Positions 1-40,022 of a DNA stretch of 40,022 bases are shown here, piece after piece. The position numbers were made by a program, and so were the translations under genes. The notes beneath the pieces were generated by a model that was not told the origin of the DNA, searched no databases, and saw only the letters and a list, made by a program, of their open reading frames with translations. Every line of letters starts with the position of its first letter. Within the stretch, counting starts at the first letter, position 1. The stretch spans positions 1 through 40,022 of the forward strand of contig JALSHU010000049.1 of NCBI GenBank assembly GCA_026982075.1, read 5' to 3'. Source of the DNA: Sulfurovum sp. GTDB taxonomy: Bacteria; Campylobacterota; Campylobacteria; Campylobacterales; Sulfurovaceae.

Positions 1-411
1 AGGCTTAAAGTCAAAATTTCTAGGCTCTAATACCTTACGAAGTTCTACATTCTCTTCTTCATCTGCGCCCTCAGGCACAGAATCATCAGGAAAATTAGGC
101 ATAGCCAGTGCTACTTCATAGAGTGCCTCTTCTGCTTCTCTGGCTTTTTCCTGTAGAGGTACCATCGCTTCTTTGTTTGCATCTACTTTTGCTTTAAGTT
201 CAGATATATCTTTACCTTCTCTTTTATACTGTCCAAAAAGTTTTGACATACTGTTCTGCCCTGCTTTTGAAGCTTCCAACTTTACATTGGCTTCTTTTAA
301 AGATGCAAAAAGCGTTTGAAGATTTTTAAGTACAGTAGCATCTACACCTTTTTTTTGTAATTTTATTGATGCTTCATCGAAGTTGTTTTGGAGATATTTT
401 AGATCTATCAT
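1..411 (-). CDS. serS: Seryl-tRNA synthetase, N-terminal part (3' end beyond window)
   Basis: Class II aminoacyl-tRNA synthetase that charges tRNA-Ser (and tRNA-Sec) with serine in the cytoplasm. Only the first 137 codons lie in the window. They begin MIDLKYLQNNFDEAS, the usual SerRS start, then show the lysine/glutamate-rich antiparallel coiled-coil arm (about residues 27-100) that grips the long variable arm of tRNA-Ser. The family signature around residues 104-135 follows (MPNFPDDSVPEG, then ENVELRKV and RNFDFKP). The catalytic domain with motifs 2 and 3 is outside the window. The start is the ATG at 411, and the Shine-Dalgarno is weak. A terminator-like hairpin at 480-507 and a TATAAT at 444-449 suggest transcription separate from the lipoprotein gene upstream. 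Identity is near certain from this arm alone. Confidence 0.96.
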   Translation of the reverse strand, partial: MIDLKYLQNNFDEASIKLQKKGVDATVLKNLQTLFASLKEANVKLEASKAGQNSMSKLFGQYKREGKDISELKAKVDANKEAMVPLQEKAREAEEALYEVALAMPNFPDDSVPEGADEEENVELRKVLEPRNFDFKP

Positions 412-443
412 AAGGTTTGCCTAAATGTGAAATATTTTATGAA

Positions 444-449
444 ATTATA
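444..449 (-). promoter_or_regulatory. Candidate -10 box for serS
   Basis: A perfect TATAAT on the minus strand lies 32 bases upstream of the serS ATG. It sits just past the terminator-like hairpin that follows the lipoprotein gene. No convincing -35 is visible at 16-18 bases. Campylobacterota sigma-70 promoters often lack a clear -35, so this is plausible but unproven. Confidence 0.4.
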
Positions 450-479
450 GTAGAAAGTTTTGAAAAGGAGAAGAGAGCT

Positions 480-507
480 ATGTGTTGAAAATAATTTTCA
501 AACACAT
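480..507 (-). terminator. Hairpin downstream of the lipoprotein gene, likely terminator
   Basis: Arms ATGTGTTGAAAAT (480-492) and ATTTTCAAACACAT (494-507) pair over 13 base pairs with one bulged A and a one-base loop in the linear drawing, so in practice the inner AT pairs open. It starts 10 bases past the lipoprotein stop codon. On the minus strand it is followed by a pyrimidine-rich stretch (CTCTCTTCTCCTTTTC) rather than a pure T run. Intrinsic termination is likely but not textbook. Confidence 0.45.
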
Positions 508-517
508 AACCTATACT

Positions 518-2674
518 TTAAAATACCGGTTCAGGATTTACTTGACATTTTTCAAGTGTCACAGTTCCACCATCTCCAGATGCATTTACATCATAAGCTA
601 TGAAAGCAAGTCCGCCATTGATACAAGATGCAGGATCATTTTTGATCACGTTACTTATACCTGTAATTCCAGCATCAAGTTTTACAGAACAGGAGAATGT
701 AGAATTAATCACTCCATATTCATCTACGCCTCCTGTATCTATAACTCCTGGTAAAACGATACGTACATTCACACCATTTTTAGGGATAGGGAAGGTATCA
801 CCTTTTAGATATAAGAAATGTTTTAATGTAGTTTCATGAACCTCTCCAGTTCTCTTGACTTCTCCTGTATTTGGATTTAAACCTGTCATATTCACAAGAA
901 CCATTACTCTTTTTCCTATCATATAGGGATCATATTTTAAAGTAACTACTGCTTGTCCATCTTCATTGAGTTGGTAGGTACCATCTGTTGAATCTACCAC
1001 AACAACGGACTCTTCAAATGCACTTGTACAAAACTTGTCTCTAAAGTTATAGCCAACAGCCATACCCAAATCTGCATGTACATCACCAGAATAATTATTG
1101 TTTAATTTTAAAGTATCTCCTGCAAGTGAACCTTTTTCAAGATTCCATTTACCATTTGCCTCATATGTTTCAACATCTCCGAACACTGCGATGAAAGCAC
1201 GATTTTCTCTTATATTCGTAGTATTAAATGGTGTCAAGCCTCCTGTTGTCAATACAAGTTCAGCTTTATCTCCATTTGGACTTAGTGTTGCACTTACACC
1301 TCCTGAAAATCGACCGTACAGAATTTCTCTATTTGTTGCATCTTTTGCAAAACTTGCCATTGCACTGACGTTTATGATACCTGTAGAACTTATAGGATTA
1401 GCACTTGCATCCGTTGCCTGAACAAGGAATTTATGCTCAAATTGTTTAGTATCAGCATTATATACTACACCATTGCTATTGATAGAAAATGCTGTTGGTT
1501 CACCAGAAAGTATAGCTACTGTAAATAACTGTCCTCTTGTTTTTAAAACACCATTTAAATTAAAATACTCAATAATGACTTCCACAGGAGCTAACCCAGC
1601 ATTTATTTTATCTGCCGTCATAAGTACAGACACATCATTCCTTCCTCCAGCAAAGACTATACTCCCTACAGGAGCCCCTCCCCCTTCTGGAGTAAGTTTT
1701 AACACTGTTGTATCTTGTGATTTCACAGTAATACTTTTTATTCTACTAGCTGGTATAGATTCCTTAGTATCTTTATCTATTAAGCTGACAACAGCATTAT
1801 TTCTTGCATCTAAAGCTAAGTTATACACACCTCCATTTGGTGCAAATGTAATAAAATAATTTATATCATCTATAAGAGTTACTGCTGGTACTGTGGCTCC
1901 TGTAGTTAAATTAATACTAGCTGTATCACAAATGCTATTATTATCCTCAAGACAAAATTCTACTGAAAAGTTATTGTCTACCATTGGATTTGGCGCTTTA
2001 TAAGTAAAAACAGCATCTCCAGCATCATCACTAATGACATTAGAAGCCAAAAATGTCCCTGAAGGTACAGTACCAAGAACATTAACTTTTTGATTTTTTA
2101 TACCTATACTTCCTTGCGTTATACGAATTCTAATAGGTTCTTCTACATCAGTTTCATTAATATCTAATTGCTTATCTAAAACTTCTAATTTCAAAAGAGA
2201 GATATTTTCAAAGTTAATCGAAGCAGGATCTATACTCACAGTATCCGTTGTAAACGTTTCTGTTATTGTTTGCCCATTCTCTACTAATGTACTTGATCCT
2301 GACAATTGATAAGAAGATGGAGTACAAGATTTGTCACTCATTGTCCCTGTAAATACGACAGTTTTCGTAGGTGACGCACTATCTAAAGTAACAGTATCAG
2401 GATTGGCACTCCCTGTACCGGGTATGATAGCACATCCTCCTAATGATATTTCCATAGTATCAAGAGTTGCCACAACAGCACTCGTATATGTACTTGAAAC
2501 ACTCACATTAGCTGAGATATTTCCACTTGTTTTATCGATAGTTATACTTTGAAGTGTTGTAGTTATTTTACCGAAAATAGTTCCTGGGGTACCATCTTCT
2601 ATGCTGTTACTCCCACAAGATGCTAAAAATAATGCTATTGTCATGAAAAAAATATATATACCGTTTTTATTCAT
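518..2674 (-). CDS. Putative lipoprotein with Ig-like repeats, function unknown
   Basis: A 718-residue predicted lipoprotein. It begins MNKNGIYIFFMTIALFLASC, a signal peptide ending in the lipobox LASC, so Cys-20 should be lipidated. The residue after the Cys is Gly, not Asp, so Lol export to the outer membrane is expected. The rest is Ser/Thr/Val/Asn-rich beta-type sequence. Segments around residues 165-265 and 290-400 resemble bacterial Ig-like (invasin/Big_1-type) folds. Scattered Cys pairs, including four in the last 85 residues, suggest disulfides. No catalytic motif is visible. It follows a small beta-barrel gene after a 10-base gap with a good Shine-Dalgarno (AAAGGA), so the two probably form a surface pair. 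The family is not recognised; an adhesin or matrix role would be a guess. Confidence 0.7.
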   Translation of the reverse strand: MNKNGIYIFFMTIALFLASCGSNSIEDGTPGTIFGKITTTLQSITIDKTSGNISANVSVSSTYTSAVVATLDTMEISLGGCAIIPGTGSANPDTVTLDSASPTKTVVFTGTMSDKSCTPSSYQLSGSSTLVENGQTITETFTTDTVSIDPASINFENISLLKLEVLDKQLDINETDVEEPIRIRITQGSIGIKNQKVNVLGTVPSGTFLASNVISDDAGDAVFTYKAPNPMVDNNFSVEFCLEDNNSICDTASINLTTGATVPAVTLIDDINYFITFAPNGGVYNLALDARNNAVVSLIDKDTKESIPASRIKSITVKSQDTTVLKLTPEGGGAPVGSIVFAGGRNDVSVLMTADKINAGLAPVEVIIEYFNLNGVLKTRGQLFTVAILSGEPTAFSINSNGVVYNADTKQFEHKFLVQATDASANPISSTGIINVSAMASFAKDATNREILYGRFSGGVSATLSPNGDKAELVLTTGGLTPFNTTNIRENRAFIAVFGDVETYEANGKWNLEKGSLAGDTLKLNNNYSGDVHADLGMAVGYNFRDKFCTSAFEESVVVVDSTDGTYQLNEDGQAVVTLKYDPYMIGKRVMVLVNMTGLNPNTGEVKRTGEVHETTLKHFLYLKGDTFPIPKNGVNVRIVLPGVIDTGGVDEYGVINSTFSCSVKLDAGITGISNVIKNDPASCINGGLAFIAYDVNASGDGGTVTLEKCQVNPEPVF

Positions 2675-2684
2675 TATCTATCCT

Positions 2685-3200
2685 TTAAAAATGGTAATTG
2701 ATGCCCAAAAGCACATCAGAGGTATGGTCTAAAGCATCTGCATTTGATAATGAGTACCTATATGCTATATCAAAGTCAACTTTTTCCATTATATTTAAAA
2801 CAACTCCTACCTGTCCACCATATAAAAATCCACTTTCATCTATAATACCTTGTTCAAAATTCATATACCCAGTATTAACACCAATATATGGTTGCAACAT
2901 GTTACTCTCCATATCATCATATTTAAGGAAAAAATAATCTACAGAAAGTAGGAGTTTTTCAACATTATGTTCGCCACTGTCATAATAATTAAACCCTATC
3001 ATAGTTCTCCATTGCCCATTTTGTGCACCAAAACGAAGTCCATAAGAGACATCATCGCTTGTATTACTAGGTTGTTCGCCTTGTACTTCTGTGCTAGCAA
3101 CTTCAATCCCTAAAAATGTTTGACTATTGACTACTTCACTAGCATACGCTGTATTTCCCAGTGATACACATAAAAGTGCTATACCAAATTTTTTAATCAT
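2685..3200 (-). CDS. Small outer-membrane beta-barrel protein
   Basis: A 171-residue protein with an N-terminal signal peptide (MIKKFGIALLCVSLGNTAYA, cleavage predicted after AYA). Alternating amphipathic strands follow (for example SYGLRFGAQNGQWRTMIGFNYY and FLYGGQVGVVLNIMEKVDF), and it ends in LGINYHF. A terminal Phe is the Bam-recognised beta-signal of outer-membrane proteins. The length fits an eight-stranded barrel of the OmpA/OmpX-like (OMP_b-brl) type. The ATG at 3200 has a strong AAGGAG seven to eight bases upstream. It is the first gene of a two-gene unit with the lipoprotein. The specific function is unknown. Confidence 0.75.
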   Translation of the reverse strand: MIKKFGIALLCVSLGNTAYASEVVNSQTFLGIEVASTEVQGEQPSNTSDDVSYGLRFGAQNGQWRTMIGFNYYDSGEHNVEKLLLSVDYFFLKYDDMESNMLQPYIGVNTGYMNFEQGIIDESGFLYGGQVGVVLNIMEKVDFDIAYRYSLSNADALDHTSDVLLGINYHF

Positions 3201-3234
3201 ACTAAAACTCCTTCTCTTCGTTTAAAATTCATTA

Positions 3235-3243
3235 AGTATAGCA
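3235..3243 (-). promoter_or_regulatory. Extended -10 promoter for the barrel-lipoprotein unit
   Basis: On the minus strand TGC-TATACT (an extended -10, TGnTATAAT-like) lies 34 bases upstream of the barrel start codon. The surroundings are very AT-rich and no -35 is obvious. It is the best promoter candidate in the 161-base gap between this gene and the tRNA gene. Confidence 0.45.
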
Positions 3244-3361
3244 CAGTTTGATATTTTTTAATCTTAATATTCTTTTGAATTAAGCATATTTTTATAAATT
3301 AAATACTGGTCTTTAGTATTGTAAAATAAATTGTTGAAGAAAATATGTAGATTGTTTAAAG

Positions 3362-3438
3362 TGGTAGTAAGAGGGGGACTCGAACCCCCGACCTCCGGCT
3401 TATGAGACCAGCGCTCTAACCGGCTGAGCTACCTTACC
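3362..3438 (-). tRNA. tRNA-Met (anticodon CAT)
   Basis: A 77-base tRNA with all arms visible on the minus strand. The acceptor 5' strand GGTAAGG pairs with TCTTACT (two G-U pairs), the D arm is GCTC...GAGC, and the anticodon loop CTCATAA sits in the CTGGT/GCCGG stem. The T arm is GGGGG-TTCGAGT-CCCCC, the discriminator is A, and the CCA is encoded. Position 1 pairs, unlike the unpaired first base of bacterial initiator tRNA, and the anticodon stem lacks the three G-C pairs of initiators. It is therefore an elongator-type tRNA. A CAT anticodon could also be tRNA-Ile2 after lysidine modification, and sequence alone does not exclude this. Confidence 0.93.
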
Positions 3439-3458
3439 ACTAATTTTGAAGAGACGGA

Positions 3459-3487
3459 ATTCTATCTAAAGATAGCTTTATTGTCAA
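3459..3487 (-). promoter_or_regulatory. Sigma-70 promoter of the tRNA-Met gene
   Basis: The minus strand carries TTGACA (3482-3487), exactly 17 bases, then TAGAAT (3459-3464). The expected start is near 3452, about 13 bases before the mature tRNA 5' end. The spacer and -10 contain a perfect CTATCT-AA-AGATAG palindrome (3462-3475). Confidence 0.75.
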
Positions 3488-3587
3488 TAGTATTTAAAAA
3501 AAACCCTAAAAAAAATTTATTTACCAGGATAAAGCTTCTAGTTTAGTCTTATTGACTCATAGATTTTAAATAATTTTCAGAAAGTTA

Positions 3588-3616
3588 TTGACATTTTAAA
3601 AAAAAATGACTACAAT
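3588..3616 (+). promoter_or_regulatory. Sigma-70 promoter of groES-groEL
   Basis: TTGACA (3588-3593), a 17-base spacer and TACAAT (3611-3616) form a near-consensus promoter about 35 bases upstream of a perfect AAAGGAG Shine-Dalgarno (3644-3650) for groES. No CIRCE element (TTAGCACTC-N9-GAGTGCTAA) or HspR-type inverted repeat is visible in 3440-3656. The first TTATTGAC (3549-3556) repeats the sequence around the -35 (3585-3592). Confidence 0.8.
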
Positions 3617-3656
3617 TCTTTCATAAAAATAAACTAAAAACTTAAAGGAGTTCCAT

Positions 3657-5571
<1,915 letters not shown>

Positions 5572-5579
5572 TACATAAT

Positions 5580-5613
5580 GATACCTAGAATGATATAAAA
5601 AGTTCTAGGTATC
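5580..5613. terminator. Bidirectional hairpin between groEL and EAL gene
   Basis: A perfect 11-bp inverted repeat, GATACCTAGAA (5580-5590) and TTCTAGGTATC (5603-5613), with a 12-base loop sits exactly between the convergent groEL and EAL genes. Its right arm touches the EAL stop codon. No U tract follows in either direction, so it may act as a transcript-end stabiliser or as a convergent bidirectional terminator. Confidence 0.55.
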
Positions 5614-7372
5614 AACCTAACAGTTCTTGAAACTCCTCTACAGGTAATGGTCTTGCATACAAGTATCCTTGTGCATAATCACAACCAAAAGAATGTAAAA
5701 ATGAAAGTTCTTTTGATGTCTCAACTCCTTCAGCTACTACTTCTATCTCCAAAGCATGTGCCAAAACTATAATCGCTTTAACAATTTTTTGATGGTTAAT
5801 ACTTGATGCCAAATCAAAAATAAGCGCTCTATCTAATTTGATTGTACTAATTGGTAAAGTTTGTAAGTCTTTTAATGAGGTATGTCCTGATGCAAAATGA
5901 TCTAAAGAAATAGAAAGCCCCAACTCAGAAAAAAGTTTAAAATCCATAGCAGTTTTTTCCACATTAGCAAGCGCAGCATCTTCTGTGATGTCAAGATTGA
6001 AATCTTTTGGATTCACATTATTCTCTTGAAATAAGACCTCTAGCCTTTTAATTAGGTCATCAACCTGCATCTCTTCCAAAGAGAGATTTAGAGTAATTTG
6101 GAATCTAGGTAAAGTAAAAGTATTCCATTTTTTACGTTGTAATATTGCTTCTTTAAATACATACTCCCCAATATCTACCATAAGCCCTGCTTGCTTGGCC
6201 ACATCTAAAAACTTGTCCGCGGTGAGTAATCCAAGTTCCGGATGCTCCCAACGGATGAGAGTTTCGACGCCAACCATATTTTCATTTTTTATAGAAAAAA
6301 TAGGCTGATAATAGAGTAAAAATTGATTATTTTTCAAACCACTACGAATTTCTTCTATCATTTTTATGGTATCTTTATTGTAGGTTTGATACTCTGTCGT
6401 AAAAAAACGTATGTTGGATCTACTTTCTTTCGCTGCCTGAGCTTGAGATAGATAGACATGATTAATCAATTTCAAAGCATTCTCACCATCTTGAGGATAT
6501 TTTACAATACCCACGGAGGAACTTATACTCACAATATTCTCTTTAGTAGAAAAACTTGAAATATCCAGGATCATCTCTTTAGCTATTTCACGAATATCTC
6601 CATCATCTAATATATTTTCAATAACAATAAGAAACTTATCGCAATCCATACGATAAATGGATATTCCACTATCTTTTTTCGTTTCAAAATAATTTGCCAT
6701 CTTTCGTATAATCTGATTTGAAAAACCTAAACCTAAGGTAGCTTGTAAATCTTTAAAATGATCTATCCCAAATAAAAAGAGAGCAAAAGACTTGGAACTA
6801 TTATGACTCTGCATCACTTTTGTATTAATATCTGTTAAAGCAGAAAATTGACTTGGTAACCCCGTAAAAAAATCTATTCTTCCATCTTTTTGTGTGCCTA
6901 TTACATTGCTTGAAATTGTCTGCATATCAATGATACAAGTGATAGTCTCTTCCTTGTTCCAAACACTTTTATTTACATATATATTTACCTGTTTCATCTT
7001 GTTATCAATGTCCAATAATACATTTTTTAAATGAAAACTATCACCATGTTTGTCAAATTCAAGTTCTAAAGCTTCAAAAAATTCTATAGAATTATCTGTG
7101 TCAACTTTTAATTTAATTTTACTGCTATCATCTATGTTTTTTAACTTCTTATCCAAAGAAAATAAAGTTCTGGCAAGTCTATTTGCAAAAATAACAGAAT
7201 AATCAGATGATAAAACTATCATTGCTTCACTGTAGTACTCCTTTTCTTTGTTAAATAATTTCAATTCTTCCAAAACATTTTCACTTTTCTGGTAATACCA
7301 ATAGGTTAATCCTATCATACCTATGACCAATACACTTATGATTACAACTAAAATAATATTGTCTCCATTCAT
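5612..7372 (-). CDS. Membrane PAS-GGDEF-EAL protein with degenerate catalytic motifs
   Basis: A 586-residue c-di-GMP signalling protein. An N-terminal transmembrane helix (residues 7-27) leads to a PAS-like segment (about 48-75, IVLSSDYSVIFANRLA), a GGDEF fold and an EAL domain. The GGDEF active site reads MDCDKF (about 242-247), so cyclase activity is not expected. In the EAL domain the first Glu is present (ETL), as are the Asn (TLNLS), Glu (DITED), Lys (TIKLD), Glu (VAEGVE) and Gln (YAQGY). The metal-binding DD of loop 6 is DH, in DHFASGHTS instead of the usual DDFGTGYSS, so phosphodiesterase activity may be weak or lost. I chose the ATG at 7372 because GGGGGAGGG precedes it. A longer frame from a TTG at 7408 would overlap the upstream gene. 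It follows its paralogue by 10 bases. Confidence 0.87.
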   Translation of the reverse strand: MNGDNIILVVIISVLVIGMIGLTYWYYQKSENVLEELKLFNKEKEYYSEAMIVLSSDYSVIFANRLARTLFSLDKKLKNIDDSSKIKLKVDTDNSIEFFEALELEFDKHGDSFHLKNVLLDIDNKMKQVNIYVNKSVWNKEETITCIIDMQTISSNVIGTQKDGRIDFFTGLPSQFSALTDINTKVMQSHNSSKSFALFLFGIDHFKDLQATLGLGFSNQIIRKMANYFETKKDSGISIYRMDCDKFLIVIENILDDGDIREIAKEMILDISSFSTKENIVSISSSVGIVKYPQDGENALKLINHVYLSQAQAAKESRSNIRFFTTEYQTYNKDTIKMIEEIRSGLKNNQFLLYYQPIFSIKNENMVGVETLIRWEHPELGLLTADKFLDVAKQAGLMVDIGEYVFKEAILQRKKWNTFTLPRFQITLNLSLEEMQVDDLIKRLEVLFQENNVNPKDFNLDITEDAALANVEKTAMDFKLFSELGLSISLDHFASGHTSLKDLQTLPISTIKLDRALIFDLASSINHQKIVKAIIVLAHALEIEVVAEGVETSKELSFLHSFGCDYAQGYLYARPLPVEEFQELLG

Positions 7373-7382
7373 TTCCCTCCCC

Positions 7383-9209
7383 CTATCGTAATAATTTTTG
7401 AAATTCAAAAGCAGGCACTGGTTTTGAAAAATAATATCCTTGCATCATATCACAATCATAACTAGCAAGTAATTCATACATTCTTTTATTTTCAATTCCT
7501 TCTGCTACTACTAGCATACCCAAAGAATGACCCATTTCAATCATAGCTTTAACTATTCTCTGATCTTCTTTATTTGTTAAAATATAATCAATCATCGTTT
7601 TATCTATTTTTAGTACATCTGCAGGAAACTTTTTCATATATACAAAAGAGGTATAACCCGTACCAAAATCATCAAGCGAAATACCTATACCTAATTTTTT
7701 GATTTCCCTAAATTGTTTTTGTGTAGAATCTTCACTTATCATTGCTGCACCTTCAGTAATCTCAAATTTAATCAATGAGGGATCCACTTGATGATACTGT
7801 AATTGTCTTTCGACATTTTCTACAAAGTCTTTACTTTCAATCTCAAACAGTGTAATATTTATTGATACATCTATTTGTTTAAATTTAAATAACTCCCAAC
7901 GTTTTTGCTGCTTTAAAACCTCTTCAAGTACATATTTTCCTATTTCAGCAATAAAACCTGTTTTTTCCATAATAGGAATAAATATATAAGGGGCAATGAG
8001 ACCATACTCTGGATGATTCCAACGTATAAGTGCTTCTGCTGATACTACCTCTTCATTTTTTGCATCAACAATAGGTTGATAATAAATTTCAAACTGATTT
8101 TTTTCAAGTGCCTGATGCATTTCATTATGCAAAATTAAAGAGTCATAATCATTTGAAGCGATTTCTGGAATAAATTCTTGAATTCTTCCATTGCCTTGCT
8201 TCTGTGCTTGCGCTAATGCCTTATAAGCTCTATCTAACAAATTTCTTACAGATTCACTTCTCTTACCTTTATATATACTAATGCCTACCGAAGCTGTTAA
8301 ATATAATTTAACATCTTGCATCTTATAAAAAGAAGCTAATTTTTCTTGTATATCTTTTATCAAAATATATACCTCTTGTTCATCATCTAAATCAGAAATA
8401 GTCAGTAAAAAATTATTATAATATGTATGATAAACAGTTATATTCAAGTTTGAAGGTAGACTTCTTAAATAATTCGAAAATTTAACAAGCAAATGATTCA
8501 TCTGTTCATGTCCAATAATTGAACGTAACATTGAAAAATCATCTATGTCAATTAAAACAATCGCCAACTTTTTATTATTTAGATGCAATTTAGCATACAA
8601 CGCATTTAAATTATGTTGTAATTGTGCCTGATTTGGCAAACCACTCAACTGATGTATGGAGCCGATAATTTTGTGTTGTTCTTTTTGCCTAAGATCGTGT
8701 ATAAAAATAATCTTACACCATAAGTCATGCTTACTTCCAAGCGGACTACTGTCAATATAAAGGTTGATAGGTATGGTATTATCTTTCTGACCATCTAGTG
8801 AAAACTCTACCTGCAAATAAGAAATCATTTTATCTTCTGTTTTTTTATTCTCAATTGCTATCACTTCATCCAATGTCAACCATTTATCTTTCAATTTAAT
8901 CTTTGGTTGTACAGGAAGTGGTTTAAATAAAAAATTCTGTTTTAAACCCATTAATTTTTTGACAACCCTATTTGCATACAGAACTTCATTTTTATCTGAA
9001 AAAATAAGTACCCCATCTTCAGAAATATCAAATGCTTTTTGGAAAACTTTTACTTTATTGTCGACAACTTCAAGAAGCTCTCGTTTACTCCGAGCAAGTG
9101 AATAAAAATGTATTACAAGTAACAGTAGCAGTAGTAATATCATTACTACTATATTACCCATAGACGACTGAATCAAAAAATTCTGCACTGTGTTTAAACC
9201 CGACTGCAT
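7383..9209 (-). CDS. Membrane PAS-GGDEF-EAL c-di-GMP phosphodiesterase (EAL intact)
   Basis: A 608-residue paralogue of the next gene with the same layout: a transmembrane helix of consecutive leucines (about residues 20-36), a PAS-like segment (58-90, FDISEDGVLIFSDKNEVLYAN), a GGDEF fold and an EAL domain. The GGDEF site reads YYNNF (about 263-267), so it cannot be a normal cyclase or GTP-activated domain. The EAL domain keeps every catalytic residue I can check: EAL (392-394), Asn in SINIT, Glu in FEITE, DDFGTGYTS (513-521), Lys in LKIDK, Glu in VAEGIE and Gln in MMQGY. It should hydrolyse c-di-GMP to pGpG. The ATG at 9209 has AAGG upstream and its own extended -10. Confidence 0.9.
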   Translation of the reverse strand: MQSGLNTVQNFLIQSSMGNIVVMILLLLLLLVIHFYSLARSKRELLEVVDNKVKVFQKAFDISEDGVLIFSDKNEVLYANRVVKKLMGLKQNFLFKPLPVQPKIKLKDKWLTLDEVIAIENKKTEDKMISYLQVEFSLDGQKDNTIPINLYIDSSPLGSKHDLWCKIIFIHDLRQKEQHKIIGSIHQLSGLPNQAQLQHNLNALYAKLHLNNKKLAIVLIDIDDFSMLRSIIGHEQMNHLLVKFSNYLRSLPSNLNITVYHTYYNNFLLTISDLDDEQEVYILIKDIQEKLASFYKMQDVKLYLTASVGISIYKGKRSESVRNLLDRAYKALAQAQKQGNGRIQEFIPEIASNDYDSLILHNEMHQALEKNQFEIYYQPIVDAKNEEVVSAEALIRWNHPEYGLIAPYIFIPIMEKTGFIAEIGKYVLEEVLKQQKRWELFKFKQIDVSINITLFEIESKDFVENVERQLQYHQVDPSLIKFEITEGAAMISEDSTQKQFREIKKLGIGISLDDFGTGYTSFVYMKKFPADVLKIDKTMIDYILTNKEDQRIVKAMIEMGHSLGMLVVAEGIENKRMYELLASYDCDMMQGYYFSKPVPAFEFQKLLR

Positions 9210-9237
9210 AAAGTGCCTTATTGTGTAAGTTCCTTAA

Positions 9238-9246
9238 ATTATATCA
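9238..9246 (-). promoter_or_regulatory. Extended -10 promoter for the tandem EAL genes
   Basis: The minus strand reads TGA-TATAAT, an extended -10 with a perfect TATAAT, 29 bases upstream of the EAL gene ATG and just past the xseA stop. No good -35 is present. It would let the c-di-GMP pair be expressed apart from the xseA transcript. Confidence 0.5.
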
Positions 9247-9278
9247 TAGTTGACTTGAAGCCTAAAGTTTATGAATTT

Positions 9279-10535
9279 TTATATTTCTTTTTTGTTTAAA
9301 CATAAGGCTTCTATTTGTATTTTCCCATCATTGAGTATAAACGTGCTATCCATTTCAATCTCTTCTAATGTACTTATTTTACCTGCCAATGATATTTCTG
9401 CCCAACCTTTTCGATATTTTGATCTTGGATTACTCATTCTGAATTTTTGCTCTATAAAAATTAGATATTGTTCTTTTTGTTGTAGCGATGTAGTTATACT
9501 TTGTAGATGTCTTTCTCGTTCACTGGGTAAAATAGAAGTGAAATGCTCTACATTATATGAGATGTATCGCTTAAATTCTTTTGTCAGACGTTGAAACTCA
9601 TTCTCCAACTCAATTAATAATCGTGAAGGGGAGTATCTTAATAATACTTCCTCACTGTGTTTTAATTCACGGGAATAGCGTTTCATTTTCTCTGTAAGTA
9701 AATATGAAAATTGTTCAAGCCTTTGCGTTAACGCATATAACATTTCTTTACTATCAGGTAATATCATTTCCATCGCTGCACTGGGTGTAGGTGCTCTTAA
9801 GTCTGCTACAAAATCACTTATCATAGTATCCACTTCATGCCCTATCGCACTAACCACAGGCGTATTCATAGAAAAGATAACATCCGCCACATTTTCTTCA
9901 TTAAAAGACCATAGATCTTCTACTGAACCACCTCCACGAGCCAATACAACAACATCTACACCTAAACTATCTGCATAGGACAAAGAGCTTGATATTTGTC
10001 TTGATGCTATTTCCCCTTGTACCAAGGTATCCACCACAATCACTTCTACTAGTGCCCAACGTTCTTTTATGATTTTGAGCATATCATGAAGTGCTGCACT
10101 CTCTTTTGCTGTGACTAACGCTATTTTTTGGATAAATTTTGGAAGAGGTTTTTTTCTGTCGGCTTCAAAATAACCTTTAGATTTTAATTTCTTTTTAAGC
10201 TGTTCATATGCCAAAGCCAAAGCACCTTGTCCATAAGGTTCTACATGTACAGCGTAAAATTGATATTCTCCTCTTGGAGTATATACGCCTACTGATCCTT
10301 CTATGATTACATGTATTCCTTTTTCTATTTTAAACTTTAATTTCAAAACATTTGAACGCCACATCACACACTTAATACTACTTTCTTTATCTTTGACTGA
10401 AAAATATACATGTCCTGAAGTATGATACGTGACGGATGAAACTTCCCCTTCAACAAGTATATGCATAAATGTAGCTTCTAAAAGAGATTTTATTTTAGTA
10501 TTAAGTGAAGAAACACTTATCATTGACTGAGACAT
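9279..10535 (-). CDS. xseA: Exodeoxyribonuclease VII large subunit
   Basis: A 418-residue nuclease subunit that, with XseB, degrades single-stranded DNA to oligonucleotides in repair and recombination. An N-terminal OB-fold (residues 5-100, LLEATFMHILVEGEVSSV) is followed by the Exonuc_VII_L core with VVVLARGGGSVEDLWSFNEE, SAIGHEVDTMISDFVADLRA and PTPSAAMEMI. A long coiled coil (about 255-350) binds the small subunit, and the C-terminus is short. The length is slightly below the 440-460 typical of E. coli. The ATG at 10535 follows AGGA. It is the last housekeeping gene of the block before the EAL pair. No xseB is visible in the window. Confidence 0.95.
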   Translation of the reverse strand: MSQSMISVSSLNTKIKSLLEATFMHILVEGEVSSVTYHTSGHVYFSVKDKESSIKCVMWRSNVLKLKFKIEKGIHVIIEGSVGVYTPRGEYQFYAVHVEPYGQGALALAYEQLKKKLKSKGYFEADRKKPLPKFIQKIALVTAKESAALHDMLKIIKERWALVEVIVVDTLVQGEIASRQISSSLSYADSLGVDVVVLARGGGSVEDLWSFNEENVADVIFSMNTPVVSAIGHEVDTMISDFVADLRAPTPSAAMEMILPDSKEMLYALTQRLEQFSYLLTEKMKRYSRELKHSEEVLLRYSPSRLLIELENEFQRLTKEFKRYISYNVEHFTSILPSERERHLQSITTSLQQKEQYLIFIEQKFRMSNPRSKYRKGWAEISLAGKISTLEEIEMDSTFILNDGKIQIEALCLNKKEI

Positions 10536-10600
10536 TATTTTTCCTGTGCTATATTATATGTTTATCATACAATCTTGATTTAAAACACTCAAAGACTATT

Positions 10601-11338
10601 TTACTTCTTTTGTGCCACCATAAGTGTGCTAATACCCATAGAAAAAGATTTTGTATATTTCATTTCAAAACCCACAGATTCTAATTCTGTAGCCAACATT
10701 TCAGTCGTTAAGAATTCTTCAATAGACTCGGGAAGGTATTGGTATGCTTCATAATTTTTAGAAATAAACCCTCCAATTTTAGGTAATATTTTTTTCATAC
10801 CAAAATCTATAGCTTTATCTATTAATCCATTTCTATCTTGTTTAGTAAACTCTAAGATAACGACAATCCCCCCCGGCTTCAAAGTACGATAAAATTCTTG
10901 CAGCGCTTCAACGCGATCTACTACATTTCTGATACCATAAGAAATAGAGATGACATCGGTACTTTCATCAGCAATGGGGAGTGCTTGCGCTTTCCCTTCT
11001 ATAAATGCAGCAAAATTAACTTTCCCGCGTGCCACATCCAACATACCTTTAGATGGATCTATACCCACATATTTGTCTATAGTTACATTATTTTTTTCTG
11101 CCTGTTCTTTCCAATATATAAGTAAATCTCCTGTTCCAGTTGCTACATCTGTCACTTGCCCTAAAGATTTTTTACTTAAAATTTCAAATGCTTTGTTGCA
11201 GCCTTGTTTACGCCACTGTATATCAATCCCCATACTAAGCACTCTATTTGCTTTATCATAAGTTGATGCGATATCATCAAACATTGTTACAATTTTTTCT
11301 TGTTTTTCCTGTTTATCTGTCAATTTTTCAATGCCCAA
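10601..11338 (-). CDS. ubiE: Demethylmenaquinone methyltransferase UbiE/MenG
   Basis: A 245-residue SAM-dependent C-methyltransferase for the last step of menaquinone synthesis, the respiratory quinone of Campylobacterota. It shows MFDDIASTYDKANRVLSMGID (about residues 19-39), motif I DVATGTGDL, the SAM-binding IDPSKGMLDVARGK, ISYGIRNVVDR (the UbiE signature), LKPGGIVVILEF, and a C-terminal SMGISTLMVAQKK. The start is a TTG at 11338 preceded by GGAG eight bases away. This leaves an 11-base overlap with ribD, so the two are probably coupled. A later in-frame ATG (residue 19) is possible but would remove part of the conserved N-terminus. Confidence 0.93.
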   Translation of the reverse strand: MGIEKLTDKQEKQEKIVTMFDDIASTYDKANRVLSMGIDIQWRKQGCNKAFEILSKKSLGQVTDVATGTGDLLIYWKEQAEKNNVTIDKYVGIDPSKGMLDVARGKVNFAAFIEGKAQALPIADESTDVISISYGIRNVVDRVEALQEFYRTLKPGGIVVILEFTKQDRNGLIDKAIDFGMKKILPKIGGFISKNYEAYQYLPESIEEFLTTEMLATELESVGFEMKYTKSFSMGISTLMVAQKK

Positions 11339-12320
11339 TTTTTTTGCTCCATATCATCAGATCTACATCCATCGTTCTTTGGTGTAAAAATGCTAAATTC
11401 ATTGTTGTATTATAGGTTAAATTATTCGTAGAAAGCTTAGGTGTTTGGTAGAAAAGAAACCAATCTATCTTCTCTTTGAGTGCATTTAACATACCTTCTC
11501 CACCCTCTACAATGACAAAAGAAGGTCTCTCTAAAAAGTTCAAATCATTTAAAATTTCAACTTCCCTATGTGGTACCATAAAAAGAGGTATTTGTCTGTC
11601 AAAATTATCTTCTTTGCTATAGATACATACATTTGGTGCCTTAGCATGTACAAACCTACAGTCAAGTGTTGGTCTATCCATTCTTACTGTATTTCCACCG
11701 ATAAGCAAAGTATCACAGACTGTTCTTAGTTGGTGCACATGATTTAAGGATGCTTGTGAACTCAAATAACCCCCACCTATGCGTCCATTAGACGACTGTG
11801 CTAATTTAAAGAGTACAAAGGCTTTTTTTTGCCATATTAAAAAAGGTTCTAGTAAAGCATAACACTTTTCTTCTAGTATCCCTATAGTCACATTATCAAG
11901 TTGTTTGGCTCCCTCATTATGCCCTTTTATTTTATCTTTGGTACCTATATAAATTTTTTTTAACCCCAATTTACGCAGTAACCTTGCGCATGAAGGTGTT
12001 TTCCCCTGATGAGAGCAAGGCTCTAATGTCACATAGATACTACATGCTGAAAAAAAATTCTGAGGCAAGTTTAAAAGAAATGTATGAGCTTGTCCTGCAT
12101 CTTGTGGATTAAAGTCTATAGATGTCTTAGAGAGTGTTTCGTAGGCTGAAAGTAAGGCTATTACTTCTGCATGTGAAGTACCTGATTTTTGATGGGCTTC
12201 TACAGACAAAATCTTCCCATCTAACGTAATCACTGCTCCTACTGCAGGATTTGGGTATGTTAAACCTTGGTATTCCCAAGCTTTATCAAGGGCGAGTTGC
12301 ATATAAAATTCATCTCTCAC
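11328..12320 (-). CDS. ribD: Riboflavin biosynthesis deaminase/reductase RibD
   Basis: A 330-residue bifunctional enzyme for two steps of riboflavin synthesis: deamination and then reduction of the pyrimidine intermediate. The N-terminal zinc deaminase shows NPAVGAVI, HAEVIALL (zinc His and catalytic Glu) and the PCSHQGKTPSC zinc-cysteine motif. The C-terminal reductase domain (about residues 165-325) shows KLAQSSNGRIGG, LLIGGNTVRMDRPTLDCR and VIVEGGEGML. The reductase half is short compared with the 360-370 residues of E. coli RibD but its motifs are present. The start is GTG at 12320 with a strong AAAGGAG five to six bases before it. It lies between rimP and ubiE, all in one direction. Confidence 0.94.
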   Translation of the reverse strand: MRDEFYMQLALDKAWEYQGLTYPNPAVGAVITLDGKILSVEAHQKSGTSHAEVIALLSAYETLSKTSIDFNPQDAGQAHTFLLNLPQNFFSACSIYVTLEPCSHQGKTPSCARLLRKLGLKKIYIGTKDKIKGHNEGAKQLDNVTIGILEEKCYALLEPFLIWQKKAFVLFKLAQSSNGRIGGGYLSSQASLNHVHQLRTVCDTLLIGGNTVRMDRPTLDCRFVHAKAPNVCIYSKEDNFDRQIPLFMVPHREVEILNDLNFLERPSFVIVEGGEGMLNALKEKIDWFLFYQTPKLSTNNLTYNTTMNLAFLHQRTMDVDLMIWSKKIGH

Positions 12321-12343
12321 AGCAACTCCTTTATGTTTATCGT

Positions 12344-12775
12344 TTAATTCCAGTCAAAGTATGTCTTTGAAGTATTAAGTTCACTATAGGTAAAGCACTT
12401 ATCACCTTCTTTAGTCTTAATCATAATACCATCATTATCTGCACGTTGTAATACGCCTTTAAATTTATCACCACCTGCTACTTTAACTTTTACTTTTTCA
12501 CCTATAGCATTTATAAAATGTACTGGCTTTACAAGTTTTCTCTCAATTCCTGGAGAAGATATTTCAAGCCTATAGGCTTGACTCATAGGGGGATGCACAT
12601 CTAAAAAAGGAGAAAGTTCATGTGAAATAGTCGCACATAAATCAAGTGTAACTCCTCCTGTTTTAGTCACCAATACTCTAAAAATAGTTTCATCAAATTC
12701 CGTGACTATCTCCGTATCATACAAGGCTGCACCATTTGCTTCAATGATTTTAGCTATTTGTGTCTCAAGATTCAT
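12344..12775 (-). CDS. rimP: Ribosome maturation factor RimP
   Basis: A 143-residue protein needed for 30S subunit assembly. It has the N-terminal alpha/beta domain (MNLETQIAKIIEANGAALYD...) with LEISSPGIERKL (about residues 77-88), the family signature, and a C-terminal SH3-like barrel (GEKVKVKVAGGDKFKGVLQRADNDG). The frame is open for 63 more codons upstream, but that part lies inside rbfA and looks nothing like RimP. I take the ATG at 12775, which has GAGGAG seven bases upstream and overlaps rbfA by 11 bases. In many bacteria rimP heads a rimP-nusA-infB operon; here it is at the tail and nusA is absent. Confidence 0.94.
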   Translation of the reverse strand: MNLETQIAKIIEANGAALYDTEIVTEFDETIFRVLVTKTGGVTLDLCATISHELSPFLDVHPPMSQAYRLEISSPGIERKLVKPVHFINAIGEKVKVKVAGGDKFKGVLQRADNDGIMIKTKEGDKCFTYSELNTSKTYFDWN

Positions 12776-13151
12776 CACTTGACTCCTCATTGTTTCCTGT
12801 ATGACGCCCTTCAATTTTCTTAAAAAGGTCCTCAATACGAGATACTTTTTCCAATTGATGGTCAAACTCAAATGTAAAACGAGGTGCTTTAAACCACCCC
12901 TCACTCTGCTTACAATGATTTGAAATATACCCTGCAACAATCCGAAGTTGTTTGAGTGCTTCACTTTGTTCTTTCATAGTTAAAAAAGAGGTGTCTAAAT
13001 AGACTTTTGCATCAGATCGACCTTTTGAACAAATAACATCAGTAACAGATAGTCCATTAATACGCTCATCATCCAATGTTCCCAAGGCCTCTGGAATTAT
13101 CTCCTTGAGTACTGACTCAACACGATGCCTCTTAATCTCTTCATGTGTCAT
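12765..13151 (-). CDS. rbfA: Ribosome-binding factor A
   Basis: A 128-residue KH-type RNA-binding protein that acts late in 30S maturation near the 5' helix of 16S rRNA. It shows the RbfA pattern: HRVESVLKEIIPEAL, INGLSVTDVICSKGRSDAKVYLD, ALKQLRIVAGYISNHCK and APRFTFEFDHQLEKVSRIEDLFKKI. An acidic/serine tail (NNEESSDES) is an add-on. It starts one base after the infB stop (TAGAATG) and overlaps rimP, so the three genes are probably translated in a coupled way. Confidence 0.95.
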   Translation of the reverse strand: MTHEEIKRHRVESVLKEIIPEALGTLDDERINGLSVTDVICSKGRSDAKVYLDTSFLTMKEQSEALKQLRIVAGYISNHCKQSEGWFKAPRFTFEFDHQLEKVSRIEDLFKKIEGRHTGNNEESSDES

Positions 13152-13152
13152 T

Positions 13153-15816
13153 CTATAATGTTACCTGTTCCTCAACATCTTTGTATGTTTCTATCACATC
13201 ACCCTCTTTAATATCATTAAAGTTCTCAAGCATAATACCACACTCATAACCATTTTTCACTTCTTTTGCATCTTCTGTATGACGTTTGAGCGATGCAATT
13301 TTACTTTCATAAACCACCACACCATCACGGATAAGTCTTGCTTTAGAGTTTCTAGTAATCGACCCATCTGAGACTTTACATCCCGCAATCGTTCCTACTT
13401 TACCTACAACAAATGTTTCACGGACATCTGCTTGACCAGTGACTTCTTCAGAGATAACTGGACTCATCATACCACCAAGAAGTGCTTTCACTTCATCGAG
13501 CAAATCATAGATAACAGAATACGTACGAATCTCAATACCAAGCTCTTTTGCTTTCCTCTTCACAGCACCTGTAGGACGTACGTTAAAGCCAAGAACAACA
13601 GAATGTTCAGAAGCATCTGCAAGAGTAAGGTCACTTTCCGTCACCCCTCCTACACCTTCATGAATAATGTTTACTTTGACTTCTTCATTTCTTAATTTTG
13701 ACAAAGAACCCTTAATCGCCTCAAGCGAACCTTGTACATCTGCTTTGATAATTACTGGAAGTGACTTAAGCTGACCCTCTGCAATAAGCGCAGATAAGTC
13801 ATCAAGTGTGGCTTTTGTACTCTTGGAAAGTACTTTAGCTCTTTCAAATTCTGCTCTTTTTTCTGCTAACTCACGTACCTCTTTATCTGTAGGCATCACT
13901 ATAAGCTCTTCACCTGCACCAGGTACTTCATTTAATCCAACAATAGCTGCTGGTGTTGACGGACCTATCTCTTTTACACTTGAACCATCATCAAGCTTGA
14001 TTGCTTTAATGCGTCCATATGTTTTACCAACAATAACATTATCCCCTACCCTAAGCGTACCATTTTGAATAATTACATTAGCAACTGGTCCAAAACCTTT
14101 TTCTAAAGAAGCTTCAACAACAACTGCTTTTGCATCTCTTGAAGGATCAGCTTTCAATTCTATCATTTCTGCTGTAAGAAGGATAGTCTCAAGTAAGTCA
14201 TCAATCCCTAATCCTGAGTGTGCAGAAACAGGGACAAATTCATACTCTCCACCCCAATCCACTGAAAGTACATCTATCTCTGCCAATTGGGATTTCACGT
14301 TATCAGGGTTAGCTGATTCTTTATCCATTTTATTGACTGCAATAATCATAGGGACACCAGCTGCTTTTGTATGTGCAATAGCTTCTTTTGTCTGAGGCAT
14401 TACTCCATCATCTGCAGCCACTACAATAATAACAATATCTGTTGCTTGTGCACCACGTGCTCTCATTGCAGTAAAAGCTTCGTGACCTGGAGTATCTACA
14501 AAGGTAATTTTCTTACCATTTTTTTCTACTTGATATGCACCTACATGTTGTGTAATTCCCCCAGCCTCTCTATCTGCTACTTTTGCTGAACGGATTTTAT
14601 CAAGTAACGATGTTTTACCATGATCAACATGACCCATGATAGTGATTACAGGTGGTCTTTCACTTGCATTTATATCTTCTACAGCATCGTACGCATCCGA
14701 GTAATCAAGTTCATCAAGAGGATTTACAGTTGTCACTTCTACTTCAAATTCCTCTGCAAGAATCTCTATTTCATCTTTGGAAAGAAAGTCATTTTTAGTG
14801 ACCATCATACCTAGAGCAAATAATACACCTATCACTTCACCTATAGAACGATTTACCTTTTCTGCAAATTCATATACTCTTACATTTTCAGGTATCTCAA
14901 CAGATGTTATGACTTCAGTGTTCTCTTCTTTTACATATTTTTTACGTTTACCACCACGCTTTAAAGAACGTCTTTGCTGTGGTCTAAATGGTGATTTACC
15001 TCTAATTGGTCCACCATTTTTAGCTTCTCGCTTTTTCATCTCTTCTTTACGTTTTTGCTCTTGGCGTATCATATCTTCATAGATATTTTTATCTGAAAAA
15101 TCCAAAAGTACTACTTCTTCTCCACCAAATCCACTATCTATATCTCCTGACATACTATCATGATTAAAAATATCAATTCTAGTACCACTTTCTTTAGCAT
15201 GTGCCACTTTTTTAGGTTTTTTCTTAGAAATATATGGTTCAGCATTAGAGTTTCCAAAAGAAATCTTGGTTCCTGCTCTCACTGGTGCAGGTTTTGCTTT
15301 TCTTACTATTTTTATACCTGTTCTAGACAGAACTCTTCTCTTTGGTTTTTCTTCCCCAGATGTATCTGTATCTTTGGGTTCTGCCTCTACCTTCTTACTG
15401 GCTATTGAAATACCTTTACGCTTTTTCACTTCTTTTACGACAGGTTTTTCTATAACTTCATCTGTCTTATCTTTAGGTTCTTCTTTTACAGGGGTATCTA
15501 CCTCTACGATATCTACTATTTCTGGCTTTTCTTTTTCTACTTCTCTTTCTTCTGCATCAGACACTTCTGATTTGACCTCACCTGTAATTTCAGGCTTCTT
15601 TTTAACCACTGTGATATTTGATTTCGTACCTGGTTTTTTAAAACCTTTTGGTAATGTACCAGAAATTGCATAGTCAACAAGTACACCAGCATCATCCAAA
15701 CTAATTGTACTATTGGCTGCTTTGACATCAAAGCCTAACTCTTTAGCTTTTTCTAACAAGTCTCCATTGGAGAGTCCTGCCTCATCTGCTATTTCTTGGA
15801 TTTTAACTTTATCCAT
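13153..15816 (-). CDS. infB: Translation initiation factor IF-2
   Basis: An 887-residue GTPase that recruits fMet-tRNA to the 30S subunit and promotes subunit joining. An IF2N domain (residues 1-50) is followed by a long charged linker rich in Lys, Glu, Val and Pro (about 65-300), then a second IF2N region and the G domain. G1 is GHVDHGKT (395-402), G3 is DTPGHE, G4 is NKMD and G5 is VSAHSGLG. Domain II, IF2 domain III ([14 protein letters not shown]) and the C-terminal fMet-binding domain ([15 protein letters not shown]) are intact. The ATG at 15816 overlaps the ylxR stop by eight bases. Confidence 0.98.
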
Positions 15817-16051
15817 TATTCATTAACTCCTTTAAAAGCTTAATAAAACATTCCTTTTCTTGTTTGAAACGTTTCGTTAAGCCTTTTATTTTTTTTTCAT
15901 TATTTACACAGTCATTACAAAGATAAAAACTTCGTCCTGTACCATCATATGCTACAACTTCTTTAGCCGATAGTCTTAACCGAATCAAAGTGTTTTGAGG
16001 GTGTCTATTTCTGCAAGTGATGCACATACGTATTGGCTGTGATTTTTTCAT
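15809..16051 (-). CDS. ylxR: YlxR-family RNA-binding protein (DUF448)
   Basis: An 80-residue basic protein of the YlxR/DUF448 family. It keeps [18 protein letters not shown] (residues 8-25) and [11 protein letters not shown], the four cysteines that often pair as CxxC. The family is nearly always next to infB and is described as an RNA-binding or nucleoid-associated regulator, for example linked to RNase P in Clostridioides. It overlaps infB by eight bases and follows thrB after 35 bases. The ATG at 16051 is the only sensible start. Confidence 0.9.
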
Positions 16052-16086
16052 GAGTATTATACCTAAAAAGAGATTAAGCCTATAGC

Positions 16087-16968
16087 CTAACTCCTAGTAA
16101 TGACACCTATATTATCTAAAGTCAAAGTAAATACTCTGAATTGAGGAAAGCGAGACTGTAAAGCTTTTGCTATTTTATCTGCATCTTTATCATATGCCAA
16201 ATTAAAAAACGTAGAACCTGAACCTGAAAGTGTACTCATCAGTGCACCATTTTTAAGCGCCATTTTTTGTACATCAAAAAGTTCAGGAATCATTTTCATA
16301 CGTCTTGCCTGATGTAATTTATCTTTAGAAGCAATACGTAACAAATCCCAAGATTCTGTCATAAAAAGGGCAGTCATATACGAAGATCTGGAAAGTGAAT
16401 AGACAGTTTCTTCTTTTTTATACATTTTAGGTAAAACCGTTCTTGATTTCGCTGTAGACGTCGTTCGGTTAGGTACAACAACGACTGCCCTCAAATAGTC
16501 TGGCATTCGTCTTTTTTTACTATACACCCTATCACCTTCTACACATGCAACATTAAAACCACCCATCACTGCTGGTGTTATGTTATCTGGATGATGTTCA
16601 TAACGTAGAGCTTGATTTAAAATCTCTCTTTTGTTATACTTTTTATCTGCCATAGTGTAAGCTGCACTTAATGCTGCAACAATCACGGCTGAAGAACTTC
16701 CTAAACCTCTAGAAATTGGTATACGATTATGAAACTCAAATTTGAAATTTTCCTCTCGACTTGTTAATCGTTTAAAATTTTCATTAAAAATACTTAGAAA
16801 AAGAGAATTTTTTTTAATCTTTGGATTCTCTGCACCTTCACCATGTGTTGAAATACTTAAAAATTTAGATGGTTTTATAATAATCTCATTTCTTAAATCT
16901 ACCGCAAGTCCTAATGTATCAAATCCAGGACCAAGGTTTGCAGATGTGGCTGGTACGCTTACAAACAT
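16087..16968 (-). CDS. thrB: Homoserine kinase
   Basis: A 293-residue GHMP-family kinase that phosphorylates homoserine in threonine synthesis. It shows [18 protein letters not shown] (about residues 5-22), the ATP-binding GHMP motif [17 protein letters not shown] (about 88-104) and the C-terminal [11 protein letters not shown] loop. The ATG at 16968 has GGAAG eight bases upstream. A GTG two codons earlier is too close to that site, so I rejected it. thrB follows the TsaB-like gene by 14 bases. Having threonine synthesis inside this translation and lipid A cluster resembles the Campylobacter order as I recall it. Confidence 0.95.
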
Positions 16969-16982
16969 TCTCACTTCTTCCG

Positions 16983-17423
16983 TTAAACAGCTGGCAGTAT
17001 ATACTCTGGGGTTGATTCTTCATCAATATCTAGATCATGAATACTTTGGGGTAGTACAAACTTTGCATGCACTGCGTGTTCAAATTTTTTTGTCATTATA
17101 GTCTCTTTTTCCTTGATAAAATAGAGATTTCCAATCGCCTTAATAGGTTCTCCACCATTTAATGTAAAGCCACTGCATCCTAAACACTCTATCCCACGTG
17201 TGATTTCTATGGTTTTGAGCATAATATAGGTGAGTTTTATAGCCATATAGGAACCTGGACCTCTAGTATAAATCATTTTAGAAATATCATGTGTTTGAAT
17301 ACATTCCATAATAATAGGCAATAAAACTTCTGATGTTTTTTTATTACTTGTAAAAGTTTGAATGAGATATCCATCCTCATAGACACCCACAAGAAGAGGG
17401 GATGAGATGGAAATGATTAACAA
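16983..17423 (-). CDS. tsaB: Short TsaB-like protein (t6A tRNA modification)
   Basis: About 146 residues. The first strand and loop ([19 protein letters not shown]) and the helix plus [25 protein letters not shown] match the N-terminal ASKHA half of TsaB, where GPGSFTGLR is the family signature. The C-terminal half is missing relative to the roughly 230-residue E. coli protein. Short versions at this place are usual in Campylobacterota as far as I recall. TsaB scaffolds TsaD and TsaE in making threonylcarbamoyladenosine at position 37 of ANN-decoding tRNAs. The start is uncertain: no ATG exists, a TTG at 17423 has AGG six bases upstream, and a TTG at 17450 overlaps lpxC. Confidence 0.72.
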
Positions 17424-17430
17424 TGTGTAC

Positions 17431-18318
17431 CTATGCGAATGACTTTGCAAATGCTCTGCTTTCTAACGCTTCAAGGGCTACAAGCTCATAGTTATTACTG
17501 TCTGAGAGTAATTTGCTTGTTAACTGATAATTTAAATGATGACTCCCCGCAAAAGATTCATATTTGGCTAAAATATTATATCCACTAACCATCATATCTC
17601 CCATAGCATCCAATATTTTATGTCTTGCGAATTCATTGTTGAAACGTAACCCTTCAGGATTAAGCACTTTGTGACTGTCTAATCCTATGGCATTTTGTAA
17701 AGAAGCACCTAATGCCAAATTTTGACTTTGCAAATATTGTATATCTTTGGCAAAACCAAACGTTCTTGCCCTTGCAATCTCTTCTATAAAGTTATGTGTA
17801 GAAAACTCAAAATTTTCACTTTGTTCACCAATAACAGGATGATCAAACTTAATACGAAAATCAAAACTTGCTCTATCCGCAGGTGTCAAACGTACAAACT
17901 TATCACCATCTTGAATCTCAATAACTTTTTTTACACGTAAAATATTTTTAGGTACATCCAGTTCTTTGACTCCTGCTTCATCTAGCAATAGGCAAAAAGA
18001 AATAGCCGAGCCATCCATAATAGGCATTTCATTGCCATCTACAATCACACGCATATTATCTATACCATATGCATAAACGGCAGAAAGAAAATGTTCTATC
18101 GTTGAAATAAATCCTTTTTCCTTATCACCTATAACAGTTGCCATACGTGTATCTATAACAGAAGAGGGAGAAAGCGCTATACTCATTGCTAAATCTTCAC
18201 GATAAAATACAATTCCTGCACCTGCATCAAGTGGTTCAAGTCGTAACTTAATCGGTTCACCTTTATGTAGCCCAATTCCAACTACTTCAACAGATTTCTT
18301 AATCGTTCTTTGCTGCAT
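17431..18318 (-). CDS. lpxC: UDP-3-O-acyl-N-acetylglucosamine deacetylase LpxC
   Basis: A 295-residue zinc deacetylase, the committed step of lipid A synthesis at the cytoplasmic side of the inner membrane. Zinc ligands and catalytic residues are visible: HFLSAV (the His of the TIEH motif, about residue 78), MDGSA, FDHPVIG, and FARHKILDAMGD (about 230-241, giving the second His and the Asp). AGSHHLNYQL supplies the general-acid His. A frame 13 codons longer exists, but the ATG at 18318 has a strong AAAGGAGGG just upstream and gives the family's usual start (QRTIKKSVEVVGIGLHKGE). A full promoter lies at 18382-18410. Confidence 0.97.
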   Translation of the reverse strand: MQQRTIKKSVEVVGIGLHKGEPIKLRLEPLDAGAGIVFYREDLAMSIALSPSSVIDTRMATVIGDKEKGFISTIEHFLSAVYAYGIDNMRVIVDGNEMPIMDGSAISFCLLLDEAGVKELDVPKNILRVKKVIEIQDGDKFVRLTPADRASFDFRIKFDHPVIGEQSENFEFSTHNFIEEIARARTFGFAKDIQYLQSQNLALGASLQNAIGLDSHKVLNPEGLRFNNEFARHKILDAMGDMMVSGYNILAKYESFAGSHHLNYQLTSKLLSDSNNYELVALEALESRAFAKSFA

Positions 18319-18381
18319 TAGCCCTCCTTTTCTCTTATTTTTAATTCTAACGATCACCCAATAATAATTATATTTTTAAAT

Positions 18382-18410
18382 ATTATACCTCAATTTATAG
18401 ATTAAATCAA
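18382..18410 (-). promoter_or_regulatory. Sigma-70 promoter upstream of lpxC
   Basis: On the minus strand TTGATT (18405-18410), a 17-base spacer and a perfect TATAAT (18382-18387) lie in the 136-base gap between the M23 peptidase gene and lpxC. The predicted 5' leader is about 57 bases. This probably starts the long lpxC-to-xseA transcript. Confidence 0.68.
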
Positions 18411-18454
18411 TATATAACTTTATTGTGAATTATTTGTGTACATCCTACTTAAAT

Positions 18455-19837
18455 CTATTTAGAGAAGATAATTTTATCTGCTTCTTTAAAAATATTGTCA
18501 ATATTTTTTCGAATCCATCCTGCATCAAACCACTCTACAGGTCTCACTTCAATACCTTGCACAAGAATCCCAAAATGTAAATGATCCCCAAGTGCAAGAC
18601 CTGTTACACCTGTTTTTGCGATGGTCTGTCCTGCACTTACTTCATCTCCTTCTTTTACCAAAAGCTGTGAGCAATGTCCATAAAGTGAATAAAGCCCCAA
18701 TCCATGATCAATCATTGGCATATTTCCATAAATACCATTTTCATTGGCATAAACAACCTTTCCTGCATTGGATGTTTTAATCGCTGCCATTTTAGTACTC
18801 GCTAAATCATACCCCACATGGTATGATTGAGAGACTTCATTATCCTTGGTGCCATAATAATAATGTCTTTTATCTCCAAAACTTGCCACTTTTGCACCAT
18901 TCTTCAAAGGATAAAACTTTTTTATTTTCCATTTATCCAGTATCTCATTTGATACTTTTTTACTCAGATTATATATTTTCTTTTCATTATTCAAACGCAT
19001 AGTTTCATTTACAGCACGTAGTTTTTCCAATTTGTCATCAATGGATGCATATTCAGGATTTGTAGAGATTAAGTCTGTAATTTTTCCATCTAAAAACTTA
19101 TCTCTAACTTTAATCCATGACACCTTGTAATTTCGATTTTTCAAATAAAAAGGTATATCTACCACACGTCTGTTTTTTGCTTTGTCTGTAGCAATTATTT
19201 TTGCTTTAAACTCTATTTCATTAAATGGCCATGCGATAAGTGCCGCATAGTAACCTTCCTTTTTATATGGTTGTGCTTTAAACTTTTTACCCGCAGCTTC
19301 AATATAAAGTTCATCTAAGTTTTCATCATTAGCCTGAAAAACGACCAATGCACTTCCTCCTTGGGTAATACTATATGAGTTTGCCAAAATATTAATGTTT
19401 GGTCGTTTATAATCAACCTTGATTTTAATGGTTTGAGTCGTTTTATTTCCTTGGAAAAAATTCCACAAACTCGTATCATTCACAGAGACTTGTAATTGTA
19501 ACTGTGTTGCTTTATGGTTTAATGTTTGACTCTTAGGATATTTAACCAATAATGTCTGTTCTTTTGTATCTTGTTCAAAATCTCCTTGACCGACAATAAG
19601 ACTATTTGTACCGTCATTTAAAATAAGTTCAAAATCTTTTAATTCTCTGTTATCACTCAAATGTATTTTTAAAGGGTCTGTTCTATTCCAAAAAATATTT
19701 GTATCATTGTGTACAATAGGTGTTTCTCTCTCAAATTCAGGGGCTGTATATATATATCCTGCCCCAATCAATAAACCTAACAGTATCAAAATACTAACTA
19801 TTTTACTTCCACTTTTTTTATTTTTTCTATTTCTCAT
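18455..19837 (-). CDS. Membrane-anchored M23 family metallopeptidase
   Basis: A 460-residue peptidoglycan endopeptidase of the LytM/M23 family. A basic N-terminus and one transmembrane helix (about residues 12-30) anchor it in the inner membrane with a periplasmic body. The middle is beta-rich with no clear motif. A short coiled-coil-like stretch (about 265-300, LEKLRAVNETMRLNNEKK) precedes the peptidase domain (about 325-440). Zinc ligands are visible: HVGYDLAS (first His and Asp) and GDHLHFG (HxH). Cell-shape peptidases of Helicobacter and Campylobacter (Csd/Pgp3 types) belong to this family, and a shape or cross-link trimming role is inferred. It overlaps the upstream DHH gene by 11 bases. 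Confidence 0.9.
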   Translation of the reverse strand: MRNRKNKKSGSKIVSILILLGLLIGAGYIYTAPEFERETPIVHNDTNIFWNRTDPLKIHLSDNRELKDFELILNDGTNSLIVGQGDFEQDTKEQTLLVKYPKSQTLNHKATQLQLQVSVNDTSLWNFFQGNKTTQTIKIKVDYKRPNINILANSYSITQGGSALVVFQANDENLDELYIEAAGKKFKAQPYKKEGYYAALIAWPFNEIEFKAKIIATDKAKNRRVVDIPFYLKNRNYKVSWIKVRDKFLDGKITDLISTNPEYASIDDKLEKLRAVNETMRLNNEKKIYNLSKKVSNEILDKWKIKKFYPLKNGAKVASFGDKRHYYYGTKDNEVSQSYHVGYDLASTKMAAIKTSNAGKVVYANENGIYGNMPMIDHGLGLYSLYGHCSQLLVKEGDEVSAGQTIAKTGVTGLALGDHLHFGILVQGIEVRPVEWFDAGWIRKNIDNIFKEADKIIFSK

Positions 19838-20807
19838 CTAACAATCCTAATTCTGTTATCTTTTGTAATACTTTATTGACACATTCGTCTAATCCACTTT
19901 GGCAATCTTTATATGTCAAGGTGAAACCTGCGGCAACTTTGTGTCCTCCCCCTCCAAATGCTTCAGCAACTTTGGAAACATCAGTATTTTTACTTCTTAA
20001 TGAAATACGTATACCATCCTCTAGTTCCATAGCAAATAGTGCTACCTCAACCGTGGCAAGTGACCTTGCATAATCTGCGATACCTTCCATATCTGGTACC
20101 GTCGCTCCTGTGGCATCAATATCTTTTTTTGATACCATTAAGGTTGCAACTTGTGCATCGTGTGTTAACGACAAAGAAGTTAAAGCTTTTTCTAAAATAC
20201 GTAATGAACTCAACGGTCTTCTTTGCGTGAAGTTACGAGAAATGCTATCTGGATGGGCTCCCTTACTTACAAGTTCTCGGGCAACAGAAAAAACTTTTTC
20301 ATTCACAGAACTTGTTGTAAAATATCTAGTATCCGATAACAATGCTGTATAAAAACATGTCGCTGCTTGGGCATTAATTACATAATTTTTTTTAAAAAGT
20401 TCAAAAGCCACCTGCGAAGAAGATGCATATTGAGGCAGTATTACATTAAGGGTTCCATACTGTGTATTGCTCTGATGATGGTCTATATTTAATATATCTC
20501 TTCCCAGCAGGTCAAATCCCAATCTATCTATAGAGCCACAGTCACAAGAGATAACGAGACTCTTGCTGTAATCCATATGATGTTTTATTTTTTTAAAATA
20601 CGGCAAAAAATCAAGATGTTTGGGTAAATCAATGGAAGCATTTACTACCTCAACTTTTTTACTTTTATCTTTGGCAAACAATGCATATATACCCAAAGCC
20701 GTTCCAAGTGCATCTGCATCAGGATTAAGATGGGAAAGTATTGTGATAGACTCTGCCTGGTCTATTTTATCTCTCACTTCCTCATAAGGGAGGTTTTCAT
20801 TTAACAT
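19827..20807 (-). CDS. DHH/DHHA1 family phosphoesterase (NrnA-like)
   Basis: A 326-residue protein of the DHH-DHHA1 superfamily. It shows SHLNPDADALGTALG (residues 25-39, metal ligands), VISCDCGSIDRLG, NIDHHQSNTQYG (the DHH motif) and the DHHA1 glycine motif GGGGHKVAAGF (about 288-298). NrnA-type members degrade nano-RNA oligonucleotides and dephosphorylate pAp, and some cleave pGpG or c-di-AMP. That would fit a genome with active EAL phosphodiesterases, but the substrate cannot be read from sequence. The ATG at 20807 follows AAAGG. It lies 76 bases after nadC and is coupled to the M23 gene. Confidence 0.9.
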   Translation of the reverse strand: MLNENLPYEEVRDKIDQAESITILSHLNPDADALGTALGIYALFAKDKSKKVEVVNASIDLPKHLDFLPYFKKIKHHMDYSKSLVISCDCGSIDRLGFDLLGRDILNIDHHQSNTQYGTLNVILPQYASSSQVAFELFKKNYVINAQAATCFYTALLSDTRYFTTSSVNEKVFSVARELVSKGAHPDSISRNFTQRRPLSSLRILEKALTSLSLTHDAQVATLMVSKKDIDATGATVPDMEGIADYARSLATVEVALFAMELEDGIRISLRSKNTDVSKVAEAFGGGGHKVAAGFTLTYKDCQSGLDECVNKVLQKITELGLLDEK

Positions 20808-20883
20808 CAGAACCTTTCATTTTTAGGGATAAAAATATACATTAACTTTGTTAACGATTTATTACTACGCGATACACTTTTTT

Positions 20884-21705
20884 CTATTTTTCTACTTTCA
20901 TAGACAAATCAATCCACCTTGCTTGATGGATGATAGAACCAGAACTGATTGCATCTACCCCTGTTTGGGCTATTTTTTCTATGGTTTCGAGTGTTACATT
21001 CCCACTGGCTTCTAGTAAGATATGCGGATAATATTTATTTCTATACATCACCACCTCTTTGGTCTGTTCAATCGTCATATTGTCACACATGATGATATCA
21101 GCACCTGCTTTCATTGCTTTTTGTACCATTTCTAAATCTTCACATTCAATTTCAACTTTAGAGGTAAATGGTATCTTTTGACGAACTTCTTGCATAAATC
21201 TACTCAAGTCATCAATAGTTTGTAAGTGCGTATCTTTTAACATCAAACAATCATCCAGCCCCATACGATGGTTAATACCACCCCCACAGCGTACTGCATA
21301 TTTTTCAAATTCACGTAAAAGAGGTCTAGTCTTTCTAGTATCAAGTAACTTGACACCTGTTTCTTTAATCACATCTACATAAGCAGCAGTCAAGGTTGCT
21401 ATCGAAGAGGCATGTAAAACAATATCTAAAATAGAGCGTTCCAAAGAGAGTATTGTTTTTGAGTCACCAGAAATAAAAAGAAGTTTTTCTCCTTTTTTAA
21501 AGGACTCGCCATCACTCACTTTCCATTCAAATATTAAGTTGTACATCTTTGCAAAAGTATCTATATATTCCTGCCCTGCAAACACTCCATTACTTTTGGC
21601 AATAATATATGCACGTATTGGCTTCGCTGTGCTTATACGCGAAAATAAATCACCTCTTCCTACATCTTCAGCCACCAAAGCCTCTAGAAATGTTTCTTTT
21701 AGCAT
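20884..21705 (-). CDS. nadC: Nicotinate-nucleotide pyrophosphorylase (quinolinate phosphoribosyltransferase)
   Basis: A 273-residue enzyme that converts quinolinate and PRPP to nicotinate mononucleotide, the third step of de novo NAD synthesis. Family motifs are LEEDVGRGD-like VAEDVGRGD (residues 12-20), LDTRKTRPLLREFEKYAVRCGGGINHRMGL (with the phosphate-binding Arg and His residues), KVEIECEDL, DIIMCDNM and LEASGNVTLETI with the ISSGSIIHQ loop. It starts inside the nadA stop (TAATG), so nadA-nadC are coupled and give sequential enzymes. No nadB is in the window. Confidence 0.97.
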   Translation of the reverse strand: MLKETFLEALVAEDVGRGDLFSRISTAKPIRAYIIAKSNGVFAGQEYIDTFAKMYNLIFEWKVSDGESFKKGEKLLFISGDSKTILSLERSILDIVLHASSIATLTAAYVDVIKETGVKLLDTRKTRPLLREFEKYAVRCGGGINHRMGLDDCLMLKDTHLQTIDDLSRFMQEVRQKIPFTSKVEIECEDLEMVQKAMKAGADIIMCDNMTIEQTKEVVMYRNKYYPHILLEASGNVTLETIEKIAQTGVDAISSGSIIHQARWIDLSMKVEK

Positions 21706-22712
21706 TATTTAATCGCCAACATTCGCTCAAGTGCAAGATTTGCATATGTCACGATATCCGGCGGCACAACGATTTCATTGATTGGCTTCCCATCTTCAAT
21801 AGACTTTAAGGTATTGTATAAATCCTCCAATGTTGTTTCATTCATTGTGGGACACTCTGGTTTTGTTGATGAAAGGACATAGGTATTTCCTTTTCTCATA
21901 CGGTTTACTAAGTTATATTCAGTCCCTATAGCTACTTTTTGTTTGGGATCTAAATCATTCACATATTTTATCAGTTGCGATGTCGAACCTGAAAAATCTG
22001 CTGCTTTTACTACTGCAGGATCACACTCTGGGTGCACTGCTATTTTAATACCTGGAAATTTATTACGGTAAAACTCTATGTCATCTACGGTAAATAGTTG
22101 ATGTACCGAACAAAATCCGTTAAAACAAATAATATCTGCTTCTTTAGGATCACATTCTTTACCGTCAACTTCTACACCTATAACGCACGATTTAAGACCC
22201 ATTTGTATAGCAAAGTTTTGCCCTAAACATCGGTCTGGAACAAAAAGAATTTTTTTGCCCGTCTCCAGCCCTTTTTCAATAATTTTAAATGCATTGGAGG
22301 AAGTGCACACATAGCCACCCATCTCACCTACTTTCGCTTTTACTGATGCATCTGAATTTATATAGGTAATAGGTAAAATATCATCTTTAGATATGCCTCT
22401 ATCGACCATATATTGTACAGACTCTTCAAAATAAGAGCCATCCATCATACGTGCCATAGCACAACAAGCAATTTTTGGCATAAGTACACGTTTTTCAGGA
22501 GCTATGACTTTCACAGATTGTCCCATAAAACCCACACCACAAAAAACGACCCAAGGGTTTGTATCTGCATCACATCGACGTGCCAACTCAAGACTGTCGC
22601 CTGTGATATCAGCCATTTCAAAAACCTCATCTCTTTGGTAATAGTGTGCTACAACAGTAACTTCTAATTCTTTTTTAAGTCTATTTATCTCAGCTTTAAA
22701 ATCAATACTCAT
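21705..22712 (-). CDS. nadA: Quinolinate synthase NadA
   Basis: A 335-residue [4Fe-4S] enzyme that condenses iminoaspartate with dihydroxyacetone phosphate to quinolinate. HYYQRDEVFEMADITGDSLELARR (about residues 23-46) is the family N-terminal signature. The three cluster cysteines are readable as C84 in CCAMA, C201 in GFCSVHQLF and C287 in KPECPTMNE. TEYNLVNRMRK near the C-terminus is also typical. The oxygen-sensitive cluster fits a microaerophilic or anaerobic host. The ATG at 22712 has AAGG upstream and a divergent promoter shared with plsY. Confidence 0.97.
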   Translation of the reverse strand: MSIDFKAEINRLKKELEVTVVAHYYQRDEVFEMADITGDSLELARRCDADTNPWVVFCGVGFMGQSVKVIAPEKRVLMPKIACCAMARMMDGSYFEESVQYMVDRGISKDDILPITYINSDASVKAKVGEMGGYVCTSSNAFKIIEKGLETGKKILFVPDRCLGQNFAIQMGLKSCVIGVEVDGKECDPKEADIICFNGFCSVHQLFTVDDIEFYRNKFPGIKIAVHPECDPAVVKAADFSGSTSQLIKYVNDLDPKQKVAIGTEYNLVNRMRKGNTYVLSSTKPECPTMNETTLEDLYNTLKSIEDGKPINEIVVPPDIVTYANLALERMLAIK

Positions 22713-22736
22713 GTATATCCTTATATCATTCTGGCT

Positions 22737-22765
22737 ATTTTAGCAAAATTCGGCTAAAATTGCAC
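22737..22765 (-). promoter_or_regulatory. Candidate nadA promoter inside an inverted repeat
   Basis: The minus strand carries the extended -10 TGC-TAAAAT (22737-22745), with a weak GTGCAA (22760-22765) as -35 at 17 bases. The -10 sits in the left arm of an 11-base imperfect inverted repeat (GCTATTTTAGC at 22734-22744 and GCTAAAATTGC at 22753-22763), which could be an operator. The weak -35 is the complement of the plsY -35. Confidence 0.4.
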
Positions 22766-22788
22766 TATTACACATACTGACATATTAT
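22760..22788 (+). promoter_or_regulatory. Candidate plsY-folB promoter
   Basis: TTGCAC (22760-22765), a 17-base spacer and TATTAT (22783-22788) match sigma-70 reasonably. This gives a leader of about 124 bases that contains a 9-bp inverted repeat at 22821-22852. Confidence 0.5.
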
Positions 22789-22820
22789 GCATAACATAAA
22801 CTTAAACATGCAAACTGCCT

Positions 22821-22852
22821 CATTCACATGAATCTAACATTTAATGTGAATG
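22821..22852 (+). repeat. Inverted repeat in the plsY leader
   Basis: CATTCACAT (22821-22829) and ATGTGAATG (22844-22852) are perfect complements, with a 14-base loop, within the predicted plsY leader. No U tract follows, so this is not an obvious terminator. It may be an operator or an RNA hairpin. Confidence 0.5.
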
Positions 22853-22918
22853 CGCAAAGTCATTTTAAGATCTAAGCTATCAGTTAGTTACAGTATAAAT
22901 TTTAATTGTGGATTTATT

Positions 22919-23542
22919 ATGGACTTATTAACAAATCAAAATATTTTACTCTATTTGGCAGCATACTTGATTGCCAGTATCCCCTTTGGTTATCTTCTTG
23001 CTAAACAATTTGCAGGTGTAGATATCAAACAAGAAGGTTCGGGTAATATTGGTGCCACCAATGTTTTACGTGTTGTAAAGGAACATAACCCAAAACTTGC
23101 TAAAAAGTTGGGTGCGGTAACCCTCCTCTTAGATGCCATCAAAGGAATCTTAGTCATTCTTGTTGCAAAGTTGCTCGGTGCTCCTGAAGGTGTAATGTGG
23201 ACAATAGCTGTTCTTGCTGTCATTGGGCATTGTTTTTCTGCCTTTTTATTTTTTGAAGGCGGCAAAGGTGTAGCCACAGGCTTTGGTGTCCTTTTAGTGA
23301 TGATGCCTTTAGCAGCTATCATTGCCATAATTGTGTGGTTAGGTGCAGCCAAAGGTTTAAAAATATCCTCACTCTCATCCCTTATTGGCCTTGTTGCATT
23401 TATTATTGCTTCTTATGTTATCTACCCTGAGGTTCCAGGAATTGAATCACATGCACCAATATGGATTATTTCGATTATTATCTTTTACAAACATATCCCA
23501 AATCTTGTAAGAATTTTTAAAAAAGAAGAAGGCAAAGTGTAA
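22919..23542 (+). CDS. plsY: Acyl-phosphate glycerol-3-phosphate acyltransferase PlsY
   Basis: A 207-residue integral membrane enzyme that makes lysophosphatidic acid from acyl-phosphate and glycerol-3-phosphate, the first acylation of phospholipid synthesis. It shows the PlsY signatures SIPFGYLLAK (about residues 20-29), GSGNIGATNVLRV (about 40-52), HCFSAFLFFEGGKGVATGFGVLL and five to seven hydrophobic helices. I chose the ATG at 22919. An upstream in-frame ATG at 22850 would add a polar 23-residue head not seen in the family and lies in the inverted repeat. folB begins three bases after its stop. Confidence 0.95.
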   Translation: MDLLTNQNILLYLAAYLIASIPFGYLLAKQFAGVDIKQEGSGNIGATNVLRVVKEHNPKLAKKLGAVTLLLDAIKGILVILVAKLLGAPEGVMWTIAVLAVIGHCFSAFLFFEGGKGVATGFGVLLVMMPLAAIIAIIVWLGAAKGLKISSLSSLIGLVAFIIASYVIYPEVPGIESHAPIWIISIIIFYKHIPNLVRIFKKEEGKV

Positions 23543-23545
23543 TTT

Positions 23546-23878
23546 ATGACTATACATATAGAAGCACTAACCTTTGATGTCATTATTGGGTTGCTTGATT
23601 TTGAACGAGAAAAACAACAACAGATTATTATTGACCTTACTGCTTCATATGATTATAGTAATGAACAATTTATTGACTATGCAGATATGTCATTTTTGAT
23701 TCAAAATGAACTTAAATCAAAACGATATAAGCTACTAGAAGAAGCTCTTCTTGGTCTAAAAACGCTACTTTTCATCACCTACCCCCAAATTAAAACCCTT
23801 ACTTTGAAAATTTCAAAACCACACATCTTAGAAAATTCTTGTGTAGCACTAAGTCACACTTGGGATTTTCAAAAATAA
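23546..23878 (+). CDS. folB: Dihydroneopterin aldolase FolB
   Basis: A 110-residue enzyme of folate synthesis that cleaves dihydroneopterin to the hydroxymethyl pterin. It opens IHIEALTFDVIIGLLDFEREK, the FolB strand with the substrate-binding Glu (GLLDFER), then has a central acidic region (YADMSFLIQ) and LTLKISKPHIL with the catalytic-type Lys (about residue 89). The length is typical (about 115-120). Its conservation is modest, so the related epimerase activity cannot be excluded. It is cotranscribed with plsY. Confidence 0.88.
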   Translation: MTIHIEALTFDVIIGLLDFEREKQQQIIIDLTASYDYSNEQFIDYADMSFLIQNELKSKRYKLLEEALLGLKTLLFITYPQIKTLTLKISKPHILENSCVALSHTWDFQK

Positions 23879-23925
23879 ATTACCCCGTATATCTTTTAAA
23901 AAAACTTTCAGAAAACTTCTTTTTA

Positions 23926-23934
23926 TGCTATAAT
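23926..23934 (+). promoter_or_regulatory. Extended -10 promoter of hsrA with overlapping palindrome
   Basis: TGC-TATAAT (23926-23934) is a perfect extended -10, and a start near 23941 is expected. A perfect 7-1-7 palindrome, TTAAGAA-A-TTCTTAA (23934-23948), covers the start point, and a further TTAAG lies at 23956-23960, 22 bases from the first. Repressor or autoregulator binding here is plausible. Confidence 0.58.
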
Positions 23935-23975
23935 TAAGAAATTCTTAACTTTAGATTAAGTTTATAGTTGATGAC

Positions 23976-24047
23976 GTACTTGTATGCATTTAAAAGGCAT
24001 ATGTAAGTACTGTTTAGTGTGTATATTACATGAATCATGTTATATAC
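23976..24047 (+). promoter_or_regulatory. Structured hsrA leader with two inverted repeats
   Basis: The first hairpin has arms 23976-23987 and 23997-24010: GTACTT and TATGC pair with GCATA and AAGTAC around a small internal loop. The second has arms GTATATTACATG (24021-24032) and CATGTTATATAC (24036-24047), 11 of 12 pairs with a three-base loop. Together they fill most of the leader up to about 30 bases before the hsrA ATG. I know no described leader family that they match. Confidence 0.55.
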
Positions 24048-24077
24048 TGTTTTAGAAAATAAAAAAGGTGTTCCTTT

Positions 24078-24752
24078 ATGAGAGTATTAGTCATTGAAAA
24101 TGATGTAGAACTTGGTAAAATTATTGTTGATAAATTACATGCATCAGAGTACCAGTGTGATCTTGCAGAAAATTTTGGAGATGCTAAATATTATCTTGAC
24201 ATTAGAAATTATGATTTAGTTTTGCTAGGCTGGGAACATTCAAGTCATATAGATATCTCCCTTGTTACAGATATAAAAAAAGATGTTAACGCTGCATCTG
24301 TTATAGTTCTCTCCAGTCGGACGGATAAAGAAAGTGAGATAGAAGCCCTCAAGAGTGGTGCTGATGACTTTATCAGAAAACCCCTTGATTATGACATTTT
24401 GCTTGTTCGTATTGAGGCTAAATTGCGTTTTGGGGCTTCTAATATCATAGAGATTGATGAACTTATTATCAACCCTGAAGAAGAAAAAATTATCTACCAG
24501 GGAGAAGAAATAGAACTTAAAGGTAAGCCATTTGAGGTACTTACCCATTTGGCGATGCACAAAGACCAAATTGTATCAAAAGAACAACTTCTTGATGCCA
24601 TATGGGAAGAGCCCGAACTTGTTACTCCTAATGTCATTGAAGTAGCTATCAATCAAATTCGTCAAAAAATGGATAAACCTTTGGATATCTCTACAATTGA
24701 AACGGTCAGAAGACGAGGATATAGATTTTGTTTTCCAAAAAAAATAAGCTAG
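24078..24752 (+). CDS. hsrA: Orphan OmpR-type response regulator HsrA
   Basis: A 224-residue regulator homologous to Helicobacter HP1043 (HsrA) and its Campylobacter counterpart, an essential orphan regulator of growth and stress genes. A receiver fold (residues 1-115) is joined to a winged-helix DNA-binding domain (about 122-222). The latter shows LKGKPFEVLTHLAMHKDQI, SKEQLLDAIWEEPELVTPNVIEVAINQIRQKMDKPL and TVRRRGYRFCFPK, nearly identical to HP1043 as I remember it. The phosphoacceptor position is Gly-51 (DLVLLGWEH) instead of Asp, and the acidic pocket is reduced (IEND). It should therefore act without phosphorylation. No histidine kinase is adjacent. The ATG at 24078 is preceded by a GGTG-type weak Shine-Dalgarno. 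Confidence 0.94.
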   Translation: MRVLVIENDVELGKIIVDKLHASEYQCDLAENFGDAKYYLDIRNYDLVLLGWEHSSHIDISLVTDIKKDVNAASVIVLSSRTDKESEIEALKSGADDFIRKPLDYDILLVRIEAKLRFGASNIIEIDELIINPEEEKIIYQGEEIELKGKPFEVLTHLAMHKDQIVSKEQLLDAIWEEPELVTPNVIEVAINQIRQKMDKPLDISTIETVRRRGYRFCFPKKIS

Positions 24753-24841
24753 TTTACATCTTACCAACCATGTAACTGGAAGCAGTGATGTATCAAGTTT
24801 CTTAGAAAACATGTAAAATCTTCTATTTCCTTTACTTTTAA

Positions 24842-24870
24842 TTGAGGCATAAGCTTTCTTGGGCTATAAC
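24842..24870 (+). promoter_or_regulatory. Candidate promoter of ferredoxin-ppx
   Basis: TTGAGG (24842-24847), a 17-base spacer and TATAAC (24865-24870) lie in the 168-base gap after hsrA. The predicted leader of about 45 bases holds a perfect hairpin at 24888-24907 next to the ribosome-binding site. Confidence 0.52.
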
Positions 24871-24887
24871 TCCTAATAAATAAATAT

Positions 24888-24907
24888 GAAGTTAAATCAT
24901 TAACTTC
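24888..24907 (+). repeat. Perfect inverted repeat just upstream of ferredoxin RBS
   Basis: GAAGTTAA (24888-24895) and TTAACTTC (24900-24907) form an 8-bp stem with a four-base loop. It lies four bases before GAGG, the likely Shine-Dalgarno, and 14 bases before the start codon. It could be an operator or an RNA structure affecting initiation. Confidence 0.6.
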
Positions 24908-24920
24908 TATCGAGGTAAAT

Positions 24921-25175
24921 ATGGCATTAATAATCACTGATGAATGTATTGCATGTGATGCATGTAGGGAAGAATGTCCCAATGAGGCAATAGAAGAAAA
25001 TGATCCGATTTATCTTATTGATCCAGATATCTGTACAGAATGTGTAGGTCACTTCGACGAACCACAATGTATATCAGTCTGTCCTGTAGACTGTATAGTT
25101 CCAGATCCAGATAATGTTGAAAATGTTGAAGAACTCATGTTCAAATATAATAAACTTCAAAAAGAACTGGAATAA
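24921..25175 (+). CDS. YfhL-type 4Fe-4S dicluster ferredoxin
   Basis: An 84-residue low-potential electron carrier. The first cluster motif is CIACDACREECP (CxxCxxxC with following CP, residues about 11-22). The second is CTECVGHFDEPQCISVCP, with the eight-residue insertion between the second and third Cys that defines the YfhL/Allochromatium-type ferredoxins. A short helical tail (VEELMFKYNKLQKELE) follows. It is very acidic, as expected for redox carriers. The Ppx/GppA gene starts six bases after its stop. H. pylori fdxA-like proteins are of this type and are important for growth, so an essential role is plausible. Confidence 0.94.
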   Translation: MALIITDECIACDACREECPNEAIEENDPIYLIDPDICTECVGHFDEPQCISVCPVDCIVPDPDNVENVEELMFKYNKLQKELE

Positions 25176-25181
25176 TCTAGT

Positions 25182-26708
25182 ATGGCAAAGCGAACCGCTG
25201 TCATCGATATCGGTTCTAACTCTGCAAGACTTGTTATATTTGAAAAAACAAGTCGTTACGGCTTTCATCTACTATGTGAGCAAAAATCTAAAGTACGTAT
25301 TGGTGAAGGAGCTTATGAAAAAAATGGCTATCTTCAACCTATTGCTATACGACGTGCTTTTTTAACACTTAAATCTTTTCTTCATACTATAGATAAATAT
25401 CAAGCAAATAAAACCCTTTGTGTTGCAACTTCTGCACTTAGAGATGCACCTAATGGCAAAGAATTTACTCAGTGGATTAAGCAGGAACTTGGTCTCTCCA
25501 TTAAAATAATAAATGGACAAAAAGAAGCCTCCTTTGGTGCTATCGCTGCTGTTAATTTGCTTCCTGTCACTGATGGTATAACTATTGATATTGGCGGAGG
25601 CTCCTCTGATATTGCACTTTTGAAAAATGGACGTATCGTTGATACCTATTCACTAAACCTAGGTACAGTAAGACTGAAAGAATTATTTTTCGATAAAGCA
25701 TCTGGTACTGATACTAGCAATAAAGAGGCTATTAGATATATACAAAAAGAACTTATGGGGCTCCCTAAGCATTTTAAACACACTTTAGCCATAGGTATAG
25801 GTGGTACAGCTAGAACCCTTTCAAAGGGCATTATGAAGCAGTCTTCCTATGAATTAGATAAACTGCATGCTTTTTCTTATAATATCAAAGAGCATCGTGA
25901 CTATCTTGATGCTATTCCTCTTTCTAGTGCTAAGAATCTTACGCATTTTGGATTAAAGAAAAGCCGCTTTGATACGATTAGAGAAGGCACACTTATTTTT
26001 ACACAAATACTTGTACATATCCATGCTAAAACTGTAATTTCTTCTTCCGTTGGTGTAAGAGAAGGCGTGTTTTTAGAACAACTTCTAAGAGATGATAAGC
26101 AAAAATTTCCACATACTATTAATCCAAGTATGGTATCAATATTGGATCGATTTAAACCTTTGGTCAAAATCGAAAAAAAACGTAAAGCAAAACTTAAACT
26201 GGCTTCCACACTCTATGCTGTTTTTGACACATGTATCAAAGATACCACCTCTTATGAAAATGAGTTACTCTGTGCATTACAGCTATCGGCGATTGGGAAA
26301 ACGCTTACTATATATAAATCACATCAGCATGCGTTTTATATCACTATGCAAGAATTAAACTATGGGTTTACCCATAAGCAAATCCTTTTGATATCTCTAC
26401 TGCTTCGCATGCATGGAAAAGAGCTCATTAGTAGATCTCTTTTTGACCAATATGAGACCTTGCTTCCTCCTAAGGAAACATTACGATGGTTAAGTTTTAT
26501 CTATAGCCTTACTGTATTTTTACATGAAGCCTCAAACTCTGCGACTATCACATTTTCTTTCAAAAATAAAATACTACTTATCACATCTAATAAACCTCTA
26601 TATCTTGCAAAAGAAAAAATAAAATCCTTGGAAAAACCTCTGCCTTTTGCAATTATTATTGAGGATGAAAGTTTTTTACCTAAAAATAAAGCACTAGGCA
26701 TACATTAG
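25182..26708 (+). CDS. Ppx/GppA family phosphatase
   Basis: A 508-residue exopolyphosphatase or pppGpp pyrophosphatase of the ASKHA fold. It shows AVIDIGSNSARLVIFE (residues 5-20), TSALRDAPNG, TIDIGGGSSDIALL (the second phosphate loop) and IGGTARTLSKG. A C-terminal helical HD-like region (about 310-430) follows. The family has members acting on polyphosphate, pppGpp or both, and the two activities cannot be separated from sequence. Campylobacterota usually carry two Ppx/GppA genes as I recall; only one is in this window. It is in an operon with the ferredoxin and converges on bamA 31 bases away. Confidence 0.92.
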   Translation: MAKRTAVIDIGSNSARLVIFEKTSRYGFHLLCEQKSKVRIGEGAYEKNGYLQPIAIRRAFLTLKSFLHTIDKYQANKTLCVATSALRDAPNGKEFTQWIKQELGLSIKIINGQKEASFGAIAAVNLLPVTDGITIDIGGGSSDIALLKNGRIVDTYSLNLGTVRLKELFFDKASGTDTSNKEAIRYIQKELMGLPKHFKHTLAIGIGGTARTLSKGIMKQSSYELDKLHAFSYNIKEHRDYLDAIPLSSAKNLTHFGLKKSRFDTIREGTLIFTQILVHIHAKTVISSSVGVREGVFLEQLLRDDKQKFPHTINPSMVSILDRFKPLVKIEKKRKAKLKLASTLYAVFDTCIKDTTSYENELLCALQLSAIGKTLTIYKSHQHAFYITMQELNYGFTHKQILLISLLLRMHGKELISRSLFDQYETLLPPKETLRWLSFIYSLTVFLHEASNSATITFSFKNKILLITSNKPLYLAKEKIKSLEKPLPFAIIIEDESFLPKNKALGIH

Positions 26709-26739
26709 TTTTCTTGTAATAGGGCGTAGAGGAAGAAGG

Positions 26740-29055
26740 TTAAAACCTTGTTCCCATAGAAAATTCAAACACAGCTGTCTGATCGCCTTCTTCTTTGTCT
26801 ATAGGATAAGCAAAGACAAGATTAATAGGACCAAAAGCAGATTGCCACTCTAAAACTACTCCTGTTGAAGACCTACTAATATCATCTACAACAGCATTAG
26901 AACTTGTATCCCTACGATCTGTACTGATTACACCATAGTCATAAAAAAATGCCAGCCTCATCTTGGCCGCCTCTGAAAGTGGTATACTTGCTTCAAAAGA
27001 AGCTGAAGCACGTTGTGTTCCCCCAATAAGGTTACGTGTATTTGGATTATTAGGATCTGTCAAGAAATAAGGTGACAGAGAAAAAGGGTTATATCCTCTT
27101 ATGCTTCCAATACCTCCTGAGAAAAGTCTCTCAGCGATAGGTAATTTTTCATCATCATTACTCTTGAGTTGTGTAAATCGACCTTTTACACGTAAAATAA
27201 GGTCATAATCTATCCAATCTTCCAATCCATAATAGAATCCTATTCGAGCATTACTTCTTAGTACGTTACCATACCCGTTTGGATAGAGTGTTGCATTAAA
27301 ATCCGAACCATCCAATGTAGCATACTCCAAATTAACAGCTGCCTTTATCCCTTCTCTAGGTTGAAAGAAGTCATCTGTATTGTCAAAACTCAAACTAGCA
27401 AGAAATGAAAGCTTTTCATATTGGTCATTGTATAATAGTTGTGTGGGGATACCATTAATGAGACTATTATTATTTACTGTTGATTGGTTATCAACATATG
27501 CTAGTCCTACTGATGCATGAAAATATCTGTAAAATTCTCTTCCTATTGAAATGGCTCCACCTAACTGATCTTGTGTATAATCAGGAAACTCATAATCACG
27601 CTTATAAAAATTAACAGATAAACTATACATACTGTCCCATATCTTTGGATTAACAAAAGAGAGATTATAATTTTTTGACACTCTTGAAATCTCAAATCCT
27701 AAAGTTGTGTTAATACCCGATCCAAAGATATTCTTATCTGATATTGAAGCATTCAACATCAATCCTTCGTAACTTCCATATCCCCCACCAGCAGATATAG
27801 TGCCTGTTGGTGCTTCTTTAACCGTCACCAATAAATTGATTTTATCTTCTGAAATTCTTTGACTTTGTACATCTACTTTTTCAAAAAAACCTGTTCTCCC
27901 CAATGCATTTTTAGAATCTTTAAGATCCTTGGCATTAAACTTATCTCCTGGAGCCAAATAAAGATAACGTCGTATAACCCTGTCTTTTGTTGTATCATTA
28001 CCTGATATCAGTACATCATTGATAGTTACAGGTGCCCCTGGCTGTATAATATAATTTAAATTAATGGTTTTACTTTCAGGATCTTTATGCATTTGTGGAG
28101 AAACTTTTACATAAGCAAATCCAAAGTTTCCTACTTCTTCTTCCAGTTTTTGTAAATCTTTTCGCATACGCTTAATGTTAAATATTTTACCTTCTTTAAG
28201 CGTAAGTATCTCTTTTAAATCTTCCGTATTGAGACCATCAATTTTTTGTGTGATTTTAATCGTACCTACACGATACTGAACACCTTCTACAACTTGGTAA
28301 TCCACCTCTGCATTATAAGACCCAAAGTCTACACGCATAAGTGGTTTACTCACATAAGCATCAAGATATCCATGTTTCATATATACATCTTTAACCCGGT
28401 AAGCATCATATTCCAATTGGTCTATTTTTGCTTCACCAGAATTTAAAAAAGGTATCCAACCTAAAAAGTCTGCCTCTTGATTGGCAAGTTCAAATTCAAG
28501 ATCACTCTGTCCTAACTTTGATGCACCAATAAAATTCATCTTTTTAATCTTAATTTTTTCACCTTTATTCACATCAAAGACTATAGATACACTACTCTCA
28601 CCTATAGGTGTCGTTGTCACTTCAACAACTGTGTCATAATATCCTTGACTTTCAAGTCTTGAGATGAGTGTCTCTTTTGCTCTATTCACACGTCTAGTAT
28701 CATAGAGATCACCTTTCTTTAAACCAATACTTTTTAAAAGTTTTTCAGCATCATCACCTGTGCCATATCCTTTGATTTTGACATTAGCAACGGCAACTTT
28801 TTCTTCAAAATGGTAAATAAGTTTACTGCCTTGTCTGTCTACCCATACATCTTTAAAATATCCCTGCGCAAAAAAGTTTTTGATGGATTCATTGATTTTA
28901 TCAACATCCATTTCATCACCCACACGAATATCTGCTATCTCTAAAGCAGCGGAAGATGAGAGGTTAGCAAGCCCTTCAAATTTTATCTGAGTAATTTTTT
29001 GTGCGAAAAGAAATGACCCAAGTAATATCCAAATTAATGCTATGTTTTTTATCAT
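26740..29055 (-). CDS. bamA: Outer membrane assembly protein BamA
   Basis: A 771-residue Omp85-family insertase for outer-membrane beta-barrels. A signal peptide (IKNIALIWILLGSFLFA) is followed by five POTRA domains (about residues 20-410; the first reads ITQIKFEGLANLSSSAAL). The C-terminal 16-strand barrel carries the family signatures GGIGSIRGYNPFSLSPY (the VRGF/Y-type loop 6) and a terminal Phe (FEFSMGTRF). I chose the ATG at 29055, three codons after a TTG that also lies in frame; AAGG is nine bases upstream. It is transcribed away from tyrA, and its promoter in 29065-29163 is not clear. Confidence 0.96.
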   Translation of the reverse strand: MIKNIALIWILLGSFLFAQKITQIKFEGLANLSSSAALEIADIRVGDEMDVDKINESIKNFFAQGYFKDVWVDRQGSKLIYHFEEKVAVANVKIKGYGTGDDAEKLLKSIGLKKGDLYDTRRVNRAKETLISRLESQGYYDTVVEVTTTPIGESSVSIVFDVNKGEKIKIKKMNFIGASKLGQSDLEFELANQEADFLGWIPFLNSGEAKIDQLEYDAYRVKDVYMKHGYLDAYVSKPLMRVDFGSYNAEVDYQVVEGVQYRVGTIKITQKIDGLNTEDLKEILTLKEGKIFNIKRMRKDLQKLEEEVGNFGFAYVKVSPQMHKDPESKTINLNYIIQPGAPVTINDVLISGNDTTKDRVIRRYLYLAPGDKFNAKDLKDSKNALGRTGFFEKVDVQSQRISEDKINLLVTVKEAPTGTISAGGGYGSYEGLMLNASISDKNIFGSGINTTLGFEISRVSKNYNLSFVNPKIWDSMYSLSVNFYKRDYEFPDYTQDQLGGAISIGREFYRYFHASVGLAYVDNQSTVNNNSLINGIPTQLLYNDQYEKLSFLASLSFDNTDDFFQPREGIKAAVNLEYATLDGSDFNATLYPNGYGNVLRSNARIGFYYGLEDWIDYDLILRVKGRFTQLKSNDDEKLPIAERLFSGGIGSIRGYNPFSLSPYFLTDPNNPNTRNLIGGTQRASASFEASIPLSEAAKMRLAFFYDYGVISTDRRDTSSNAVVDDISRSSTGVVLEWQSAFGPINLVFAYPIDKEEGDQTAVFEFSMGTRF

Positions 29056-29122
29056 TATAGTCAACCTTGTTTATTTTGCTAATAGTTTATCTTTTTTCCT
29101 ATAAGAAGCTCATAAAAAATCA

Positions 29123-29131
29123 TGCTATAAT
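29123..29131 (+). promoter_or_regulatory. Extended -10 promoter of tyrA
   Basis: TGC-TATAAT (29123-29131) is a perfect extended -10 located 32 bases before the tyrA ATG. The upstream AT-rich region has no clear -35. The Shine-Dalgarno is AGGA near 29154. Confidence 0.55.
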
Positions 29132-29163
29132 CCTTCAATTAGACTAGACGCACAGGAATATAT

Positions 29164-30006
29164 ATGCAGACGAAAACTATTGGTATTGTTGGTCTTGGAC
29201 TTATGGGAGGATCTCTTAGTCTAGCGCTTAAGCAAACCCCCAATGACTTCTATTTTATTGGTTTAGATCACAATGATGTACATTGTGAACAAGCACTCTC
29301 TTTAGGATTGGTAGATGAACTTGTTGATACGCTTGATGAAATAAAATCATGTGATGTTATCTTCCTTTCTATTCCTGTTGATGGTATCATAGCAGTTGCA
29401 CAGCAATTACACTCACTTAACCCATACTGTACAGTCATCGACCTAGGAAGTACCAAAGAGAAGATATCACTCTCTATTCCCAAAGACATACGTTCTAATT
29501 TTGTTACAGCTCACCCTATGACTGGGACAGAAAAGTTTGGGCCAACTGCAGCTGTTTCCCATCTATATAAAGGCCAAACTGTCGTTTTATGTAATATGGA
29601 ACTCAGTGGGAAGCATCAACAAGATACAGCCAAAAAACTTTTCGAAAATTTAGGCATGATCCTTGTCTATATGGATGCCAAAGAACATGACAGGCATGCT
29701 GCTTTTATTTCTCATATGCCCCATGCTATCTCCTATGCACTTGCAAATTCCGTGATGAAACAGGAAGATTCTGAGAACATTGTTGCACTCGCAGCAGGGG
29801 GATTTAAAGACATGAGTCGCATAGCCAAATCAAGTCCTGATATGTGGGAAGATATTTTTAGACAAAATCAAAAAAATTTGCTCGAAGCCATATACTCATT
29901 TGAAAATGAACTTAAAAAATGTAGACATATGGTAGAGAATGAAGAGTGGCATACACTCAATGCCTGGATGGAAGATGCCAATACCCTACATGATATTTTA
30001 GATTAA
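29164..30006 (+). CDS. tyrA: Prephenate dehydrogenase
   Basis: A 280-residue NAD-dependent enzyme that oxidatively decarboxylates prephenate to 4-hydroxyphenylpyruvate in tyrosine synthesis. A Rossmann fold with GLGLMGGSLSLALK (residues 10-23) is followed by SIPVDGI, VIDLGSTK, TAHPMTGTEKFGP (the active-site His region) and the helical C-terminal half with HDRHAAFISHMPHAISYAL. No chorismate mutase or ACT domain is present, so this is the simple monofunctional form. It converges on the DUF389 gene with a nine-base gap. Confidence 0.94.
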   Translation: MQTKTIGIVGLGLMGGSLSLALKQTPNDFYFIGLDHNDVHCEQALSLGLVDELVDTLDEIKSCDVIFLSIPVDGIIAVAQQLHSLNPYCTVIDLGSTKEKISLSIPKDIRSNFVTAHPMTGTEKFGPTAAVSHLYKGQTVVLCNMELSGKHQQDTAKKLFENLGMILVYMDAKEHDRHAAFISHMPHAISYALANSVMKQEDSENIVALAAGGFKDMSRIAKSSPDMWEDIFRQNQKNLLEAIYSFENELKKCRHMVENEEWHTLNAWMEDANTLHDILD

Positions 30007-30015
30007 TCCTCTTAC

Positions 30016-31902
30016 TTATAATAAATATCTAAATGTCACGACAACCATAGCTTCTTTATTGATACTTTTAAGAATAACCTCTTTTAGGCGTATTTTTTCC
30101 TGCTTGCTTAATATGCCTGTACTTATAACCTCACAACGTATTTCATCTATTTTTGCACGATGAACAAGCTCTATATGTGTAAGTTTAACATCATGTGCTC
30201 CAACATTAAACGTTATATTTGAAAGCGTTTTTTGTATGCGTATATCTTCTTTCATTTTTAAAAATGAACTATAAAGAGGCATGGCAACGACTGCAACGAT
30301 TAACATCCAAATCAAAATACCTTTTTTTGCCAGATGCAATGGTGAATAGCCCATCATCGCAAAGGTAAATGCAGCTGCTAAGACAATGCCTACAAGATTT
30401 GTCATAAAAAGTAAAAAAGCTGTAGAAAACATACTCCAGTCAGCCCATCCCAGTCCTATCCCTGCTACTGCAATAGGAGGAACCAATGCAACCGCAATCG
30501 CAACTCCTGCCAAACTGCCTAGAATCTTTTCATTGGACTTTGCATATGCTGCAGCTGCCCCAGAAGCTATAGCAACAAATAAGTCTAGTATCGTGGGACT
30601 TAACCTGCTTGCCATTTCACTTGTGAGCTGCTCAATAGGAGTAAAAAGTGCTATAAGCGCAGCAGTCACCAGTACAAAAGCTACACCAGTAACAATCGTT
30701 TTTGCTCCATGTATCTCCAAAGCTGTATCTTGTCTCAATACTCCCATTGAGAGACTGACAATGGGCTGCATAAGTGGTGCCAAAAGCATCGCACCGATAA
30801 TGACTGAAGAAGAGTTAATAAAAAGTCCAAAAGTAGCTATCATCGCTGCAAGAATAAGTAAAACCATGAAATTTTGACTTAAACGGCTTTCTTCTCGTAA
30901 ATTGGTGAACAAAGATGTATATTGTTCTTGACTCGCATGAGAGAAGAAAGGAATCGCAGCACTAAGATATTGTGTACTCTCTTTATCAGAAGGAAGGTGG
31001 TCTATTTTTATACTGTCTTTACCGTTACTTTCAGAAACCTGTTTTTCCCAAAATGTTTCACCTACACTTAAAAGTAAAGCTTTTTCTTTTACCTCTAGTT
31101 CTACAGGAGTCTGTTGCTCAAGGGAAGAATCTACTAGCACACTCAATGCTTCTTTAGTTTCTATACGTATTTGTGCACTTCTTATGTACCCTACAGACAG
31201 GGGTAATGTCTTAGGACCTAAATGTGATACCAATGATTGAAACAGATATCCCATATATTGTACGATAGAGGTAGGAGAAAGGATGACCACAGAAAGTTTG
31301 CCGTCATTTGCAGAAATCTGTTTTGAGACAAGCCTTGCAGCAAAAGTAGCATTATTATACTCAATAGCGACCAACCCGACAGCTGAAAAGTGTATCTCAT
31401 TCTCTTTGGCATCTGTCACCTTTATCTGCGAATGTTTAAGCTCTTTGACTTTTTTCATGGTATGCACAAACATTTTGATGCGCTCAAAGTATGTTTTTCC
31501 ATTTAATACTGATTCAAACTGGTCTAGTGGTGGTACCTTCCCAACAACTACTTCTTGTAATACAATCGTACCATTGCTATACAATAAATCAAGTGCTTTT
31601 TCTGAAGGTTTCACGGCTAGAGCAATCTGCTCTTTAAGCTTCGAGGGTAATGCAAATGTACGTATAAGTTCTTTTTGTTTTTCTGTTGGCACAATACCTA
31701 TACTTAGTACATTTTGATGTGCAATTGCAAACAAAAGTTTTATCTCATCTAAACAACCTGTTACAATTAAATGTGTTGCTTGGCTTACATCAAAAGTATC
31801 TAAAGCATCAAAAGAAAGATATTGAATTTCATATGCTTTCAAATGTACTTTACATGTCTCAATAAATTCAGTCTCTGTGGCTGTATAAATATAATAAATC
31901 AT
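30016..31902 (-). CDS. DUF389 (TIGR00341) membrane protein with degenerate lipid-kinase-like N-terminal half
   Basis: A 628-residue protein of unknown function. The C-terminal half (about residues 340-545) is the DUF389 membrane domain with about six helices and motifs SSVIIGAMLLAPLMQPI and LVPPIAVAGIGL. A small soluble tail follows. Residues about 45-283 look like a YegS/diacylglycerol-kinase fold without its catalytic motifs: the GGDGT site reads TGCLDE (48-53) and the PLGTGND site reads VPTEKQK (71-77). The C-terminal beta-domain pattern remains (NDGKLSVVILSPTSI, then VDSS...PVELEVKEKAL). It is the last gene of the Bat-type operon, 18 bases after BatD, with no clear Shine-Dalgarno. A transporter, channel or lipid sensor are all guesses. 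Confidence 0.8.
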   Translation of the reverse strand: MIYYIYTATETEFIETCKVHLKAYEIQYLSFDALDTFDVSQATHLIVTGCLDEIKLLFAIAHQNVLSIGIVPTEKQKELIRTFALPSKLKEQIALAVKPSEKALDLLYSNGTIVLQEVVVGKVPPLDQFESVLNGKTYFERIKMFVHTMKKVKELKHSQIKVTDAKENEIHFSAVGLVAIEYNNATFAARLVSKQISANDGKLSVVILSPTSIVQYMGYLFQSLVSHLGPKTLPLSVGYIRSAQIRIETKEALSVLVDSSLEQQTPVELEVKEKALLLSVGETFWEKQVSESNGKDSIKIDHLPSDKESTQYLSAAIPFFSHASQEQYTSLFTNLREESRLSQNFMVLLILAAMIATFGLFINSSSVIIGAMLLAPLMQPIVSLSMGVLRQDTALEIHGAKTIVTGVAFVLVTAALIALFTPIEQLTSEMASRLSPTILDLFVAIASGAAAAYAKSNEKILGSLAGVAIAVALVPPIAVAGIGLGWADWSMFSTAFLLFMTNLVGIVLAAAFTFAMMGYSPLHLAKKGILIWMLIVAVVAMPLYSSFLKMKEDIRIQKTLSNITFNVGAHDVKLTHIELVHRAKIDEIRCEVISTGILSKQEKIRLKEVILKSINKEAMVVVTFRYLL

Positions 31903-31920
31903 ACAGATATTGTAGCTTTT

Positions 31921-33417
31921 TTAACTAAAACGTTCCACCATCTTTTTCAGTTCTTTTTTATCTATCACTACTGATGTATCACCATTTTTTTTAGCATAAA
32001 GTTTACGTACCATCGCCTCTACTTCACTGTCTTCACTCATATGGGCGTACAGTATCTTAAGTGCTTCTGACTCATTATATGAACTTCTTTTTCTAGCTTT
32101 TAAACCTGGTACTAACTGGACAAAATACATAGAAAGTGCTCCAGAAATAAAGGCGATAAGTAACATCCACCAGCCCATAGTTTCATACCCTTCTTGTTTT
32201 TTTGTTTCAATGTTTTGTATGGGCTCATCTTTAGATATATTTGTCTGTACCAGTGGTTTTTGCTCGGTATGACTTCCTATAGCTACTCCATGTTCATCTT
32301 GTTTTACAGTGATATCATAGGAAGGGATAGTAAGTTGTTGCAATGATTTATCTTTCAATGTTAACATAGAAAAACTTTGTGCCGGTATCACAAAATCTCT
32401 ATCTGAAATAAATACAAAACTTTTACTGTAAATGCTATACAATGCTCCATCGACAACTTTTGTATCAATCGTTGCTTCATCACTGTATATGGTGACACCG
32501 TCAATTTCATATTTAGGAAAATCAAATCCTTCTAGATTACCTTTCCCTTCTATTTTCACAATAAGATTCACTGGTTTGTTTGCTTTGACTTCTTGTCTGT
32601 CTATCCTTGCATCTACACGAAAGTCGCCTAATAAATCACTCTCTTGTATTTGAGGAATAACCTCAATATCTAGACTGTTTGAAAATGTCTGCATCCATTT
32701 GGTACCAAAGCTAAATCCAAAAACATCCTGTCTCCTTTTATCAGGGAGACCTATTTTGGCTTGTGCAGGGGAAATAGTAAAGTTACCTTCTTTTGTCGCA
32801 GTAAGAATATATCTTACTTCTTGTACTCGATATTGACCTTTTTTATATGCCTGTTGTTCTACTGTATCAGTCACAACAAAGTCTGATAACCTTGGTGGTG
32901 TATATTGTACATCTTGTGACAATCTTACTGTGTCATTTAAAGAAAAATAAACAGTCACTAGAAAAGATTCACCTACCATGACTTTGGTTTTATTTGCTTT
33001 CATTTGTAGTGAAAACAAATTTGTATTTTGTGTACTTGATGCTTGAGAAGTCACTACTTTGATATCTATAGGATTTGTATGATACTCACTTCCATCTATA
33101 TTTACTGTATATCCAGGTATCGTCATATTTTGTTCGGGTACAAACTGTATGGCATGTGTCAGTATCTTTTCACTCTCTAAACTACCATTAACAATACGCA
33201 TATGCCTACTGGTACTCTTGGATATCCCTATCACAGGAGCATCTGCTACCTTAAGAATCTTGGGAATGACGGCATTGTCACCTGTTGCTTTAATACGTAA
33301 AGTAACTGGATTTCCTTTAAATACTTCTACCGTATCTACAGTTGCTTTGACCCCTGCACCATATACAAGTCCGAAACTAAATACACATAATACATATAGT
33401 TTACCAAGGTTTTGCAT
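31921..33417 (-). CDS. batD: BatD family protein
   Basis: A 498-residue protein with a signal peptide (KLYVLCVFSFGLVYGAG) and beta-rich periplasmic Ig-like domains (about 25-395) of the BatD/oxygen-tolerance type. VGESFLVTVYFSLNDTVRL and VKANKPVNLIVKIEGKGNLEGF are typical. A C-terminal transmembrane helix (about 412-432, GWWMLLIAFISGALSMYFV) leads to a cytoplasmic helical tail. I chose the ATG at 33417 (MQNLGKLY) because AAAGGAG precedes it; a longer frame adds a charged decapeptide. It overlaps the TPR gene by 17 bases. Bat genes are linked to aerotolerance in Bacteroides and to stress in spirochaetes, but their biochemistry is open. Confidence 0.85.
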   Translation of the reverse strand: MQNLGKLYVLCVFSFGLVYGAGVKATVDTVEVFKGNPVTLRIKATGDNAVIPKILKVADAPVIGISKSTSRHMRIVNGSLESEKILTHAIQFVPEQNMTIPGYTVNIDGSEYHTNPIDIKVVTSQASSTQNTNLFSLQMKANKTKVMVGESFLVTVYFSLNDTVRLSQDVQYTPPRLSDFVVTDTVEQQAYKKGQYRVQEVRYILTATKEGNFTISPAQAKIGLPDKRRQDVFGFSFGTKWMQTFSNSLDIEVIPQIQESDLLGDFRVDARIDRQEVKANKPVNLIVKIEGKGNLEGFDFPKYEIDGVTIYSDEATIDTKVVDGALYSIYSKSFVFISDRDFVIPAQSFSMLTLKDKSLQQLTIPSYDITVKQDEHGVAIGSHTEQKPLVQTNISKDEPIQNIETKKQEGYETMGWWMLLIAFISGALSMYFVQLVPGLKARKRSSYNESEALKILYAHMSEDSEVEAMVRKLYAKKNGDTSVVIDKKELKKMVERFS

Positions 33418-34189
33418 CTTCACTCCTTTTACCTTTTTTACCTTCACCCATCTGATACATCATTGTAGGTGTTTTACCTTTTTGCATCTTTTTCATAAGA
33501 CGTTTTAACTCTTGTTCTTTCAATTTTTCTTCTTTGGTTTTTTGCTTATTTGCTTTTGAAGGAGAACCTTCTTTCTCACCTTTTTTCTCTTTGTCTTTTT
33601 GTTCTTTTGAAGAATCAGACTTCTTTTTATCACCTTCTTTTTTCTTATTTTCTTCGTTTTTCTTATTTTTGTCTTTCTTTTTCTGTTCATCTTGTTTCTG
33701 TTTTTGCTTTTCTTTGTTTTTTTCGTCTTTTTTATCTTCTTTTTTCTTCTCTTGTTCTTTTTTATTTTTATCTTTCTTTTTCTGTTCATCTTGTTTCTGT
33801 TTTTGCTTTTTTGCCAATTCTAAATTATACTTTGTGTCTTCGTCTTCTTTTATTTGTAAAGCTTTTTCATAACTTTCTATAGCCTTATCAAACTCTTTTT
33901 TTTGAAAATAACTGTTACCTATGTTATGCAATTTTTGTGCTTCATCTACCCCTTCAGCATTTTTATATTTTTCTATCGCTTCATCATATTGTTTGTTTTT
34001 ATATAAGGCATTGCCCAAGTTATACTCTTTTTGAGGAACATTCTTTTCCAAACCTTTTAACAAAGCTGCACTTTTTCCATACTCTTTGGCTTCATAGGCT
34101 TTATAGGCTGCTTCAATGGTTTTAAAATCTGTAATGCCCGCATTTACAGTCGTCAAAAATATACCTAATATCATGAAAAGGTGTATCAT
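33401..34189 (-). CDS. batC: TPR protein with long Lys/Glu-rich tail (BatC-like)
   Basis: A 262-residue protein: a signal peptide (MIHLFMILGIFLTTVNA), about three TPR motifs (residues 25-125, for example NLGNALYKNKQYDEAIEKY and NIGNSYFQKKEFDKAIESYEKAL), then about 110 residues made almost only of Lys, Glu, Gln, Asp and Asn. The tail contains a 33-residue in-frame duplication (see repeat). The end (KTPTMMYQMGEGKKGKRSEDAKPW) is less biased. In Bat operons the TPR protein sits between the VWA proteins and BatD, where it is thought to scaffold them. It overlaps the VWA gene by four bases. Confidence 0.82.
   Translation of the reverse strand: MIHLFMILGIFLTTVNAGITDFKTIEAAYKAYEAKEYGKSAALLKGLEKNVPQKEYNLGNALYKNKQYDEAIEKYKNAEGVDEAQKLHNIGNSYFQKKEFDKAIESYEKALQIKEDEDTKYNLELAKKQKQKQDEQKKKDKNKKEQEKKKEDKKDEKNKEKQKQKQDEQKKKDKNKKNEENKKKEGDKKKSDSSKEQKDKEKKGEKEGSPSKANKQKTKEEKLKEQELKRLMKKMQKGKTPTMMYQMGEGKKGKRSEDAKPW
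33663..33711 (-). repeat. 49-bp direct repeat, copy 1, in batC tail
   Basis: This stretch is identical to 33762-33810 except for one base (g versus a). The two copies are 99 bases apart from start to start, which is exactly 33 codons, so the duplication keeps the frame and repeats KQKQKQDEQKKKDKNKK in the protein. A unit gain or loss would alter only the charged tail length. Confidence 0.85.
33762..33810 (-). repeat. 49-bp direct repeat, copy 2, in batC tail
   Basis: The second copy of the 99-base-period repeat in the Lys/Glu-rich tail of the TPR protein, differing from copy 1 by one base. Confidence 0.85.
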
Positions 34190-35157
34190 ATTTCTCTCCT
34201 TTGTGGTAGCGAAGAAAATGCTATCAACAATAACAGTAAAGAAAGTCCTAAAGGATAGTAAAAATATTCTACCCTTTCTTTGACAGTGACTTCACCTTGT
34301 TGTTGATTTTGATATTTACTTCGTATAACAGAAACCAGTTGCATTATGTCTTCTGTTCCATTGGCTGCTATTACATAAGCACCACCATATTTCTTCGCCA
34401 ATTCGCCTAAGGCATCATTTCGTTGGCTCATCGCTATGGTGCCATCTTTTTGGCTTATAGCATTCCCATTTTCATCTATCACTGGTGCACCTTTTGTTGT
34501 ACCTACAAGTACCACATATAAATCTATATCATTGGCTTTTAAAATATCTGAAAAACCTGCTATAGCTTCTTCATCACCCCCATCTGTAAACAGTACAAGT
34601 ATTTTCGGTTTTTTCTCTTCAAGTAAAGATGCAACCTGTTCTCCCAAAGCAGAAAAATCTGTAGATCCCATGTTGATATACGTATCGTCTACACCATCTA
34701 TCATCATTTTTAGTGTCTCTTTATCTGAAGAGAATGGTGCCAAAACAAAAGGACTGTATGCAAAGGCTACCACACCTATCTCATCACTTGGCATCGCATC
34801 AAAAAATGTTGACATTTTCTTTTTTGCAAATGCTAGCCGGTTGGGGTATACATCTTTACTTCGCATAGATCCAGATATGTCTAATGCTGTCAATAATGTT
34901 AGTCCTTGTATCTCTACTTTTTTCTCTCCTGTTTCCATCACAGGACGTGCAAAGGCAACAATCATGAGAAACACGGCAACAAACATCAGGATATTACGTA
35001 TGGTCATTGACATACTCTCATCTGTAGCACTCAAACGTTTTAAAACTTTTTCATCAAAAATACGAGAGAGTCTCTCCTTATTTGTCAAAATTAAAAAAGT
35101 AAAAATAACAAAAGGAATAATAAGCATCCAAAAGAACTGTACATTTACAAAAGTCAT
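34186..35157 (-). CDS. batB: VWA domain protein (BatB-like)
   Basis: A 323-residue membrane protein with an N-terminal pair of transmembrane helices (about residues 8-25 and 55-73), a VWA domain (about 85-280) and a C-terminal helix (about 300-318). The MIDAS metal site is intact: DISGSM (about 92-97), the Thr loop and LFTDGGDEE. The VWA faces the periplasm or cytoplasm between the helices; Bat VWA proteins are thought to form complexes with each other and with the TPR protein. It starts directly after the batA stop (TAAATG), so it is tightly coupled. Confidence 0.84.
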   Translation of the reverse strand: MTFVNVQFFWMLIIPFVIFTFLILTNKERLSRIFDEKVLKRLSATDESMSMTIRNILMFVAVFLMIVAFARPVMETGEKKVEIQGLTLLTALDISGSMRSKDVYPNRLAFAKKKMSTFFDAMPSDEIGVVAFAYSPFVLAPFSSDKETLKMMIDGVDDTYINMGSTDFSALGEQVASLLEEKKPKILVLFTDGGDEEAIAGFSDILKANDIDLYVVLVGTTKGAPVIDENGNAISQKDGTIAMSQRNDALGELAKKYGGAYVIAANGTEDIMQLVSVIRSKYQNQQQGEVTVKERVEYFYYPLGLSLLLLLIAFSSLPQRREI

Positions 35158-36075
35158 TTATACTCCTTTACTATTTCTAAAATAGATAAATAAAAGTAAA
35201 GACATAATGGCTAAGAATAAAGGATACATATACAAATAGGTATGTTGTACTATCTTTTTATCATCTATTTTACTTGCTTCGAGTCTATCTATCTCTTCAT
35301 AGATTTTTTCTAATGTTGTGGCATCCCTTGCACCAAATGCCATACCTTTGCCTGCTTTTGCCAAAGCTTGTAAATATTGTCCATTATAATCTCGTGCATC
35401 TCCTATACCTATAGTATAAAGTTTTATGTCACGTTTTTCTATCAATTCGATGACATCAGAAAAAGGTACTTTAGACATATTGTCTACACCATCTGTAAGT
35501 AAGATGGCTATTCTTGATTTGGCTTTGCTCTTACTCAGAAGGTTATAACTCTGGACAATAGCATCGTTAATAGCTGTTCTCTTCCCTGCTGTACCCATCT
35601 GTTGCATTTTGGTAATATCGGTTAAAAACTTCTTCTCAAAAGTAAGTGGCGAAGCGATGAAAGCAATATCTGCAAATGTAACCATACCTATACGATCATT
35701 TTCGCGTTTTTTTATAAAATCCCCCACGACCTCTTTTACCACATCAAATTTGTTTCTCCACATATCATTGGGGTCAAAACCTCTTTGTCTCATAGAATCA
35801 CTTGAATCCAAAATCAATACGATATCTCGTCCTTCTTTTTTCGTATTGGAATACGTCTTGGTAATCACAGGTGACGCCAAGGCGATTACCGCAGTAGTGA
35901 TACCTATCCACTTTAATATATGCAACCATGATGACCTGCCTACGCTCTTAACCATAAGCGTTTTAACATGAGGGAAGAAGATAGCACGACTACGTTCCTT
36001 ACAAAACTTCGCACATACTATAAAAAGTAAAATACTTAACAATAACAATGGATATTCAAAACTAAATTGACTCAT
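35158..36075 (-). CDS. batA: VWA domain protein (BatA-like)
   Basis: A 305-residue paralogue of the next gene with N-terminal helices (about residues 7-22 and 50-68), a VWA domain (about 80-270) and a C-terminal helix. The MIDAS motif DSSDSM (about 85-90) and LLTDGVDN are intact. I chose the ATG at 36075 (MSQFSFEYP) because AGGTGG lies just before it; an earlier ATG at 36090 adds only a short Cys/Arg/Trp head. It overlaps the DUF4381-like gene by 14 bases. batA-batB is the standard VWA pair of Bat operons. Confidence 0.86.
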   Translation of the reverse strand: MSQFSFEYPLLLLSILLFIVCAKFCKERSRAIFFPHVKTLMVKSVGRSSWLHILKWIGITTAVIALASPVITKTYSNTKKEGRDIVLILDSSDSMRQRGFDPNDMWRNKFDVVKEVVGDFIKKRENDRIGMVTFADIAFIASPLTFEKKFLTDITKMQQMGTAGKRTAINDAIVQSYNLLSKSKAKSRIAILLTDGVDNMSKVPFSDVIELIEKRDIKLYTIGIGDARDYNGQYLQALAKAGKGMAFGARDATTLEKIYEEIDRLEASKIDDKKIVQHTYLYMYPLFLAIMSLLLFIYFRNSKGV

Positions 36076-36469
36076 CTGCCACCTGCACATATAGATTAAA
36101 TTTATTTCTAGTTTCTGGATCTATTTCATCTACAATTTTTTTATATTTATATTGTTCAAGCATGGGTTCTAGCTGAGAGAAAATCTCTTTCGTTCTCTCA
36201 TCTGTTGCCAAAAGGCGCGCATAGTGTGTCGCTTCATAGGCTGATTTTTTTGAATCTTTCCAGTCTATTTGTTTTAAAGCAGAAAGATAGCCTTTGGCAA
36301 GATTTGTTTGTCGATTATCCCACCATTTTTTTGCAACAAAAAATAAAATAGCCAATCCAAACGCCGTTACAAACACAATCAAACCCCAGTAAACATAATA
36401 TGAACTATCTGGTATCTCAAGCAAAGGCTTAATATCTCGTAGTTGTGCGCTTATATTATCTTCATTCAT
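36062..36469 (-). CDS. DUF4381-like membrane protein
   Basis: A 135-residue protein with one transmembrane helix (about residues 28-48, WGLIVFVTAFGLAILFFVA) followed by a helical cytoplasmic part. Its size, IPDSSYYVYWGLI motif and position between DUF58 and the first VWA gene fit the DUF4381 component of MoxR-DUF58-VWA operons. No catalytic motif is visible. It overlaps batA and starts four bases after DUF58. Function is inferred only from context. Confidence 0.7.
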   Translation of the reverse strand: MNEDNISAQLRDIKPLLEIPDSSYYVYWGLIVFVTAFGLAILFFVAKKWWDNRQTNLAKGYLSALKQIDWKDSKKSAYEATHYARLLATDERTKEIFSQLEPMLEQYKYKKIVDEIDPETRNKFNLYVQVADESI

Positions 36470-36473
36470 AGCG

Positions 36474-37301
36474 TTATCGCATCCTCTTCATCATTTTTAC
36501 AGTAGGCTCTTCATGGGTATATATCTTCGTAAACCGTACACCCTGTTTTTTAAACTGACTGTAAAGCTTTTCATCATTTTCATATAAAGCTTTTTTATAG
36601 TTTTGCAAGGTCCCTGCATCGACATCACCTTCAAAACTTTGTTTAGTTTCCATATCAATAAGTCTCAAATATCCCAATTCGCTTGGGTCTTCTTCAAACC
36701 TGTCACGTACTATAACTGCAAAGACATCATGCTTTTTTGAAAGAAGCTTTAAGTCTATATCTCCTACAAAATCAGAGATAATAAACAGCAAAGCTTTTTT
36801 CTTCAAACGTGCAACAAGTGTTTCTACCAATGTTTTGTAGTTTGCCTCTTTTCCTAGTGGGTCAAATGCAACAACATCTTCAACTGCTTTATGTACAGAA
36901 AAAAGTTTTTTACTGGGTTTAGAAAAATCATACATCTTGTCTGCATAAACCATATGTGAAAATAAATCAGCATTTTTCACTGCTGAAAACCCAAGTGTAG
37001 CTACCACTTCAGCAATGATATCAGACTTCTGTTTTACTGTTCCAAAATAGGTTGAACCCGAAAGCAAAGAGACTACCACTACATTAAGCTCTCTCTCCTC
37101 TTTATAAATTTTTACAAAAGGTTTACCAAGTTTTGCTGTGGTTTTCCAGTCTATTTTTCTAACATCATCACCATAGATATACTCACGAAGTTCTGCAAAC
37201 TCAAAGCCTTCACCCTGAAAGAATGAGGCATTGTTTCCCAACATGTCTCCATAGACTTGCTTTTTGGTTTTAAGTATGATTTTCTTTACTGTCTTAGTCA
37301 C
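36474..37301 (-). CDS. DUF58 domain protein (Bat operon)
   Basis: A 275-residue cytoplasmic protein. The DUF58 signature FAELREYIYGDDVRKIDWKTTAKLGKPFVKIYKEEREL (about residues 36-72, with the conserved D-x-R-x-I-D-W) is clear, followed by a VWA-like fold (VVVSLLSGSTYFGT, LLFIISDFVGDI). DUF58 proteins are nearly always encoded next to MoxR ATPases and are thought to be their clients or adaptors. It starts with GTG at 37301; AAGG lies nine bases upstream, and no in-frame ATG precedes the conserved region. Confidence 0.88.
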   Translation of the reverse strand: MTKTVKKIILKTKKQVYGDMLGNNASFFQGEGFEFAELREYIYGDDVRKIDWKTTAKLGKPFVKIYKEERELNVVVVSLLSGSTYFGTVKQKSDIIAEVVATLGFSAVKNADLFSHMVYADKMYDFSKPSKKLFSVHKAVEDVVAFDPLGKEANYKTLVETLVARLKKKALLFIISDFVGDIDLKLLSKKHDVFAVIVRDRFEEDPSELGYLRLIDMETKQSFEGDVDAGTLQNYKKALYENDEKLYSQFKKQGVRFTKIYTHEEPTVKMMKRMR

Positions 37302-37312
37302 TACATCTATCC

Positions 37313-38260
37313 TTATGGGATGGGAACCGCTGCAAGAATCTTTTCTATGATTTCATCTGTAGTCACATCTTCAGCCTGAGCCTCATAACTCAGTATAATA
37401 CGATGCCGTAATATCTCTTTGGCTATATAAGCTATCTCCATTGGTGACACATAATCTTGTCCTTTAAGATATGCTATAGCACGACTGGCTTTATACATAT
37501 CAATACTTGCTCTTGGAGATGCTCCAAACTCTATATATGCCTCTAGTTCTTCTAATCCATATACTTTAGGTTCACGCGTTGCTGCTACCAACTCGACGAT
37601 ATATGCTTCTACCTCTTCATCCATATGTACTTTCAGTGCCTCTTCCCTAATGGTATTAAGATCATTGAGTGTTGCCACTTGCTCTATCTCTTCAAAAGTA
37701 TCATTGGCTACACGCCTTGCGATTTCTAACTCTTCTTCTTTTGTGTTATAGCCCACTACAATTTTCATCATAAACCTGTCTAACTGTGCTTCAGGAAGCT
37801 CATATGCCCCTTCTTGTTCTACCGGGTTTTGTGTCGCCATCACTAGAAAAGGAAGGTCTATTTTAAATGTCTCATCCCCTATGGTAACCTGTCTCTCCTG
37901 CATCACTTCAAGCAGTGCTGATTGAACTTTCGCTGGAGCACGGTTGATTTCATCCGCAAGTAGCAGATTGGTAAAGATGGGACCTTGTTTTATTTTGAAA
38001 GTGTTGTTAGACGGATCATAGATTTCAGTACCTATAATATCAGAGGGAAGTAAATCTGGGGTAAACTGCACACGTTTAAAGTCTAAGCCCAATGTCTTAG
38101 CCAATGCATTCACTGCAGTGGTTTTAGCAAGTCCAGGAACACCTTCAAGAAGAATATGACCACGACAAAGCAGTCCTGCTAAAAGTCCTTCAACCATCTT
38201 GTCTTGACCGACAAGTACTTTGGAAATTTCTGTTTTAATATTTTGAATGATTTGACTCAA
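37313..38260 (-). CDS. MoxR family AAA+ ATPase
   Basis: A 315-residue AAA+ ATPase of the MoxR class. Walker A is GVPGLAKTT (about residues 40-48), Walker B is LLLADEINRAP (about 98-108), sensor 1 is MATQNPVEQEGAYELPEAQLDRFMMK and sensor 2 is GASPRAS. The VMQERQVT loop is typical. Such ATPases act as chaperone-like remodelers of VWA proteins. The gene starts with TTG at 38260, with AGGAG seven bases before it; the next in-frame ATG would remove 22 residues. It heads the Bat operon. Confidence 0.92.
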   Translation of the reverse strand: MSQIIQNIKTEISKVLVGQDKMVEGLLAGLLCRGHILLEGVPGLAKTTAVNALAKTLGLDFKRVQFTPDLLPSDIIGTEIYDPSNNTFKIKQGPIFTNLLLADEINRAPAKVQSALLEVMQERQVTIGDETFKIDLPFLVMATQNPVEQEGAYELPEAQLDRFMMKIVVGYNTKEEELEIARRVANDTFEEIEQVATLNDLNTIREEALKVHMDEEVEAYIVELVAATREPKVYGLEELEAYIEFGASPRASIDMYKASRAIAYLKGQDYVSPMEIAYIAKEILRHRIILSYEAQAEDVTTDEIIEKILAAVPIP

Positions 38261-38298
38261 GTTTTTCTCCTAAATATTTATAAGAGAAAGTTTACTTG

Positions 38299-38318
38299 AT
38301 TGAAGTTAATTGAAGTTT
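38299..38318 (-). repeat. 10-bp tandem direct repeat upstream of moxR
   Basis: ATTGAAGTTA (38299-38308) is followed at once by ATTGAAGTTT (38309-38318), differing in one base. It lies in the 92-base gap before the Bat operon. A period of one helical turn is what a dimeric regulator would see, but no regulator is recognised. A clear promoter for the operon was not found here. Confidence 0.5.
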
Positions 38319-38352
38319 AATGTAAAATACTGATTTATTCCTATTGTTTCTT

Positions 38353-39000
38353 CTAAAAGTCATACCTTAAACCAACAGACACTACATCCATATCAGGCAC
38401 ATCAGACTTAATGAGCAGTCGTTGATAATCTACAAATAAACTCCATCCCCTACCCTGATCTGCATATCCATCAAAGGTTCTATCATAGTTCGCATCATTT
38501 TCAAAATCACCCTCTCTGTCCGAGAGATCATATTCTAGCCCTATACCTGCTGCAAAACCATCATCACTATCAAAATAATTTGTTGTACTATCACCTAAAT
38601 TTTCTGTATACCCATACCCTAAAAGGGCATAGACATTCACTCTTTCACTCACAGGATATTGTGGTTTAGCGTAGAGTCCTATATGTTGCAGTGGTGCTCC
38701 TCCAACGGGTCCTTCATCTAAAAATGTTCTTATCCCTCTAGCTTCTATACCAAAGTATTCATTAAAGTCATACCCTCCTCGTATCATCGCACCATAAGTC
38801 ACATCTTCATACGTACAGCCTTTATTACAAGAGTCATTAAATTTAGCCCATACCAAACCTGCCCCAAGATACCAAGGAGAAATATCTTTTGGTATAGGTG
38901 CCACAACTGCTGCTACGGGAGCGACTGCTTTACCTCCCGCAAATATACTTGTCGTAAGTAATACTAACCCTAACAATATACTTTTAAATACTCTTTTCAT
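38353..39000 (-). CDS. Outer-membrane beta-barrel protein
   Basis: A 215-residue protein with a signal peptide (MKRVFKSILLGLVLLTTSIFAGG) and amphipathic strands (WYLGAGLVWAKFND, YGAMIRGGYDFNEYFGIEARG, LFVDYQRLLI). It ends in SVGLRYDF, with a C-terminal Phe as the Bam beta-signal. Eight to ten strands fit an OmpW/OmpA-like (OMP_b-brl) barrel. The ATG at 39000 sits in TAATG with the upstream gene's stop, so both are translationally coupled. A loop with two Cys (SCNKGCTYEDV) may form a disulfide. Confidence 0.82.
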   Translation of the reverse strand: MKRVFKSILLGLVLLTTSIFAGGKAVAPVAAVVAPIPKDISPWYLGAGLVWAKFNDSCNKGCTYEDVTYGAMIRGGYDFNEYFGIEARGIRTFLDEGPVGGAPLQHIGLYAKPQYPVSERVNVYALLGYGYTENLGDSTTNYFDSDDGFAAGIGLEYDLSDREGDFENDANYDRTFDGYADQGRGWSLFVDYQRLLIKSDVPDMDVVSVGLRYDF

Positions 39001-40022
39001 TATGATTCTCCTCTTTCTTCTTTGCGTGTAAAGTATAGTCCTAGCATCAAGGTAGCAAACATCAATAGTAACATACTGAACACATCCATTGCATCTCCAC
39101 TATCTGAAGCTTGCGAAGTAACACATTGTATATCTAAGTTTACTGTCGCTTCTGCTATATTTCCATTGGCATCTGTAATCGAATATCTGAATGTATCTGG
39201 CACATAGTTAATATCTGGGTTTGGCGTGTACAGTACTGTTGGATTACCATTGTTGTCATAAATAACTTCCAGTCTACCATGCTGTGGTTGTTCTAGTATA
39301 TCTATAAGGACGTTGCCACTAAAGCTGTCATTCCCCAGTATCAATGCCGTGATATCTGTTGCACCATACCGTGTAATAGTAATAACACCATCATCTGTTG
39401 CAGCTATCGATTGATTGTAAGTAACAGTTACCGATGCTGGAGGCAATGTATTATCCGATGCATCTTTTGCTATATATTGTATAGGAGTTGGATTACCTGT
39501 AAATCCTGCTTCTGGAGTAAAGGTTATCTGACCATTAGTACCAACTGTCCACGTTCCTTCACCCACTACTACTAAAGGGTCACCAGCTTGTGAAGTACCT
39601 ACAATTTGTACCGTTAAAGGGTTAACTCCTGCTATATCATTTGCAAGTATGTTTACTGTAACTGGCTGTCCAGGTATATTTCCGGCACTTATATCTGAAT
39701 TTATTGCCCCATCATCGTCCAAGATAGTACCTGTACCTGTATCTGATGTATTGCTCAATGTTCCCGCATCTACAGTTTTTACTGCAACTGTCATAGTCTC
39801 ATCACTTTCATCATTGACATCATCAGTAGTTGGGACATTCACCGTCCCTGTTGTTTGCCCTGCTGGAATGGTAATCTGTACATCTGTACTTGTATAGTCA
39901 CTCCCATCTGCTGTCCCATTGGTCATCTGAAATGTCACTGTTGTATCTGTCGCACTTGGGTTACTCAGTGTCACTGGGAATGCCAATATGCCTCCTTCTG
40001 TTATCGTCGCATCTCCGATAAT
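39000..40022 (-). CDS. Calx-beta/Ig-like surface protein with C-terminal anchor, partial (N-terminus beyond window)
   Basis: The last 340 codons of a larger secreted protein; the frame runs open to the right window edge. A Calx-beta domain is visible (ITEGGILAFPVTLSNP, NGTADGSDYTST, PAGQTTGTVNVPTTDDVNDESDETM, then ILDDDG). Two Ig/cadherin-like domains follow (about residues 120-290), including GNDSFSGNVLIDILEQPQHGRLEV, typical of large adhesins. The end is one hydrophobic helix (MDVFSMLLLMFATLMLGLY) flanked by SDSGDA and a basic TRKEERGES, the layout of a C-terminal sorting or membrane-anchor signal. No exact known CTERM class was recognised. It is coupled by TAATG to the barrel gene. Confidence 0.82.
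   Translation of the reverse strand: MIGDATITEGGILAFPVTLSNPSATDTTVTFQMTNGTADGSDYTSTDVQITIPAGQTTGTVNVPTTDDVNDESDETMTVAVKTVDAGTLSNTSDTGTGTILDDDGAINSDISAGNIPGQPVTVNILANDIAGVNPLTVQIVGTSQAGDPLVVVGEGTWTVGTNGQITFTPEAGFTGNPTPIQYIAKDASDNTLPPASVTVTYNQSIAATDDGVITITRYGATDITALILGNDSFSGNVLIDILEQPQHGRLEVIYDNNGNPTVLYTPNPDINYVPDTFRYSITDANGNIAEATVNLDIQCVTSQASDSGDAMDVFSMLLLMFATLMLGLYFTRKEERGES

Follow-up and report, generated by a model that had tools for sequence, protein, structure and literature searches.

A TTAA repeat with 11-bp phasing directly behind the -10 element of Sulfurovum hsrA/cosR promoters as a probable site of autoregulation

The atypical response regulators HsrA (HP1043) of Helicobacter pylori and CosR of Campylobacter jejuni are described as essential for growth, and the amount of HsrA reportedly could not be modulated in H. 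pylori. Published accounts give the HP1043 site as two hexamers separated by a 5-bp spacer (ttTAAG-5bp-tTTAAg), readable as a direct or as an inverted repeat, the latter form being seen at Php1227 (TTTAAG-5bp-CTTAAA). In these accounts, the sites mapped in H. pylori directly precede the -10 element, HP1043 binds its own promoter with the repeat on the non-coding strand, and R192, K197, T206 and R208 are the residues contacting DNA (PMC5253667, PMC8345958). CosR was crystallised on DNA carrying two half-sites five bases apart (PMC10936212, PMC3139631). Its reported effects are repression at sodB, where the site directly follows the -10, and activation at ahpC, where one site spans -37 to -17 and the other +1 to +21 (PMC3139631, PMC10936212). 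For ArsR, another H. pylori response regulator, negative autoregulation was judged to act through a site downstream of the gene's own start point (PMC9696931). Among open-licence papers, we found none dealing with Sulfurovum together with CosR, and none of the matches listed dealt with Sulfurovum together with HsrA.

The locus analysed here lies in a 40,022-nt stretch of Sulfurovum sp. DNA (the window), where an hsrA/cosR orthologue follows plsY and folB and precedes a ferredoxin gene (Table 1). Its product carries the Pfam domains Response_reg and Trans_reg_C and matches C. jejuni CosR in the structure 8uvx (CosR-DNA1) over its full length (E = 3.4e-97), as well as HP1043 in the structure 2hqr (E = 6.5e-79; full length, 222 residues). 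Judged by this similarity over the whole length, with a receiver and a winged-helix output domain, the protein is an HsrA/CosR response regulator. The equivalents of the four HP1043 contact residues are at positions 195, 200, 209 and 211, and these were invariant in all 105 distinct orthologues, the window protein included. One assembly (G057) has two hsrA genes, L004 on contig C114 and L113 on contig C220, with products 92% and 81% identical to the window's; the pair could represent a second copy or a mixed bin.

Table 1. Features of the hsrA locus in the window.
Feature	Position	Strand	Remarks
plsY	22850-23542		Upstream of folB; Pfam and NCBIfam
folB	23546-23878		Between plsY and hsrA; Pfam and NCBIfam
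A-rich block TTTTAAAAAAACTTTCAGAAAA	23894-23915	+	Conserved upstream of the -10 (column frequencies, 75 genus leaders)
Extended -10 TGC TATAAT, TGCTATAAT	23926-23934	+	Promoter scan, 10/12 matches
Putative HsrA operator TTAAGAAATTCTTAA	23934-23948	+	Perfect 15-nt palindrome; TTAA half-sites at 23934 and 23945
5' leader	23941-24077	+	137 nt; putative start about 7 nt after the -10
Third TTAAG	23956-23960	+	22 nt on; in phase with the second TTAA, 11 bp further
Hairpin 1, imperfect	23976-24010	+	Has a bulge; seen in folds; here and in L002 only, refolded there
Hairpin 2	24021-24047	+	Near-perfect palindrome; 13-nt arms, 92% complementary, 1-nt gap
Probable Shine-Dalgarno AAGG	24065-24068	+	Read from the sequence
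hsrA/cosR orthologue	24078-24752	+	Atypical OmpR/PhoB-type response regulator; Gly at phospho-acceptor position 51
YfhL-type ferredoxin	24921-25175		Follows hsrA; Pfam and NCBIfam
Ppx/GppA phosphatase	25182-26708		Follows the ferredoxin gene; Pfam and NCBIfam

An initial annotation of the window had described an extended -10, a perfect palindrome over the start point, a further TTAAG 22 bases on and two long inverted repeats. All of these are present, the second inverted repeat being recovered in a repeat listing and the first, with its bulge, in the folds, while the 137-base leader it described keeps that length provided that transcription starts at the putative position 7 nt behind the -10. 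The first T of the palindrome is also the last T of the -10. The TTAA cores begin at 23934, 23945 and 23956, that is, at two successive steps of 11 bp, and this triple phasing is lineage-specific, being found in only 4 of 75 genus leaders (the window's, L001, with L002, L003 and L028). The site, aTTAAG-AAATT-CTTAAc, has the two half-sites and 5-bp spacer (11-bp period) of an HP1043-type operator, with a match that covers the TTAA core only, the hexamers being degenerate. It does not have the HP1043-type position immediately upstream of the -10, since its first half-site shares the last T of that element. The word TTAAG-N5-CTTAA occurs at two places in the 1.64-Mb assembly, here and within an open reading frame no shorter than 548 aa.

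Across the genus, 78 genomes were searched and yielded 76 hsrA loci including the gene start, or 75 distinct leaders after merging one identical pair (L145). No leader was obtained from G017 and G062, which had no close match, or from G071, which had a fragment lacking the start; G057 contributed two. Of the 75 leaders, 74 (73 with a looser -10 finder, which misplaces the -10 of L115) have a TTAA-N7-TTAA pair (11 bp apart) that directly follows the extended -10, the sole exception being L022, where the second half reads CTTAGA. Aligned on the -10, these 74 leaders have their first TTAA 5 to 8 nt from its first base. Shuffled leaders with such a pair numbered 0.48 on average and 4 at most. Not one leader had a downstream pair at spacings of 5 to 10 or 12 to 15, and spacings of 16, 17, 18 and 19 were found in 1, 7, 2 and 1 leaders, respectively. 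The T and the G of the extended -10 were present in 100% of the 75 aligned leaders, although the same motif had served to locate the -10. In contrast to the pair, the perfect palindrome occurs in only 9 of the 75, indicating that the repeat with its 11-bp phasing is kept and the palindrome is not; in the window species, the half-sites happen to be mirror images.

Positions 23888 to 23992 (105 nt, comprising the promoter, the operator and the early leader) are identical between the window's leader and L002, while third codon positions differ at 37 of 224 in hsrA, 17 of 111 in folB and 36 of 205 in plsY. At 16% divergence, a run of 105 identical bases would arise with a probability of about 1e-8, and the promoter and early leader are thus constrained. 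The distance from the -10 to the start codon has a median of 35 nt in the genus and exceeds 60 nt in 15 of the 75 leaders; the window's, at 143 nt, is the longest, shared with L002. Five related Sulfurovum species (L030, L114, L115, L118 and L122) have a different long hsrA leader, extending 109 to 111 nt after the -10; these leaders are similar in sequence, and their folding does not exceed that of shuffles.

Autoregulation of hsrA through the conserved repeat, as predicted from these comparisons, is well supported. The initial annotation had pointed to TTAAG-like repeats in the HsrA sites of H. pylori and had regarded autoregulation as fitting. The link agrees with the published TTTAAG-5bp-TTTAAG (PMC5253667, PMC8345958), and the autoregulation reading gains from the binding of HP1043 to its own promoter in H. 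pylori and from a matching element at the hsrA promoter throughout the genus. We consider it probable that an HsrA dimer acts on the TTAA pair of its own promoter, most likely as negative feedback, with the two hairpins of the leader as a fast-changing spacer. RNA polymerase would use the extended -10, and the dimer would bind the two TTAA half-sites, one helical turn apart. Bound there, it would cover the end of the -10 and the putative start point, most likely hindering initiation, and this would keep HsrA at a set level. The hairpins would then be a rapidly changing insert in a lineage with unusually long leaders. The regulator and the putative operator are of a known kind, in a position that the open-licence literature examined does not describe for the regulator's own gene.

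Each of the described systems resembles this arrangement in part. The H. pylori system, in which HP1043/HsrA binds its own promoter, shares the orthologous regulator, the two half-sites with their 5-bp spacer, the extended -10 and the conserved contact residues. However, the sites mapped there immediately precede the -10, and the Sulfurovum repeat directly follows it, so the Sulfurovum position is not the one proven there. For CosR, sites downstream of the -10 (sodB) or at +1 to +21 (ahpC) are described with half-sites five bases apart, but these belong to other target genes, with no such site mentioned for cosR itself. ArsR, a different regulator with its own partner kinase, ArsS, is a response regulator whose site lies downstream of the start point and which is judged to act there as a repressor of its own gene.

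As the activation of ahpC with a site at +1 to +21 illustrates, the position of a site does not fix the sign of regulation. In another reading, the repeat would be an HsrA site used for self-activation, with or without a contribution from the upstream A-rich block, much as CosR activates ahpC. We take this reading seriously and still find it unlikely. It draws on the conservation of the A-rich block and on the description of HP1043 as an activator at Php1227 (PMC5253667, PMC8345958). Relative to the -10, that block stands where other families have their upstream repeat (by-eye comparison), and it is possibly what is left of an HsrA site in that position, or else an UP-like element. A recognisable upstream pair is nevertheless rare in Sulfurovum: the loose form, T[TAG]AA twice at 11 bp, was found in 11 of the 75 leaders (shuffles: mean 3.2, maximum 9) and the strict TTAA form in 8. 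Moreover, a protein bound at the start point usually hinders initiation, as reported at sodB, which favours repression.

Quite unlikely, in our view, is that the TTAA pair is a feature of the promoter as such (a discriminator or start-region sequence) or the site of another regulator. The pair is AT-rich, its place behind the -10 hardly varies, and the combination of -10 and repeat is also found before other genes, all of which would suit such an origin. Yet the exact 11-bp spacing and the variable middle bases suit a dimer spanning one helical turn, and the repeat both fits the published HsrA site and precedes hsrA itself. Within the 78 genomes, the -10-plus-repeat pattern gave 162 matches (79 forward and 83 reverse) against 33 (18 and 15) for the reversed control; promoters in which the final T of the -10 also belongs to the repeat, such as the window's, escape this pattern. 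A search of the window's own genome with TTTAAG-N5-TTTAAG, allowing one mismatch, was uninformative (35 sites against 30 in the reversed control).

Several of the matches lie before recognisable genes. Four other Sulfurovum genomes (L279, L280, L281 and L298) have TATAAT followed by a TTAAG-N6-TTAA repeat about 38 nt before a membrane protein that resembles, by eye, the PglB/STT3 oligosaccharyltransferase, and this is a candidate further HsrA target. Around a TTAA repeat, L285, L286 and L287 (and L288) have two overlapping, divergent -10-like sequences that together form a palindrome; in three genomes, this arrangement precedes a gene whose product resembles a TolC-type outer-membrane protein. 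The combination also precedes a SurA/PEB4-like protein (L282, L283 and L284), a ribosomal L21-like protein (L292 and L293) and a MerR-like regulator (L294 and L295), all named by eye and each in two or three genomes.

The two hairpins had been proposed in the initial annotation as an RNA element or a small RNA, and this found no support: they were found in only two carriers, fold close to chance and match nothing in Rfam. Searched against the 78 genomes, the hairpin block matched its own genome (6.6e-45) and G026 (1.7e-29), the rest being short matches at 0.006 or weaker. The hairpins are present in L002, from the sister species, whose protein is 98% identical to the window's, and both are missing from the next relative, L003 (95% identity), whose leader is 72 nt shorter. 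Their absence from an orthologous leader was itself one of the outcomes named beforehand as counting against the proposal. The window's leader and L002 differ at 10 of 53 nt in the hairpin block (23993-24045), which is about the third-codon-position rate, so the block is not constrained at the sequence level.

A functional RNA element (a regulatory leader or small RNA) confined to two species is, on balance, very unlikely. In its favour, both hairpin-forming sequences persist in L002 despite the 10 differences, with similar folding energies (-28.5 in L001 and -28.1 in L002), and z reached -2.27 in L001 and -1.89 in L002 with the operator included. However, random placement of the same changes kept as much energy in 19 to 21% of trials (two carrier sequences), and leaving out the operator brought z to -0.72 in L001 (95 of 400 shuffles as good) and to -1.07 in L002. 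With other boundaries, z in L001 was -1.71 (10 of 200 shuffles as good) or -1.66 (13 of 200), compared with 7 of 300 for the value of -2.27. Among the other long leaders, only L005 reached a z of -2, in one of two tests. Without gaps, hairpin 1 scores 6 within its 47-nt stretch, the value that shuffled whole leaders most often reach as their best, and hairpin 2 as a palindrome alone is mildly unusual for the leader (5 of 400 shuffles as good). Overall, the hairpins are not clearly above chance. At gathering thresholds, Rfam gave only a tRNA (3365-3438) in the whole window and no match at the hairpins, and no terminator-like site was found in 23500-24800. That hairpin 2 serves as a DNA operator for some other regulator deserves hardly any weight: 12 of its 13 positions are complementary around a 1-nt centre, as is rare among the shuffled leaders, but the palindrome is broken in L002 by substitutions and a deletion. 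Long leaders of the same clade also seemed to have a word like AAGTACTT in common; the best shared palindromic 8-mer was TTTTAAAA, and because equally strong sharing was common in shuffles, this candidate was discarded. Most likely, the hairpins are an unconserved spacer.

Two further features of the leader were noticed. An ATG...TAA frame of 11 codons (23971-24006) overlies hairpin 1, with no clear ribosome-binding site; the matching ATG opens short frames of 9 codons in L002 and 7 in L003 (by eye), and the frame could be due to chance. The segment AAAGG-TGTT-CCTTT (24064-24077) could form a stem that covers the probable ribosome-binding site just before the ATG, and the same pairing is predicted in L002.

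The position of the repeat was compared with that in 47 hsrA leaders from 33 genera and 11 other families (48 before L313, at a contig end, was dropped; L171 was left out), in which some -10 assignments are guesses. Of the 47, 39 have a T[TAG]AA pair at a spacing of 11 bp just upstream of the -10, where shuffles of 48 leaders gave a mean of 4.1 and a maximum of 10, and 2 have a TTAA pair downstream of the -10. The loose upstream word was also found at spacings of 10 (28 leaders) and 12 (27 leaders), indicating that the upstream phasing is less sharp than the downstream one. The strict TTAA pair was found upstream in 16 of the 47 at a spacing of 11, and none of the other spacings between 6 and 17 gave more than 2. 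The leader L203, whose protein begins like HP1043 in 2hqr, reads CTTAAA-CTAAT-TTAAAT just upstream of the -10, in agreement with the literature.

Nearer to the genus, 30 further loci from outside the genus set (with titles such as Sulfurovum, Nitratifractor, Sulfurovaceae and Campylobacteraceae) included 20 with the downstream pair. The 10 without it fall in one well-supported clade (the L111 protein being identical to that of another row), and all 11 leaders of this clade, which mostly lacks the downstream pair, have the loose upstream pair. In the other two named genera of the same family (f1), the downstream pair is present in 3 of 3 leaders. The leaders of family f4, with a loose upstream pair in 5 of 6, hint that the upstream position may be the older. 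The tree, drawn without L051 and L171, was rooted for drawing only, so that which position is older cannot be said from it.

The regulator itself has also changed in Sulfurovum. The phospho-acceptor Asp51 is replaced in the window protein and lost in 52 of 58 distinct proteins grouped with Sulfurovum by identity rank, not each checked in a taxonomy (Gly in 28, Ser in 15, Ala in 8 and Asn in 1). Asp51 is retained by all 21 other loci of the group that have the downstream pair, by 10 of 10 from the clade mostly without that pair and by 12 of 16 from other families. Since it is kept in loci with the downstream pair, acceptor loss and site position are separate changes. The same residue is reported to be lost in thermotolerant Campylobacter (PMC3938529), and the loss in Sulfurovum looks independent of that one. 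A phosphorylation-free regulator would suit negative feedback.

The predominance of the downstream repeat in Sulfurovaceae suggests a changed mode of self-control in this family, probably repression. We tentatively envisage, as an account that falls somewhat short of probable, that the self-site in Sulfurovaceae came to lie over the start point, turning self-activation into self-repression, and that in Sulfurovum the regulator also mostly lost the phospho-acceptor, leaving the activity of the regulator to be set by its concentration alone. How HsrA controls itself matters because, by the accounts cited for H. pylori, the protein is essential and its amount resists modulation. The dozens of natural promoters in which the repeat lies upstream or downstream according to family would offer a direct test of whether position alone flips self-activation to self-repression.

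Follow-up and report, generated by a model that had tools for sequence, protein, structure and literature searches.

A kinase-like domain without ATP loops is fused to a DUF389 membrane protein in Sulfurovum and other Campylobacterota

In the genome of a Sulfurovum species, one open reading frame (ORF) joins two known families, YegS/DgkB-type lipid kinases and DUF389 membrane proteins, in an arrangement that we have not found described and that is present in many Campylobacterota genomes, those of marine sulfur cyclers and their relatives. The ORF has an ATG start and an uninterrupted frame, occurs in one copy in its own genome and lies within the 40,022-nucleotide stretch of DNA analyzed here (the window); its relatives at 65-95% identity stem, nearly without exception, from Sulfurovum-named MAGs. 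An initial annotation had read it as a pseudo-kinase joined to DUF389, and this reading is backed by profile searches, alignment, fold search and the family-wide loss of the GGDG motif. Its authors also knew of no description of the architecture; we likewise found none in the open literature. Many Campylobacterota have this arrangement, however, so it is not unique to the source genome. The features are:

30016..31902, minus strand: whole ORF, pseudo-lipid-kinase and DUF389 membrane protein, 628 aa
31591..31902, minus strand: N-lobe (alpha/beta) of the kinase-like domain, residues 1-104, without the ATP-loop residues (profile, model and alignment)
31744..31758, minus strand: GCLDE, residues 49-53, opposite GGDGT of lipid kinases (alignment)
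31669..31689, minus strand: PTEKQKE, residues 72-78, opposite PLGTxND (alignment)
31054..31590, minus strand: C-lobe, residues 105-283, YegS_C-like beta sandwich, better conserved than the N-lobe
31123..31131, minus strand: DSS, residues 258-260, opposite the DGE acid motif (alignment)
30253..30873, minus strand: seven hydrophobic segments, residues 344-550, with the Pfam DUF389 core at 372-508
30019..30222, minus strand: C-terminal soluble beta-beta-beta-alpha-beta domain, residues 561-628, predicted to be periplasmic (model pLDDT 69-84; topology inferred)
31921..33447, minus strand: BatD gene, 18 nt upstream of the pseudo-kinase/DUF389 ORF and on the same strand

The homology of residues 1-283 to the YegS/DgkB-type lipid-kinase fold is solid. 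Lipid-kinase models match the N-terminal domain at 1e-7 to 1e-10 over residues 62-300, with scores of 18-40 bits that stay below the YegS/DAGK family cut-offs of 118-387, and the single sequence matches PDB diacylglycerol kinases at 1e-5. With a profile built from 33 diverse family members, 4wer was matched at 6.9e-14 over residues 32-283, 4wrr, 3s40 and 3t5p at about 6e-13 (all four top PDB matches at or below 6.7e-13) and DgkB and YegS at about 0.002-0.003, while the lipid-kinase model NF002033 was matched by 24 of the 33 family N-terminal domains. Regarding the fold, 3t5p, 3s40, DgkB, 4wer and YegS occupied Foldseek ranks 1-12 for the AlphaFold model of this domain, and mainly the same lipid kinases came in front for the full-length model. 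The two AlphaFold models have a pLDDT of 50-52 because they were made from just nine and eight sequences, taken from the window and related loci but not from the genome survey; with TM-scores of about 0.3, the Foldseek agreement is therefore support and not proof, and the models are too poor for an interface or a pocket to be read from them. ZnT/CDF matches of the full-length model were set aside in view of its low confidence and an rmsd of 12-22 Å. Both models contain beta1-alpha1 of the domain, which hence starts at residue 1; the DAGK/YegS order of motifs first noticed in residues 45-283 stands, but not residue 45 as the beginning of the domain. Compared with the soluble YegS/DgkB/BmrU lipid kinases (TIGR00147, PF00781 and PF19279; 4wer, 3s40, 2qv7 and 2bon), the domain shares the two-lobe fold over its full length, the motif order and the DGKL strand, but it lacks the ATP loops, has lost the DGE acid in nearly all members, is fused to a membrane protein and scores far under the family cut-offs.

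The alignment with 4wer pairs GCLDE with GGDGT, PTEKQKE with PLGTVND and DSSL with the DGDE strand. This agrees with the initial observation that the phosphate-loop glycines are gone (TGCLDE for GGDGT and VPTEKQK for PLGTGND) and that the pattern of the C-terminal beta-domain persists (DGKL kept, VDSS on the DGE strand). In lipid kinases of bacteria and humans, the GGDG motif is cited as binding ATP (PMC10331486). Among 63 aligned long homologues, none carries GGDG[T/S]; 60 also lack DGE at the catalytic-acid site, and the three that keep it (L030, L051 and L074) do so although their ATP loop is lost. Conservation is higher in the C-lobe (1.83 bits), where DGKL (200-203), P210, S212, P234, G238 and D258 are retained, than in the N-lobe (1.43 bits), which is the least conserved part. 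As a positive control, the same genome encodes a separate 226-aa DAGK-like protein in which GGDGS is intact (L076), and the motif is therefore not simply unrecognizable in the source organism. This protein (L076:1435-2115; G000:C4), whose LDGD is also intact, is possibly the active lipid kinase of the organism; its gene adjoins two genes for pqiA-type (paraquat-inducible)-looking membrane proteins. Authentic YegS-type kinases are rare in Campylobacterota, being over the cut-off in 1 of 101 genomes.

Pseudo-enzymes sometimes prove active, and the N-terminal domain might accordingly be a highly diverged kinase or transferase with other residues in place of GGDGT. The retained fold, DGE in three homologues and the frequent occurrence of D105 in a conserved D-x-L motif would fit such an activity; judged from the alignments, however, it appears very unlikely, as the family shows no conserved replacement glycine-rich loop at the GGDGT site, the N-lobe is its least conserved part and both ATP-contacting loops are missing in every member inspected. 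A functionless leftover in decay might explain why the N-terminal domain evolves faster than the membrane part, but this is hardly tenable and already contradicted by a dN/dS of this domain well below 1 in all 16 close pairs (0.067-0.290; the pairs partly overlap, some having a common member, and several have a high dS) and by full-length open frames in 36 of the 46 matching genomes, across families. The domain is thus under purifying selection and, by sequence, is to be seen as a maintained pseudo-enzyme and not as a decaying gene.

The membrane module spans about residues 340-550. DUF389 (PF04087) was matched over residues 372-508 at 9.3e-40 (136.3 bits for a cut-off of 23.9) and TIGR00341 over residues 334-540 (108.1 bits for a cut-off of 94.75), covering model positions 105-310; the model's own N-terminal segment (positions 1-104) has no match in the ORF. 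Instead of the six helices initially counted, hydropathy gives seven hydrophobic segments downstream of the N-terminal domain. Loops 2-3, 4-5 and 6-7 are rich in lysine and arginine (1.9-2.6 per sequence), loops 1-2 and 5-6 contain few of these residues and loop 3-4 is intermediate; since this charge pattern fits an N-in orientation, the N-terminal domain is predicted to be cytoplasmic and the C-terminal domain periplasmic. An internal 3+3 helix repeat in DUF389 was considered and is unsupported (hhalign of the halves scored 9.4, whereas permutations averaged 11.3 and reached at most 17.6).

The membrane module and the C-terminal domain are common to TIGR00341/DUF389 proteins, and it is at the N-terminus that these proteins differ: typical short TIGR00341 members of the phylum (325-350 aa) have another N-terminus of ~100 aa where the ORF protein has its 283-aa pseudo-kinase. 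We found matches in 46 of 397 sampled Campylobacterota genomes which, sorted by open-frame length, comprise the long form (595-678 aa) in 36, a short DUF389 form (329-467 aa) in 9 and one weak, stop-ridden match. The home family has matches in 76 of 150 genomes. Three short forms (L020-L022) match TIGR00341 from the model start, including the segment that finds no match in the ORF, and a different segment of ~100 aa therefore precedes their membrane part. Since short TIGR00341 proteins of the phylum carry such a segment in its stead, the kinase-like domain seems to be an input module that can be exchanged among DUF389 proteins. In plasmid-borne DUF389 proteins of other phyla, the match is confined to the membrane part and the portion downstream, and the three examined carry other N-termini; a search for the N-terminal domain on plasmids gave no match, and a search for DUF389 in viral contigs gave none that was confirmed.

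In the window, the pseudo-kinase/DUF389 gene is convergent with tyrA and, in this lineage, probably shares one operon with the BatD gene. Further on, a BatC-like TPR protein (33401-34189) has a long low-complexity K/E/Q tail with repeats including KQKQDEQKKKDKNKK, present twice. The neighborhoods of 52 long-form loci were inspected, 28 from the same family and 24 from outside it; batD lies directly upstream in 19 of the former, a sample chosen by similarity and hence biased towards the Bat arrangement, and in none of the 24 latter, so that no conserved bat adjacency across families was found. The link to the Bat operon is lineage-specific and, because the gene order is conserved in one family alone, it is weak evidence for the envelope-stress or transport role at which, in the initial annotation, it was taken to hint. 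In five loci (L003, L004, L088, L131 and L132), a tandem pair of batD-like genes precedes the pseudo-kinase/DUF389 gene, where the window has one.

These data also bear on the main rival explanation, a scaffold: without any ligand, the N-terminal domain would hold the protein together, dimerize or recruit a partner such as the Bat proteins. The family-wide loss of the catalytic motifs and the BatD neighbor in the home family would suit this role. Human acylglycerol kinase (AGK) has a kinase-independent role in TIM22 although, unlike the N-terminal domain, it keeps its active site, is a separate chain and is no close relative. In that translocase, a solved case (7cgp, which is among the Foldseek matches of the full-length model), a lipid-kinase fold is likewise part of a membrane complex. 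A Bat partner cannot, however, be general given the 0 of 24 loci outside the family, and the conserved residues cluster in loops and turns of the C-lobe (D200-K202, P210, S212, P234 and G238), which we interpret as going beyond plain upkeep of the fold. We consider a scaffold a doubtful but serious possibility.

Outside the home family, most long-form loci have unrelated neighbors, and the evidence from neighbors is mixed and post hoc. An MscS gene is immediately adjacent and co-directional in four loci from three genera (L095, L097, L108 and L109), for about 0.1 expected among 33 non-Bat loci, a rough and post hoc figure based on ~4 MscS genes and an assumed ~2300 genes per genome. DUF389 genes on plasmids adjoin an MscS gene in Nostoc (L082) and, in another case, a SulP gene; on plasmids of two alphaproteobacteria (L145 and L151), SLC13 permease, DUF389 and Na+/H+ antiporter genes are clustered in differing orders, possibly as a conserved ion-transport cassette. 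We counted these MscS, SLC13, Na+/H+ antiporter and SulP neighbors as support for a transport role. Alternatively, the membrane part could serve lipid or envelope homeostasis (lipid flipping, for instance), and the kinase-like domain would present the lipid. The lipid-kinase descent of the domain and the BatD gene 18 nt away on the same strand are in line with this, but at other loci DUF389 genes more often have ion channels and antiporters beside them, and we regard this alternative as quite unlikely.

Our preferred reading, which we propose tentatively and with a probability of about 0.42, is that of a non-catalytic domain which, on binding a lipid, a metabolite or some other ligand through its C-lobe, controls a DUF389 protein acting as a transporter or channel. 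The N-terminal domain descends from a YegS/DgkB-type lipid kinase, as its sequence shows, with the catalytic motifs lost and the fold and C-lobe kept; it is predicted to be cytoplasmic, with seven hydrophobic helices and then a small periplasmic domain downstream of it. Because the fusion is genuine and maintained by selection, this domain probably has a sensory or regulatory role and not an enzymatic one, the three homologues that keep DGE counting against such a role. Its C-lobe may bind a lipid of the membrane or a different small ligand; of lipid and nucleotide, the two ligands named in the initial annotation, ATP appears the less likely, because conservation is lowest in the nucleotide half, whose loop is lost. 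The domain would thereby control the DUF389 membrane part, whose most likely cargo is an ion or small solute. A more specific version, in which the lipid-kinase fold senses membrane lipids or the tension state and gates a DUF389 ion or solute transporter, cooperating in some members of the phylum with MscS-type channels, is unlikely; if true, it would give DUF389 its first role and provide a bacterial transporter gated by a pseudo-kinase.

In the open literature, we found no function for DUF389 and no ligand, transport substrate or phenotype for any DUF389 protein. Both bacteria and archaea have DUF389 proteins. With its conservation, the pseudo-lipid-kinase input domain offers a concrete and testable handle on their function. 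Moreover, this domain would add a bacterial example of a dead lipid kinase retained as a regulatory domain.
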